Origin: Kiloniella laminariae
GTDB lineage: Bacteria > Pseudomonadota > Alphaproteobacteria > Kiloniellales > Kiloniellaceae
Assembly: GCF_027214005.1 (NCBI RefSeq)
Contig: NZ_JAPWGY010000013.1
Location: 1 to 46,164 of the forward strand
DNA: 46,164 nt
Direction: 5' to 3'
The notes beneath the pieces were generated by a model. The model saw nothing but the letters and a program-made list of their open reading frames with translations. It was not told the DNA's origin and made no database searches. The stretch's first letter is position 1, and every line of letters starts with the position of its first letter. The position numbers were made by a program, and so were the translations under genes. Shown here piece after piece: positions 1 through 46,164 of this stretch.

Positions 1-89
1 CCCATGAAACACCTCCTCCCGAAAGTGAATCATAGAATACCGCTTTTGGGAATCCCGAAACCGATTCAGATCAAAAGAAAAACGCTTTA
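1..89 (-). mobile_element. Left terminal copy of an 89-bp inverted repeat, probable 5' end of an insertion sequence
   Basis: These 89 bases are the exact reverse complement of 46076-46164. Read on the minus strand the unit begins AAGCGTTTTTC next to a TA or YTAA step and ends in GGGAGGAGGTG followed by ATG at the window edge, which looks like a strong ribosome-binding site and start codon of a transposase lying outside. The reading frame of the neighbouring gene loses homology to its paralogs exactly here. The family is not identifiable from this fragment; a TA or YTAA target would fit IS630 or IS5 type elements. A repeat at both ends is also what an assembler leaves when a contig stops inside a multicopy element. 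Confidence 0.75.
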
Positions 90-310
90 AAATGGGCGAT
101 ACCCCGACGCCCGGGGAGTTGCAGAATTTCGACCGGGCACCCCAAAGCTTGATAAACCTCTTTAAACGGCTCGATAGCAGCCGTCGTCAGATCATTACCA
201 CTAATCACTCCGATTTTTTGTGGACAGGTATAGATGCCTTGAGAATGAACCTCCCCAATAGCTCCCCAGCTGAGAACAAAAAACAATGCAGCAAGAAGAA
301 CCAGCTTCAT
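71..310 (-). pseudogene. Truncated periplasmic binding-like protein, third paralog, cut by the terminal element
   Basis: The ATG at 310 follows an AAGGGA ribosome-binding site and opens a clear signal peptide (hydrophobic residues 3-16, likely cleavage near residue 24). The mature part matches the two paralogs at 1300-2022 and 2110-2829, including the Cys-Pro near the N terminus and the LGCPV...PGRRGI block. Homology stops after GIAHF, where the paralogs continue with FN-M-VDGE; the last codons (KAFFF, stop) come from the 89-bp repeat. The remaining product would be 79 residues against about 240 for intact members, so it is almost certainly non-functional. The missing part may lie on another contig. 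Confidence 0.8.
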
Positions 311-575
311 ACTTTATCCCTTAACAAGGAACTCCTGCCTGCAGAATAACACTATTATACCGGGCAAAACAGACCCTGACCTCTCCCAAAAAGACAATAG
401 CTCCAATTCGGCAAATATTCCAAGGCATGACAGACTCCCCGAGCCTCTTGACACCAACTTGCGACTGACAGCTTTCAACACTCAAAAGTTGTGTACACGA
501 CAAAGGAAATACCTGAGAATACAGCGACAGGAGAATATGACAATCTTCAGAAAGCGCTTGAAACCCGGTGATGCA

Positions 576-1193
576 TTACGACAGTGCTGTACGGATCCGG
601 CTTAGCTGTGTCGGGGTAATTCCGATATGTGAAGCAATGTGATACTGGGACAAACGGGCTTCTAGTTCGGGATAGCGTTCGCGAAAACTCAGATAACGCT
701 GGGTCGCATTCTCCTGCACCAGGGCGACTTCACGGCTTTCCTTGGCCAGGACCCAGTTCTTTTCCAGATAGAGAATATGAAACCACTTCAGGTCTTCATA
801 TTGTTGCAACAGCTCACGGTACTTGTGAAAGTTCACCGTGATCAACCGGGTTTCTTCCAGCGCCTGGATTGAGAAATCCGACGGTTTTTGCTCTAACAGG
901 GAAACCATTGACCCCGGATATGTCCCCTCGGGAAAGAAGACCTTGTTGTATTCGTTTCCTTTTGTATCTGTGACATAGAAACGCAACAACCCGCTGAAAA
1001 CAAAACCGAATGACGAAGGAATCTCGCCCGCGAGAAACCATACAGCATGGCGCTTTAATACCCGGGGCGAGAGAATGCGCGAAAATTCATTCCAGGTCTG
1101 ATCAGACAGGGAACAGTATTCTTCCATCGAAGCACGCAGAGTTTCAATCGCAAGCAAGCCCCAGCTGTCTTTGTTTTGTCGAGCCACCGTCAT
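576..1193 (-). CDS. Crp/Fnr-family transcriptional regulator
   Basis: This 205-residue protein has the length and order of a Crp/Fnr regulator. A cyclic-nucleotide-binding beta-barrel covers about residues 25-130 (GEIPSSFGFVFSGLLRFY, then FPEGTYPGSM as the phosphate-cassette position), followed by a dimer helix rich in charged residues. A C-terminal winged helix-turn-helix follows, with the recognition part IASHIGITPTQLSRIR at about 184-200. The usual cAMP-contact RSS/TSS arginine is not evident and there is no N-terminal cysteine cluster, so neither classical cAMP nor Fe-S sensing is supported. It lies between the truncated and intact members of a paralog family on the same strand and could control them; that is inference. 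The start at 1193 has only a weak ribosome-binding site, so a later start is possible. Confidence 0.8.
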   Translation of the reverse strand: MTVARQNKDSWGLLAIETLRASMEEYCSLSDQTWNEFSRILSPRVLKRHAVWFLAGEIPSSFGFVFSGLLRFYVTDTKGNEYNKVFFPEGTYPGSMVSLLEQKPSDFSIQALEETRLITVNFHKYRELLQQYEDLKWFHILYLEKNWVLAKESREVALVQENATQRYLSFRERYPELEARLSQYHIASHIGITPTQLSRIRTALS

Positions 1194-1299
1194 TCAACAC
1201 AGCACCGTAATTTCAGGAAATAAAAAAGGGTGAGCAACAAGATGCCTTCCCCACCAGATTAAGCCTCACTTTTCTTCTGTTCGACAACAGGGAATATTT

Positions 1300-2022
1300 T
1301 TACTGGGTTACCACAGCTGCTTTGCCTTTATGATCAACCTTCATATCTTCCAGAACAGCGAAAGGCTCGTGCTGATCGAGATATTGGGAAAAGCGGGCCA
1401 TAAAGGGCGTAAACTCCACCCCCAGGTAATGATAAAGTGGTGCGTGGATAATTCTCCCCCCCTTCTGCGGCACAGGTAAAACTTCTCCCTCGGTAATTTT
1501 TGTCATCATTATAAAATCGGTATAGAGGAACGACCCGATTTCCCCTGTTTGATAGGCTTTTACCAACTCTTCCGAGCTGTTAAAGACCTTTCCACGATGG
1601 TTTTTCATGTAATTTTCCTGCCAGATAACCCCAAAAAGATATCCGGTCGGGCGCGTCTCGCGTACTTGCAGATCAGGGTGCAGCCAAAGAGATCCATCTT
1701 GGTAAAACATCGGACGACTGGAGCGGACAAATTCACGACTGTAGTGAGGTTCAACAATATCAAACCGGTGAAGCTCACCATCAACCTCCATACTGTTAAA
1801 CAATGATATTCCCCGCCGTCCCGGTACCGCCAGGACAGTCACAGAGCAGCCAAGCGCATCATAGACAGATTTGAGGATTTTTTGGCTGGTCTGATCCAGA
1901 AAGCTGTTGCTGACAGACGATACAACCTGTGGACAGCCTCCTTCACCTTCAGCCAGAACCCGCCCGGGGAACAAAAAGAGAAAAAAGAAAGCACCAAGCA
2001 GCTGGAGATATGATCTTTTCAC
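1300..2022 (-). CDS. Periplasmic binding-like protein, paralog A
   Basis: A secreted protein of 240 residues from a GTG at 2022. This start is chosen because it reads V/MKRSYLQL like the neighbouring paralog's MKRLYLQL, with a GGGGGGCG stretch just upstream; an upstream TTG would add five residues. It has a signal peptide (hydrophobic 7-21, likely cleavage after VLA), then a CPQV start of the mature chain. Size and the pattern of an aromatic-rich two-lobe fold suggest a family-3-like solute-binding domain, but I recognise no named family and no ligand motif. It is roughly 60% identical by eye to the protein at 2110-2829. Both keep PGRRGI, RFDIVEP, RPMF, GSLW-HPD, GEIGSFLYTD and YLDQHEPF. No ABC permease is nearby, so a role as a receptor or sensor partner is as likely as import. 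Confidence 0.7.
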   Translation of the reverse strand: MKRSYLQLLGAFFFLFLFPGRVLAEGEGGCPQVVSSVSNSFLDQTSQKILKSVYDALGCSVTVLAVPGRRGISLFNSMEVDGELHRFDIVEPHYSREFVRSSRPMFYQDGSLWLHPDLQVRETRPTGYLFGVIWQENYMKNHRGKVFNSSEELVKAYQTGEIGSFLYTDFIMMTKITEGEVLPVPQKGGRIIHAPLYHYLGVEFTPFMARFSQYLDQHEPFAVLEDMKVDHKGKAAVVTQ

Positions 2023-2109
2023 CTGCACGCCCCCCAAAGAAAGAACAGTCGGACTCTTGCCGACGACCAGGAATTATCTTGCTCTCCATCTGAGAGCTGA
2101 ACATGGCCT

Positions 2110-2829
2110 TCATTGGGTTCCCACAACAGCTTTTTCGATATTTTCATCTCTTTTTTCGATAAATGAAAAAGGTTCATGCTGGTCGAGATATTTGGCAAAA
2201 CGCCTCATAAAGGGAGTGAATTCAGCGCCAAGATAATGATAGATCGGTGCACGAACAACCCTCTCGCCTTTTAGGGGAATGGGAGAAATTTTGTGAGAGG
2301 AAACCTTAACCTCCATCGCAGAATCTGTATAGAGGAAAGACCCGATCTCTCCATCAGTATATGCCCTCAACAGGTCATTAGAGTTGCTGTAGGATTTCCC
2401 TCTACGGTTCTTCATATAGGTTTCATGCCAAAGAATGCCGAGAACGTATCCAGTCGGAATCTTATCCCGGACCAAGGGATCCGGATGGACCCACAGTGAC
2501 CCGTCTTCATAAAACATAGGGCGTCTTGAACGTACAAATTTGCGGCTGTACTGAGGCTCAACAATATCAAAACGCAGGACTTCACCGTCGACATCCATAT
2601 TGTTAAATAACAGAATTCCTCGACGCCCGGGGACATCCAACACTGTTACCGGGCACCCCAGCTCAGCATAGACGGATTTAAGAACCTTCTTGCTTATCTC
2701 GTTAAGATAGCTGTTGCTGACAGAGGACAGAACTTGGGGGCAGACACCATCTCCTTCGGCCTGCGCTAAACCAGAGAACAAAGTCCCAACAAACAGAATA
2801 CCAGACAGCTGGAGATACAATCTCTTCAA
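2110..2829 (-). CDS. Periplasmic binding-like protein, paralog B
   Basis: A 239-residue exported protein, tandem paralog of the gene just downstream (87 nt gap). The start is a TTG at 2829 in front of KRLYLQL, with AAGGGC some ten bases upstream, and there is no better ATG. The signal peptide has a hydrophobic stretch at about residues 6-20 and a likely cleavage at AQA-EG. The mature chain shares the CPQV N terminus and all conserved blocks of paralog A. The divergent parts are residues 150-190 and the C-terminal tail, which may reflect different ligands. As the first intact gene of the minus-strand run it is probably co-transcribed with paralog A. Function unknown beyond a probable periplasmic ligand-binding role. 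Confidence 0.7.
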   Translation of the reverse strand: MKRLYLQLSGILFVGTLFSGLAQAEGDGVCPQVLSSVSNSYLNEISKKVLKSVYAELGCPVTVLDVPGRRGILLFNNMDVDGEVLRFDIVEPQYSRKFVRSRRPMFYEDGSLWVHPDPLVRDKIPTGYVLGILWHETYMKNRRGKSYSNSNDLLRAYTDGEIGSFLYTDSAMEVKVSSHKISPIPLKGERVVRAPIYHYLGAEFTPFMRRFAKYLDQHEPFSFIEKRDENIEKAVVGTQ

Positions 2830-3275
2830 CGATTACAGCCCTTCATTTATCCGTACTGTACAAGATCAATAGTACACGAATAAACAATGGATTACGATCT
2901 TTTCGTTAACCAGCAACCGAAGCAGGAAAAACAATTACGCCTACCAGCCGGAGGCTTTATTCCTTTGCGGAGCATTCGCTCTTGCCCGCGAAAAACAACA
3001 GGGAAAAACCATCGGTATAAACAGAAAAAAGAAAAAGGGCTGCAGCATCTGCCGCAGCCCAAGTTAAGCTAACCTGACACAAACACCTAAAATGTCAAGC
3101 CGCCTTCCAGTTCCTCTAATACCTCAATTTACCGGGTCAAGGCAACGGATAAGTACTTTTATTCTCGTCACAATTGCTCAATTTCCCAGCAACAGCATCA
3201 AAAGACAAAAGCGCTGTCGGGATCGGGATGATGCTTTACTTGATCATCCCCAACAAATTGCCCTTTTCGTCAGGA
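2830..3275. other. Intergenic region without a gene
   Basis: This 446-nt gap between paralog B and the oxidoreductase holds one clear element, the minus-strand terminator at 3022-3060. The part next to 2830 must contain the promoter of the paralog pair, but no convincing -35/-10 pair was picked out. The open frames here (2887-3072 and 3092-3358, plus strand) show no recognisable protein features. Confidence 0.5.
3022..3060 (-). terminator. Rho-independent terminator of the oxidoreductase gene
   Basis: On the minus strand GGGCTGC (3054-3060) pairs with GCAGCCC (3037-3043) around a 10-nt loop and is followed by a T-rich tract (3022-3036). It lies about 215 nt after the stop of the gene at 3276-4286. 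Confidence 0.75.
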
Positions 3276-4286
3276 TCAGAACCCTTCGAGAACCAGTTTG
3301 CCTTTTGCCGCCCCGGTTTCGATTTTTGCGTGGGCTTTGCCAAGGTTTTCAGCGTTAATCGGCCGTATGACCTCATTGAGAGTGCTGCGCAAGTGCCCCT
3401 TGTCAATTTCGGTTGCGATGTGATTCAGAAGTCTGTGCTGTTCGATCATATCCGGCGTCTGATGCATGGATCTGGCAAACATGAATTCCCAATGCAGGCT
3501 GGCGGCCTTCATTTTCATTCCGCCCATTGGCATCGGCAGATCCGTGTCATCAATTGAGACAATTCCTCCCTGGGGGCGGATCAACTCAACCGCGGCATCC
3601 CAATGACGCATGTCATTGAAAATGGCGATATGATCGACAAAAGTCATCCCCAGCGCCCGGACCTGATCGACCAGCGAGTGATGGTGATTGATCACATGGT
3701 CAGCCCCCAGTTCCTTTACCCAGTTGATCGTTTCCGGACGAGAGGCTGTGGCAATCACGGTCAGTCCGGCCTGTTTGGCCAATTGAATGCCAATAGATCC
3801 GACACCCCCGGCGGCACCGATAATCAGAATAGTCTGCCCTTCATCTTTACCCGCCGGATCTATCGCCAAGCGATCGAAAAAAGCCTCATAGGCGGTGATA
3901 CTGGTCAGCGGCAGGGCTGCGGCTTCCGCAAACGAAAGGCTTTTCGGCTTGTGGCCGACAATACGCTGATCGATCAACTGATATTCGGCATTGCTGCCCG
4001 AACGGGTTATATCACCGGCGTAGTACACCTCATCTCCCGGCTGAAACAGGGTCACATCCGGGCCGACGGCCTCGACAATCCCACTGGCATCCCACCCCAG
4101 AATACGTGGCACCTCCTCTACCTTATCCTTGGGAGCCCGGACTTTGACATCGACCGGATTAACCGCCACTGCTTTGATGGCAACCAGCAGATCCTGGCCT
4201 TGCGGCAGGGGTTTGGGCAAATCAAGATCAAGAAAAACCTCTGGATGATCCACAGGGAGATAACGCGTCAGGCCAACAGCTTTCAT
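3276..4286 (-). CDS. Zinc-independent alcohol dehydrogenase / quinone oxidoreductase family protein
   Basis: A 336-residue medium-chain dehydrogenase/reductase. The N-terminal GroES-like catalytic domain covers about residues 1-125, with NPVDVKVR at 43-50 and the family signature LGWDASGIVEAVG at 63-75. The Rossmann domain carries GAAGGVGS at 157-164. The catalytic-zinc and structural-zinc cysteine ligands of true alcohol dehydrogenases are absent, so it should be an NADPH-dependent quinone or enone reductase-like enzyme rather than a zinc ADH. It resembles the AdhP-like adh_fam_1 group. The ATG at 4286 is preceded by AAAGGAAAAATGAA. It is on the same strand as the cupin and Old Yellow Enzyme genes (38 nt after the cupin stop), so all three may form a small stress or electrophile-detoxification operon with its own terminator at 3022-3060. 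Confidence 0.85.
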   Translation of the reverse strand: MKAVGLTRYLPVDHPEVFLDLDLPKPLPQGQDLLVAIKAVAVNPVDVKVRAPKDKVEEVPRILGWDASGIVEAVGPDVTLFQPGDEVYYAGDITRSGSNAEYQLIDQRIVGHKPKSLSFAEAAALPLTSITAYEAFFDRLAIDPAGKDEGQTILIIGAAGGVGSIGIQLAKQAGLTVIATASRPETINWVKELGADHVINHHHSLVDQVRALGMTFVDHIAIFNDMRHWDAAVELIRPQGGIVSIDDTDLPMPMGGMKMKAASLHWEFMFARSMHQTPDMIEQHRLLNHIATEIDKGHLRSTLNEVIRPINAENLGKAHAKIETGAAKGKLVLEGF

Positions 4287-4324
4287 TTCATTTTTCCTTT
4301 AAAAATCGTTTGGTATCGTTGATG

Positions 4325-4666
4325 TCAACGGGAGAACTCAACCGTGACGAACACCAGCGTACTCTTGCCTGTATTCGTCAGATCGTGAACAAAGCCGTTC
4401 TCGGAAGTAAGGTCGGCAAAATGCCGGGTTTCCCCGGCCTGATAGATGATGTCGACCTCCCGCCCGTCACCAAAACAGGATCGCCCCATACCATCGGTCA
4501 GAACGCTCCAGAAGTAAGGACGGTCATGGCGGTGGGCGGGCAAGCGCTCTCCCGGCTCAAGCCGTAGATGCCACACCTTCATCTCCGCTGTTTCCAACAC
4601 CAGCTCAGTGCCGATCCGGTCATTTGTTGCAGCGGCCAGAAACTCGTCATTTCTGGAGCTGCTCAC
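4325..4666 (-). CDS. Small single-domain cupin protein
   Basis: A 113-residue protein with a single cupin barrel. The first cupin motif is recognisable as GERLPAHRHDRPYFW (about residues 38-52), giving two potential metal-ligand histidines, and the second half contains ETRHFAD (about 79-85) and FVHDLTN. The substrate is unknown. Its ATG overlaps the stop of the upstream Old Yellow Enzyme gene by 4 nt (4663-4666), so the two are translationally coupled. That coupling suggests the cupin supports the reductase pathway, for instance by acting on its substrate or product; this is inference. Confidence 0.75.
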   Translation of the reverse strand: MSSSRNDEFLAAATNDRIGTELVLETAEMKVWHLRLEPGERLPAHRHDRPYFWSVLTDGMGRSCFGDGREVDIIYQAGETRHFADLTSENGFVHDLTNTGKSTLVFVTVEFSR

Positions 4667-5775
4667 TGGTCTCCTGCCTTCTGCCCGGCCGGTTGATAAT
4701 CCGCGTAACCCTTTGCCGTACCACCAAACAGCGTCGCCGGATCAAAGTCTGTCAGGGCAAGTTCTTCCCTGAAACGCCGCGGCAGATCGGGATTGGCAAT
4801 AAAAGGACGCCCATAGGCCACCATATCGGCCAAACCTTGTTCCAGAATTTTGGCCCCACGTTCACGGGTATATTTCCCGGCAACAATTATGACGCCCTGA
4901 TACACAGCCCTGAGCTGGTGACGGAATGCCTCGGGGATAACCGGTGCATCTTCCCAATCCGCTTCAGACAGGTGAATGTAAGCCAACCCGATACGATCCA
5001 GCTCTGCTGCTGCCAAGAGGATGGTCTCAATGATTTCCTCATCCGCCATATTGCGCTGAGTGATATAGGGCGACAGACGGATACCGGTCTTCTCTGCACC
5101 GATTTCTCCGGCAACAGCTTCAGCAACTTCCACCAGAAAGCGGATCCGGTTTTCCTGCGTTCCACCATAAGCATCCTCGCGGTGGTTGGAGGAACGACGC
5201 AGGAACTGGTCGATCAGATAGCCATTGGCCCCATGGATCTCGACACCATCAAACCCCGCGGCCACAGCATTGGCCGCCGCTTTGCGAAAATCCTCGACCA
5301 CCCCGGGAATTTCTGCCAGCGCCAAGGCACGCGGCAAAGGACAATCCACCATTCCCCCTTCTCCGCTCACGGGATCCACAACCCAGACCTGGGCATCCGG
5401 GGAAAGGGCCGAAGGTGCCACAGGCTTGCCATCGTGGTGGAAGGTTTCATGGCTCATACGTCCCACATGCCACAGCTGCAGAAAAATCTTGCCGCCTTCA
5501 GCATGAACCGCATCAGTAACGCCTCGCCATCCCGCAACCTGCTCGGGCGAATAGATTCCAGGGGTAAAGGAATAGCCCTGCCCTTGCGGCGAAATCTGTG
5601 TGGCTTCCGTAATGATCAATCCGGCAGAGGCGCGTTGCCCATAGTACCTGGCCATCAAGGCATTCGGGACGTCGCCCGGCTGGGTTGTCCGGCAACGGGT
5701 CATGGGGGCCATTGCAATTCTGTTCGGCAGATCATTGGCACCAAGACGTAAAGGATCAAACAAGCTGTGACGCAT
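4663..5775 (-). CDS. Old Yellow Enzyme family NAD(P)H:flavin oxidoreductase (ene-reductase)
   Basis: A 370-residue TIM-barrel FMN enzyme of the NemA/xenobiotic reductase class that reduces activated C=C bonds and nitro compounds with NAD(P)H. Diagnostic features are the N-terminal NRIAMAPMTR block (18-27), the LQLWHVGR strand (99-106) with the position-102 tryptophan typical of the family, and the substrate-binding His181/Asn184 pair in HGANGYLIDQF. The SSNHREDAYGG stretch and a C-terminal phosphate-binding GRPFIANPDL follow. It is full length. It overlaps the downstream cupin by 4 nt and is divergent from a LysR regulator (146-nt gap), the standard arrangement for LysR-controlled induction by an electrophile. 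NemA itself is usually under NemR (TetR), so the symbol is not assigned. Confidence 0.92.
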   Translation of the reverse strand: MRHSLFDPLRLGANDLPNRIAMAPMTRCRTTQPGDVPNALMARYYGQRASAGLIITEATQISPQGQGYSFTPGIYSPEQVAGWRGVTDAVHAEGGKIFLQLWHVGRMSHETFHHDGKPVAPSALSPDAQVWVVDPVSGEGGMVDCPLPRALALAEIPGVVEDFRKAAANAVAAGFDGVEIHGANGYLIDQFLRRSSNHREDAYGGTQENRIRFLVEVAEAVAGEIGAEKTGIRLSPYITQRNMADEEIIETILLAAAELDRIGLAYIHLSEADWEDAPVIPEAFRHQLRAVYQGVIIVAGKYTRERGAKILEQGLADMVAYGRPFIANPDLPRRFREELALTDFDPATLFGGTAKGYADYQPAGQKAGDQ

Positions 5776-5881
5776 GACAGGGGGCTCTCTCTAACTAGGG
5801 TCAAAAGGATAACTCCTGGAGGGATCATCAGACCGACCTCCTCTTCCCCTATGAGATAATTCTTGCCACATGATAAAATAA

Positions 5882-5898
5882 TTGGGATTTTATCCAAA
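5882..5898. promoter_or_regulatory. Candidate LysR operator between the Old Yellow Enzyme gene and its divergent regulator
   Basis: TTGGGAT-TTT-ATCCAAA is an interrupted palindrome with one mismatch, lying 24 nt before the LysR start and about 107 nt before the divergent oxidoreductase start. Size and location suit an autoregulatory LysR-type site. It was found by eye only. Confidence 0.4.
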
Positions 5899-5921
5899 AC
5901 ATACTTCGGAAAATCTGAATA

Positions 5922-6839
5922 ATGGATCATCTGGCATCGCTCAGCCTTTTTATACGGATCGTGGAAAAAGGAGGTCTCGCCAGTGCAGGGCGGGATTTTG
6001 GCCTTTCTCCTGCCGCCGTGACCGAACGCCTCGCCTCGCTGGAAAAGCATTACAATGCCAGACTGCTCAACCGGACGACCCGTGCGATCAGTCTCACAGA
6101 TGAAGGACGTGTCCTGTTCGAAGGCGCGCGCAACCTGCTCAGCGAAGCAACAGATCTGGAAAGCCGCATCAGGCATGGCGTGGCCCAGCTCTCTGGTCCC
6201 ATACGACTCAGTGCCCCGATTGATCTTGGTCGCAACCGTGTTGCGCCGCTGGTGGATCAATTTATCGAACACCACCCCGAGATTTCCGTCGAGCTGTGCC
6301 TGTCGGATGGCTACATCGACCTTGTGGCTCAGGGGATAGATCTGGCCCTGCGATTTGGCTCGCTCAAGGACAGCAGCCTGCACAGTAAAAAGATCGGAAC
6401 AAACCGGCGTATTCTTTGCGCATCCCCGGCTTATCTTGCCAGACACCCGGCGCCTGTGCATCCTGATGATCTCAGCGAACACAACTGCCTGCTCATGCGC
6501 TTTGGCATGACCACAGACCGGGAATGGCCCTTTGTCATCGATGGTAAAGTGAAAAACTACAGTGTTCGTGGCAACCGGATTGCCAATGATGGAGCACTGG
6601 TAAAACACTGGTGTTTACTGGGGCACGGATTGGCTCTGAAGTCGCAGTGGGATGTCGAGCTTCATCTGAACAAAGGTGAACTTATCCCGTTGCTCGAGAA
6701 TTTTTCTGCCCCGGAAAACACACTGCAGATCATTTACCCCGGGGGGAAAACACTGCCCAAAAGGGTCCGGACGATGATCGACTTCCTTGCCAGAGAGTTA
6801 GACAGAGGACCCGGCAGGTCCAAACAGCCTTTTGCATAA
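5922..6839 (+). CDS. LysR-family transcriptional regulator
   Basis: A 305-residue LysR-type regulator. The N-terminal winged helix-turn-helix occupies residues 1-60 (MDHLASLSLFIRIVEKGGLASAGRDFGLSPAAVTERLASLE as a continuous pattern), followed by the linker helix and an effector-binding domain at about 90-295. The subtype is the CrgA/DsdC-like group with LNRTTRAISLTDEGR at 47-61. It is transcribed divergently from the Old Yellow Enzyme/cupin operon and is the natural candidate for its control, with effector unknown. The ATG at 5922 gives the usual HTH-proximal start of the family. Confidence 0.9.
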   Translation: MDHLASLSLFIRIVEKGGLASAGRDFGLSPAAVTERLASLEKHYNARLLNRTTRAISLTDEGRVLFEGARNLLSEATDLESRIRHGVAQLSGPIRLSAPIDLGRNRVAPLVDQFIEHHPEISVELCLSDGYIDLVAQGIDLALRFGSLKDSSLHSKKIGTNRRILCASPAYLARHPAPVHPDDLSEHNCLLMRFGMTTDREWPFVIDGKVKNYSVRGNRIANDGALVKHWCLLGHGLALKSQWDVELHLNKGELIPLLENFSAPENTLQIIYPGGKTLPKRVRTMIDFLARELDRGPGRSKQPFA

Positions 6840-7146
6840 GATCCCGGTCAGACGTCAGTAATCGTTGTACCTAGGTTTGATCAATCCTTAAAGGGTAATC
6901 AACAACCAGCTCTCTCAGACGTTACACGTTGCCGCCCGCGGCTGTGTTTTTTAATCACAAAGCGCAAAAAAAAGGGGAAGCGAAAGCTTCCCCTGAAGTT
7001 TATTCACCAGAACATCGGCAGCAGACACCGGGTTCTCTCCCTCCGCAGGTCAGAAGCGGAGTATGGAGCGCGATCAAACCAATCAAAATCGCGGGCAAAG
7101 CCTTGCAGCAAGGACTTTAAGTGACCAAATCCTTTTTCTCCCGCTG
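6840..7146. other. Intergenic region between convergent LysR and phnY genes
   Basis: This 307-nt region contains the phn operon terminator at 6966-6993 and no recognisable gene. The small plus-strand frame at 6929-7120 is low-complexity and starts inside the terminator region, so it is not called. Confidence 0.5.
6966..6993 (-). terminator. Terminator of the phnW-phnA-phnY operon
   Basis: GGGGAAGC-GAAA-GCTTCCCC (6974-6993) is a perfect 8-bp stem. On the minus strand it is followed by eight T residues (6966-6973). It sits about 150 nt past the phnY stop. Confidence 0.85.
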
Positions 7147-8580
7147 TTAGAACCAGGGCAGAGAATAGGTTTTGACGTTGGTGTAGCTCTTCATCGCTTC
7201 GATCACGCCTTCCTTGTAACCCAGGCCGGAATCCTTGATGCCGCCAAAAGGAGACATCTCGATCCGGTAGCCCGGTACTTCCCAGACGTTCACAGTGCCG
7301 GTTTTCAATTCCTTGATGAAGCGTTTGATGTAATTGAAGTTATCGGTACAAACACCGGAAGACAGACCAAAAGCTGTGGAGTTGGACACGCGGATCGCAT
7401 CGTCGATATCCTTGACCCGGATAATCGGAATGGCCGGACCAAAGGTCTCCTCGCGTACCAGTTCACAATCAAACGGCACATGATCGACCACCGTCGGGGG
7501 ATAGAGTGCGCCTTCACGGTTGTTGCCATAAAGCAGCTTGGCACCCACCGAAACCGCATCATTGACCCGACGTTCAAACAGCATAGCTGATTGCTCGTCA
7601 ATCACGGTGCCCAGATCCGTTTCCGGGTCCATCGGATCACCGTATTTCAGCTTCTTGGCTTTTTCCAGGATCAGTCGGGAAAGTTCATCAGCAACTTCCT
7701 CGACCACCAGAATGCGTTTGACCGCTGTACAACGCTGACCAGAGTTTTTGGTCGCGCCCGAAACCGCCAGCTCAGCCGCTTTGTCGAGGTCGGCATCTTC
7801 CATAACGATCAGCGGTGCATTGCCGCCAAGCTCGAGCACTGTGCGGCGATAACCGGCATTTTCAGCGATATACTTGCCAACCGGCACACCACCGGTAAAG
7901 GTCACCAGTTCAATATTCTTGTTGGTGATGAACTCGTTGCCGAGATCTTCCGGCAGGCCGGTGATGATCGACAGCATTTCTTTCGGCAGACCTGCTTCAT
8001 AGATGATATCAGCCAGCAACAGGGCAGTCAGCGGGGTTTTTTCCGTTGGCTTGCAGACGATACAGTTGTTGGTCGCAATTGCCGGGGCGATCTTGTGCGA
8101 GATCATGTTTAGCGGGTGGTTGAAGGGGGTGATTGCTGAAATAGCTTTCAGCGGCTCACGTTCGGTATAGATCTTGCGCTGTTTGCCGTGCGGCGTGATA
8201 TCACAGGAATAGATCTCGCCATCGTCCAGAATGCACATCTGCCCGGCAAGGGTATAGACGTCATAGGCCCGGCCGACTTCATAGAGAGAGTCTTTTTTGC
8301 ACAGACCTGATTCAGCTGTAATCACGTCAGAAATTTCTTCCTTGCGACGGACCAGGGTCTCGGCAATACGGAACAGGATCTGCTGACGGTCATAACGGGT
8401 CAGGGACGAGTTATAATTTGCCGCAATCTCGAAAGCTTCGCGGGCATGCGCCGCCGTACCACGAGGCACTGAACCAACAACTTCATTGGTATAGGGGTAA
8501 TGCACATCAATGCGGCCTTCGGTATCCACCAGTTTACCGGCAATGCGCATCGGCTCGTGGCCAATAATCTTTACAGACAT
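7147..8580 (-). CDS. phnY: Phosphonoacetaldehyde dehydrogenase
   Basis: An NAD+-dependent aldehyde dehydrogenase of 477 residues that oxidises phosphonoacetaldehyde to phosphonoacetate in the cytoplasm. The ALDH catalytic set is complete: the oxyanion asparagine Asn154 in TPFNHPLN, general base Glu250 in LELGGNAP and nucleophile Cys284 in [11 protein letters not shown]. The nucleotide-binding [10 protein letters not shown] (226-235) and the C-terminal [11 protein letters not shown] follow. I place the start at the ATG at 8580, which has GAGGAT eight bases upstream and lies 23 nt after the phnA stop; the longer frame to 8628 would overlap phnA. The assignment to PhnY rather than a generic ALDH rests on the phnW-phnA neighbours. 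The operon ends in the terminator at 6966-6993. Confidence 0.93.
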
Positions 8581-8603
8581 AGCTATATCCTCAATTCTAC
8601 CGG

Positions 8604-9854
8604 TTATTCGGCGTAGTTTACGGAGCAATAGAAGGCATCAAAGTTCCGCAGGCGCATGTCAGACGGGATCCCCGGCATCGGACGGTTGCTGATGAACGGT
8701 ACTTTCTGTTCTGTCAGCCCGCCGTGGGTGCGCAAGGGACGGTCCAGCGCCGAAAGATCGTGCCGGGATTCCGATGTTCCGATCGCCAGATGACGTTCAG
8801 AGATGACAATGATGTCACCCATACGGTCTTCCGGTAGCTCCAGCATGGCACAACCGGCAGGTCCAGAAATCGCCAGCTCAACACCATCAACCGCGGAAAG
8901 ACGCTTTACTGCTTCGTCAGTTGAAACGCCCTTGGGCAGATAGGCCGTAGCAAAAGACCCCAGCGCACCATGGTGCACCACATAGGGATCTGTGATCGGC
9001 AGGATAACCCGTGCCTGGTCCTTGCCGTACCACTCATCCAGCAGATCCTGCAGATAAAGCACATTCGGCTTGCCATCAGCGGCGTGTTTCGGGTTCATCC
9101 CGTGATCCGCTGTCAGGGTCAGAACCGCCCCAAGGGCATCCAGCTGGGCCCAGTAGCCATCCATCATTTCATAGAAAGCCAGCGCGCCTTCTTCATCAGG
9201 GGCATACTTGTGCTGGATGAAGTCGGTGGTGGAGAGATACATGATTTCCGGACGGACTGTTTCCAGCAGCTTCACACCAGCGGCAAAGACAAATTCGGAC
9301 AGATCAGAACTGTATACGGACGGAACGGGCTTGCCGACAAATTCGTTGACGTTTTCAATACCATTGTCCGCGATTGTGGCTGCATCAGATTTTTCAGCAG
9401 AGAAACAAATCGCATTGCCCTTGCTGTAATCCAGACCATGGCCCAGCAGCAGGCGAAGTTTGTCCTTGGCAGTCACTACGGCAACTTTGGCCCCCGCATC
9501 CTGATAGGAAGAGAAAATGGTTTTGGCGCGATAATAGGTCGGCGCGTTCATCAGTTCTTCTTCACCAGTCTCCTGATTATAGAAGTAGTTGCCGCAGATC
9601 CCGTGATAACGTGGCGGGCAACCGCTGACGATAGAGAGGTTGTTCGGGTTGGTGAAACTTGGCACCACGGATTCAGCAATCCGGTTGGTGTTCACGCCGC
9701 TGTCGATCAGCTTTTTCAGCCAGGGCATCCGCCCGGCTTTCATGGCCACTTCCATATAATCCGGTTCGCTGCCATCGACACAGACAACCACGATGGGGCG
9801 TTCGGAACGTTTGTAAAGGCGGCCATTGGCCTGAACGAGTTTACCAGCACTCAT
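8604..9854 (-). CDS. phnA: Phosphonoacetate hydrolase
   Basis: A 416-residue member of the alkaline phosphatase superfamily that cleaves phosphonoacetate to acetate and phosphate using two zinc ions. Visible metal and catalytic features in order are Asp27 in VCVDGSEPD, the Thr68 nucleophile in [18 protein letters not shown] (Asp and His ligands), [10 protein letters not shown] (Asp-His pair) and the C-terminal RTHGGLTEQ histidine. These match the known PhnA ligand set. It sits between phnW and phnY, the order expected for the complete AEP to acetate route. A GGGAGATATCC ribosome-binding site precedes the ATG at 9854. It is the step that releases phosphate, and it distinguishes this route from the phnW-phnX (phosphonatase) route, of which no gene is present. 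Confidence 0.95.
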
Positions 9855-9881
9855 AGGATATCTCCCGATTTTAGTGTCTTT

Positions 9882-9919
9882 ACCGCAGGCCTGTTTCTTT
9901 TCAAAAACAGGCCTGCGGT
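9882..9919 (-). repeat. Intercistronic hairpin between phnW and phnA
   Basis: ACCGCAGGCCTGTTT (9882-9896) and its perfect reverse complement (9905-9919) form a 15-bp stem with an 8-nt loop in the 78-nt gap between phnW and phnA. There is no T-run on the minus strand after it, so it is more likely an mRNA-stabilising or processing element, or a weak attenuator, than a strong terminator. Confidence 0.8.
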
Positions 9920-9932
9920 AGGAATGTAATTT

Positions 9933-11090
9933 TTAGGCAGCAGCGGCAGGTGCGCAGTTTTTCACGCCCATTTCCACGATGGTTTCCTTGATCACAGCCA
10001 AGGCTGCGCGGATGTCATCATTGCCCATGCGACCGATACAGCCAACCCGGAATGAATCTGCCACTGTCAGCTTGCCCGGATAGATCAGATACCCGCGCTC
10101 GGCCAGACGGTCATAGAAGTTCTGGAAATCAAACTTCGGATCGGTCGGCTTGTGGAACGTCACGATAATCGGGGCCTGCAGATGATCGGGCAGCAGGGTT
10201 TCAAAACCCATGGCCCGCATGCCATCCACCAGGGTTTTGCAGTTGGACGCATAACGACCACCGCGGCCTTCGACACCACCTTCTTCCTCGAACTCGCGGA
10301 TCGCCTGTTCAAAAGCAACGATACAGTGTGTCGGCGGGGTAAAGCGCCACTGATCGGTCTTTTCCATCTGCACCCACTGGTCATAAAGATCCAGCACCAG
10401 CGAGGGCGCATTGCCTTCGGTCTTTTCCAGCACCGAACGACGGACCAGAACAAACCCCATCCCCGGCACACCTTCGAGGCACTTGTTCGAAGATGCCGCC
10501 ACAGCATCAAAGCGGATCTTGCTGGCATCAACCGGCAGCGCGGCAAAGGCGGACATGGAATCAATCAGCAGCGAACGGCCGTGCTTTTCGACCATATGGG
10601 CCACTTCGGCAATCGGGTTCAATACACCCGATGTTGTCTCGCAATGGATTACCGCAACGTGGGTAATCGCCTTGTCAGCGCCCAGACGGGCATCGAGATC
10701 GGCAACACTGACCGGCTGATCTTCCGGGTACTCAAGAATTTCGTAGGCCCGTTTGTAATAATCACAGATCTTGGCCATGCGGCGACCATAGGCACCATTG
10801 ACCAGTATCAAAAGCTTGCCGTCCCGCGGCAACAGTGTCCCCAGCATCGCTTCTACAGAAAAGGTTCCGCTGCCCTGAAGTGGCACACAGACGAAATCAT
10901 CCTTGCCATTGATAATGTTGAGCAGGCTGCTGCGCACACGGCGGTTGATCTCGATGAACTTTTTGTCCCGTGACCCATAGTCATGCAGCATGGCCTGTTT
11001 GGTTGTCACAGAAGTTGTCAGCGGGCCTGGTGTCAGCAACCAGGGATCACCAGATGGGGAAACAGCAACGGCAGATGTCTTGTCAGACAT
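9933..11090 (-). CDS. phnW: 2-aminoethylphosphonate:pyruvate aminotransferase
   Basis: A class V PLP aminotransferase of 385 residues that converts AEP plus pyruvate to phosphonoacetaldehyde plus alanine. The N terminus carries the family LLTPGPLTTS (18-27), followed by LQGSGTFSVEAML (71-83), the PLP-pyridine aspartate Asp177 in LLIDSMSAF and the Schiff-base Lys203 in SSNKCLEGVPGMGF. FRVGCIGRM follows near the C terminus. Length and motifs fit PhnW well. It is the first gene of phnW-phnA-phnY and is divergent from an AEP-type LysR regulator 196 nt away. The C-terminal PAAAA tail is an odd low-complexity extension. The ATG at 11090 has GGATCTCC... ribosome-binding-like purines (AAGGAGATCC on the message not exact). 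Confidence 0.96.
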   Translation of the reverse strand: MSDKTSAVAVSPSGDPWLLTPGPLTTSVTTKQAMLHDYGSRDKKFIEINRRVRSSLLNIINGKDDFVCVPLQGSGTFSVEAMLGTLLPRDGKLLILVNGAYGRRMAKICDYYKRAYEILEYPEDQPVSVADLDARLGADKAITHVAVIHCETTSGVLNPIAEVAHMVEKHGRSLLIDSMSAFAALPVDASKIRFDAVAASSNKCLEGVPGMGFVLVRRSVLEKTEGNAPSLVLDLYDQWVQMEKTDQWRFTPPTHCIVAFEQAIREFEEEGGVEGRGGRYASNCKTLVDGMRAMGFETLLPDHLQAPIIVTFHKPTDPKFDFQNFYDRLAERGYLIYPGKLTVADSFRVGCIGRMGNDDIRAALAVIKETIVEMGVKNCAPAAAA

Positions 11091-11237
11091 AAGGATCTCC
11101 TCGTTTGATCCGAAAGCGTAAGGACCGACAGGGCTGAACCCTGAACAATCCCGGGTTAGAAATTCTTTGGTCCGGAACCCGCCTGTGCGATTTCTCTGCG
11201 AGCCCTCCGAACGTCTTGCTCTATATGCCGCGACTCT

Positions 11238-11259
11238 GTATCATAAATCAAATCGATAC
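11238..11259. promoter_or_regulatory. Candidate LysR operator in the phnW/LysR divergent region
   Basis: GTATC-N12-GATAC is a perfect spaced dyad lying 28 nt before the LysR start and about 150 nt before the phnW start. This is where an autorepressing, phnW-activating LysR dimer usually binds. It was found by eye. Confidence 0.45.
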
Positions 11260-11286
11260 TTTTTATATTACAAATTGGTTTGACCT

Positions 11287-12168
11287 ATGAATCATGCGCA
11301 GATCAGAGCGTTCCACGCCGTGGCCAGTGAAGGCAGCTTTACCAAGGCTGCCGACGTCCTCAATGTAACCCAGCCGACCCTGTCTGGTCAGGTCGCTGCC
11401 CTGGAAGAAACCTATGGGGTAAAACTCTTCGAACGCCGGGGACGTGGAATCGAGATCACCGAGATCGGGCGCCGCCTGCATGCCGTCACCCTGCGCCAGT
11501 TTGCAGTAGAACTCGAAGCCGAACAGGTGCTGCTTTCCGCCCGGGGCCTGATGTCGGGCCAGCTCCGCGTCGCCGCCGATGCCCCCTATCATGTGGTACC
11601 ACTGCTCGCGACCTTCAGCAGACTTTATCCGGGGATCAATTTCTCCATGAGCTTCGGTAACTCGCAACAGGTGTTACAGGGTCTGTTCGAGCGTAAATCC
11701 GATGTGGTTATCATGCCCAACATTCAAGAAGATCGCCGCCTGCATGCCGCCCCGCTCAAACGGGAACCCCTGATCGTCTTTGTCGATCGCAACCATCCCT
11801 GGGCTGCCCGGCGCAGCATCAGCATTACCGAACTGGTACATCATCGCATTATCCTGCGTGAAAAAGGTTCCGTCACCCGCAAGATTTTTGAAAGCGCGCT
11901 GGAAAGCGCGGGCGTCAAACTGCTTGAAACTCTTGAAATCGGCAGCCGTGAAGCCGTGCGCGAAGCTGTGGCTTCCGGTCTGGGTATCGGGGTGGTGTTC
12001 GAAAGCGAGTTCGGCAACGACACCCGCCTGCACGGCCTGACCGTCAGGGATGTCCAGCTTGAGGGGCTGGAATATGTCGCCTGTCTGAAAGAGCAAAAAG
12101 ACAGCCCGGTTATCCGTGCTTTTTTTGACCAGATCCAGAGCTCGACAGCATCAGGTTTCGTCAAATAA
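11287..12168 (+). CDS. LysR-family regulator of AEP catabolism
   Basis: A 293-residue LysR-type regulator with the HTH at residues 1-60 (FTKAADVLNVTQPTLSGQVAALE) and an effector-binding domain from about 88 onward. It belongs by sequence feel and by position to the group described as aminoethylphosphonate catabolism-associated LysR regulators, which sit divergently from phnW. Expected role: activation of phnW-phnA-phnY when AEP or phosphonoacetaldehyde is present, independent of phosphate level. No Pho-box-like repeat was seen in this intergenic region, which agrees with phosphate-independent control. Confidence 0.9.
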   Translation: MNHAQIRAFHAVASEGSFTKAADVLNVTQPTLSGQVAALEETYGVKLFERRGRGIEITEIGRRLHAVTLRQFAVELEAEQVLLSARGLMSGQLRVAADAPYHVVPLLATFSRLYPGINFSMSFGNSQQVLQGLFERKSDVVIMPNIQEDRRLHAAPLKREPLIVFVDRNHPWAARRSISITELVHHRIILREKGSVTRKIFESALESAGVKLLETLEIGSREAVREAVASGLGIGVVFESEFGNDTRLHGLTVRDVQLEGLEYVACLKEQKDSPVIRAFFDQIQSSTASGFVK

Positions 12169-12334
12169 CACGAACGGTCCGCAAGATTTCAGTCCCCGTA
12201 GTTCAAGGAAATATCGTCTATTCAATCGTTATTGGTCTAAAGTCTCGATATACTCTCGTGATCTACTGGCTCAAAATTTTTCAATTCGACCTTTATAACA
12301 GTATTCGGCGCATCGCATCAAAAGCAGACATGAA

Positions 12335-13960
12335 ATGATCCAATCGCTCCCCCGAACTTTCAGACTATTCCTGCTATGGGGAATCCTCACATTTCTGTTC
12401 GGCCTGTTTACGATCGACCAGCGTCATGACCTCTTGTCTGAACAGCTGGAACAGCAAGCACAAAGTCTGTCACAAGGCCTGTCCCAACGTGCAGACCAGC
12501 ACGATGCTCACCTGACCAATCTCTCTGCCCTGGTCAACACCGGAGAAATCCCGCCACTGGCACAGATGGTTGAAGTTGCCCAGACAGTTCAAAAATTCTA
12601 TCCCCGCATTCTGGCCATTGATGTTATCTCACTCAATCCGGATTCACCGCTCTGGATCATGACCACCCGCCCCCGGGATCAGACCACCGAACTGTTGGCC
12701 TTGACCATTAAAGAAGCAGCCGTGACATCCACTGGAGCACTGGCTCTTTTGCCCCTTGGAGATTTGACCGGTCTGCCTCTTTCCGAAACCCGCGGGCAAT
12801 ACCTGCTGGTCAAACGGTCCCCGAACAGCCCCGCTGCACGCTATGGCCTGGCCCTCACCATCGACAGTGCACAACTGGTAACGGCAGAAACTTCTTTCTC
12901 AAACGATGTTGACCTGTGGCTGGATCTCCCCTCGGGAGAGAATATTCTCTCCCCGGCCGGGAACGCCTCATCTGTATCGAACAGCTCTTTGACGGAAAGC
13001 TGGATGACCCGACTGATCTCACCAGATGCCCTGACCTTTGAACAGCAGCTTGGAAGCCAGAGCCAGCCCCTCACCTTGCGGGTCAAACAATCCCCGCCGT
13101 TGAACAGCCTGCTGCCTTTAACGGTTATTCTTGGGTTCTCGGCCCTGCTAGCCCTTGCCCTGTTGGGAGGGAACACTCTGTTAAAACAGAGATCTGCAAC
13201 CAGAGACGCTCAGGCAAAGGCCCTCTTGGGACGACAGGAAGCCCGGATTGCACAGGCCTCACGGATCAATTCTCTGGGGGAAATGGCATCAGGCATTGCC
13301 CATGAACTGAATCAGCCGCTGACAGCAATTCTAAGCCAGAGCCAGGCGAGTCTGCACCTGCTCAAAAGCACCCCCCTCAAACGGGATGCATTGATCAGTG
13401 CATTGGAAGCAAACGTGCTGCAATCCAAACGGGCCGGTGAGATTTTGACCCGACTGCGCAACTGGACAAAACGTGATGCTACCGTCGTGCAGCTTATTGA
13501 TCTGAACCAGATCATCCGCGGGGTTGTTGATTTAATGAACACAGATCTGAAAGAACGCAATATTGTTTTACAGCTGAAACTCGACAATCAACCATTGCTC
13601 AGTAAATGCGACCCCGTCCAGATCGAACAGGTTATCTTTAATCTGGTACGTAACAGCGCTGAAGCTATCGAAGACCAGAAGGATGATATTAGGCGTATTG
13701 CCGTGGAAAGTAGAGCACAAGGCAACCAGAATATTATTCAGATCAGCGACAGTGGCTGTGGCATCCCAAGCGAAACACTTCCGCGGCTGTTTGAGCCCTT
13801 TCATTCAACCAAGGAAAACGGCATGGGTCTTGGCCTTTCACTTTCTGAAAGTATCCTTCAACGTTTCGACGGCACCCTGACACTGATCAATCAATCCGGC
13901 GGCGGTGCCTGCGCAACAGTCTCGCTACCTTCGGCATCGCCAGCAGCTGGCAAAAAATAA
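12335..13960 (+). CDS. Membrane-bound sensor histidine kinase with periplasmic domain
   Basis: A 541-residue kinase. A transmembrane helix at about 10-27 and a second at about 257-283 enclose a 225-residue periplasmic sensor domain of unknown fold. A short coiled linker leads to the HisKA dimerisation domain with phospho-acceptor His323 in EMASGIAHELNQPLTA, the FixL/DctB/NtrB-type H-box. The ATPase domain has an N-box (QVIFNLVRNSAEA), a G1 box (DSGCGIP), an F-box (LFEPFHSTK) and a G2 box (GMGLGLS). It is followed after 13 nt by a FixJ-type response regulator and then by a secreted HbpS/GlcG-like protein, so the periplasmic domain may sense that protein or its ligand. The ligand cannot be read from sequence. 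Confidence 0.93.
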   Translation: MIQSLPRTFRLFLLWGILTFLFGLFTIDQRHDLLSEQLEQQAQSLSQGLSQRADQHDAHLTNLSALVNTGEIPPLAQMVEVAQTVQKFYPRILAIDVISLNPDSPLWIMTTRPRDQTTELLALTIKEAAVTSTGALALLPLGDLTGLPLSETRGQYLLVKRSPNSPAARYGLALTIDSAQLVTAETSFSNDVDLWLDLPSGENILSPAGNASSVSNSSLTESWMTRLISPDALTFEQQLGSQSQPLTLRVKQSPPLNSLLPLTVILGFSALLALALLGGNTLLKQRSATRDAQAKALLGRQEARIAQASRINSLGEMASGIAHELNQPLTAILSQSQASLHLLKSTPLKRDALISALEANVLQSKRAGEILTRLRNWTKRDATVVQLIDLNQIIRGVVDLMNTDLKERNIVLQLKLDNQPLLSKCDPVQIEQVIFNLVRNSAEAIEDQKDDIRRIAVESRAQGNQNIIQISDSGCGIPSETLPRLFEPFHSTKENGMGLGLSLSESILQRFDGTLTLINQSGGGACATVSLPSASPAAGKK

Positions 13961-13973
13961 CGGACCCGACAGA

Positions 13974-14588
13974 ATGTCTGAAAAGATGATTTATCTCGTT
14001 GATGATGACGCAGCAGTACGCGAAGGACTGACACTGCTGCTCGAAACCATTGGCATGAAGGTACAGGGGTTTCCCGATCCGTTTTCCTTTCTCGACAAAC
14101 TCGCCGCTCTGGCTCCCGGCTGTATCATTCTCGATATTCGGATGCCCGGGCTCTCCGGCCTCAAGCTTCAGGAAAGGCTGGTTGCAGCCAACAGTGACTG
14201 GCCCATTATCGTTATCAGTGGTCATGGGGATATCAATGCCTGTCGGCAGGCTTTTCGTAATGGCGCTGTTGATTTTCTGAGTAAGCCGATTGACGAGCAG
14301 GACCTGATCGATGCAATCCAGAAGGCGCATGCGCAGCTGGACAGGCATGAAAACCAGTTGGCCGAAATCACCGAAAACCGGGATCTTCTTGATCAGCTAT
14401 CCAGCCGGGAACGGGAAATTCTCAACATGATAACCCAGGGCTGGACAACCAAGGAGATTGCCTTGTCTCTGGCCCTATCGCCGCGCACGGTTGAAAGCCA
14501 TCGTAAAAACATCGCCACAAAGCTTAAAACCACATCGGTGGCTGAAATGACCCGCATTGTCCTCGAAAGTGCCCCGGCAACCTCATAG
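13974..14588 (+). CDS. FixJ/NarL-type response regulator
   Basis: A 204-residue two-domain regulator. The receiver domain (1-120) has the acidic pair in LVDDD, phospho-acceptor Asp54 in IILDIRMPG and the conserved lysine in FLSKPID. The C-terminal LuxR-type HTH (about 140-200) reads LSSREREIL...TTKEIALSLALSPRTVESHRKNI. The start at 13974 (MSEKMIYLV) is preferred over a longer frame that would overlap the kinase gene. It is the cognate partner of the kinase 13 nt upstream. It probably controls the secreted HbpS-like gene downstream, where a palindrome and three GCTAC repeats lie (14610-14684). Confidence 0.93.
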   Translation: MSEKMIYLVDDDAAVREGLTLLLETIGMKVQGFPDPFSFLDKLAALAPGCIILDIRMPGLSGLKLQERLVAANSDWPIIVISGHGDINACRQAFRNGAVDFLSKPIDEQDLIDAIQKAHAQLDRHENQLAEITENRDLLDQLSSREREILNMITQGWTTKEIALSLALSPRTVESHRKNIATKLKTTSVAEMTRIVLESAPATS

Positions 14589-14609
14589 AACTTCAAAACG
14601 CTCCTTTCT

Positions 14610-14627
14610 CTCCGTAGTGCTACGGAG
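14610..14627. promoter_or_regulatory. CTCCGTAG-TG-CTACGGAG palindrome upstream of the HbpS-like gene
   Basis: A perfect 8-bp inverted repeat with a 2-nt centre lies 22 nt after the response-regulator stop and 93 nt before the HbpS-like start. GCTAC recurs at 14619, 14641 and 14670, the first two followed by a similar GAGTATG/GAATATG tail. The cluster looks like an operator for the LuxR-type regulator just upstream. The palindrome has no T-tract, so it is not a classical terminator. Confidence 0.5.
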
Positions 14628-14719
14628 TATGCCCCCGGACGCTACGAATATGGCTGCTGCTCCCGGGATGCTACAACAACTCCAATATAAACCCCGCGTT
14701 CCCTATTGGAGTATGTCCT

Positions 14720-15241
14720 ATGAGCAACACGTCTATCCTTAAATTCTCCCGTAATTTTGGTGCAACCGCGTTGGCTTCCATGATTTTTCTGTCAGGTTTG
14801 TCTTCGGTACAGGCTGCAGAACTGCCCAGTTCTCCCTACCTGCCTCTGGAACTGGCCCAAAAGGCCGCGGATGCAGCCATGGCCCAGTGTATCGCTGATG
14901 GTTTCAATGTTTCGGTCGCCGTAGTGGAGCGTTCTGGCGCAACCAAAGTCCTGATCAAGGGGGATAATTCCGGCCCGCACACCGTCGGCAGCAGTACAGG
15001 TAAAGCTTTCACCGCCGCCAGCATGGGACGCAACACCCTCGATCTGGCCAACTTCCTTAAAGAACACCGCGAGCTGGATGGTCTTCGGGACATGGATCCC
15101 CGGATGGTGATCCTCGGAGGTGGCTTGCCGATCAAGATCAATGGCGTTCTGGTCGGCGGTATCGGTGTGGGCGGTGCCCCAGGTGGTGACAAAGACCAGG
15201 TCTGTGCAAAGGCTGGCCTCGACAGTATTGGCGCTGAATAA
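14720..15241 (+). CDS. Secreted GlcG/HbpS-family (DUF336) heme-binding-like protein
   Basis: A 173-residue exported protein with a signal peptide (hydrophobic 15-28, cleavage after VQA, about residue 32) and a single GlcG/HbpS domain. Family marks are LELAQKAADAAMAQC (38-52), VSVAVVERSGA, the STGKAFTAAS motif and the C-terminal GGLPIKINGVLVGGIGVGGAPG with final D-VCAKAGLD. Members bind heme or small cofactors and form octamers; Streptomyces HbpS is a secreted accessory sensor of a two-component system. Here the gene directly follows a kinase-regulator pair, which suggests the same kind of partnership. GGAG precedes the ATG, and a terminator follows at 15277-15309. Confidence 0.88.
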   Translation: MSNTSILKFSRNFGATALASMIFLSGLSSVQAAELPSSPYLPLELAQKAADAAMAQCIADGFNVSVAVVERSGATKVLIKGDNSGPHTVGSSTGKAFTAASMGRNTLDLANFLKEHRELDGLRDMDPRMVILGGGLPIKINGVLVGGIGVGGAPGGDKDQVCAKAGLDSIGAE

Positions 15242-15276
15242 CCTGGGTATTTTCCGATACCTTGACCCGGTTTCGC

Positions 15277-15309
15277 TTGGGGAGGCCAAAGTGCCTCCCC
15301 AATCCTTTT
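15277..15309 (+). terminator. Terminator after the HbpS-like gene
   Basis: TTGGGGAGGC (15277-15286) pairs with GCCTCCCCAA (15293-15302) around a 6-nt loop and is followed by TCCTTTT. It lies between the convergent HbpS-like and bluB genes. Confidence 0.75.
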
Positions 15310-15316
15310 CAGGCAA

Positions 15317-16144
15317 CTATTCCGCCGATACAAAACCCGGCTGATATCCCTTCGTCTCAAGCTCTTGCTGATCTGATGAAATCCGGGCAAGCAGCTTTTC
15401 ACCAGAGTCATCGCCGGCTGGTCTGCCGTAACGCTCAAAATTGACCAGCTCGGCCAGTGGCAAACGCGGCCTCCAGCCCGCTGATTGCAGTTCCGGTTTA
15501 TCAAAAAAGCGGGAAACATATCCCAGACAGATATAGGCCACCGGCACCACCCCCTCTGGAATTTCCAATAGCTCCTTTAAAGATAGCGGGTCCAGAATAC
15601 TGACCCACCCCAGTCCAAGCCCTTCTGCTCTGGCAGCAAGCCACAGGTTCTGTACAGCACAGACTGAACTGTAGACATCCATTTCCGGAATGTGTGTCCG
15701 CCCCACAACCACCGGTCCGGCCCGCTGTTTGTCACAGGTAATACAAATATTGATCGGGGCTTCAAGAATGCCTTCCAGCTTGAGGTTTCGATAAACTTCG
15801 CGCTTGTCCGCAGGGAACATTTCGGCAGCTTCATTATGCGCTTTGTCAAACAAACGACGGACCTGTTGTTTGGTCTCACCCGACTTGATAACAACAAAAT
15901 TCCAGGGCTGCATAAAACCGACCGAAGGCGCATAATGAGCCGCCATCAACACACGGCTCAGGACAGATTCAGGAATACTGTCCTGCAAGAACTGGCCCCG
16001 CACATCCCGCCGTGAAAAGATTGTCTGATAGAGCGCCCGTCGGTCTCCATCAGAAAAACGGAAGGCCTCGCTGACGGCGCCCTGCCTGTCAGCAGCGGAG
16101 GAATTTATATCTGCTATTACGGTATTATTGTTCAGAATTTCCAT
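15317..16144 (-). CDS. bluB: 5,6-dimethylbenzimidazole synthase
   Basis: A 275-residue member of the nitroreductase-fold family that converts FMNH2 and O2 to dimethylbenzimidazole, the lower ligand of vitamin B12. BluB marks are SRRDVRGQF near residue 45, HYAPSVGFMQPWNF, the VVVGRTHIPEMD block, YSSVCAVQNLWLAARAEGLG and LGWVSILDPLSL. It is slightly longer than typical (about 30 extra N-terminal residues before FSDGDRRALYQ). The ATG at 16144 is preceded by AAAGGGGACTGAT. The long leader contains a cobalamin riboswitch (16199-16397), which independently supports a B12 role. No other cobalamin gene is nearby. Confidence 0.95.
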   Translation of the reverse strand: MEILNNNTVIADINSSAADRQGAVSEAFRFSDGDRRALYQTIFSRRDVRGQFLQDSIPESVLSRVLMAAHYAPSVGFMQPWNFVVIKSGETKQQVRRLFDKAHNEAAEMFPADKREVYRNLKLEGILEAPINICITCDKQRAGPVVVGRTHIPEMDVYSSVCAVQNLWLAARAEGLGLGWVSILDPLSLKELLEIPEGVVPVAYICLGYVSRFFDKPELQSAGWRPRLPLAELVNFERYGRPAGDDSGEKLLARISSDQQELETKGYQPGFVSAE

Positions 16145-16198
16145 ATCAGTCCCCTTTTATGGGAAAGCCTGCTTTCCAGACATGCTTTTGTATCTTTT

Positions 16199-16397
16199 CA
16201 GGCCGGTCTTCTGACTCAGGTTCCTCTTGGTCAGGCCCCTTCCCGGAAAACTCTCCAGTGGGCATTTGCCTGCCAATCCCCTTCACAGCGCTGGGCACGT
16301 GGCGGATTTTCACCGCCTTCCCGATTATTCTCGTATCCGCCTCACTTCTGAACCGTTCAGACCAGTCATCAGCAAGCCAGGGAACAAGACACCTGAA
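16199..16397 (-). ncRNA. Cobalamin riboswitch in the bluB leader
   Basis: Read on the minus strand, the order of conserved blocks is GGTGTC near 16391-16396, then GGGAAGGCGGTGAAAATCCG (the GGGAA...GGTGAAA core), GCCCACTG, and the B12-box-like GAGTCAGAAGACCGGCC at 16201-16217. This is the standard cobalamin riboswitch order, about 55 nt upstream of the bluB start. It should lower bluB expression when B12 is abundant. Confidence 0.93.
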
Positions 16398-16711
16398 AAA
16401 AATGGAGCCGGATAAAGCATTACCCGGCCCATGATACTACGAAGAGAAATCTGTCAAAATCAAGGGTGTACGGAAGAGTAAAATCACATCAAAAAAATCA
16501 TAATAAATAATAATATCAGATAGATAACATACTAATACGACCACAAAATCCTTTCAGTGGCAAAATGTCACAGACAACACCTGCCTTAATCACAGCAACA
16601 ACCGCCTTCTGCAGCTACAGTTTTGTATTCACAACCGTCTGTGATATCGTGATCGTGTTTTCGGGAATGTACTTCTCTTGATATCACCACTTTTTAGCGG
16701 GTTTTCTTGCA
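16398..16711. other. AT-rich intergenic region with divergent promoters
   Basis: About 310 nt between the riboswitch and the solute-binding gene. The stretch 16480-16545 is very AT-rich and should hold the bluB leader promoter. No gene or repeat was recognised. Confidence 0.4.
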
Positions 16712-17524
16712 ATGATGACTGCCCGATCAATGCTGTCCCCCCTTAGACCCCTCACTCTGGTTTTGTTCTTCTTTGGAATAAACCTGCCCCTATCTCCTCT
16801 CGTTCATGCAACCGAAAACTGCACTTCCTTTTCCGCGAACGGGATCAACAACTGGTACCCCTTTTCCTATCGCACCGATAAAGGCGAACTGACAGGAATT
16901 GTCATTGACGGCATGCGCGAAGCTCTGGCGCGGATTGGCCTGACCATGGAAGTCCAGGACGACCGCCCGTGGAAACGCATTCTCTATGATCTGGAAACAG
17001 GCAACCTGGATATCGTGCTCGGGGCCTACTGGAACTCGGAACGGGCTTTAAAATACCACTACTCTGAAAAGATCGGCACCGATGACCTTAATGTATTTGT
17101 CAAAGCCGGAAATGAATTCCCGCTCTCTACCCCTGAAGACCTGATCGGGCGTACGGGCCTGAGACTCCTTGGCGGCTCCCTCGGGGATGATTTTGACCAT
17201 TTTGCCAAAGAGCATCTCAACTTTGTTCAGGTCCCCCAAAGCGACAATATGATCACCATGCTGGTCAACGACCGGGCTGACTATGCTGTTTTGGGGTATG
17301 TCGAAGGCCTGCAACATATCCGCGATCTCGGCCTCAAAGGTCAGGTTAGCGTTCTGCCTGAACCGATCCTCTCCAATGCCATGTATGCCCTGATAAACCG
17401 CGAAGCAAACTGTGCCAAACGCCTCAGGGATCTCAATGAAGCCCTGCGAGCCATGCAAAAGGAAGGGGTAATTGAACAGATTATCACCAGACATATGGGG
17501 CTTATTACCAGCAGGGCAGAATAA
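16712..17524 (+). CDS. Family-3 periplasmic solute-binding protein
   Basis: A 270-residue exported protein with a signal peptide (hydrophobic 12-30, cleavage near VHA, about residue 33). The SBP_bac_3 fold follows, with NNWYPFSYRTDKGELTGIVIDGMREALARIG as the first-lobe pattern, DDRPWKRILYDLETGNLDIVLGAYW and a C-terminal TRHMG. Such proteins bind polar amino acids or related solutes. No permease or ATPase gene is adjacent, so it may feed a distant transporter or a sensor. It lies 139 nt before norE on the same strand, but nothing links their functions. Confidence 0.82.
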   Translation: MMTARSMLSPLRPLTLVLFFFGINLPLSPLVHATENCTSFSANGINNWYPFSYRTDKGELTGIVIDGMREALARIGLTMEVQDDRPWKRILYDLETGNLDIVLGAYWNSERALKYHYSEKIGTDDLNVFVKAGNEFPLSTPEDLIGRTGLRLLGGSLGDDFDHFAKEHLNFVQVPQSDNMITMLVNDRADYAVLGYVEGLQHIRDLGLKGQVSVLPEPILSNAMYALINREANCAKRLRDLNEALRAMQKEGVIEQIITRHMGLITSRAE

Positions 17525-17663
17525 AGAACCCTGTTCCTGTATTTATTGCGTCATGAATCCTGGCTGTTCGCCCCCTGCCTGAGCGGCATTATGTCACTTT
17601 GCCTTTGTCTTTTTGACCCTCAAGACTGTTGTGATCAGAAAGTACAGGACAGCCCGGCAAGAT

Positions 17664-18338
17664 ATGCAGAATCCTCCAGACAAAGACAGTGATCTCTATG
17701 AGATCTATATGGCCGAGCAAACCGCAGAGCAAAAGGCAGCGCAGTCTCATCAGAGTACAGCCGTACAGCAGGCACAAAGCCTGGCACCCGAAAGTGCCTG
17801 GGGGCCATTAGACAGCCTGCCCGGTAACCCCATGATGTGGATCCTGATTATCAGCGAGTTGATGGTCTTCGGTTTGCTGCTCGCGGGATATTCGATCACT
17901 TTTATCAATGAACCGGACCTGTTCCGAGAATCTCAAGCCCAGCTCAGTCGCCTGATTGGTGGCTTGAACACGCTCATCCTGATCACCAGCGGTCTCTTTG
18001 CGGCTCTGGCGAACGAGGCCAGCAAAGAAAACAGACATACTCTTATGCAGCGCTATCTTCTGGTCACAGCCTGTTTTGGAATTCTGTTTCTCCTGCTGAA
18101 ATTTTATGAATACACCGACAAGGCCGCGCTGGGTATCTCGATCGAAACCAACAGTTTTTATACCCTGTTTTATCTTATGACAGGCTTTCATGCTGCCCAC
18201 GTTATTTTCGGTCTGGCGATCCTTGGGCTGGTCAGCCGATACAGCAGCCGTGAAAATATCCAGACCGCCTGTGCCTTCTGGCATATGGTCGATCTGATCT
18301 GGCTTATTCTCTATCCCGTTCTCTATCTTGTCAGGTAA
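17664..18338 (+). CDS. norE: NorE-like cytochrome c oxidase subunit III family protein
   Basis: An integral membrane protein of about 224 residues with five predicted helices and the heme-copper oxidase subunit III pattern. These are MMWILIISELMVFGLLLAGY in the first helix, GGLNTLILITSG in the second, KFYEYTDKA, TGFHAAHVIFG and the final AFWHMVDLIWLILYPVLYLVR. The short five-helix form followed by a small NorF-like protein is typical of norE-norF, accessory genes of nitric oxide reductase. The N-terminal 55 residues are polar and poorly conserved. An ATG at 17664 is chosen, with 17613 (TTG) and 17709 (ATG) as alternatives. The nor structural genes are not in the window. Confidence 0.85.
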   Translation: MQNPPDKDSDLYEIYMAEQTAEQKAAQSHQSTAVQQAQSLAPESAWGPLDSLPGNPMMWILIISELMVFGLLLAGYSITFINEPDLFRESQAQLSRLIGGLNTLILITSGLFAALANEASKENRHTLMQRYLLVTACFGILFLLLKFYEYTDKAALGISIETNSFYTLFYLMTGFHAAHVIFGLAILGLVSRYSSRENIQTACAFWHMVDLIWLILYPVLYLVR

Positions 18339-18341
18339 ATC

Positions 18342-18641
18342 ATGCCCTTTTCACTCAATCTATCCGCCCCGGGAACCAGACTGTTGCTGACCTGGGCTTT
18401 GATGTCGGGCCTCACCGTGATCAGTATCATTTCTGGCGATGCCCTTGAAACACAGGGGGACACAGTTCCACTTGGACTTGTGTCCGTGATTGTCCTGATG
18501 GGCGCAACCCTGTTCAAATGCCGCCTTCTCCTGCTGGATTTCCTGGAACTGCGCTCTTCTTCAGCTGGATGGCGCAGAGGTTTTATCTTTGCCATCTTTC
18601 TGATTGCCGCCATGATTACCGGGGCTTACATGCTGGCCTGA
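18342..18641 (+). CDS. norF: NorF-like small membrane protein (cytochrome oxidase subunit IV family)
   Basis: A 99-residue protein with three hydrophobic helices (about 12-30, 43-60 and 77-97). The third-helix preface FLELRSSSAGWRRGF is typical of NorF/prokaryotic COX IV small subunits. It starts 3 nt after the norE stop, so the pair is co-translated. NorF is known to be needed for full nitric oxide reductase activity in Paracoccus-type bacteria. Confidence 0.8.
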   Translation: MPFSLNLSAPGTRLLLTWALMSGLTVISIISGDALETQGDTVPLGLVSVIVLMGATLFKCRLLLLDFLELRSSSAGWRRGFIFAIFLIAAMITGAYMLA

Positions 18642-19039
18642 AACCTTTTATCCCCGGATAAATTGATAGCGCCGATCATAATTTCCGCATTTTCAAGAAA
18701 ACTCTGGCACTCTTCTTGGTACGCCATGATTAATAAGAGCGATCTCTGAACATCTAGATAGATGAAACGGGCCATCGAAACTGATCGGGGAAAATACCCC
18801 GCGCGGTAATCTTCTTTCTGGCAGGTCTGGGTTAGCATTTCCTGTCATCGGGTGCGTATTCTGTTTTACTCTGCCCCCTTGCCTATTTATAACAGCCATA
18901 TAACATTTGAGATATTTGATAGCGGTGTCCTGATTTCAGGACAGAACGGCACCAAAAAGCAAACAGGCGCAATAAAATGCTGGAAAATGCACGGGATGAC
19001 GCAGGGAACGCTGCACGATGGTGAGGGGAAAAAGATAAA
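18642..19039. other. Intergenic region upstream of chorismate mutase
   Basis: About 400 nt with no convincing gene. A short minus-strand frame at 18626-18838 overlaps the end of norF and has no recognisable features. The stretch should hold the promoter of the chorismate mutase. A purine-rich GAGGGGAAAAAG precedes its ATG. Confidence 0.4.
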
Positions 19040-19330
19040 ATGACCGAAGATGTAAAAGCCAAACTCTCGGAATATCGCGACAGCATTGATAATATTGATG
19101 CGGCCTTGATTTATCTGCTCTCGGAACGTTTCAAGGTCACTGAAAAAGTCGGCCTGTTCAAAAAAAAATATGATCTGCCGCCAGCTGATCCGGATCGGGA
19201 ACAGCGCCAGATCACCCGCCTTCGGGAACTGGCCAAATCTGCCAAACTCGATCCTGATTTTTCCGAGCAGTTTATCAACTTCGTCATTGAAGAAGTTATT
19301 CGCAATCACAAGAAAATCCGCAAAAGCTGA
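19040..19330 (+). CDS. AroQ-class chorismate mutase
   Basis: A 96-residue all-helical protein of the AroQ-alpha class that rearranges chorismate to prephenate for phenylalanine and tyrosine synthesis. Typical features are LSEYRDSIDNIDAALIYLLSERF (first long helix, conserved Arg near residue 12), VGLFKKKYDLPPADPDREQ (Lys near 37 and the DPDREQ loop) and FINFVIEEVIRNHKKI (last helix). It is monofunctional, with no dehydratase or dehydrogenase domain. It stands alone with its own terminator at 19349-19390. Confidence 0.93.
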   Translation: MTEDVKAKLSEYRDSIDNIDAALIYLLSERFKVTEKVGLFKKKYDLPPADPDREQRQITRLRELAKSAKLDPDFSEQFINFVIEEVIRNHKKIRKS

Positions 19331-19348
19331 GGAATGGCTTCTGCCCTT

Positions 19349-19390
19349 TAAAAGTCCTGCAGGATTTTATATTTCCGCAGGGCTTTTTTT
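19349..19390 (+). terminator. Terminator of the chorismate mutase gene
   Basis: AAAAGTCCTGC (19350-19360) pairs with GCAGGGCTTTT (19377-19387 region, with one G-T pair) around a 16-nt loop and ends in T7. The A-run on the other side may also serve ftrD on the minus strand. Confidence 0.7.
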
Positions 19391-19401
19391 ATCACCCCGC
19401 T

Positions 19402-20811
19402 TTACCACAACCAGAATAACAGAACCCAGCTATAGGTCGGGACAAGGAGACCGGCAAAGATCGCGGTCACCCCGATCAAAGAGCGCCCAACGGGCACAGC
19501 CTGCTGGCGTAATATTGACCACACCAGCCACAAAGACCAGGACAAGGCCCCCAGAAGAAAGACCATCCTCAAAGGCGAAACCCAGTTCAGATCAAATCCG
19601 TCGGCCCGTAACAGGGTAAAGGTCTGGGCTGAAAGACCCAGGATCACACCGCCCCCGGCAAAGGGGATCAATCCTTGCGCCAGATGGTGAAAACGCTGCC
19701 ATTGCCACGCCCCGGTCACACGCACCGCCAGTGCCAGTGACAAAGAAACAGCCAAAGACAAAAACAATGTTGTCGCCGCGATGTACACCAGAAGGATTGT
19801 GCCATCCAGCAAGGTCAGAACGTCATTCTTTTCCGCGTAATCCGTCAGTATCCACCAGGGAAATGTTGTTTCCAGCGGCCAGATCATCCCCTGTTCCACC
19901 AGCCAGAAAGCAGCCCCCTGTTTCAGATCGATAAACCAGGGGCTGGACGACCACTGGAATGCGCCAAGCGCAACGCCAATCAGTCCGACAATAATCAACA
20001 GGCTATCCCAGCGATGGGCACTGTGGGCAGAGACTTCGACAATCTCTTCATTGGGACGACGTGCCTGTAACGCAATGGCATTGCGAAAACCGCTACAGCG
20101 CCCGCACATATGGCAAGGAGAAGCTGACTCCATTGTCCGGATCGGCACCAGAGGCGCACAGTTGACCATCTGGCGTTTCTGACCTGGAGGACTGGCATCC
20201 CAGGCTGCGCGGTCAACGCCGTAGTGCATGGGAGCAAGTTTGGACAGAAGGCCAAAGACCCCACTGACCGGGCAAAGGTAACGGCACCAGACCCTTTTGT
20301 TCCGGCCATAGAGATAGCCGATCAGTATGGCGCCAACAGTCGATCCCCCCAGGATCAGCAAAGCCGCTTTGGGATATTGATACACCGAAATCATCTGACC
20401 ATAGACTGTCGTCAGGACAAAGGCCGTAAAAGGCCAGCCCGGCCACTTGACCCAACGGGGAATAGCCAGCCCCCGCCCCCGTTCACTGGCAAATTCGGAC
20501 AAGGCGCCTTCGGGACAAAAGACCCCGCACCACAAACGTCCGAACAGAAGCATCGAGATCAGCACGCCTGGCCACCAGATCCCCCAGAAGACAAACTGGG
20601 CAAAGGTCGTCAGATCATTCCAGATATGGGCGGCAATGCCAGGCAGCGGTAAAAAAGCCGGCACAATCAATAGCAGAGCATAAAAAATCACTACGCCCCA
20701 CTGGACCCGGCGGATCAGAATCTGGTGTTCCTGCAACCAGATCCCGGCACCCGCCAGCCACCGGGCTTTCCTGTTTCGGGTTGAATCGCGGGATGAAGAA
20801 CAGACAGTCAC
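19402..20811 (-). CDS. ftrD: FtrD-like polytopic 4Fe-4S membrane protein
   Basis: A 469-residue membrane protein from the GTG at 20811, which overlaps the ftrC stop in a GTGA 4-nt overlap; the longer ATG frame at 20847 would overlap ftrC by 40 nt. It has about ten hydrophobic helices and several cysteine motifs of the NapH/CcoG kind: RLWCGVFCPEGAL, RVWCRYLCPVSG and the cluster-binding CHMCGRC. In the FtrABCD ferrous-iron system FtrD is thought to accept or move electrons released when FtrB oxidises iron. The last cluster motif lacks the usual trailing Cys-Pro. Last gene of the ftrABCD operon. Confidence 0.88.
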   Translation of the reverse strand: MTVCSSSRDSTRNRKARWLAGAGIWLQEHQILIRRVQWGVVIFYALLLIVPAFLPLPGIAAHIWNDLTTFAQFVFWGIWWPGVLISMLLFGRLWCGVFCPEGALSEFASERGRGLAIPRWVKWPGWPFTAFVLTTVYGQMISVYQYPKAALLILGGSTVGAILIGYLYGRNKRVWCRYLCPVSGVFGLLSKLAPMHYGVDRAAWDASPPGQKRQMVNCAPLVPIRTMESASPCHMCGRCSGFRNAIALQARRPNEEIVEVSAHSAHRWDSLLIIVGLIGVALGAFQWSSSPWFIDLKQGAAFWLVEQGMIWPLETTFPWWILTDYAEKNDVLTLLDGTILLVYIAATTLFLSLAVSLSLALAVRVTGAWQWQRFHHLAQGLIPFAGGGVILGLSAQTFTLLRADGFDLNWVSPLRMVFLLGALSWSLWLVWSILRQQAVPVGRSLIGVTAIFAGLLVPTYSWVLLFWLW

Positions 20812-21656
20812 ACCAGCTTCCTCTCTGACACAACTCCACGCGAACAAGGTTTCCCAAACCAGCGCCCCAGAAGCATAATTCCACCCCAGAAAATCACCCA
20901 GCTCGCGACAGTAACCAGATCAGGAGCGGCCCGATACCCCGTCAGGGAAGCGATCATCCCGCCCAGTCGTCCCGTGTCGTCCAACAACCAGCCGAGATCC
21001 CACAACGGATCCCCGTAGGGCAGGAAACCAAGAGAGATCAACTGTCCGATCCCCGTAACAAAAAGGGCACAGGCCAGAAGCAGCAACAGCCCCTCCGACA
21101 GCCGGAAAAACAGCGACCAGGAAAGAAACCTTCCCCCCAGCTGCAGCAGCTTGTAAGTCAGGAGCGCCAGCGTCAGTCCCGCACCAGCTGCCATAACCAG
21201 TTGAAGCTTGTCCGCGATGGGTCCCGCCGCAAGCATGCCGTAAAGAAAGACAACTGTTTCGCTGCCTTCTCTGGCAATCGCGATCAACGCCAGGACAAAC
21301 ACGCCCCACCACTGGCCGCTTTCTGCAGATTTTGCCAGGCCTTGTTCCAGATCCTTTTTGAGATTCCGCCCTTTTAGCCGCATCCAGAATACCATCTGGA
21401 CAATCAGGACTGTCGCAACCAAGACCAGCCCTGTCTGCAAGAACTCCTGTGCTTCGCCTGTAAAACTCTCGGCAAACCCGACCAGCGTTACGGCCAGAAG
21501 CACAGCTGCAACAAGCCCCGCAAGCACACCGCCCCACAGATAACGTCTTCCTGGAGAAGCAGCAGCATTATGCGTGATCCAGACATTGAGAATACCGACG
21601 ACAAGCAGCGCCTCGATACTTTCGCGCCAGACAATAAAAAAAACCTGCATCGACAT
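20808..21656 (-). CDS. ftrC: FTR1-family iron permease
   Basis: A 282-residue membrane protein with seven predicted helices. The two iron-binding REXXE motifs of the Ftr1/EfeU family are visible, RESIE at 11-15 and REGSE at 129-133. It moves ferric iron produced by the periplasmic partner across the inner membrane. AGAGGAT precedes the ATG at 21656. The gene overlaps ftrD by 4 nt and lies 92 nt after ftrB, so the set forms an operon. Confidence 0.93.
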   Translation of the reverse strand: MSMQVFFIVWRESIEALLVVGILNVWITHNAAASPGRRYLWGGVLAGLVAAVLLAVTLVGFAESFTGEAQEFLQTGLVLVATVLIVQMVFWMRLKGRNLKKDLEQGLAKSAESGQWWGVFVLALIAIAREGSETVVFLYGMLAAGPIADKLQLVMAAGAGLTLALLTYKLLQLGGRFLSWSLFFRLSEGLLLLLACALFVTGIGQLISLGFLPYGDPLWDLGWLLDDTGRLGGMIASLTGYRAAPDLVTVASWVIFWGGIMLLGRWFGKPCSRGVVSERKLV

Positions 21657-21748
21657 GGGATATCATCCTCTCGTCAAGGAACCAGGGTTACTCCGCGACC
21701 CTTTCAACGGGAATATTCACGGGGTAAAACTGTTCTGGAACAAACCGT

Positions 21749-22126
21749 CTAGCGCGCAACAATCAACCCGTGGGCGCTTTCCTTATCCAGATGGAATTCA
21801 TCGAAAAATTCATAGCTGCCAGGCGAGAGTTTCCGGATCACCACAAAGGACGTCGCCCCCGGAGAAAGAACCTTTTCCTTGCGCAGGCGCAGGCTTTCAA
21901 ATTCAGCAGGCATTGTCCCGGTATTCCGCACAATAATCTTGAAGGTGGTTCCCGCCTCGACCTCAATCCGCTGTGGTATCAGCTGCCCATCCCGCATTTC
22001 GAGATCAAAGCTCGGCAGGTCCGAGGCCGCAGACATAGTGCTCAAGACAAATAACCCCAGAGCAGCAATAATTCCGCTCCTTACCCAGCCGAATATGCAT
22101 CTGTTATGACCAGAGCTGCTTTTCAT
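21749..22126 (-). CDS. ftrB: Periplasmic cupredoxin-like protein of the Ftr iron system
   Basis: A 125-residue exported cupredoxin-domain protein. The start at 22126 has AGGAGCAGGAAC directly before it and gives a signal peptide (hydrophobic 18-32, cleavage after MSA); a longer frame adds an unlikely leader. The cupredoxin region includes QRIEVEAGTTFKIIVRNTG, EFESLRLRKEKVLSPG and the C-terminal FFDEFHLDKESAHGLIVAR, where the two histidines may bind metal. The classical type-1 copper Cys-His-Met set is absent. In FtrABCD, FtrB is proposed to oxidise Fe(II) delivered by FtrA before transport by FtrC. Confidence 0.85.
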   Translation of the reverse strand: MKSSSGHNRCIFGWVRSGIIAALGLFVLSTMSAASDLPSFDLEMRDGQLIPQRIEVEAGTTFKIIVRNTGTMPAEFESLRLRKEKVLSPGATSFVVIRKLSPGSYEFFDEFHLDKESAHGLIVAR

Positions 22127-22238
22127 GTTCCTGCTCCTGACTTCAGCAAGAGTTACAAGGTAATATCTAGTTAGGATATTGAGAGGGAGCTGCAGCTTTC
22201 CCGCAACGGTGCAGCGCAGCTCCGGGATGTCTGCAGGC

Positions 22239-22790
22239 TTAATAGCTGCCGACCTTGCCAACGCCGGCAAAAACAAACTCATAGCTGGTCACCAGCGGTT
22301 CAAACCAGGGGTCAACACCGGTTTCCTTGTCAACGTGACGGCCGAAGGGAGCAGATGCACCGCTGCCTGGAGGCGAAACCTTGAAATCCAGTCGATATTT
22401 ACCCGGCCCCATCAGTTTGACATTGTCGCCATAATGCGGGCCATCATCAGCCACCATCGGCATCAAGGGGCCTGATTGTGTCTCGCCGCTATCCAGTTTG
22501 GTCAGGGTGTAATACACACTCAGATAGGGAACCCACTCCCCTTCCGCCATACCGTTGGGATTGTTTGCCAGGGCATGGATATCTGCTTCAAGATGGATAT
22601 CCGAGTCCACCGCGGGGCGCATCATACCTGCAGGTTCCATCGTGATCGGCTGCAGATAAACTGCCGCGACTTCCAGTCCTCCGGCTTCTTGCGGCATACC
22701 TATCGGGTATTCTTTGGCTTGCGCAAAAGGAGTTGCCAGAAAAGTTGCCACGACAAAAGCTGCCGCACCCATGGAAAGGCCGTTCATCAT
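22239..22790 (-). CDS. ftrA: P19-family periplasmic iron-binding protein
   Basis: A 183-residue exported protein of the P19/Tp34 family, the first gene of the ferrous-iron operon. The start at 22790 has GAGGT seven bases upstream; the signal peptide ends at AQA-KEYP. The family pattern is complete: KEYPIGMPQEAGGLEVAAVYLQPI, then the DSDIHLEADIHA stretch with metal-ligand histidines, and the methionine-rich PAGMMRP and PLMPMVADDGPHYGDNV. These proteins bind Cu and Fe in the periplasm. A Fur-box-like palindrome lies at 22864-22886, about 75 nt upstream, which agrees with iron-repressed expression. Confidence 0.92.
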   Translation of the reverse strand: MMNGLSMGAAAFVVATFLATPFAQAKEYPIGMPQEAGGLEVAAVYLQPITMEPAGMMRPAVDSDIHLEADIHALANNPNGMAEGEWVPYLSVYYTLTKLDSGETQSGPLMPMVADDGPHYGDNVKLMGPGKYRLDFKVSPPGSGASAPFGRHVDKETGVDPWFEPLVTSYEFVFAGVGKVGSY

Positions 22791-22863
22791 CTTTACCTCT
22801 GATATCAAGTTGATCACGCCTCTGATGAAGCGATGAAACTACGCTAGCAAAGTTAAAGATGCA

Positions 22864-22886
22864 TTGCGAATAATTCTTATTGGCAA
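22864..22886. promoter_or_regulatory. Fur-box-like palindrome upstream of ftrA
   Basis: TTGCGAATAA-TTC-TTATTGGCAA is a 23-bp palindrome with one mismatch. It contains a core close to the 7-1-7 Fur pattern (GAAT-A-ATTC/TTATT type) and sits 75-97 nt upstream of the ftrA start. Confidence 0.65.
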
Positions 22887-22907
22887 ATTGTCGCAGTCAA
22901 TTAACGA

Positions 22908-23315
22908 CTAACGTTCAGGCAACGCCCGCAGGTAATACCAGCGTCCGCCCTTTTGCCGGAACAGGCTTTTTTCGCGCTGCTCATTGACCAGACCATTGAC
23001 CACCGAGCGGGCGACAAAAAGTACAAAGCCTTCCTTGTCTTTCTTTTGCCCCGCGCCTGTCGCCAGGATCTCCAGACCAAGCCAACGGCTGTCCCGCGCA
23101 CGCAGCAACGTACCGATGGGATCGAACTGTTTCTGATAGGCAGGCCAGAGCGTCTCCTTAAGGTAGGTGACCTCTTCCTTCACATAAGCGGAATACCGCG
23201 AGCGCATCAGCTGCTCAGCCGTTTCCGGCAGAACTGTGCCGGAAATAAAACGGGCGCAGCAGCTTTCATAGGAAGCGTCACCCCCACAGGGGCAGGGGGT
23301 GATATCAGCGCTCAT
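22908..23315 (-). CDS. ychJ: YchJ-family SEC-C domain protein
   Basis: A 135-residue protein of the YchJ (UPF0225) family. The N-terminal CPCGGDASYESCCARF block is the SEC-C type zinc-binding CxC...CC motif, and the rest (AEQLMRSRYSAYV, LKETLWP, WLGLEIL, SLFRQKGGRWYYL) fits the family's NTF2-like domain. Function is not established. The start at 23315 has GGGAGG eight bases upstream. It is followed by no gene of the ftr set in the same frame run, and its relation to iron uptake is probably accidental. Confidence 0.88.
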   Translation of the reverse strand: MSADITPCPCGGDASYESCCARFISGTVLPETAEQLMRSRYSAYVKEEVTYLKETLWPAYQKQFDPIGTLLRARDSRWLGLEILATGAGQKKDKEGFVLFVARSVVNGLVNEQREKSLFRQKGGRWYYLRALPER

Positions 23316-23357
23316 CAAGACCTCCCATGATTGCCTTCAGATTAAAGTAGGGACAGA

Positions 23358-23882
23358 TCAGAAAAGTGATTTTTTCAGCCGGGCCAAAGCTTCAGTTTGC
23401 AAATCACTGAGTGTATTCCCTTCTATCCGGGCAATCCGTTCGACCATGGAGAGAAGATCCCGCTTTTCAGTCACAGTCAGACTGCTGCGCAGGTTTTTAC
23501 TCAAACGACGGATTGCTTCATCCCGATTGCTTGACTGCTCCATCAACCAGCGGGCATGCCCGGCGATCTCTGCTGCCTCTTTTGCGTTTGCTGCAAAGGT
23601 TCTTTCACACTCCGCGCGGATCGCGTCCAGTTGATCCCTGGTATAGTCACCGTCCATCCGGGCAAAAGCCGCCATAATTCCGGCAGCGGCCAGTCTGTTG
23701 TCGTCTACCTGATCCAACGGGTTGGCTTTTAACTTCCGGCTATAGCCAACCCGACGCGCTGCCGAGCGGATATCATCCGCCGCCTCGATCACATCGCGTG
23801 CCGCTGTGGTCGTTGCCCGCACCCGCCAGATAAAATAAGCCAACCCGCCAAGGGCACCCAGAATAGCAAGAAGAATATGCAT
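23358..23882 (-). CDS. Membrane-anchored protein with a TerB-like helical domain
   Basis: A 174-residue protein with a single N-terminal transmembrane helix (residues 3-19) and a soluble, mostly helical rest. Residues 60-165 (LAAAGIMAAFARMDGDYTRDQLDAIRAECERTF at the start of the domain, then LLSMVERIARIEG-LSDLQTEALARL) have the repeat of hydrophobics and D/E...T-Q pattern of the TerB/DjlA N-terminal fold, seen in tellurite-resistance and stress proteins. The assignment is by pattern only. It lies 42 nt upstream of ychJ on the same strand, so the two may be co-transcribed. Confidence 0.6.
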   Translation of the reverse strand: MHILLAILGALGGLAYFIWRVRATTTAARDVIEAADDIRSAARRVGYSRKLKANPLDQVDDNRLAAAGIMAAFARMDGDYTRDQLDAIRAECERTFAANAKEAAEIAGHARWLMEQSSNRDEAIRRLSKNLRSSLTVTEKRDLLSMVERIARIEGNTLSDLQTEALARLKKSLF

Positions 23883-23982
23883 GGTCCAGACTCGTGAAAA
23901 TAAAGGAACAGGAAGAGCATCATCCCCTTTGATCTGGCTCTGTCAATCTGCAAACCCGCAAAGGTTGTGTTTCCTGCCAAAT

Positions 23983-24020
23983 AAAAAGCAGGCTGCCTCG
24001 AGACAGCCTGCTTTTTATTT
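23983..24020 (-). terminator. Bidirectional-looking terminator after the aminotransferase gene
   Basis: AAAAAGCAGGCTG (23983-23995) pairs with CAGCCTGCTTTTT (24004-24016) around an 8-nt loop, and there are T-rich tracts on both strands. On the minus strand it ends the gene at 24041-25426. Confidence 0.85.
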
Positions 24021-24040
24021 TTAAGATCTATGGCGAAAAG

Positions 24041-25426
24041 TTATCCCGCCGTAACCTTGGTCAGCGCCTTGTCAATCGCGCCAACAATTTCATCCAGATT
24101 GGCCTTGGTACAGATCAGGGCTGGGCTGAGGCACAGGGTATTGTTATGCCCGTGCAAGCTGCGGTTGGTTGCTCCGATAATCACACCCTGGGCAAAGCAG
24201 TCTGCGACAACGGCCTGGGCCACGCTTTCATCCACAGGCTGTTTGGTTTTCCGGTCGACCACAAGCTCAAGCCCACAGAAAAGACCCTTGCCACGCACAT
24301 CGCCAACAATCTGGTGTTTGTCCTTCAGACCGTGCAGGCGGTCCATCAGATACGCTCCCATTCTGGTGACGTTATCAAGCAGGTTTTCCTCTTCGATGAT
24401 CCGCATATTTTCCAGCGCTGCAGCAGGACCTGCAGCACAGCCGCCAAAGGTCGAGATATCGCGGAAATAGCTCATCGGATCACTGGGGTTGTTCTTGAAC
24501 TCGTTGAACACCGCTTCGGTGGTTACGGTACAGGAAATCGCTGCATAGCCCGAGGCAACGCCCTTGGCCATGGTCACGATATCAGGCTTGATATCATAGT
24601 GCTGATAACCGAACCATTTACCGGTGCGACCCAGACCACAAACGACCTCGTCAATGTGCAGCAGGATGTCGTACTTTTTGCAGATCTCCTGTACCTTCTG
24701 CCAATAGCCTTCCGGTGGGGTGATCACACCACCGCCAGCCGTTACCGGCTCCAGCACGATGGCCCCCACAGTATCGGGACCTTCACGCAGGATCACTTCT
24801 TCGATTGCCAGCGCCGCCTTGATACCATAGTCATCGCACTCGCCATACTGGGAACGGTATTCACAACAGTGCGGAACCTCGACAAAACCGGGCGTGAAAG
24901 GACCGTACTGGTCCTTGCGTTGCGCCTGGCCGGAAGAGCTCAGCGCGGTAATGGTCGTTCCGTGGTAATCGCGGTCGCGATAGAGGATCTTGTGCTTCTT
25001 GCCGCCATATTTGTTATGCGCGATCTGGCGAACAATCTTGTAGGCCTTCTCGTTGGCCTCAGAACCCGAGTTCGAGAAATAGACCCGGCTCATGCCGGGC
25101 ATTTTCTCGATCAGTTTTTTCGAAAACTGGGAACCCGGTATTGATCCGGCGGACTGGGCAAAGTAGTTCATCTTGACCAGCTGATCACGCACGGCATTGG
25201 CAATGGTCTCACGGCCATAGCCCACATTGACCGTCCATACACCGCCAGAAACCGCGTCGAGGTATTTGTTACCCTTGGCATCCCAGACATGAATGCCCTT
25301 GCCCTCGATCATGATCATCGGGTCAACAGTTTCGTATTTTTTATGCTGGCTTAGGTGGTGCCATACGTGGGCACGATCGTTTTCGATAACTTCGCTAAAA
25401 TCGTTCGTCTGTTCAGATAAAGTCAT
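24041..25426 (-). CDS. tpa: Class III aminotransferase of the taurine:pyruvate type
   Basis: A 461-residue PLP enzyme. The N terminus (NDRAHVWHHLSQHKKYETVDPMIMIEGKG pattern) and AVSGGVWTVNVGYGRE closely resemble taurine:pyruvate aminotransferases of roseobacters, which make sulfoacetaldehyde and alanine from taurine. The class III set is complete: FSNSGSEANEKA, the YHGTT loop, IDEVVCGLGRTG with the cofactor aspartate, and the Schiff-base lysine in TMAKGVASGY. Sulfoacetaldehyde acetyltransferase and taurine-uptake genes are not nearby. The symbol reflects closest resemblance, and the true substrate could be another omega-amine such as AEP or beta-alanine. The region upstream (25427-25735) lacks a recognisable regulator. 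Confidence 0.82.
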   Translation of the reverse strand: MTLSEQTNDFSEVIENDRAHVWHHLSQHKKYETVDPMIMIEGKGIHVWDAKGNKYLDAVSGGVWTVNVGYGRETIANAVRDQLVKMNYFAQSAGSIPGSQFSKKLIEKMPGMSRVYFSNSGSEANEKAYKIVRQIAHNKYGGKKHKILYRDRDYHGTTITALSSSGQAQRKDQYGPFTPGFVEVPHCCEYRSQYGECDDYGIKAALAIEEVILREGPDTVGAIVLEPVTAGGGVITPPEGYWQKVQEICKKYDILLHIDEVVCGLGRTGKWFGYQHYDIKPDIVTMAKGVASGYAAISCTVTTEAVFNEFKNNPSDPMSYFRDISTFGGCAAGPAAALENMRIIEEENLLDNVTRMGAYLMDRLHGLKDKHQIVGDVRGKGLFCGLELVVDRKTKQPVDESVAQAVVADCFAQGVIIGATNRSLHGHNNTLCLSPALICTKANLDEIVGAIDKALTKVTAG

Positions 25427-25804
25427 ATTTCAATCCACTACTGCAGGTTTGTCCCTGACACCGCATCCCGGAACGGTAGAACAGTAACCTTTGTTCCAGA
25501 GATTCCGCTGTCGCGGTTTTGAGGTGTCAGACAAACGACGTCAACAACAAGAAGAAGACCAAACTGGCTAATCTCAGACGGGTCTCTTATTATCGACAAG
25601 TGTCACACAGTCGATGAAAAAAACGATAGCTCCAGTTTGAGTAAATTGATAAAGCCACTTTAGAAAAAGAAGGATTTATCCTAAAGGACTGACAACCACT
25701 TTCCCCTGTCTGCTCTCCTTAATCCTCCCCCCAAAAATAACCGGAGCAGTTTCTACGCTGCTCCGGTTTTCAAATCCATCTGGAATCAAAAGATGTGACG
25801 GGGT
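25427..25804. other. Intergenic region between tpa and the EEP hydrolase
   Basis: 378 nt holding the tpa promoter region and the terminator at 25733-25772. No gene, tRNA or repeat was seen. Confidence 0.4.
25733..25772 (-). terminator. Terminator of the EEP hydrolase gene
   Basis: ACCGGAGCAG and its complement CTGCTCCGGT form a 10-bp stem (25740-25768) around an 8-nt loop, followed on the minus strand by a T-rich tract (ATTTTTGG). Confidence 0.75.
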
Positions 25805-26677
25805 CTAGAGTTTCGAGAAATCAAAATCTACCCAATAGGGGTAATGATCCGATGACTTGTTATCTGTATCAATCTTGCTGGCTGCCACGGCCTTGCCCAG
25901 GCTTGGCGAAACAAAGCAATAATCCAGTCGGCCATAGGGCGGGCAGCTATCCCCCTCTTCTTCTGCATGTCCTGCAAGAGTCCAGCTATCCATCAGGTGA
26001 CGTCGGGTAGCAACCCGGCCGTACCAGCGACTTTTCGGGCCGACAAAATCGCTATATCCGGGATCATAGTGACAAAGATTCATATCCCCGGTCAGGATGA
26101 CATCTTCGGGTACTGCCGGTTCTCCCCCCACGCCCCAGTTCCCGTTTTTGGGGTCACCACCACTCCAAGCCAGTCCGGTGGCGGGTGCATCATTGATAAT
26201 CTCCATGACCTTTTCGATCTGTGGTGCCTGCAATTCGGGGCAGATATGATTTAGATGGGTGTTATACAGTCGTATCCGGCGTCCTTCCCATTCAATCAGG
26301 GCTTCCTGTAACCCGCGTTGCAGGCTGAACTGTGGAGAGACAACTGCTGTGCCCGGCAACAGAAATGTTCGCAGAGAAAGCAGCGGCACGCGCGACAAAA
26401 TCATGGTGCCGTGCTGACGGCGCCTTTGAATCAGCTTGCCGGTTTCATCCCGGTAACTGCCATCAAGATCGCAATGCCCGCCAAACGCAGAATAATGATC
26501 CGGAAAAGCCGCTGCGATACGACTGACCTGATCATCGTGGTTCGTTCGTTCCCAATGGCGTTCAACCTCCTGCAACATAATAATATCGGCACCAGCCAGA
26601 CTGGCAATAATCCGCTCCAGATCATAAACCCCATCCTGCCCGGTCCCATACTGAATATTGTAGCTCACCAGTTTCAT
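25805..26677 (-). CDS. Endonuclease/exonuclease/phosphatase family hydrolase
   Basis: A 290-residue protein of the EEP metal-dependent hydrolase fold. The canonical catalytic string is visible: KLVSYNIQYG at the N terminus, LQEVERHW (catalytic Glu), YNTHLNHI, the GDMNLCHYDPG Asp-Asn pair and the terminal SSDHYPYWVDF Asp-His. No signal peptide, so it acts in the cytoplasm. Substrates of this group range from nucleic acids to phospholipids and cannot be told here. It has its own terminator and no operon partner. Confidence 0.88.
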   Translation of the reverse strand: MKLVSYNIQYGTGQDGVYDLERIIASLAGADIIMLQEVERHWERTNHDDQVSRIAAAFPDHYSAFGGHCDLDGSYRDETGKLIQRRRQHGTMILSRVPLLSLRTFLLPGTAVVSPQFSLQRGLQEALIEWEGRRIRLYNTHLNHICPELQAPQIEKVMEIINDAPATGLAWSGGDPKNGNWGVGGEPAVPEDVILTGDMNLCHYDPGYSDFVGPKSRWYGRVATRRHLMDSWTLAGHAEEEGDSCPPYGRLDYCFVSPSLGKAVAASKIDTDNKSSDHYPYWVDFDFSKL

Positions 26678-26920
26678 ATCTGAATCCCCTGAATAAAGTC
26701 TGCCCTAGCGGCTTTTCTCTCTCTAGTTTTACCGATCATCTGCTTGAAATAAATTGTTATTTTTTTATTTCACCCGGATATTTTTAACGTCAGCAGGCCA
26801 GTATTTCCGCCATGGTCAGCCCGAATGGCAATCAAGTGCATAAACTCGGTAATTGAAGACAACTTTTCCACTGGATTACCCCAATAATGGGCGCCTACGT
26901 GCTTTAACTGGAGATACCCA

Positions 26921-28474
26921 ATGAAACAGATCAACGATTTTCAGCTGAGCCGTCGCTCAGCCCTGAAGGGCGCAGCTGCCCTTGGCGCGGCCGGACTGCT
27001 GCTGCCAACTGCTGCCAAAGCTGAAACACCCAAAAAAGGTGGCACCCTGCGTATGGGTCTTGCCGGTGGTGCGTCTTCTGATACGCTTGATCCAGCAAAG
27101 TTTACCGACCATTTTCCGGTAACGCTTGGCTATCAGCTGCGTAACCTGCTGGTCGAAGTCGACACACACGGCGCAGCCATCCCTGAGCTGGCAGAAAGCT
27201 GGGAAGCCAGTGCTGATGCCAAGGAATGGACTTTCAAGATCCGTCAGGGAGTTGAATTCCACAACGGCAAAACCCTCGATGCAGACGATGTGATCTTCTC
27301 TCTCAACCATCACCGTGGTGAGAAATCGGAATCCGGCGCCAAAACCTATGGTGACCAGATGGCTGACATTGTCAAAACCGGCTCCCATGAAATCCTGATC
27401 AAACTGCACGACGGCAACGCCGACCTGCCATTCCTGCTGTCTGATTACCACTTTATGATTGCGCCTGCCGGGACAACAAACTGGGACGAAGGCATCGGAA
27501 CAGGTCCGTTTATTCTGGAAGAGTTTGTTCCTGGCACCAGTTCCCGGGTACGCAAAAACCCGAATTACTGGAAAGAAGGCCGCGCCCACGTTGACGCTGT
27601 TGAAATGCTTGTCATCAACGACGTTCAGGCCCGTATTTCCGCGCTGCTGACCAAACAGGTTCACCTGATCAACAAAATTGATCCAAAAACTGTTGGCCTG
27701 CTGAAACGCAACAAGGAACTGCAGCTGCTCCTCACCAAAGGTGGTCAGCACTATCCATTCCTGATGAACACCAGTGCAGAGCCTTACAGCAATCTTGATC
27801 TGCGTCTGGCCGTCAAGTATGCGGTTGATCGTGAACAGATGGTCAAAACCGTTCTGCGTGGGTATGGAACTGTTGGTAACGACCACCCGATCCCGCAGAG
27901 TGATTTCTTCCACGCTGCTGACCTGCCACAGCGTGCCTATGATCCGGACAAGGCGGCTTTCCACTTCAAGAAAGCCGGTATGGACGGTCAGGCCCTGACC
28001 CTGCACACCTCTGAAGCTGCGTTCTCTGGCGCGGTTGATTCTGCAGTACTTCTCAAGGAATCTGCGGCAAAAGCGGGTATCACGGTTGATGTTGCGCGCG
28101 AGCCAGCTGATGGTTACTGGTCCAACGTCTGGATGAAAAAGCCTTTCGCGGTTTCCTATTGGTCCGGTCGCCCTACGGCTGATCTGATGCTTTCTGTTGC
28201 TTACCATTCAAAAGCCGAATGGAACGACACTTACTGGAAGAACGAACAGTTTGACCAGTTGCTGGTTGCCGCACGTAGCGAGCTGGACGACACCAAGCGT
28301 CGGGGCATGTATCACGACCTGCAGATGTTGGTCAGCGATGATGGCGGGGCAATGATCCCGATGTTTGTTGACTTTATCGATGCCGGCCTGAGCAGCGTCA
28401 AAGGCTATGAGCCTCGCAAGACCGGTTACCTCAGCGGTGACCGTGCTGCCGAAGTTGTCTGGCTCGAAGAGTAA
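26921..28474 (+). CDS. Tat-exported family-5 solute-binding protein
   Basis: A 517-residue periplasmic binding protein of the oligopeptide/dipeptide/nickel class (SBP_bac_5). The twin-arginine signal LSRRSALKGAAALG occupies residues 9-22, with cleavage near AKA-ETP. The fold markers are KGGTLRMG, then DPAKFTDHF, ELAESWEAS, WTFKIRQGVEFHNGK (the classical family signature) and GTGPFILEEF. No permease or ATPase gene accompanies it, so it must work with a transporter elsewhere. GGAGATA precedes the ATG, and a strong bidirectional terminator follows at 28510-28545. A degenerate copy of its 3' flank recurs at 32549-32617. Confidence 0.9.
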   Translation: MKQINDFQLSRRSALKGAAALGAAGLLLPTAAKAETPKKGGTLRMGLAGGASSDTLDPAKFTDHFPVTLGYQLRNLLVEVDTHGAAIPELAESWEASADAKEWTFKIRQGVEFHNGKTLDADDVIFSLNHHRGEKSESGAKTYGDQMADIVKTGSHEILIKLHDGNADLPFLLSDYHFMIAPAGTTNWDEGIGTGPFILEEFVPGTSSRVRKNPNYWKEGRAHVDAVEMLVINDVQARISALLTKQVHLINKIDPKTVGLLKRNKELQLLLTKGGQHYPFLMNTSAEPYSNLDLRLAVKYAVDREQMVKTVLRGYGTVGNDHPIPQSDFFHAADLPQRAYDPDKAAFHFKKAGMDGQALTLHTSEAAFSGAVDSAVLLKESAAKAGITVDVAREPADGYWSNVWMKKPFAVSYWSGRPTADLMLSVAYHSKAEWNDTYWKNEQFDQLLVAARSELDDTKRRGMYHDLQMLVSDDGGAMIPMFVDFIDAGLSSVKGYEPRKTGYLSGDRAAEVVWLEE

Positions 28475-28541
28475 TCCTGAGCTTTACGACAAGGTGAAGA
28501 TCTTTTGTTAAAACGGGGCCTGTCTGCCATGACAGGCCCCG
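28473..28541. repeat. Repeat unit A, 3' flank of the family-5 binding-protein gene
   Basis: About 69 bp starting at the stop codon and running into the terminator. It is nearly identical to 32549-32617, with a perfectly matching core GTGAAGATCTTTTGTTAAAA followed by CGGGGCCT. The two copies are in the same orientation 4,076 bp apart. Confidence 0.8.
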
Positions 28542-28545
28542 TTTT
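28510..28545. terminator. Strong bidirectional terminator
   Basis: AAAACGGGGCCTGTC (28510-28524) and GACAGGCCCCGTTTT (28531-28545) form a perfect 15-bp stem with a 6-nt loop between the convergent binding-protein and MBL hydrolase genes. Confidence 0.9.
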
Positions 28546-28580
28546 ACGTTACAATACAACAATATCCGGCAGAGACGAAT

Positions 28581-29495
28581 TTACAGATATTTTACCCAGG
28601 TTCCTTCCGAGACAAGATCAAGTCCCTGCAGATCGTTGCAGGCTTCGGCCACTTTCCAGATCGGCTCCAGATAGAGTTCATAAGAAGAATGATGGATCGG
28701 CAGGATTTTTCCGGGTTTGAGCAGATCAATCATCTTTCGTAAATTTTCTGCCCCCATACTTATCTGTCCCAGTGGACCTGTCGTGCCAACCGCCCCGAGA
28801 TGGGGCACAAGAATATCAGGAGAACCCAGCGGGTTCAGCGCTGTCTTCACCGTTTCTGTGGCAAAGCTGTCTCCGGTCCAATACAAGCTCTTGCGCCATT
28901 CCCCCGATCTGAATTCGAACCAGTAACCATTCCCCTGCCCCAGGATTGCGGCGATTTCCTGATTCTCTGAATGTTCCGCGGGAATGCCTGTGACCACAAT
29001 TTCACCATTTTCACTCGGCAGAACCACGCTTTCTCCCCAAGCCAATGAGCGCACAGAAGAAAACCCCTTTTCTTTAAGTGCGGGGGTATCTGCAACCGGA
29101 GCAATCACCGGAAGACCACGATCAAGAACGGCTTCGGCTTTCTGGTCAAAATGATCTTCGTGCAGGTGACTGATCAGCAGGTGATCTATCCAAGCCAGAT
29201 CTATTCCTGGAAATTGCGTTTTTCGCAGGTGATCTTTGATATTTGGCCCTCTGGCAAGATCAAACATTTCGTTAGGATCTCCCATTCGAAAGGCATTGTG
29301 TCCTTCACCGAATGCCGGATCACTCAAAAGAGTCAAACCGTCAAAGCAGATCAGCATCGTTGCACCACCCAGCCAGCATATCTCCAGACCAGGTGAGGCT
29401 GGCTTGGCCGCCCTTGCAGAGTTGCTGGGTAATGAGAAAAGCACAGAAGCGGCAGTGCCCCCGAGCGACGCTTTCAAAAATTCCCGACGTTGCAT
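28581..29495 (-). CDS. Tat-exported metallo-beta-lactamase-fold hydrolase
   Basis: A 304-residue protein from the ATG at 29495, which follows a perfect AGGAGG; an upstream frame would hide the signal. The N terminus MQRREFLKASLGGTAAS is a twin-arginine signal, with cleavage near ARA-AKP. The MBL signature HLHEDHFD (about residue 120) gives the HxHxDH metal site, and later ligands are visible in AEHSENQE, YWTGDSF and LPIHHSSYE. The pattern is of the UlaG/NAPE-PLD-like group, so it may hydrolyse a phosphodiester or lactone. It is divergent from a LysR gene 98 nt away. Confidence 0.87.
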   Translation of the reverse strand: MQRREFLKASLGGTAASVLFSLPSNSARAAKPASPGLEICWLGGATMLICFDGLTLLSDPAFGEGHNAFRMGDPNEMFDLARGPNIKDHLRKTQFPGIDLAWIDHLLISHLHEDHFDQKAEAVLDRGLPVIAPVADTPALKEKGFSSVRSLAWGESVVLPSENGEIVVTGIPAEHSENQEIAAILGQGNGYWFEFRSGEWRKSLYWTGDSFATETVKTALNPLGSPDILVPHLGAVGTTGPLGQISMGAENLRKMIDLLKPGKILPIHHSSYELYLEPIWKVAEACNDLQGLDLVSEGTWVKYL

Positions 29496-29593
29496 AAAAC
29501 CTCCTGTTGCCGTGGGTACAGGAGCACTATAAAGATGAGAATTGTAGTAAATAGACATATAATATTAAACTTATTAACTGATAAATTCAGCCA

Positions 29594-30508
29594 ATGGCAA
29601 ATCTGACACAAATCCAGACCTTCATCGAAGTCGCCCGCTGCAACAGCTTTGCGCAGGCCGCGCGGCGGTTGTCGCTGCCCCGATCCACTGTAACCGCAAG
29701 AATTAAAGCCCTTGAAGAGAGGCTTGCTGTACGGCTGTTTCACCGGACCACAAGACAGGTTTCCCTGACCAACGAGGGACAAAGTTATTTCAGCTCCTGT
29801 GAGGATGCCCTCGAAGCATTGGTGCAGGCAGAAGAAGAAATGTCACAAAAGGAAAAGCTGACAGGCCCCATCCGTCTCTCTGTACCGATCGACTATCCAA
29901 AACCGGAACTGGCACGATTTCTCCATGCCTTCACAACACAACATCCCGGCGTGCAGATCTTTATCGAGGTCAGCGATCAAACTGTTGATTTTATCTCGGA
30001 TAACTTTGACCTTGCCCTCCGTGGACGGCATCCAGGATCGCCAGGATTGACAGCCCGCCGGTTAGGCGTGGGGATGCTATCTCTCTATGGCCTGCCCTCT
30101 TTGGCCGTTCCGTCACAAACAGCCAAGCTCGAAGACTTCACAATTTTAGACCCGGCAAAAATTCTGCCTCCACACCTGCAGGCGGTCACAAAAAGCCATC
30201 ATATTGTAACCGACAGTTTCGAATTAACAAAAACCCTGGTTCTTGAAGCAGATGATAACAATTGCAAGCTGGCGGCATTTTTACCAGACTCACTTTGTTC
30301 AGAAGATGTTGCTTCAGGCAAACTCATGAAACTGGATCATCGCAACCTGATCCCTGAAATTGGGGCAACACCAGAACTGCCAGTTTATATCGTTCTGCCT
30401 TCGCGTTCGCAAATTCCCAGACGGGTCAGGGCCTTTATCGATTTTCTCCTCTCCCGAAGCGAGAATAGAGGGACACCAATCCAGGAGAAAAACACCCAGA
30501 CTTCTTAA
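29594..30508 (+). CDS. LysR-family transcriptional regulator
   Basis: A 304-residue LysR-type regulator with HTH at 1-60 (FAQAARRLSLPRSTVTARIKALE) and FHRTTRQVSLTNEGQ at about 49-63, the CrgA-like subtype also seen at 5922-6839. It is divergent from the MBL hydrolase, with only 98 nt of AT-rich spacer, and probably regulates it. The effector is unknown. Confidence 0.88.
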   Translation: MANLTQIQTFIEVARCNSFAQAARRLSLPRSTVTARIKALEERLAVRLFHRTTRQVSLTNEGQSYFSSCEDALEALVQAEEEMSQKEKLTGPIRLSVPIDYPKPELARFLHAFTTQHPGVQIFIEVSDQTVDFISDNFDLALRGRHPGSPGLTARRLGVGMLSLYGLPSLAVPSQTAKLEDFTILDPAKILPPHLQAVTKSHHIVTDSFELTKTLVLEADDNNCKLAAFLPDSLCSEDVASGKLMKLDHRNLIPEIGATPELPVYIVLPSRSQIPRRVRAFIDFLLSRSENRGTPIQEKNTQTS

Positions 30509-30875
30509 AAAAAACCACTTCAGTTATTTTTAAAAACCATTTACAAAGCAAAGTCTTAGAACATAAAAATTATTGCATTAAATCACTTACCCTCTATTTC
30601 CGTTCCTTGTCCCAGGAACACAACATTTAGTAAAACGCTTCTTGTTAAACTTTGATTAGGACAAATTGCACACAATCGTATGTAATTTGTTGAATACAAA
30701 TCAACGATTCACGGCTGTTTTTACGGCACAATACCCGAGTAAATCACTCAGAATAAACCACTGGGAAAGCGGTAGTCTCGCGATAAACTGTAACGGAATA
30801 ACTTTAAGCGTAACAATGTACGAAATGAAGATTCTTCCCCCCTTTAAAGAACAGCAAGCAACAAGGGCGCTCTGT
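30509..30875. other. Leader region of the PAS-PAS chemoreceptor
   Basis: About 367 nt, AT-rich in the first half, with a small hairpin GTTCCT-N6-AGGAAC at 30602-30619. An open frame extends upstream to 30666, but the segment has no protein-like features, so it is read as untranslated leader. Confidence 0.4.
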
Positions 30876-32426
30876 ATGTTAAACACTATTTTCTCCAGAT
30901 CAAATGCAGCTCGTAACGACACAAAACCAACTGCCCACCGACAGAACAAGCTCAGCAAAAATGAAATGCAGTCCATGCTTGCTGCCCTTGATAAGTCGCA
31001 GGCCGTAATCCAGTTCAAACCTGATGGCACTATTATCAGTGCGAATGAAAATTTTCTCGCGGCGATCGGGTACAGTCTTGAAGAAATTCAAGGCAAACAT
31101 CACAGCATGTTTGTCACCCCGGAAGACGCCAACAGCCCTGAGTACCGGGCATTCTGGGATAGTCTTCGCCAGGGTAAATATCAGGCTGCCGAGTATCGAC
31201 GCATTGGAAAAGGTGGCAAGGAAGTCTGGATCCAGGCCTCATATAACCCCATTATGGGAAGAACAGGGAAAGTAACCTCTGTTGTCAAATACGCCACAGA
31301 TATTACAGCCCAGGTGTTACAAAACGCAGACTTCAAAGGCCAAATCTCTGCAGTCAACAAATCCCAGGCGGTAATCTCTTTTAACCTTGATGGTACAATT
31401 ATTGATGCCAATGACAATTTCCTTGGCGCAATTGGCTATAGCCTGCCGGAAATCCAGGGCAAACATCACAGCATGTTTGTCGAGACAGAAGAAGCTCAAA
31501 GCCCTGAATACAAGGCATTCTGGGAAGACCTGCGTCAGGGGAAATACCAGGCGGCTGAATACAAACGTATCGGCAAAGGCGGCAAGGAAGTCTGGATCCA
31601 GGCCTCCTATAACCCGATTTTTGACCCAACGGGCAAACCCTTGAAGGTGGTTAAATACGCCACAGATATCACAGAACAAATTCGTCTCCGCCAGGAAGCA
31701 CAACGGGTCGGCAAGCTGGTAGATGAAAACCTTGACCGAATTCTGCAGTCGGTCACGGACGCCAATTCACAATCGTCAACCGCGGTTTCTGCCTCCGACC
31801 GAACCCTGCAAACAGTGCAGTCCGTCGCTGCGGCGGCTGAACAATTTGAATCTTCAGCCCATGAAATCGCAAGAAGCATGGGAACATCCAAACAGGATGT
31901 CGATAAGGCCATGCAGGAAACGACCAGTGCAGATCAGGCGACACAGCAGCTGACCACGGCTGCCCAGGCGATGAACAATGTTGTCGTTGTTATTCAGGAA
32001 ATTGCCGGACAGATTAATCTGCTGGCCCTGAATGCGACAATTGAATCTGCCCGGGCGGGGGAAGCAGGGAAAGGCTTCGCCGTTGTCGCATCAGAGGTAA
32101 AAACACTGGCCAATCAGGTTGCCCAGGCAACAGAGCAGATTTCCTCGGAAATCTCCAACATGCAAAACGTCTGTGAAGAGGTTGTTGGCGGTCTGAAAAG
32201 TATCCGCAATGCTGTCGGATCGGTCGAATCAAGTGTTACTGCTGTTGCTGGAGCTGTCGAGGAACAAACCGCAACGACCCGGGAAATCACCGTAAATATG
32301 CAATCCGCGGCCTCGGCTGTCAGTGAAGTCAACAGCAGTCTGGATTCAATTTCCCGTGCAGTGAAAGACGCAAATGCCTATGCCAAGGAAGGCACGGAGC
32401 TCTATCGCAGCCTGCAAAACGGATAG
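30876..32426 (+). CDS. Soluble methyl-accepting chemotaxis protein with two tandem PAS domains
   Basis: A 516-residue chemoreceptor with no transmembrane segment. The two PAS domains span residues 39-146 and 161-268 and are near duplicates (sharing [20 protein letters not shown] and [15 protein letters not shown]). The signalling domain at about 285-510 has the invariant hairpin tip, read as [35 protein letters not shown]-type sequence. The layout matches BdlA-like cytoplasmic receptors, in which PAS senses redox or energy state and signals to CheA. The start at 30876 is chosen because it has AAGGGCG upstream and begins just before the conserved region; upstream in-frame ATGs add unlikely sequence. 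A terminator follows at 32440-32488. Confidence 0.9.
30990..31679 (+). repeat. Tandem duplication of the PAS-coding segment inside the chemoreceptor gene
   Basis: Segments 30990-31313 and 31356-31679 encode the two PAS domains at 366-bp spacing and stay similar at DNA level. They share long identical runs such as GGCAAACATCACAGCATGTT and GGCAAGGAAGTCTGGATCCA. Confidence 0.85.
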
Positions 32427-32439
32427 AGATAACAAACAG

Positions 32440-32488
32440 CAGTTTCTGGCTTGCCTGAGCCCTACAGCAGGCCAGAAACTGTTTTATT
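32440..32488 (+). terminator. Terminator of the chemoreceptor gene
   Basis: CAGTTTCTGGC (32440-32450) pairs with GCCAGAAACTG (32471-32481) around a 20-nt loop and is followed by TTTTATT. Confidence 0.8.
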
Positions 32489-32548
32489 AACCTCAAAGGG
32501 CTCTACCCCGTCTCTCTCTGTCCCCGCTCAAAGCGAACCCTTTGGATC

Positions 32549-32617
32549 AATCCTGCCCTTTACGTCAAAGTGAAGATCTTTTGTTAAAACGGGGCCTTTC
32601 TGCCATGACAGGTCCCA
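32549..32617. repeat. Repeat unit B, degenerate copy of the 28473-28541 flank
   Basis: Nearly identical to unit A including the GTGAAGATCTTTTGTTAAAA run, but its hairpin is damaged (CCTTTC against GACAGGTCCC, and AGTTC for GTTTT). No coding remnant of a binding protein is visible upstream of it. Confidence 0.8.
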
Positions 32618-32751
32618 GTTCTTTTATCTTCCGGACTATCCCGGCACAAAAATCAAAAAAATACCTCACGCTTGCCCCTTAAGAGACAAAAGCCAATCTT
32701 TCCTGATTCTGCCCCACAGACGTACAAAGGCTCCCAAGCGGGACAAGAACC

Positions 32752-33132
32752 TTATTGATTTTCTGCCATCAAATCAGGCACATTTTCGTGATGCGCACTG
32801 CGTTCAAACCGCACCTTGCGGATAAGCCCGTTTTCGATTTCGTAAATCGCAACAGCGTGTAAAACATTATGTCCGGGAAAGCCGACGATTTCTTCCTGGT
32901 CAATCACAACCTGCCCAAGAGCAATACGATTAATCAGCTTCGCGTGTAATTCCGGATTGCTGAAACGATCGGCGTAATTTTTCCGAAAGGCTTCCATCCC
33001 GCGAAAGAGGAGCTTGTTTCCAACCAGAAGTTCAACAACAATTTTGGGGCTATAGCAGGCGCAGAAAGCATCAAGATCCCGCGCATTGTACGCAGCAAGC
33101 TGTTTTTTAACGACTTCGACTGGCGTCATCAT
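32752..33132 (-). CDS. NTF2-like (SnoaL/nuclear transport factor 2 family) protein
   Basis: A 126-residue small alpha+beta barrel protein. The first helix VEVVKKQLAAYNARDLDAFCACYSPKIVVE is typical of the NTF2/SnoaL fold, followed by FRGMEAFRKNYADRF and the curved sheet IENGLIRKVRFERSA. Members include steroid isomerases and small hydrolases; no catalytic Asp-His pair can be assigned with confidence. The start at 33132 has GGGATGTG upstream. It lies 199 nt after the importer operon and is separated from it by the hairpin at 33267-33298. Confidence 0.8.
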   Translation of the reverse strand: MMTPVEVVKKQLAAYNARDLDAFCACYSPKIVVELLVGNKLLFRGMEAFRKNYADRFSNPELHAKLINRIALGQVVIDQEEIVGFPGHNVLHAVAIYEIENGLIRKVRFERSAHHENVPDLMAENQ

Positions 33133-33266
33133 CACATCCCTGTTCCAGAGAAAAGAAGAAATTTCCAAAACTGACCGCCAAAAGTCGCCTGACGGCTATT
33201 CTTGATACGGGATCTTGGCATGACAAATCGGCGGCGACAACAACCAATGATATACCGACAGAAACG

Positions 33267-33301
33267 ACAACAGGGCGGGAAAAATCCCACCCTGTTGTTT
33301 T
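33267..33301. terminator. Hairpin after the AEP importer operon
   Basis: ACAACAGGGCGGGA (33267-33280) pairs with TCCCACCCTGTTGT (33285-33298), a 14-bp stem with one G-T type mismatch and a 4-nt loop. A short T-run follows on the plus strand; on the minus strand the tail is CGTTTC, so efficiency for the importer operon is uncertain. Confidence 0.6.
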
Positions 33302-33330
33302 ACTGCAGTTCCTGTTGCACAACGTCTTCT

Positions 33331-35034
33331 TTAACGTTGACGCCAGGCTTGGGTTCTTTTTTCCAGTGCTTTCGCCACAAACATATGCAGCACTCGCGCA
33401 ATGGCGTTGGTATAGAAAATCATCATCCCCATGGCAGCCGCCGGGGCGATATCCCCAGCATCATCCATGTTAAGAACCGCAACCGAAGCCAGTTGGGTAT
33501 GGGTTGAATAGATAAATACCACTGCAGATACTGTTGTCATCGCATTAACGAAAAGATAAATCGCGATTTCCAGTACAGCAGGCGTACAAACCGGGACCGT
33601 CACCCGCAGGAACATCTTGTAAAAAGGTTGCTGCAGGGATTGAGAAACCGATTCAAATTCCTTGTCCATCTGCTTCAAGGCCGTCATCGCCGTCAAGTGT
33701 GCCACCGTATAGAAGTGGGTCACCGTCGAGACAACCAGAATGGCCATGGTGCCATAGATGAAGTTGAAAGGATTATCCGGGTTGTTAAAGAAGAAGATAT
33801 AGGAAAGTCCCAACACCATCCCCGGAACAGCCATCGGCATCATTGCCAGGAACTGGAACAGGGTCCGCCCTTTTTCAACACCACGGCCTTTTTCAACCAT
33901 GTAAGCCCCGGTAAAGACAACAATCGTCCCTACAGCAGCAGTCCATAGCGCCATCTTGATCGAGTTATAATAGGCATCCCAGCCGCCCCCATCCATCAGG
34001 TCAAAGTTATAATGTTGCAAACCGATGTCCAGATTATAAGGCCAGAATTTTACAAGCGCTGCAAACTGACAGGTCGCCAGAATGGTCACGATGATCAGGA
34101 CAATTATACTGCTGTAACTCATCATCAGGGCATCAAAGCGAATGTCAGGTTTGGGTTCGTAGGGAACAGCCCGTGCAGAAAGCTGGGCCACCTGTTTTTT
34201 CTGGACCTGTCTGTCCACATAAAACGCGAAGATCGCCGGGATCAGCAGGACCACAGAGACAACCGCCCCCATTGAGAAGTTCTGCTGCCCGATCACCTGC
34301 TTGTAGATATCCACGGCCAGCACGTTGTACTGTCCACCGATCACCTTCGGCACCCCGAAGTCTGTGATCACAAGCGTGAAAACCACAAAGGCAGCAGAGA
34401 TCAGGCCATATCGTGCCCCCGGCAATGTCACCGTCCAGAAAATTTTCCATTTCGAGGCCCGCAAGACCGTTGCAGCTTCATAAAGGCGTCCGTCAGAAAT
34501 CGCCAGCGCAGTCATAATGATCAGCAGCGCATGGGGAAAGGTAAAGAAAACCTCGGCAATAATAATCCCCAGGGGACCATAGATCTCGTGGCCAAACAGC
34601 ATCCACTTGAGATATCCCTGTTTGCCGAACATATAGATCAGACCGATCCCCGGCAGCAGGGAAGGCACCAGAATGGGCACCATGGCCATAATCTTGAAGA
34701 ACCCCTTGAAACGCATACAGCTGCGCGTCAATGCATAGGCATAAAAGAAGGCCAGGGTGACCGTTATCACCATTGTCACGATCGAGATAAAGACCGAGTT
34801 CTCGATAGAGTTGAACAGCGCAGGGGTCGAGAAGTAATTGATATAGTTGTCCAGGCCGATAAAGGCACCGTCCTTGTCTTCGAAGGATTTGGACAGCATG
34901 GCGTAGAGCGGAAATGCCAGAGCAACAACCAGATAGGTTCCGATCATCAGCATGAAGGCGCGCATGGTCCAGTCATCGCGACTGGCCTTGGCCTTCACCT
35001 CCCGCCGGGTGTTGGGAAGAGTGACATTAGCCAT
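33331..35034 (-). CDS. phnU: Fused permease subunit of a 2-aminoethylphosphonate-type ABC importer
   Basis: A 567-residue membrane protein with about twelve helices in two homologous BPD_transp_1 permease halves (about 30-275 and 300-560), a fusion of the two usual permeases. The EAA loops that contact the ATPase are visible as LYEAATVLRASKWKIFWTVTLP and in half two as FESVSQSLQQPFYKMFLRVTVP. This fused form is typical of the second class of putative AEP transporters. It overlaps the upstream ATPase gene by 8 nt. The name follows that family; substrate assignment rests on the binding-protein and ATPase neighbours and on the AEP catabolic genes elsewhere in the window. Confidence 0.87.
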   Translation of the reverse strand: MANVTLPNTRREVKAKASRDDWTMRAFMLMIGTYLVVALAFPLYAMLSKSFEDKDGAFIGLDNYINYFSTPALFNSIENSVFISIVTMVITVTLAFFYAYALTRSCMRFKGFFKIMAMVPILVPSLLPGIGLIYMFGKQGYLKWMLFGHEIYGPLGIIIAEVFFTFPHALLIIMTALAISDGRLYEAATVLRASKWKIFWTVTLPGARYGLISAAFVVFTLVITDFGVPKVIGGQYNVLAVDIYKQVIGQQNFSMGAVVSVVLLIPAIFAFYVDRQVQKKQVAQLSARAVPYEPKPDIRFDALMMSYSSIIVLIIVTILATCQFAALVKFWPYNLDIGLQHYNFDLMDGGGWDAYYNSIKMALWTAAVGTIVVFTGAYMVEKGRGVEKGRTLFQFLAMMPMAVPGMVLGLSYIFFFNNPDNPFNFIYGTMAILVVSTVTHFYTVAHLTAMTALKQMDKEFESVSQSLQQPFYKMFLRVTVPVCTPAVLEIAIYLFVNAMTTVSAVVFIYSTHTQLASVAVLNMDDAGDIAPAAAMGMMIFYTNAIARVLHMFVAKALEKRTQAWRQR

Positions 35035-36145
35035 TGTTGCTTGCCCCCGGATAGATCGTCAAACGGTCCTTGGGGATAGAAACACGAATTGTATCGCCTT
35101 CTTTCACACCAGTACGGCGAACCATGTTGATGGAAAAATCCCCTTTGATATGTGCATCAGCGCTTGCCGATTTGCTCATGAGGTCAACACGGAAAAACGA
35201 CCCCATAAATTCCATATACTTGATTTCCGCCTCAAAGGAGTTCGGCAGCTCGGTGGCATCTTCCTGAACCAGCATGTTTTCCGGGCGGAAAGCGACAAGA
35301 ATATTCCCTTTGGGCCCGGTCCCTTGCACTTCACACTGCAGCTCGACTTCGCCCATTTTAAGCTTGGTGCCACCATTGAATTCGCCAGGAATGAAGTTCA
35401 TGGTACCGATAAAGTCAGCGACAAAAGCAGTGGCCGGATCACGGTAAATCTCTATCGGTGTTCCAACTTGTTCAATCACTCCATTGTTCATAACAACAAT
35501 ACGGTCCGCCATCGTCAGGGCTTCTTCCTGATCATGGGTCACCATAACGGTCGTCACGCCAAGTGTCCGTTGCAGTTCCTTGATTTCATGGCGCAGATGT
35601 GCCCGCACCTTGGCATCTAACGCAGAAAGAGGCTCATCAAGCAGCAAAAGGCCGGGATTTGTCGCGATGGCGCGCGCCAAGGCAATTCGTTGCTGTTGCC
35701 CGCCAGAAAGCTGAGCCGGATACTTATCAGCCTGCGAGGCCAGGCCAACCAGTGCCAGCAGTTCATCAACCCGCTTGTTGATCTCTGCTTTGCTATGTCC
35801 ACGATTTTCCAGGCCATAGGCAATATTTCTGCGGATGGTCAGGTTCGGGAACAGGGCATAGGACTGGAAGACAATACCAAAATCCCGCTCGCTTGGTGGC
35901 AGATTGGAAACGTCTTTCCCGGCCTGGGTTACCTTGCCAAAGGTCTGGATATCAAGACCTGCAATCGCACGCAACAAGGTGGTTTTGCCGCAGCCGGATG
36001 GGCCGAGGAAACACACAAACTCGCCTTCATAAATTTCCAGAGTGATATCTGACAAGGCCGTAAAGGAACCAAAGTTTTTGGTCAGGTCAGTCGTTGTCAG
36101 ATAAGGTTTTCGCCCGGTATCACTACCGACAGTATTTGCGCTCAT
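35027..36145 (-). CDS. phnT: ATP-binding subunit of the AEP-type ABC importer
   Basis: A 372-residue ABC ATPase of the iron/spermidine (PotA-like) class. Walker A is GPSGCGKT at 48-55, the signature is LSGGQQQRIALARA, Walker B is LLLLDEPLSALD, and a His-switch follows in VMVTHDQEEALTMADR. A TOBE domain occupies about 285-360. The start at 36145 is preferred because GAGAGGA then sits 8 nt upstream; the ATG at 36151 would crowd it. It overlaps the permease gene by 8 nt, and is separated from the upstream binding-protein gene by a 351-nt gap with a strong hairpin. Confidence 0.9.
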   Translation of the reverse strand: MSANTVGSDTGRKPYLTTTDLTKNFGSFTALSDITLEIYEGEFVCFLGPSGCGKTTLLRAIAGLDIQTFGKVTQAGKDVSNLPPSERDFGIVFQSYALFPNLTIRRNIAYGLENRGHSKAEINKRVDELLALVGLASQADKYPAQLSGGQQQRIALARAIATNPGLLLLDEPLSALDAKVRAHLRHEIKELQRTLGVTTVMVTHDQEEALTMADRIVVMNNGVIEQVGTPIEIYRDPATAFVADFIGTMNFIPGEFNGGTKLKMGEVELQCEVQGTGPKGNILVAFRPENMLVQEDATELPNSFEAEIKYMEFMGSFFRVDLMSKSASADAHIKGDFSINMVRRTGVKEGDTIRVSIPKDRLTIYPGASNNG

Positions 36146-36496
36146 TGCCATTCCTCTCAAGCGGCCCAGTGGCACAGTTTTTCTGTGCTCAACCTTCAGG
36201 CAGCGATTCTTTAACAGTCTCTCTGTTTTTCGTCTCAGCGATCTCTTGTGAAAGAGCCGGATAACCAGACACCAAAAACCGATTATCCAAAGCTTAAGCC
36301 GGACAGAAGTCTACCACATAAACAATCGCTGAAAATTACTGTTCCGGAACTCTGGTTTTCCAAGGATATTCCCGGAAAAATCAGGCTGTAAAAGACGATA
36401 CATCCTGTATCAACAGAACAGCTCCGGATTTGAACACTGCTCTCTGGCCGTAGCCAGAGAGCAGGTCCATGGTCTTATAGACCCGAAATCAGAAAC
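36146..36496. other. Long intercistronic gap between binding-protein and ATPase genes
   Basis: 351 nt without a gene inside what is otherwise a compact transporter operon. It contains the hairpin at 36439-36462 soon after the binding-protein stop. It could also hold a second promoter for the ATPase-permease pair. Confidence 0.5.
36439..36462 (-). repeat. Intercistronic hairpin after the AEP binding-protein gene
   Basis: GCTCTCTGGC-CGTA-GCCAGAGAGC, a perfect 10-bp stem with a 4-nt loop, lies 34 nt past the binding-protein stop. It is without a T-run on the minus strand. Such elements often protect the mRNA of an abundant binding protein from 3' decay. Confidence 0.75.
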
Positions 36497-37534
36497 TTAT
36501 TCTTTTGGCTCTGATTTTGAATCATACCGGTTTGTCCATTCTGCCAGAATGGCATCACGGTTGTTGGCTGACCACTCAAAATCCATCGCAATCATGCTAT
36601 CCGTGATGTTCTCAGGATAGAATTCGATCGGCTTGGAAACACCAGGCATCGCCACGACAGCATAACCCTGGTTGTAATGTTCCATAGCAGGTTTGGATAC
36701 GATGAAGTCCATCAGCTTTTTCGCAGCATCAAGGCTGTCAGTTCCCTTGACGATAGCAGCTGCTTCCATTTCCCAACCAACACCTTCAGTTGGAATCACG
36801 ATCTCCAGAGGAGCCCCCTGTGCCTTGGATTTTGCAGCACGGAAAGCAAAGGAGATCCCAATCGCGACTTCACCGGCAGCAGCCTGTTTACAAGGCTTGG
36901 AACCGGAGTGCGTGTAGGCACCGATGTTTTCATGCAAGTCGTCCATATAGGCCCAACCGTCTTCTTCACCGAACATCTGCAGCCAGCTGGCAACATCCAG
37001 GAAGCCAGTGCCGGAAGATCCGGGGTTTGGCATAGCGATGTGACCTTTGTAGACAGGTTTGGTCAGATCAGCCCAGGATGTCGGCATTGGCAGGTTATTG
37101 GCCTCAGCTTCAATCGTATTTACGCAAACAGCAGCAACCCAGGCGTCCATCCCGGCCCATACCGGATTGTCAGAGTTATCACGGAAACGGCTGTCCAGCT
37201 TTTCTACGCCGACTGGGGCATAGGTTTCGAACATGTTTTCCTTTTTCATCAGCAGAAGACTGGAGCCAGCAAGACCCCAGACCACGTCAGCCTGTGGATT
37301 GTCTTTTTCAGCCAGAAGTTTCGCTGTAACAACACCCGTGGAATCACGCACCCAGTTGATGGTGATATCGGGGTGTACTTCATTGAAGGCCGCGGCATAA
37401 CGCTTGAGATCTTCGGCTTCAACTGCTGTATAAACGGTCAGTTCTTCTGCAGCAGCACTCCCCGCCATAAAGCCAAGAGCTGCAATTGTTGCAGCAACAC
37501 CGCCGAGCAGTTTTCTGTTGTAGGATTTGGTCAT
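36497..37534 (-). CDS. phnS: Periplasmic binding protein of the AEP-type ABC importer
   Basis: A 345-residue exported binding protein of the iron/AEP class (SBP_bac_6-like). The signal peptide has a hydrophobic core at about 9-25 and cleavage at AAA-EELTVY. The mature chain begins with the family ELTVYTAVEAEDLKRYAAAF, then DITINWVRDSTGVVTAKLLAEK and DVVWGLAGSSLLLMKKENM, and ends with NRDAILAEWTNRYDSKSEPKE. The form is that of the putative 2-AEP binding proteins (PhnS2 type). GAGGAG precedes the ATG at 37534. A direct-repeat array resembling a Pho box lies about 90-130 nt upstream (37625-37657). Confidence 0.87.
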   Translation of the reverse strand: MTKSYNRKLLGGVAATIAALGFMAGSAAAEELTVYTAVEAEDLKRYAAAFNEVHPDITINWVRDSTGVVTAKLLAEKDNPQADVVWGLAGSSLLLMKKENMFETYAPVGVEKLDSRFRDNSDNPVWAGMDAWVAAVCVNTIEAEANNLPMPTSWADLTKPVYKGHIAMPNPGSSGTGFLDVASWLQMFGEEDGWAYMDDLHENIGAYTHSGSKPCKQAAAGEVAIGISFAFRAAKSKAQGAPLEIVIPTEGVGWEMEAAAIVKGTDSLDAAKKLMDFIVSKPAMEHYNQGYAVVAMPGVSKPIEFYPENITDSMIAMDFEWSANNRDAILAEWTNRYDSKSEPKE

Positions 37535-37624
37535 TCTTTCACGCTCCTCATGATGATCGCCCGCGGAGGATTTCCCCCCGAGCATCCCTATTCGGTTTAT
37601 TACCCGTGCCGTCTATAGCGGCAC

Positions 37625-37657
37625 TTTGTTACAAACTTGCTAAGTCTTTGTTACGCA
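37625..37657 (-). promoter_or_regulatory. Pho-box-like 11-bp-periodic array upstream of phnS
   Basis: On the minus strand GTAACAAA occurs twice exactly 22 bp apart (37647-37654 and 37625-37632), with a degenerate TTAGCAA at the 11-bp position between them. Direct 7-bp units at 11-bp period are the arrangement of PhoB boxes, with CTGTAAC-type units a known variant. They face phnS. Confidence 0.45.
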
Positions 37658-37813
37658 ATTACTTCGCATCCAAAAACCTTCCCGAGCTTGCGCCCGGTTC
37701 CGAAATCATTCCCTTCCTCCGCTGCCTCCAACGGACAGGAAAGGAACCCTTTCCCTGCCGAGGCTGTCCTGCCGACAGCCCCTGACATATCCGGCAAGCC
37801 GGAATTTCATCTC

Positions 37814-39505
37814 CTAGCCATTCGCTTCCGCGACAGTGGTTCCTTCACTTTTTGGACGCACACGCAAACGGCTTTCACGCAACTCCCCACTCGCATCCAG
37901 AATGGGATAGGCGACGGAAGTCAGGTGAGAGTTAATTCTTTTCAGATCACGGATCATATCAATGTGCAGGGCCGAGGACTCGATCGATTCAATCCGGCCA
38001 TCCCGCAACCGCTGAAGATGCTTTTCTCCTGCGGCTTGTTCCATCGTACGAAACTGTTCCTTCCCCGCGATCAACTGGCGCGCGATATCAACATCACCCG
38101 AGACAAAAGCGGTCATGGCCAGCTGCATCTGATCCAGTGTACGGCGGTGAAGCTCTACCAGTTCCTTCCAGCCCTGTTCAGAGAATTCCAGCCGTTTCTT
38201 GATCTTCTGATTGGCGATTTCCAACAGGTTTTTGTCAATGATATCGCCGATGTGTTCAAGGTTTGTGGTGAAAGCAATCAACTCGACACAACGCGAGCTG
38301 GTTTCTTCATCCAGCTCGTTCTTGCTCACCTGGGTCAGGTAAAGCTTGATGGCCTCATGCAGATCATCAACCAGGTCATCCGACTTGCTCACTTCCTCCA
38401 GCAGAACAGGGTCGTTCCCGGAAAAAACCTCAATAACCCGGCGAAGCATATTCTCGACAACATCTGCCAGTCGCAGAACCTCACGCGTGGCACAGGCAAC
38501 AGCCACGGTTGGGGATTTTATCACTGTCACATCCAGATATTTGGGCCGCAGGTCATCCGCAGACCCAGGTTTGTCCGGCAACACCCGGGCCATAAAGTGG
38601 GTCATAAGACCAATAAAAGGCAGGAAGACAAGAGCCAAAGCAAGATTAAAGGCCGTATGGAAATTGGCAATCTGGCGACCAAGATCCGGGCCACTGATTT
38701 CAGCAACATAAGGGCCGATCAGTTTCATAAACGGCAGGATCATCAACACACCGAGCAAGCGGAACAGAAAGTTCCCCACAGGAATGCGACGGGCTGCGGG
38801 CACTTCGGCCATGGTCAGAGCCATTGGTACAATCCCTGCCCCGACGTTTGCCCCAAGAACAAGGGTCAGCCCCAGTGCTGGAGGCACAACACCCGCAAGG
38901 GTCAGAGACATGATCAAAAGGACCATCGCAACGGAAGAATGGGTTACCCAGGTAATCAGAGCTGCTAGGATCACCGCGATAACAGGCTCTTCAGAGAGCG
39001 GGATCAGGATATTCTGCAGGGTGACACTATCCCGCATGGGTTCAGAAGCTGCAACAACCAGCTTCAACGACAGCAACATCAACCCCAAGCCAATTAACAC
39101 ACGCCCCATGTGGCGCAAGGTCATACTGGGACGGGTAGTAAACAGGACAAACCCGAGCAAGATCAAGACCGGTGAGAGCCAGGAAATATCAAGGGAAAGA
39201 ACCTGCACAACGAGCGTAGACCCGACATCGGCCCCGAGCATAACCGCCAGAGCCGGAGCAATGGCAATCAGGCCCTTACCGGCAAACGCCACTGTCAACA
39301 ACGCCGTTGCAGTTGAGCTCTGCAGGATACCGGCCATACCGATCCCCATGCCAAATGCCGTCACGGTATTTCGTGTTGCCGAGCCAAGAAAACGGCGAAG
39401 ATGGCTACCATAAGCGCGCATTACTCCTGTACGCACCATACGTGTCGCCCACAGTAACAGCGCCACACCACCCGCAATTTTCAATAAAAGCTCGAAACCC
39501 GACAC
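37814..39505 (-). CDS. Na+/phosphate transporter with PhoU-like domain
   Basis: A 563-residue membrane protein of the Na/Pi cotransporter (NptA/YjbB) type. Two inverted repeats of a four-to-five helix unit lie at about 1-320, with the QSST signature at 62-65 (LQSSTATALL) and a degenerate second copy THSSVAMVLL. The C-terminal 345-545 is helical and PhoU-like. YjbB of E. coli, with the same layout, exports phosphate. Located directly upstream of the AEP importer on the same strand, it could remove the phosphate released by PhnA or take up phosphate; direction cannot be read from sequence. Confidence 0.87.
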   Translation of the reverse strand: MSGFELLLKIAGGVALLLWATRMVRTGVMRAYGSHLRRFLGSATRNTVTAFGMGIGMAGILQSSTATALLTVAFAGKGLIAIAPALAVMLGADVGSTLVVQVLSLDISWLSPVLILLGFVLFTTRPSMTLRHMGRVLIGLGLMLLSLKLVVAASEPMRDSVTLQNILIPLSEEPVIAVILAALITWVTHSSVAMVLLIMSLTLAGVVPPALGLTLVLGANVGAGIVPMALTMAEVPAARRIPVGNFLFRLLGVLMILPFMKLIGPYVAEISGPDLGRQIANFHTAFNLALALVFLPFIGLMTHFMARVLPDKPGSADDLRPKYLDVTVIKSPTVAVACATREVLRLADVVENMLRRVIEVFSGNDPVLLEEVSKSDDLVDDLHEAIKLYLTQVSKNELDEETSSRCVELIAFTTNLEHIGDIIDKNLLEIANQKIKKRLEFSEQGWKELVELHRRTLDQMQLAMTAFVSGDVDIARQLIAGKEQFRTMEQAAGEKHLQRLRDGRIESIESSALHIDMIRDLKRINSHLTSVAYPILDASGELRESRLRVRPKSEGTTVAEANG

Positions 39506-39650
39506 GATTGTTTACTAACCTCGCCCTGCTATTCTTTTTTATGCCACTTTGTCTGCCTTACTTATCCTGATGACAAAATCCACGAGATAAACAAGACACC
39601 AGAATTTGTTACCCGATTCATCATACCGACACAAGAAACGGTTCATAAAA

Positions 39651-39679
39651 CTGTCATATTTATAAAACATTTATGTCAC
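39651..39679 (+). promoter_or_regulatory. Pho-box-like direct-repeat array
   Basis: CTGTCAT-ATTT-ATAAAAC-ATTT-ATGTCAC has three 7-bp units at exact 11-bp spacing. The outer two match the PhoB half-site CTGTCAT/CTGTCAC closely. It faces rightward, away from the phosphate transporter at 37814-39505 whose start is about 150 nt to the left. Confidence 0.55.
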
Positions 39680-39987
39680 GAAGAATTTGTGACATTAAAC
39701 GCAACAAATCAACACATTTTTGATATTATCACATATTTTACAAACATTTTCTCTGAGAAATTAGTATTTCAGCGAAATTCCTCTTCACATATTTCTTTAT
39801 ATTTACATTGTGAACCGAGAAATAATATACTTCAAATCGATAATTCACATGATATACATAGATATTATCTATTTATATCCTTGAAAGCCCTCGCCACAGG
39901 CGGTCATCCAGACAGATTGAAATCGTGGTGCACCAGCATGACAGCTCCGCAGGAACCTCTCCACCTCAATCGATACTTCACATCATG

Positions 39988-40014
39988 ACGGGCCTTGTAA
40001 ACCACAAGGCCCGT
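39988..40014. terminator. Hairpin after the LOG-family gene
   Basis: ACGGGCCTTG (39988-39997) pairs with CAAGGCCCGT (40005-40014) around a 7-nt loop. It lies 26 nt past the stop of the gene at 40040-40855. No T-run, so it may be a weak or Rho-assisted end. Confidence 0.55.
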
Positions 40015-40039
40015 TCAAAGGTCCGCCTTGCTGCAAAAG

Positions 40040-40855
40040 CTACAGACTTGGCCCGGGGGCCTTCAGAGCGTGCTTCAACAACCCCTTGGTCACATAGTCA
40101 AATGCCTCGTCCATAGAATCGGTCACAAGATACAGATCAAGATCCTCTTCACTGATGGTGCCAAATTCACAAAGAGCTTCAAAATTGATTACCTTGTTCC
40201 AGTAATCCGAACCATAGAGAACAATCGGCATCTTCTTTCTGATTTTCTGTGTCTGGATCAACGTCAGCAACTCACAGAATTCGTCGAGAGTTCCAAAGCC
40301 TCCGGGCATGACCAAGACTGCTTTGGCCAGATAGATAAACCAGAATTTACGCATGAAGAAATAATGAAACTCAAGCGCCAGTTCCCTTGTGATATAGGGA
40401 TTTTCATTTTGCTCGAATGGAAGAGAGATATTGAGGCCAACGTTAACCCCCTTCTCTTCCGAGGCACCCCGGTTTGCCGCCTCCATAATACCGGGACCAC
40501 CTCCGGTACAGACCACAAAACGACGCTCTTCATCTCCAAGTTCCTTGGACCAGCGTGTGAAACGGCGCGCCAGTTCACGAGTTTCCTCGTAATAGCGCGA
40601 CATCTTCATCATCTTTTCGGCCTTCTCAAGCCCTTCACCAGTCCTCTTGGCTTCCGCTACTGCCTTTTGAGCCGTCTCTTCCGACTGAATGCGGGCAGAC
40701 CCAAAAAACACAATGGTGTCATCCACGTTAAACTCTTCAAAACGCGTCTGCGGCCCGAAATACTCGGATAGAATCCTGAGCGCCCTGGCATCAGGCGAGT
40801 TCATAAAGTCTGGATCGTGATAAAACTTGGGAATGTCGCTTGAACTGATTACCAT
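40040..40855 (-). CDS. LOG-family protein (cytokinin riboside 5'-monophosphate phosphoribohydrolase-like)
   Basis: A 271-residue cytoplasmic Rossmann-like protein of the LOG/TIGR00730 family, often mislabelled lysine decarboxylase. The family string PGGFGTLDEFCELL (about 180-193) with the catalytic glutamate is clear, as is the nucleotide-binding VVCTGGGPGIMEAANRG upstream and VFFGSARI in the first strand. Larger members like this one (about 270 against 190 residues) act on nucleoside monophosphates in general. Start ATG at 40855 has AAAGGCAG upstream. No operon partner. Confidence 0.88.
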   Translation of the reverse strand: MVISSSDIPKFYHDPDFMNSPDARALRILSEYFGPQTRFEEFNVDDTIVFFGSARIQSEETAQKAVAEAKRTGEGLEKAEKMMKMSRYYEETRELARRFTRWSKELGDEERRFVVCTGGGPGIMEAANRGASEEKGVNVGLNISLPFEQNENPYITRELALEFHYFFMRKFWFIYLAKAVLVMPGGFGTLDEFCELLTLIQTQKIRKKMPIVLYGSDYWNKVINFEALCEFGTISEEDLDLYLVTDSMDEAFDYVTKGLLKHALKAPGPSL

Positions 40856-41110
40856 ATACTGCCTTTCAAATTGACTTGTCCTGCAACCTGGGCCCACCCA
40901 ACTGCCCCAAGATCCAAAAATACGATCAGAACAAACAGGTCAGTGCGGGACCACAGCAGGTTACACACCTGATATATTAGACCAAAATTCCTATCTCAGA
41001 TATTAACAGCAGGTTTTTACACCTGAAAAAATGTAAATTTTACCTCTAAACCTAGACCTCCTCGACAGGCAGAACATCCGGCATTGCTGGCAGGAGATCC
41101 GGAGTTTTTA

Positions 41111-41596
41111 TTATTGCTGATCTTTTGCCCAGGCATCGCGTAGCGATGTACCCATCTTATGCAATGCATTATTGACCTGGACCTGATGCGTTTCAGCTTC
41201 CGAACTGTACAGGCCACCGTTGTTCCAGACCTCAACCCGGCCAATCATTTCACTCGCTGTCGCCGGATTGAAATAACGGGTGTTCGCATAGAGCACGACT
41301 TCGACATTACTGACACAGTTGACCTTGTCGAAAATTATTGTCGTTACCTTGGTATGCAACCAGTAGGCCGATGAACGGGTCAGGCGAAGCTCACCCTCGT
41401 TAAAGGCTCCAAACAGGGCGCGCTCAAAGACCTCACGACTCAGTCCACACTGCTCGCTGTAATAATTCAATCCAGATACATTGAGTTTTACATCCCGGAC
41501 ATTCGTCAGAGCCCCCGCAGATGCCGCTGATATACCTCCCGTAATCAGGGCCAGGCCCAGTCCGATAGCCGCCCGCCAGTAATATTTTTTCTTCAT
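41111..41596 (-). CDS. Secreted protein of unknown function
   Basis: A 161-residue exported protein with a good ribosome-binding site (GGGAGGA) before the ATG at 41596 and a signal peptide (hydrophobic 9-24, cleavage near ASAGA). The mature part is predicted beta-rich with two cysteines (SEQCGLS and KVNCVSN), which may form a disulfide. A C-terminal helix has VQVNNALHKMG. I recognise no family. It has no operon partner, but a larger in-frame reading to 41728 is possible and less likely. Confidence 0.65.
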   Translation of the reverse strand: MKKKYYWRAAIGLGLALITGGISAASAGALTNVRDVKLNVSGLNYYSEQCGLSREVFERALFGAFNEGELRLTRSSAYWLHTKVTTIIFDKVNCVSNVEVVLYANTRYFNPATASEMIGRVEVWNNGGLYSSEAETHQVQVNNALHKMGTSLRDAWAKDQQ

Positions 41597-42003
41597 TAAT
41601 TCCTCCCCTGTTACCCTTCTGGTTATCGGATTATTCAACGATACTGCTGCAACAACCCGCATTGCCCTCCGGGCAAGTCTGTTGATAACTCCGGCAGCCA
41701 CTCTGCCTGTTAAATATGACCCGAACATGACAGCTCAAAAGAGATAATCCGATATCTTCTGCTGTCTTTCGGAGTTTCTGCGCCTTCACTTACTCCAACT
41801 TCAAGACTACAATAGATCCGGTCAGAAAAATCGCTATAAATTCAACCTTTAAAAGTATAACTTACTTCTCATTAACCAATTGTCCGTAGATTTTAAAGTG
41901 TCCACGGGCTGTAGCCATCAGCCAGTGAGCAACGTTGCTGTTCCAGTTTATTGTAAACAGGCTCACTAACTGACTTGTGCAAGCCAGCCTCGAAGGAGAT
42001 ATC
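41597..42003. other. Divergent intergenic region
   Basis: About 407 nt between two divergent unknown genes. It includes AT-rich stretches near 41840-41880 and no recognisable repeat or RNA. Confidence 0.4.
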
Positions 42004-42363
42004 ATGCCATATGTATCACGATCTGCTGACGGAAAGATCACCGGCCTGTTTGAAGACACAAAAGAAGGTGCCCGTGAATTTATCGATGCCGATGCCCCCG
42101 AAGTGGTCGAGTTCATCCAGAATGTCGGAGAGCAAATAGAAGAGCACAGCGAGGTTATCCAGCAGGAGCTTGCTCAAAGTGACATGGAAATGATCCGTGT
42201 TCTTGAGGATCTGATTGCCACATTGATCGACAAACGCGTGATAATGATGACCGACCTGCCCAAAGCTGCCCAGCGCAAACTGGCCACCCGCTACTCCCTC
42301 AGAAGCAAGCTTACCGATCTCGGGAACATCGTCGGTGATAATGACGAAATTCTCTTGCCATAA
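42004..42363 (+). CDS. Small conserved hypothetical protein
   Basis: A 119-residue acidic protein beginning MPYVSRSADGKITGLFEDTKEG. It resembles the short proteins often carried in databases under the misleading label tryptophan synthase beta-like, which are not enzymes. A helix-rich middle (FIQNVGEQIEEHSEVIQQELAQSDM) and a conserved end (VLEDLIATLIDKRVIMMTDLPKAAQRKL) match that group. An AAGGAGATATC ribosome-binding site just before the ATG at 42004 supports expression and fixes the start. Role unknown. Confidence 0.75.
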   Translation: MPYVSRSADGKITGLFEDTKEGAREFIDADAPEVVEFIQNVGEQIEEHSEVIQQELAQSDMEMIRVLEDLIATLIDKRVIMMTDLPKAAQRKLATRYSLRSKLTDLGNIVGDNDEILLP

Positions 42364-42549
42364 GCCCCTTTGTCACAGCGTGATCTGTCAAAAAAGCAGC
42401 AGAGAAGTACAAGCAGAAGTTAGAGACGGGCCCCTGGATGACATTCCCCCCCGGGCAAAAAAAGAAATCGAGTTCTTACTTTTGATATATCATAATACTA
42501 AAAAGCAACACCCAGCACCCCCGGAGCTTCCGCAAAGACCGAACAAGCT

Positions 42550-43245
42550 ATGCCCAGATCAATACTTCCCGTAAACTTTGCCGACCAGGCCCCCAAAGCC
42601 CGCGTTGTGCAATACAACAAGAAGCGTTACTCGATCCGTCTCGAGCCGGTTTTCTGGCGCGCGCTGGAACATGCAGCGATGGAACACGGGCTTAAACTCG
42701 GGAAATTCATCGGAAAGCTCGAACTGGTTTATCAAGGACCAAATTTTTCGTCGTTTCTGCGTGTTTTCTGCATGATCTCAAGCGAACGGCGGCTGGCCGG
42801 TGCCGATATAGCCCCCAACAAGAGCATCATCCTGTCCCTTCTTGACGCCAGTCCCAGTCCGGCGGCCCTGCTTTCAGAAGACCTGACAATCATTTCCTGC
42901 AACAATGCCTTTTACAACTGGCTCGGGGAAACCAATATCGGTATCGAAGGTGCGAACATCACCCGCCTTTTCCAGTTGCGCAGCAAAGGTCCCTTTCTCG
43001 AAAATGTCAAGGACCTGCAGGAATCCCGGCTTCGCAACCTTGATGCCCGCATCATCAGGATGATCCCCGGCAAGGTGATCACGGCGCAGGCCCGACTGGT
43101 CAAGGCAAGCATTCTCAATCACAAGAAACAGTATATGGTGATCTGGGTCGCGAGCACACCGCGTATGGCAATCAGCAGAAAGCCCATCGCAAAAAGGCCA
43201 GAGGAAGAAGTCTCTCTCCCAGAGGAAAGTACAGCAGCCAGCTGA
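42550..43245 (+). CDS. Ribbon-helix-helix DNA-binding domain fused to a PAS-like domain
   Basis: A 231-residue protein. Residues 20-70 (KRYSIRLEPVFWRALEHAAMEHGLKLGKFIGKLE) match an RHH_4 type ribbon-helix-helix, normally a stand-alone protein of about 80-100 residues. Residues 95-205 then look like a PAS domain: LLDASPSPAALLSEDLTIISCNNAFYNWLG and later a strand ending VIWVAST. The C-terminal tail is charged and disordered. The ATG at 42550 lies at the family start; no strong ribosome-binding site is seen. This suggests a one-component regulator that couples a small-molecule or redox signal to DNA binding. No adjacent target is evident. Confidence 0.7.
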   Translation: MPRSILPVNFADQAPKARVVQYNKKRYSIRLEPVFWRALEHAAMEHGLKLGKFIGKLELVYQGPNFSSFLRVFCMISSERRLAGADIAPNKSIILSLLDASPSPAALLSEDLTIISCNNAFYNWLGETNIGIEGANITRLFQLRSKGPFLENVKDLQESRLRNLDARIIRMIPGKVITAQARLVKASILNHKKQYMVIWVASTPRMAISRKPIAKRPEEEVSLPEESTAAS

Positions 43246-43357
43246 TCTTCGGGTCTGTATTTCTGGAAACTGCCGCAACAGCGCAGACAACACCCCGGTT
43301 GCCGAAGATTACGGCCAGGAAAACAGAATGAACCGGGAATTATGAGACAGAACCCGC

Positions 43358-43714
43358 CTAGCGTTCCGTCTGTATGATAACTTCGCTCTCGCTATAAAGC
43401 GTAAGACCACTAGCAAAATTGTAAACATGAAGCCCCGTCACATCTACACCAGAGGCGGTGATATGCTCATGGGAAATTCCGCTATGCACAATCATATCCA
43501 GGGTTTCGAGATACACAGGCTGCCCTTCACCGGCGAAGAGCACGACCGCGCCGGAATCATCCGGCAGAAGGTCATCAAGGTGAAGCGCCACAACTTCGTC
43601 TTCATCATCAAAAACAGCTTCAAAAGGCGTGAAAAAGAAATCATCAGCATCTTGTTGCCGAGGATCTTTAACAACTCCCTCTTTTACCATTTCAGAATCC
43701 AGACCAGTTTTCAT
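43358..43714 (-). CDS. Acidic small protein of unknown function
   Basis: A 118-residue very acidic protein (long DDFFFTPFEAVFDDEDEVVALHLDDLLPDD region at about 24-53) without signal peptide or membrane helix. A beta-rich second half ends in TLYSESEVIIQTER. GAAGAGATGAAG before the ATG at 43714 supports translation. It sits 300 nt from a TolC-family gene on the same strand but with a terminator between, so a link to secretion is only speculative. Confidence 0.6.
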   Translation of the reverse strand: MKTGLDSEMVKEGVVKDPRQQDADDFFFTPFEAVFDDEDEVVALHLDDLLPDDSGAVVLFAGEGQPVYLETLDMIVHSGISHEHITASGVDVTGLHVYNFASGLTLYSESEVIIQTER

Positions 43715-44030
43715 ACTTCATCTCTTCATGCAGCGAGGCCGCAGTACATCTTGGACTAAGAAATACAACATCCCGATCAAATAACAAGCGCATTTTCCAA
43801 ACTGACAACAAAAGATAATGGCCAGTTCCTTGTGAACACAAGATTACACCATGTAATCGTAGCATAAAATAATTTTGTCTGCCTAATAATCGTTCAACGA
43901 CTAATAAAGGAAGTGCAAAATAACCGCATTTCAATTTAAACGTGAAGTAGTTTTTATAAAACACACAACAGACCACCTAACAAAAAAGGGCGCCGAGGCG
44001 CCCTTTTTTACGTCTATTACAGAAGCTTGA
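43715..44030. other. Intergenic region downstream of the TolC-family gene
   Basis: 316 nt, AT-rich between 43850 and 43980, with a terminator at 43982-44010 and no recognisable gene. It should contain the promoter of the acidic protein gene. Confidence 0.4.
43982..44010 (-). terminator. Terminator of the TolC-family gene, bidirectional
   Basis: AAAAAAGGGCGC-CGAG-GCGCCCTTTTTT is a perfect GC stem flanked by A6 and T6, 21 nt past the TolC stop. Confidence 0.92.
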
Positions 44031-45410
44031 TCAGTCGATCAGACCTTCTGCCCAAGATTTATGATCAACAAGCGCCTGCTCAGGAGCCTCAACACCAAGT
44101 GTTGCCATCAGCTGGCCACTCAGAGCAAGGATACGATAAGAAGCGAGCTGCTCGTTTGTCATTGCAGAAATCAGCTGTCCACGAGAAGTGAAGAGTTCGT
44201 TTTCAGCATCAAGAACGTCCAGCAGTGTCCGCTGCGCAACATCGAACTGCTCACGATAAGCATCGCGGGTTTCGGTGTTGTACTGAACGGAAGAAGCAAG
44301 ATCAGTCACGGACTGGCGGGACGCATCCAGCGCAAACCAGGACTGGCGCATTTCGCGCTGGGCATCAACAACAGAGCTATAGCGCTGGTTTTTGCTTTCA
44401 GAGAGACGGGCCAGAGCTTCCTGACGGGCTGCACGGTCGATACCGCCGCGGAACAGGTTCCAGCGCAGGCGGAGCATTACAGAGTTGTTCTGCTCATAGC
44501 TGCCTGGTGTCGCATCGAACTCGTCACGGTGCTCGGTGGATGCTTCCAGATTAACAGAAGGATAGAAAGGCACTTCGGAAAGTCCCACTTCAGCTTCTGC
44601 TGTACGCACATCGGCTTCAAAAATACGGATTGTGGGGTTATCGCTTACAGCGAGATCCACAGCTTCATCAAGACCGGCAGGAAGTGGCGCAGAGAAACCT
44701 TCTGGTGTCTCGAGCTCTTCCGGGAAGTGACCAACGATACGGGTATAGTTGGCTTCCGCATCACGCAAATCATTGTAGGATGTCGTCAGCGTGTTACGTG
44801 ACCGGGCAGAACGGGCTTCAGCCTGGGACACATCAGCGCGGCTGCCGCCACCACCGGAAAGACGCTCTTGCAGGTTCGCAACAATGTCGAGGTGGATCTG
44901 CAGGTTCTCTGTTGCCAAAGCAACAAGTTCACGCTGGCGCAGAACTTCAAGATATGCACCGATCGCATCAAGTGTCAGGAACTCGGCGTTTTCGTTTACG
45001 CGATTGGCAGCGGATTCGACACGCGCCTTTTCACGATCAACGGTGCTGCCGGCTTCAAAACCGTCAAAAATGCGCTGCTGGAGCGTAATGGAAGCGTCTG
45101 TGGGGTTAATCACATCATGCTTACCAGTACCGCCGCCGGCTCGGGAAGTGGAATCGTCATTGCTTTCAATACCGGCACCAGCAGAAAGATCAATCTGTGG
45201 AAGGTAGAGACCACGAGCCTGACGAAGCTCCTCATCAACCGCTTCACGGTTGTGGGCAACAACACCGATATCCGGGTTTGTCGCGAGAGCCTGCGTAATT
45301 GCTTCTTGAAGTGTTACAGCCTGTGCGGCTGATACGGATGGCAGAACAATAGCACTGGCGAGCAGCGCTGTTTTAAAGTTCGAAACCAAGGTTTTACCAA
45401 GTTGGCGCAT
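44031..45410 (-). CDS. tolC: TolC-family outer-membrane channel protein
   Basis: A 459-residue outer-membrane efflux/secretion channel. The start at 45410 gives a signal peptide (hydrophobic 14-28, cleavage after AQA); the longer frame to 45485 adds a basic, unlikely leader. The mature chain opens with VTLQEAITQALATNPDI and ARGLYLPQIDLSAGAG, the standard TolC repeat start. The second structural repeat begins near AVDLAVSDNPTIRIFEADV. Long coiled-coil stretches between repeats fit the periplasmic alpha-barrel. It resembles the type I secretion class. No inner-membrane ABC or membrane-fusion gene is adjacent. GGGGGAAAAG precedes the ATG. Confidence 0.9.
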   Translation of the reverse strand: MRQLGKTLVSNFKTALLASAIVLPSVSAAQAVTLQEAITQALATNPDIGVVAHNREAVDEELRQARGLYLPQIDLSAGAGIESNDDSTSRAGGGTGKHDVINPTDASITLQQRIFDGFEAGSTVDREKARVESAANRVNENAEFLTLDAIGAYLEVLRQRELVALATENLQIHLDIVANLQERLSGGGGSRADVSQAEARSARSRNTLTTSYNDLRDAEANYTRIVGHFPEELETPEGFSAPLPAGLDEAVDLAVSDNPTIRIFEADVRTAEAEVGLSEVPFYPSVNLEASTEHRDEFDATPGSYEQNNSVMLRLRWNLFRGGIDRAARQEALARLSESKNQRYSSVVDAQREMRQSWFALDASRQSVTDLASSVQYNTETRDAYREQFDVAQRTLLDVLDAENELFTSRGQLISAMTNEQLASYRILALSGQLMATLGVEAPEQALVDHKSWAEGLID

Positions 45411-46075
45411 TGGTACTTTTCCCCCGAATGCTTGTTCGTGACAGCGTCTGTGTCTACGTCCAAATAAATGACTATTCACAACCACCTAATAGAATACTGC
45501 AATATTTCTACGTCTTGCACCTCAAACTGTCAACAATCCGATAGGACCACAACCAATTAAGGCACATCTGTTGCAAAAAAATCACAGTCGCATTTCCCCC
45601 GATACAACACGACACGCCTCAAGTTGAGAAGACACGAGCATCACAGCTGTAACACGAAAAACACATTTGTTCGCCGCTGAAGGTACGCCAAACATCCCAT
45701 GTTCTCAAGAAAAAAACTGTTGCCCGGTAAAGTTTTACACAATTTTGTGGCTTTCCGGCAGGATGACAAAACCCATTTATAGTTGCACCGCAAAAATCAA
45801 CATCGATATCCGCAGAAATAAATTATAAAAAACAGGGTGTTGAGATCTATTCCCCCGAGAGAAAGCCAACCTCAACACGTCTCCACAGTGGCAAAGGCGA
45901 TTCCGGCACCCCGTCAGAATTTTGAAGGGGCTTGACCCGATCCAGAGATCCACCCGCTTCATCCGGCAGTTCTTCCCCTCTTCGGGCGAACCTTAAACAT
46001 GATTTTTCAAGGAGGGGACCTGTGCTTCAGCGCCTTTACCCCGAGAAGATGAAAAATGCACTCAGGGAGGAATAC
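45411..46075. other. Intergenic region before the right terminal repeat
   Basis: About 665 nt without a convincing gene. The left part must hold the TolC promoter. At 46063-46070 CAGGGAGG is a good Shine-Dalgarno sequence pointing right, and the terminal element begins only a few bases later. The minus-strand frame at 45777-45962 lacks protein-like features. Confidence 0.5.
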
Positions 46076-46164
46076 TAAAGCGTTTTTCTTTTGATCTGAA
46101 TCGGTTTCGGGATTCCCAAAAGCGGTATTCTATGATTCACTTTCGGGAGGAGGTGTTTCATGGG
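46076..46164 (+). mobile_element. Right terminal copy of the 89-bp inverted repeat, probable 5' end of an insertion sequence
   Basis: Exact reverse complement of 1-89. Read rightward it begins TAAAGCG, carries an untranslated leader of about 80 nt, then GGGAGGAGGTG seven or so bases before ATGGG at the window edge, as expected for a transposase start. The inner flank is GGAATAC-TAA here and CCATTT-TAA at the left copy, so both copies adjoin a TA/YTAA step. Confidence 0.75.

Follow-up and report, generated by a model that had tools for sequence, protein, structure and literature searches.

Comparison with described systems

The HbpS-SenS-SenR system of Streptomyces and other actinobacteria comprises a secreted HbpS-fold protein, an octamer that binds heme, iron or cobalamin, encoded together with the membrane kinase SenS, which is of the HisKA_3 type, and SenR, a regulator whose helix-turn-helix is C-terminal. 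A passage in PMC4991794 limits the clustering of hbpS-like genes with those for a kinase and a regulator to actinobacteria, where the gene order is hbpS-senS-senR. The window (the whole 46,164-nucleotide stretch of Kiloniella laminariae DNA analysed here) also encodes a kinase, a response regulator and a secreted HbpS-like protein, although in the order kinase-regulator-hbpS, as three open reading frames in a row at 12335-15241. The features of the locus are as follows.

12335..13960, + strand: membrane histidine kinase, 541 aa (open reading frame, Pfam, structure model); TM1 ~residues 8-27, periplasmic part 28-258, TM2 ~262-282, HisKA 314-382, HATPase_c 426-533, with TM limits set by eye and from the structure model
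12416..13108, + strand: periplasmic sensor domain, predicted divergent double-Cache, without a named sequence family (model, Foldseek)
12497..12517, + strand: codons Q55-H56-D57-A58-H59-L60-T61, best-conserved periplasmic motif (alignment of 47)
13974..14588, + strand: response regulator, receiver and LuxR-type (GerE) helix-turn-helix, FixJ/TtrR-like (Pfam, NCBIfam); 204 aa from the ATG taken as start, in an open reading frame spanning 13905-14588
14611..14626, + strand: 16-bp palindrome TCCGTAGTGCTACGGA, proposed regulator operator (position and conservation)
14633..14648, + strand: degenerate second operator copy, 22 bp downstream, right half CTACGAA at 14642
14720..15241, + strand: secreted HbpS-like protein, 173 aa, signal peptide ~residues 1-33 by eye (PF03928)
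15277..15302, + strand: terminator-like hairpin 3' of hbpS, 10 pairs, 7 of them G-C (consensus scan only)

The kinase matched the Pfam families HATPase_c (E 7e-22) and HisKA (E 8e-6; 26.2 bits, slightly below the 26.9 cut-off), whereas no Pfam match was obtained for its N-terminal half, and the regulator matched Response_reg and GerE. A sequence-only reading of the locus had recognized the same row of genes, had placed the kinase in a class other than that of SenS, which agrees with its HisKA domain and predicted double-Cache sensor, and had called it FixL-like. FixL is among the best-scoring families for the kinase core, along with AtoS and TtrS, as are FixJ and TtrR for the regulator, but all scores lie below the curated cut-offs (162.5 bits against 850 for FixL; 194.5 against 255 for FixJ), and on such scores "FixL-like" is a statement of resemblance only. 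The kinase also differs from FixL and TtrS in its sensor domain, and no heme-PAS domain was found in it.

The structure model of the sensor domain (mean pLDDT 89.7) is predicted to adopt a divergent double-Cache fold, like that of KinD, Mlp24, CqsR and PctA-C; Foldseek matched it to KinD, Mlp24, CqsR and other dCache domains, with E-values of 2e-6 to 3e-4 and target-normalized TM-scores of 0.28-0.71 among the 50 matches listed. No credible match was found by sequence, either to PDB entries, profile search included, or to Pfam, where the best E-value for 47 members was 0.0018, to an unrelated family, and dCache_1 was matched by one of the 47 only (E 0.075).

The third gene product belongs to the HbpS/GlcG family, as had been proposed: it matches PF03928 with E 1e-30, its N-terminus resembles a signal peptide by eye, its best PDB sequence matches are 4bmw and 3fpv, and the structure nearest to its monomer model is the Streptomyces HbpS 3fpw (TM-score 0.89 by target length). 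Among 49 trio proteins, however, the Streptomyces residues Tyr77, the E78xxE81 iron site, Lys108 and Thr113 are each retained in none and D141xxE144 in one, while Lys83 and Asp143 are retained in all 49. The description of the locus as a counterpart of SenS-SenR-HbpS thus holds for gene content and adjacency but not for kinase class, gene order or the iron and heme residues.

Recurrence and genomic setting of the three genes

When loci were sought by the kinase alone, the regulator and hbpS lay beside it in 48 of 49 loci sharing the sensor domain, and in a second set the trio was present in 34 of 35 regions with a sensor-bearing kinase; the adjacency is therefore not due to chance. The trio was also found on one Deinococcus plasmid (Deinococcota). 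Comparison of loci hence shows the trio to be conserved, and the association of this kinase type with HbpS-like genes, for which the sequence-only reading had proposed to look in related genomes, does recur. Among 385 alphaproteobacterial genomes the sensor occurs in four (the window's own genome counted), with hbpS ~1.4-1.5 kb away in each, and these four hold the four highest HbpS scores, at 204-224 bits, the next score being 164; in the window's genome this hbpS is the only PF03928 match. The exceptions to the pairing are L228, in which the kinase, regulator and palindrome are present and hbpS absent, and L081, which has the kinase and regulator and neither palindrome nor hbpS. The cassette seems to be previously undescribed.

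Association of HbpS-like genes with unrelated oxidoreductases, set against the kinase pairing by the sequence-only reading, was found for a different secreted set in related genomes, which has sox-type neighbours as judged by reading the sequences. The sox-cluster proteins share with the trio proteins their secretion and the conserved C57, H87, K95, D159 and C162, but their genes have no such kinase or regulator within 1.5 kb flanks and no palindrome. The conserved cysteines and His87 were discarded as a signature of the trio, since all 27 HbpS proteins compared from that other set have them too. In a poorly resolving tree (141 columns) the trio HbpS proteins gave two clades, of 9 and 41 rows, and no support for a single-clade origin.

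Directly upstream in the window lie PhnW, PhnA, PhnY and a phosphonate-type LysR regulator, and the trio might be thought to serve these adjoining genes. Such a purely local function is very improbable: no exact palindrome precedes any phn gene in the window, and the neighbours of the trio elsewhere are diverse, so that no common pathway was found as a guide to function. The most frequent neighbour among the families listed is an ankyrin gene (15 of 48 loci), followed by a LysR-family cluster and an ABC-ATPase cluster (nine loci each). The ankyrin-repeat protein gene follows hbpS in about one-third of loci, and the start of its product is mostly signal-peptide-like.

The palindrome preceding hbpS

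The palindrome, TCSGTARNNYTACSGA, lies 5' of hbpS and frequently overlaps the stop codon of the regulator gene. An exact match occurs once in the window's own 4.38 Mb genome and in 38 of 45 trio genomes, in 35 of them as a single copy, the other seven having no exact site; comparison of genomes thus shows it to be nearly unique. Genome-wide, the 38 genomes hold 41 exact sites, whereas the reversed control pattern gives 18, and 29 of 30 exact sites fetched as loci adjoin the regulator and hbpS genes. By a matrix trained on 41 of the 49 trio loci, 47 of those 49 have a site of at least 10 bits before hbpS; L085 and L086 have only weak sites there. In the second set, which lay outside training, 30 of 34 loci have a site of at least 8.5 bits before hbpS and the remaining four a symmetric variant, TAGGTANNNNTACCTA. 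Chance sites reached 9.5 bits in loci without the trio (n=59), so that 8.5 bits alone is not decisive and it is the position that decides; in HbpS loci without the kinase (n=27) the best site scored 3.6 bits. The two halves of the palindrome covary: positions 2 and 13, each allowed to be C or G, form C-G in 39, G-C in 22 and a non-complementary pair in 11 of 72 sites. Columns 22-25 and 34-38, which belong to the second operator copy, are also conserved across the 72 aligned sites.

The palindrome is not explained by coding constraint on the end of the regulator, to judge from its placement, because it begins 11-23 nt past the stop codon in the window, L032, L051, L072 and L073 and lies directly before hbpS where that gene is inverted (L079, L064). 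Its position directly 3' of the regulator gene might instead suggest that it is a terminator, acts in the RNA or is bound by a different regulator. This is very improbable, since the 2-nt centre is ill-suited to a hairpin and the palindrome moves along with hbpS, occurs in no locus lacking the trio other than L228, and has copies before some kinase genes (seven of 49 loci, the window not among them). Consensus scans of the region gave five terminator-like hairpins against 4.0 expected and no sigma-70 promoter against 3.1 in shuffled sequences.

The palindrome is read here as the putative operator of the regulator, an assignment proposed from position and conservation, with hbpS as its dedicated target. 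Unlike in HbpS-SenS-SenR, no unlinked target was seen by the palindrome motif; searches allowing one mismatch gave no excess over the control pattern in the window's genome (three sites against nine) or in five others (3-10 against 5-26). Further targets could be served by weaker sites of other shape. A literature search with the operator half-site gave, among the matches listed, none related by title, and a DUF336 lead, PMC12889525, was set aside since its matches were to DUF3365.

A putative signalling circuit and the role of HbpS

The locus as a whole is best explained, with a probability of roughly two-thirds, as a self-contained kinase-regulator-hbpS signalling module. In this proposal the kinase would perceive a periplasmic cue through its unnamed double-Cache domain and phosphorylate the adjoining FixJ/TtrR-like regulator, which would bind the palindrome at 14611-14626 and the weaker copy 22 bp downstream and switch on hbpS from its own promoter, and in some genomes may also act on the palindrome copy before the kinase gene. 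Exported HbpS would then bind or remove the cue, closing the loop. Control of hbpS by the regulator is very probable, and we infer activation instead of repression. Negative feedback by HbpS is an even bet. In CpxP/CpxA-type loops, too, the system controls a periplasmic protein by which it may be damped, although the HbpS fold is unrelated and damping is here only proposed. Heme or another tetrapyrrole as the cue is a tentative guess.

The operator evidence makes hbpS first of all an output of the system; its status as a regulated output is supported, and a feedback or sensor role for HbpS is possible. Heme or iron as the ligand of HbpS is conjectural. A reading in which a small ligand is sensed by the kinase's Cache domain alone, and HbpS merely disposes of it by binding or degradation and makes no kinase contact, falls a little short of an even chance. 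It is favoured by hbpS being a dedicated target, by the match of the predicted sensor fold to domains solved with small ligands bound, and by the conserved polar or charged sensor residues H56, H59, R91, Y156 and K160. In the best-conserved motif, Q55, H56 and A58 are kept in 47 of 47 members and H59 in 45, but H59 is missing from five of 36 kinases (the 35 of the second set and L081), and L228-L231 lack both H59 and K160, although L229-L231 retain hbpS. The latter loci also weaken the idea of heme binding through H56-x-x-H59.

A somewhat less probable alternative is that HbpS is an accessory sensor that touches the periplasmic domain of the kinase, its ligand or redox state raising or lowering autophosphorylation, an effect reported for HbpS on SenS, the operator only setting the amount of sensor. 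HbpS is near-obligately paired with one sensor-domain family, and sensor and HbpS distances are correlated (r 0.75 over 46 loci, with none of 2000 permutations as high), a correlation that shared descent alone can yield. In Streptomyces, phosphorylated SenR also activates hbpS, according to a passage in PMC3754957. The same paper gives Lys108, found in none of the 49 trio proteins, as required for heme-based SenS activation, and since hbpS is the sole detectable target, a mere sensor would leave the circuit without an output, ankyrin-gene loci excepted. The most far-reaching form of the proposal, which we consider doubtful, is an independently assembled second HbpS-gated system in which an HbpS oligomer would act on an unrelated double-Cache kinase whose regulator has essentially one target, the gene of that HbpS with or without the ankyrin partner. 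It would form a minimal periplasm homeostat for a tetrapyrrole, iron or a reactive metabolite, spread over Pseudomonadota and into Deinococcota and partly plasmid-borne.

Across Pseudomonadota and on one Deinococcota plasmid, hbpS is coupled with a kinase-regulator pair of a different class, in contrast to the restriction to actinobacteria given in the cited passage of PMC4991794. The sensor in the membrane and the DNA-binding regulator paired with it appear to serve a single target, the adjoining secreted HbpS-like protein, and with so sharp an operator candidate the circuit lends itself to direct testing. Having one secreted protein as its only visible target, such a two-component system is a simple case for the study of feedback, and the widespread, poorly understood HbpS/DUF336 family gains a concrete setting.

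Recurrence of the kinase-regulator-hbpS cassette

A membrane histidine kinase, a response regulator (RR) and a gene for a secreted HbpS-like protein (hbpS) adjoin one another in the window, as follows.

11287-12168, + strand: phosphonate-type LysR gene (ORF and family search)
12335-13960, + strand: kinase (HisKA/HATPase core by Pfam)
13974-14588, + strand: response regulator (ORF and Pfam)
14720-15241, + strand: HbpS-like gene (ORF and Pfam)
15317-16144, - strand: BluB (5,6-dimethylbenzimidazole synthase), convergent to hbpS (family search)

A genome-contig scan with the kinase as sole query detected 497 loci encoding a relative, the best 80 of which constitute the first set; the nearest named locus, whose best kinase segment is 90% identical, was from Kiloniella laminariae, and the source of the window is a Kiloniella-like alphaproteobacterium. 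Kinase, RR and HbpS-like gene occur together in 48 of the 80, including members of the Rhizobiaceae, Methylobacteriaceae, Roseobacteraceae, Paracoccaceae, Acetobacteraceae, Alcaligenaceae and Comamonadaceae, and in two of these (L064 and L079) hbpS is inverted and lies ∼1 kb past the RR gene. The listed kinase match begins at residue 49 or earlier in 47 of the 48 trio loci, the remaining one (L079) having a broken kinase with sensor pieces present, and 31 of the 32 non-trio loci match the kinase only from residue 277 onward; L081 (Leeia) is the single non-trio locus that shares the sensor.

Sensor-profile searches of even genome samples found the sensor in 4/385 genomes of the class and 11/398 of the phylum (own genome included in each), and in 28/247 genomes of the family of a Shinella genome; the samples overlap, so that some genomes stand in two. 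The 35 regions taken from sensor-positive sampled genomes, with first-set genomes left out, form a second set; identity between its kinases and those of the first set does not exceed 90%, and no two of the 35 reach 95% with each other. HbpS itself was detected in 110 of the 385 class-sample genomes, and the four genes adjoining the sensor gave the four top scores. The sequence-only reading proposed a search for conserved adjacency of this kinase type with HbpS-like genes, and such adjacency is found: hbpS is present in 48 of the 49 sensor-bearing loci of the first set, since non-trio matches start at residue 277 except in L081, and RR and hbpS follow the kinase in 34 of the 35 second-set regions. 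Comparison of gene order shows kinase-RR-hbpS to be a near-obligate cassette.

The divergent kinase-RR pairs of L228 and L081, both lacking hbpS, have a neighbour gene of ∼380 aa in common (similar by eye). An ankyrin-repeat protein gene follows hbpS in 15/48 first-set trio loci (Pfam was run on one of these) and 13/35 second-set regions; none follows hbpS in the window. Upstream of the window's cassette are the phosphonate genes phnY, phnA and phnW (7147-11090), with the phn-type LysR regulator in between. A cobalamin link of the cassette is conceivable by analogy, because BluB adjoins hbpS in the window and Streptomyces HbpS is described as binding aquo-cobalamin (PMC4991794). The Kiloniella laminariae record L032 has a Nitroreductase-family gene at the place corresponding to BluB.

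Rhizobium sp. Root1212 has a gene for a 727-aa peroxidase-family protein (PF00141; L065:3417-5597) immediately upstream of its kinase-RR-hbpS-ankyrin genes, an arrangement reminiscent of S. reticuli, in which cpeB adjoins hbpS-senS-senR. Copper amine oxidases produce hydrogen peroxide, and genes for such enzymes adjoin hbpS on the opposite strand in two Nitratireductor genomes (L040:8779-10761 and L067:8769-10751).

The palindrome before hbpS

Between the RR gene and hbpS is a 16-bp palindrome (window 14611-14626; consensus across trio loci TCSGTARNNYTACSGA), proposed as an RR site. It occurs exactly in the window and in 41 of the 48 trio loci, one apiece; 20 base-shuffled versions of the 597 kb contain none, and in 36 of the 41 exact-match loci the RR stop codon (TAG or TAA) lies inside its left half. 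At a threshold of at least 10 bits, a matrix trained on 41 of the trio loci places a site before hbpS in 47/49 trio loci, before the kinase in 7 and elsewhere in 2 (643 kb), and the best sites in 59 loci without the trio reach 9.5 bits. In the second set, which was kept out of matrix building, a site of at least 8.5 bits is found in 31/35 loci, namely 30 of the 34 with hbpS together with L228, in which the palindrome is kept at the RR stop codon. Four loci (L211, L221, L222, and L223) carry the variant TAGGTANNNNTACCTA, a symmetric change that is also found in L038 and, in one half, in L048. Among 72 aligned sites (those of 83 loci fitting a loose palindrome pattern), positions 2 and 13 covary, and columns 22-25 and 34-38 show a weaker copy of equal spacing, displaced by 22 bp in the downstream direction. 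Sites precede both hbpS and the kinase in genomes G210 and G277. Comparison of these aligned regions shows a conserved palindrome before hbpS.

Exact sites were detected in 38 of the 45 trio genomes (two of which, G002 and G438, agree in the place shown and probably represent a single genome), amounting to 41 sites, with one in 35 genomes and two in 3, versus 18 for a reversed control pattern; that at 14611 is the only one in the window's genome. Since 29 of the 30 exact sites fetched as loci adjoin RR and hbpS, and one-mismatch sites show no excess over the control pattern in six genomes, we conclude from site distribution that, by the exact-site criterion, the regulator has hbpS as its dedicated target, joined in some cases by the kinase operon, sites of other shapes being possible.

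On the plasmids examined, the cassette is annotated under generic names. The plasmid annotation of Deinococcus sp. NW-56 shows consecutive genes for the kinase, the RR, a heme-binding protein and an ankyrin protein; the sensor match is weaker there (E 3e-22), and the exact operator candidate, TCCGTAATTCTACGGA, lies at the stop codon of the RR gene. Variovorax sp. SRS16 has kinase, RR, heme-binding and ankyrin genes with a near match to the palindrome. The kinase frame is broken in L032:5914-7483 and in L079:5291-6876 (Rhizobium sp. 2MFCol3.1), although the palindrome and the reading frames of RR and hbpS are present in both; either sequencing error or decay may account for the broken kinase. 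One Rhizobium genome (G444) contains two cassette copies (L038 and L093) whose palindromes have diverged differently.

Sensor, HbpS-like protein and proposed circuit

The N-terminal half of the kinase has no Pfam family match; a model of residues 1-300 (mean pLDDT 89.7, pTM 0.81) matches double-Cache domains in Foldseek. Across 47 sensor members the best Pfam E was 0.0018, to an unrelated family (among 25 of 32 families listed), and the sensor profile has no match among PDB sequences. Conserved sensor residues are Q55-H56-D57-A58-H59, Y89-P90-R91, Y156, K160, and Q244, of which H59 and K160 are missing from the divergent L228-L231 and L081, as is R91 except in L230.

In structure comparison the HbpS-like model comes closest to Streptomyces HbpS, to which its aligned part is 43% identical. 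Tyr77, the E78xxE81 iron motif, Lys108 and Thr113 of Streptomyces HbpS are each found in 0/49 trio HbpS proteins, and therefore, as judged from these residues, the Streptomyces chemistry cannot be carried over (functional residues and SenR targets as given in PMC3754957; family roles in PMC8153426 and PMC3184428). Related genomes contain a second, separate set of secreted HbpS-like genes with sox-type neighbours (names by eye). The neighbours of this second set (L005-L031, flanks up to 1.5 kb) include genes of YeeE/YedE-type permease, thioredoxin-like, ArsR and flavocytochrome-like kinds (by eye), and they suggest a role in sulfur oxidation clusters. Trio and sox-type labels are clustered in an HbpS tree, in which neither set forms one resolved clade.

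Clustering with senS and senR is described in PMC4991794 as restricted to actinobacterial hbpS-like genes. No published description of the cassette was found among the matches listed in full-text literature, a scope mostly outside subscription journals. That HbpS feeds the kinase as an accessory sensor is a tentative reading, to which we give somewhat less than an even chance. In the circuit proposed here, the kinase would sense through its predicted Cache domain, the adjacent RR would bind the palindrome and activate hbpS, and HbpS would act on the cue, closing the loop.
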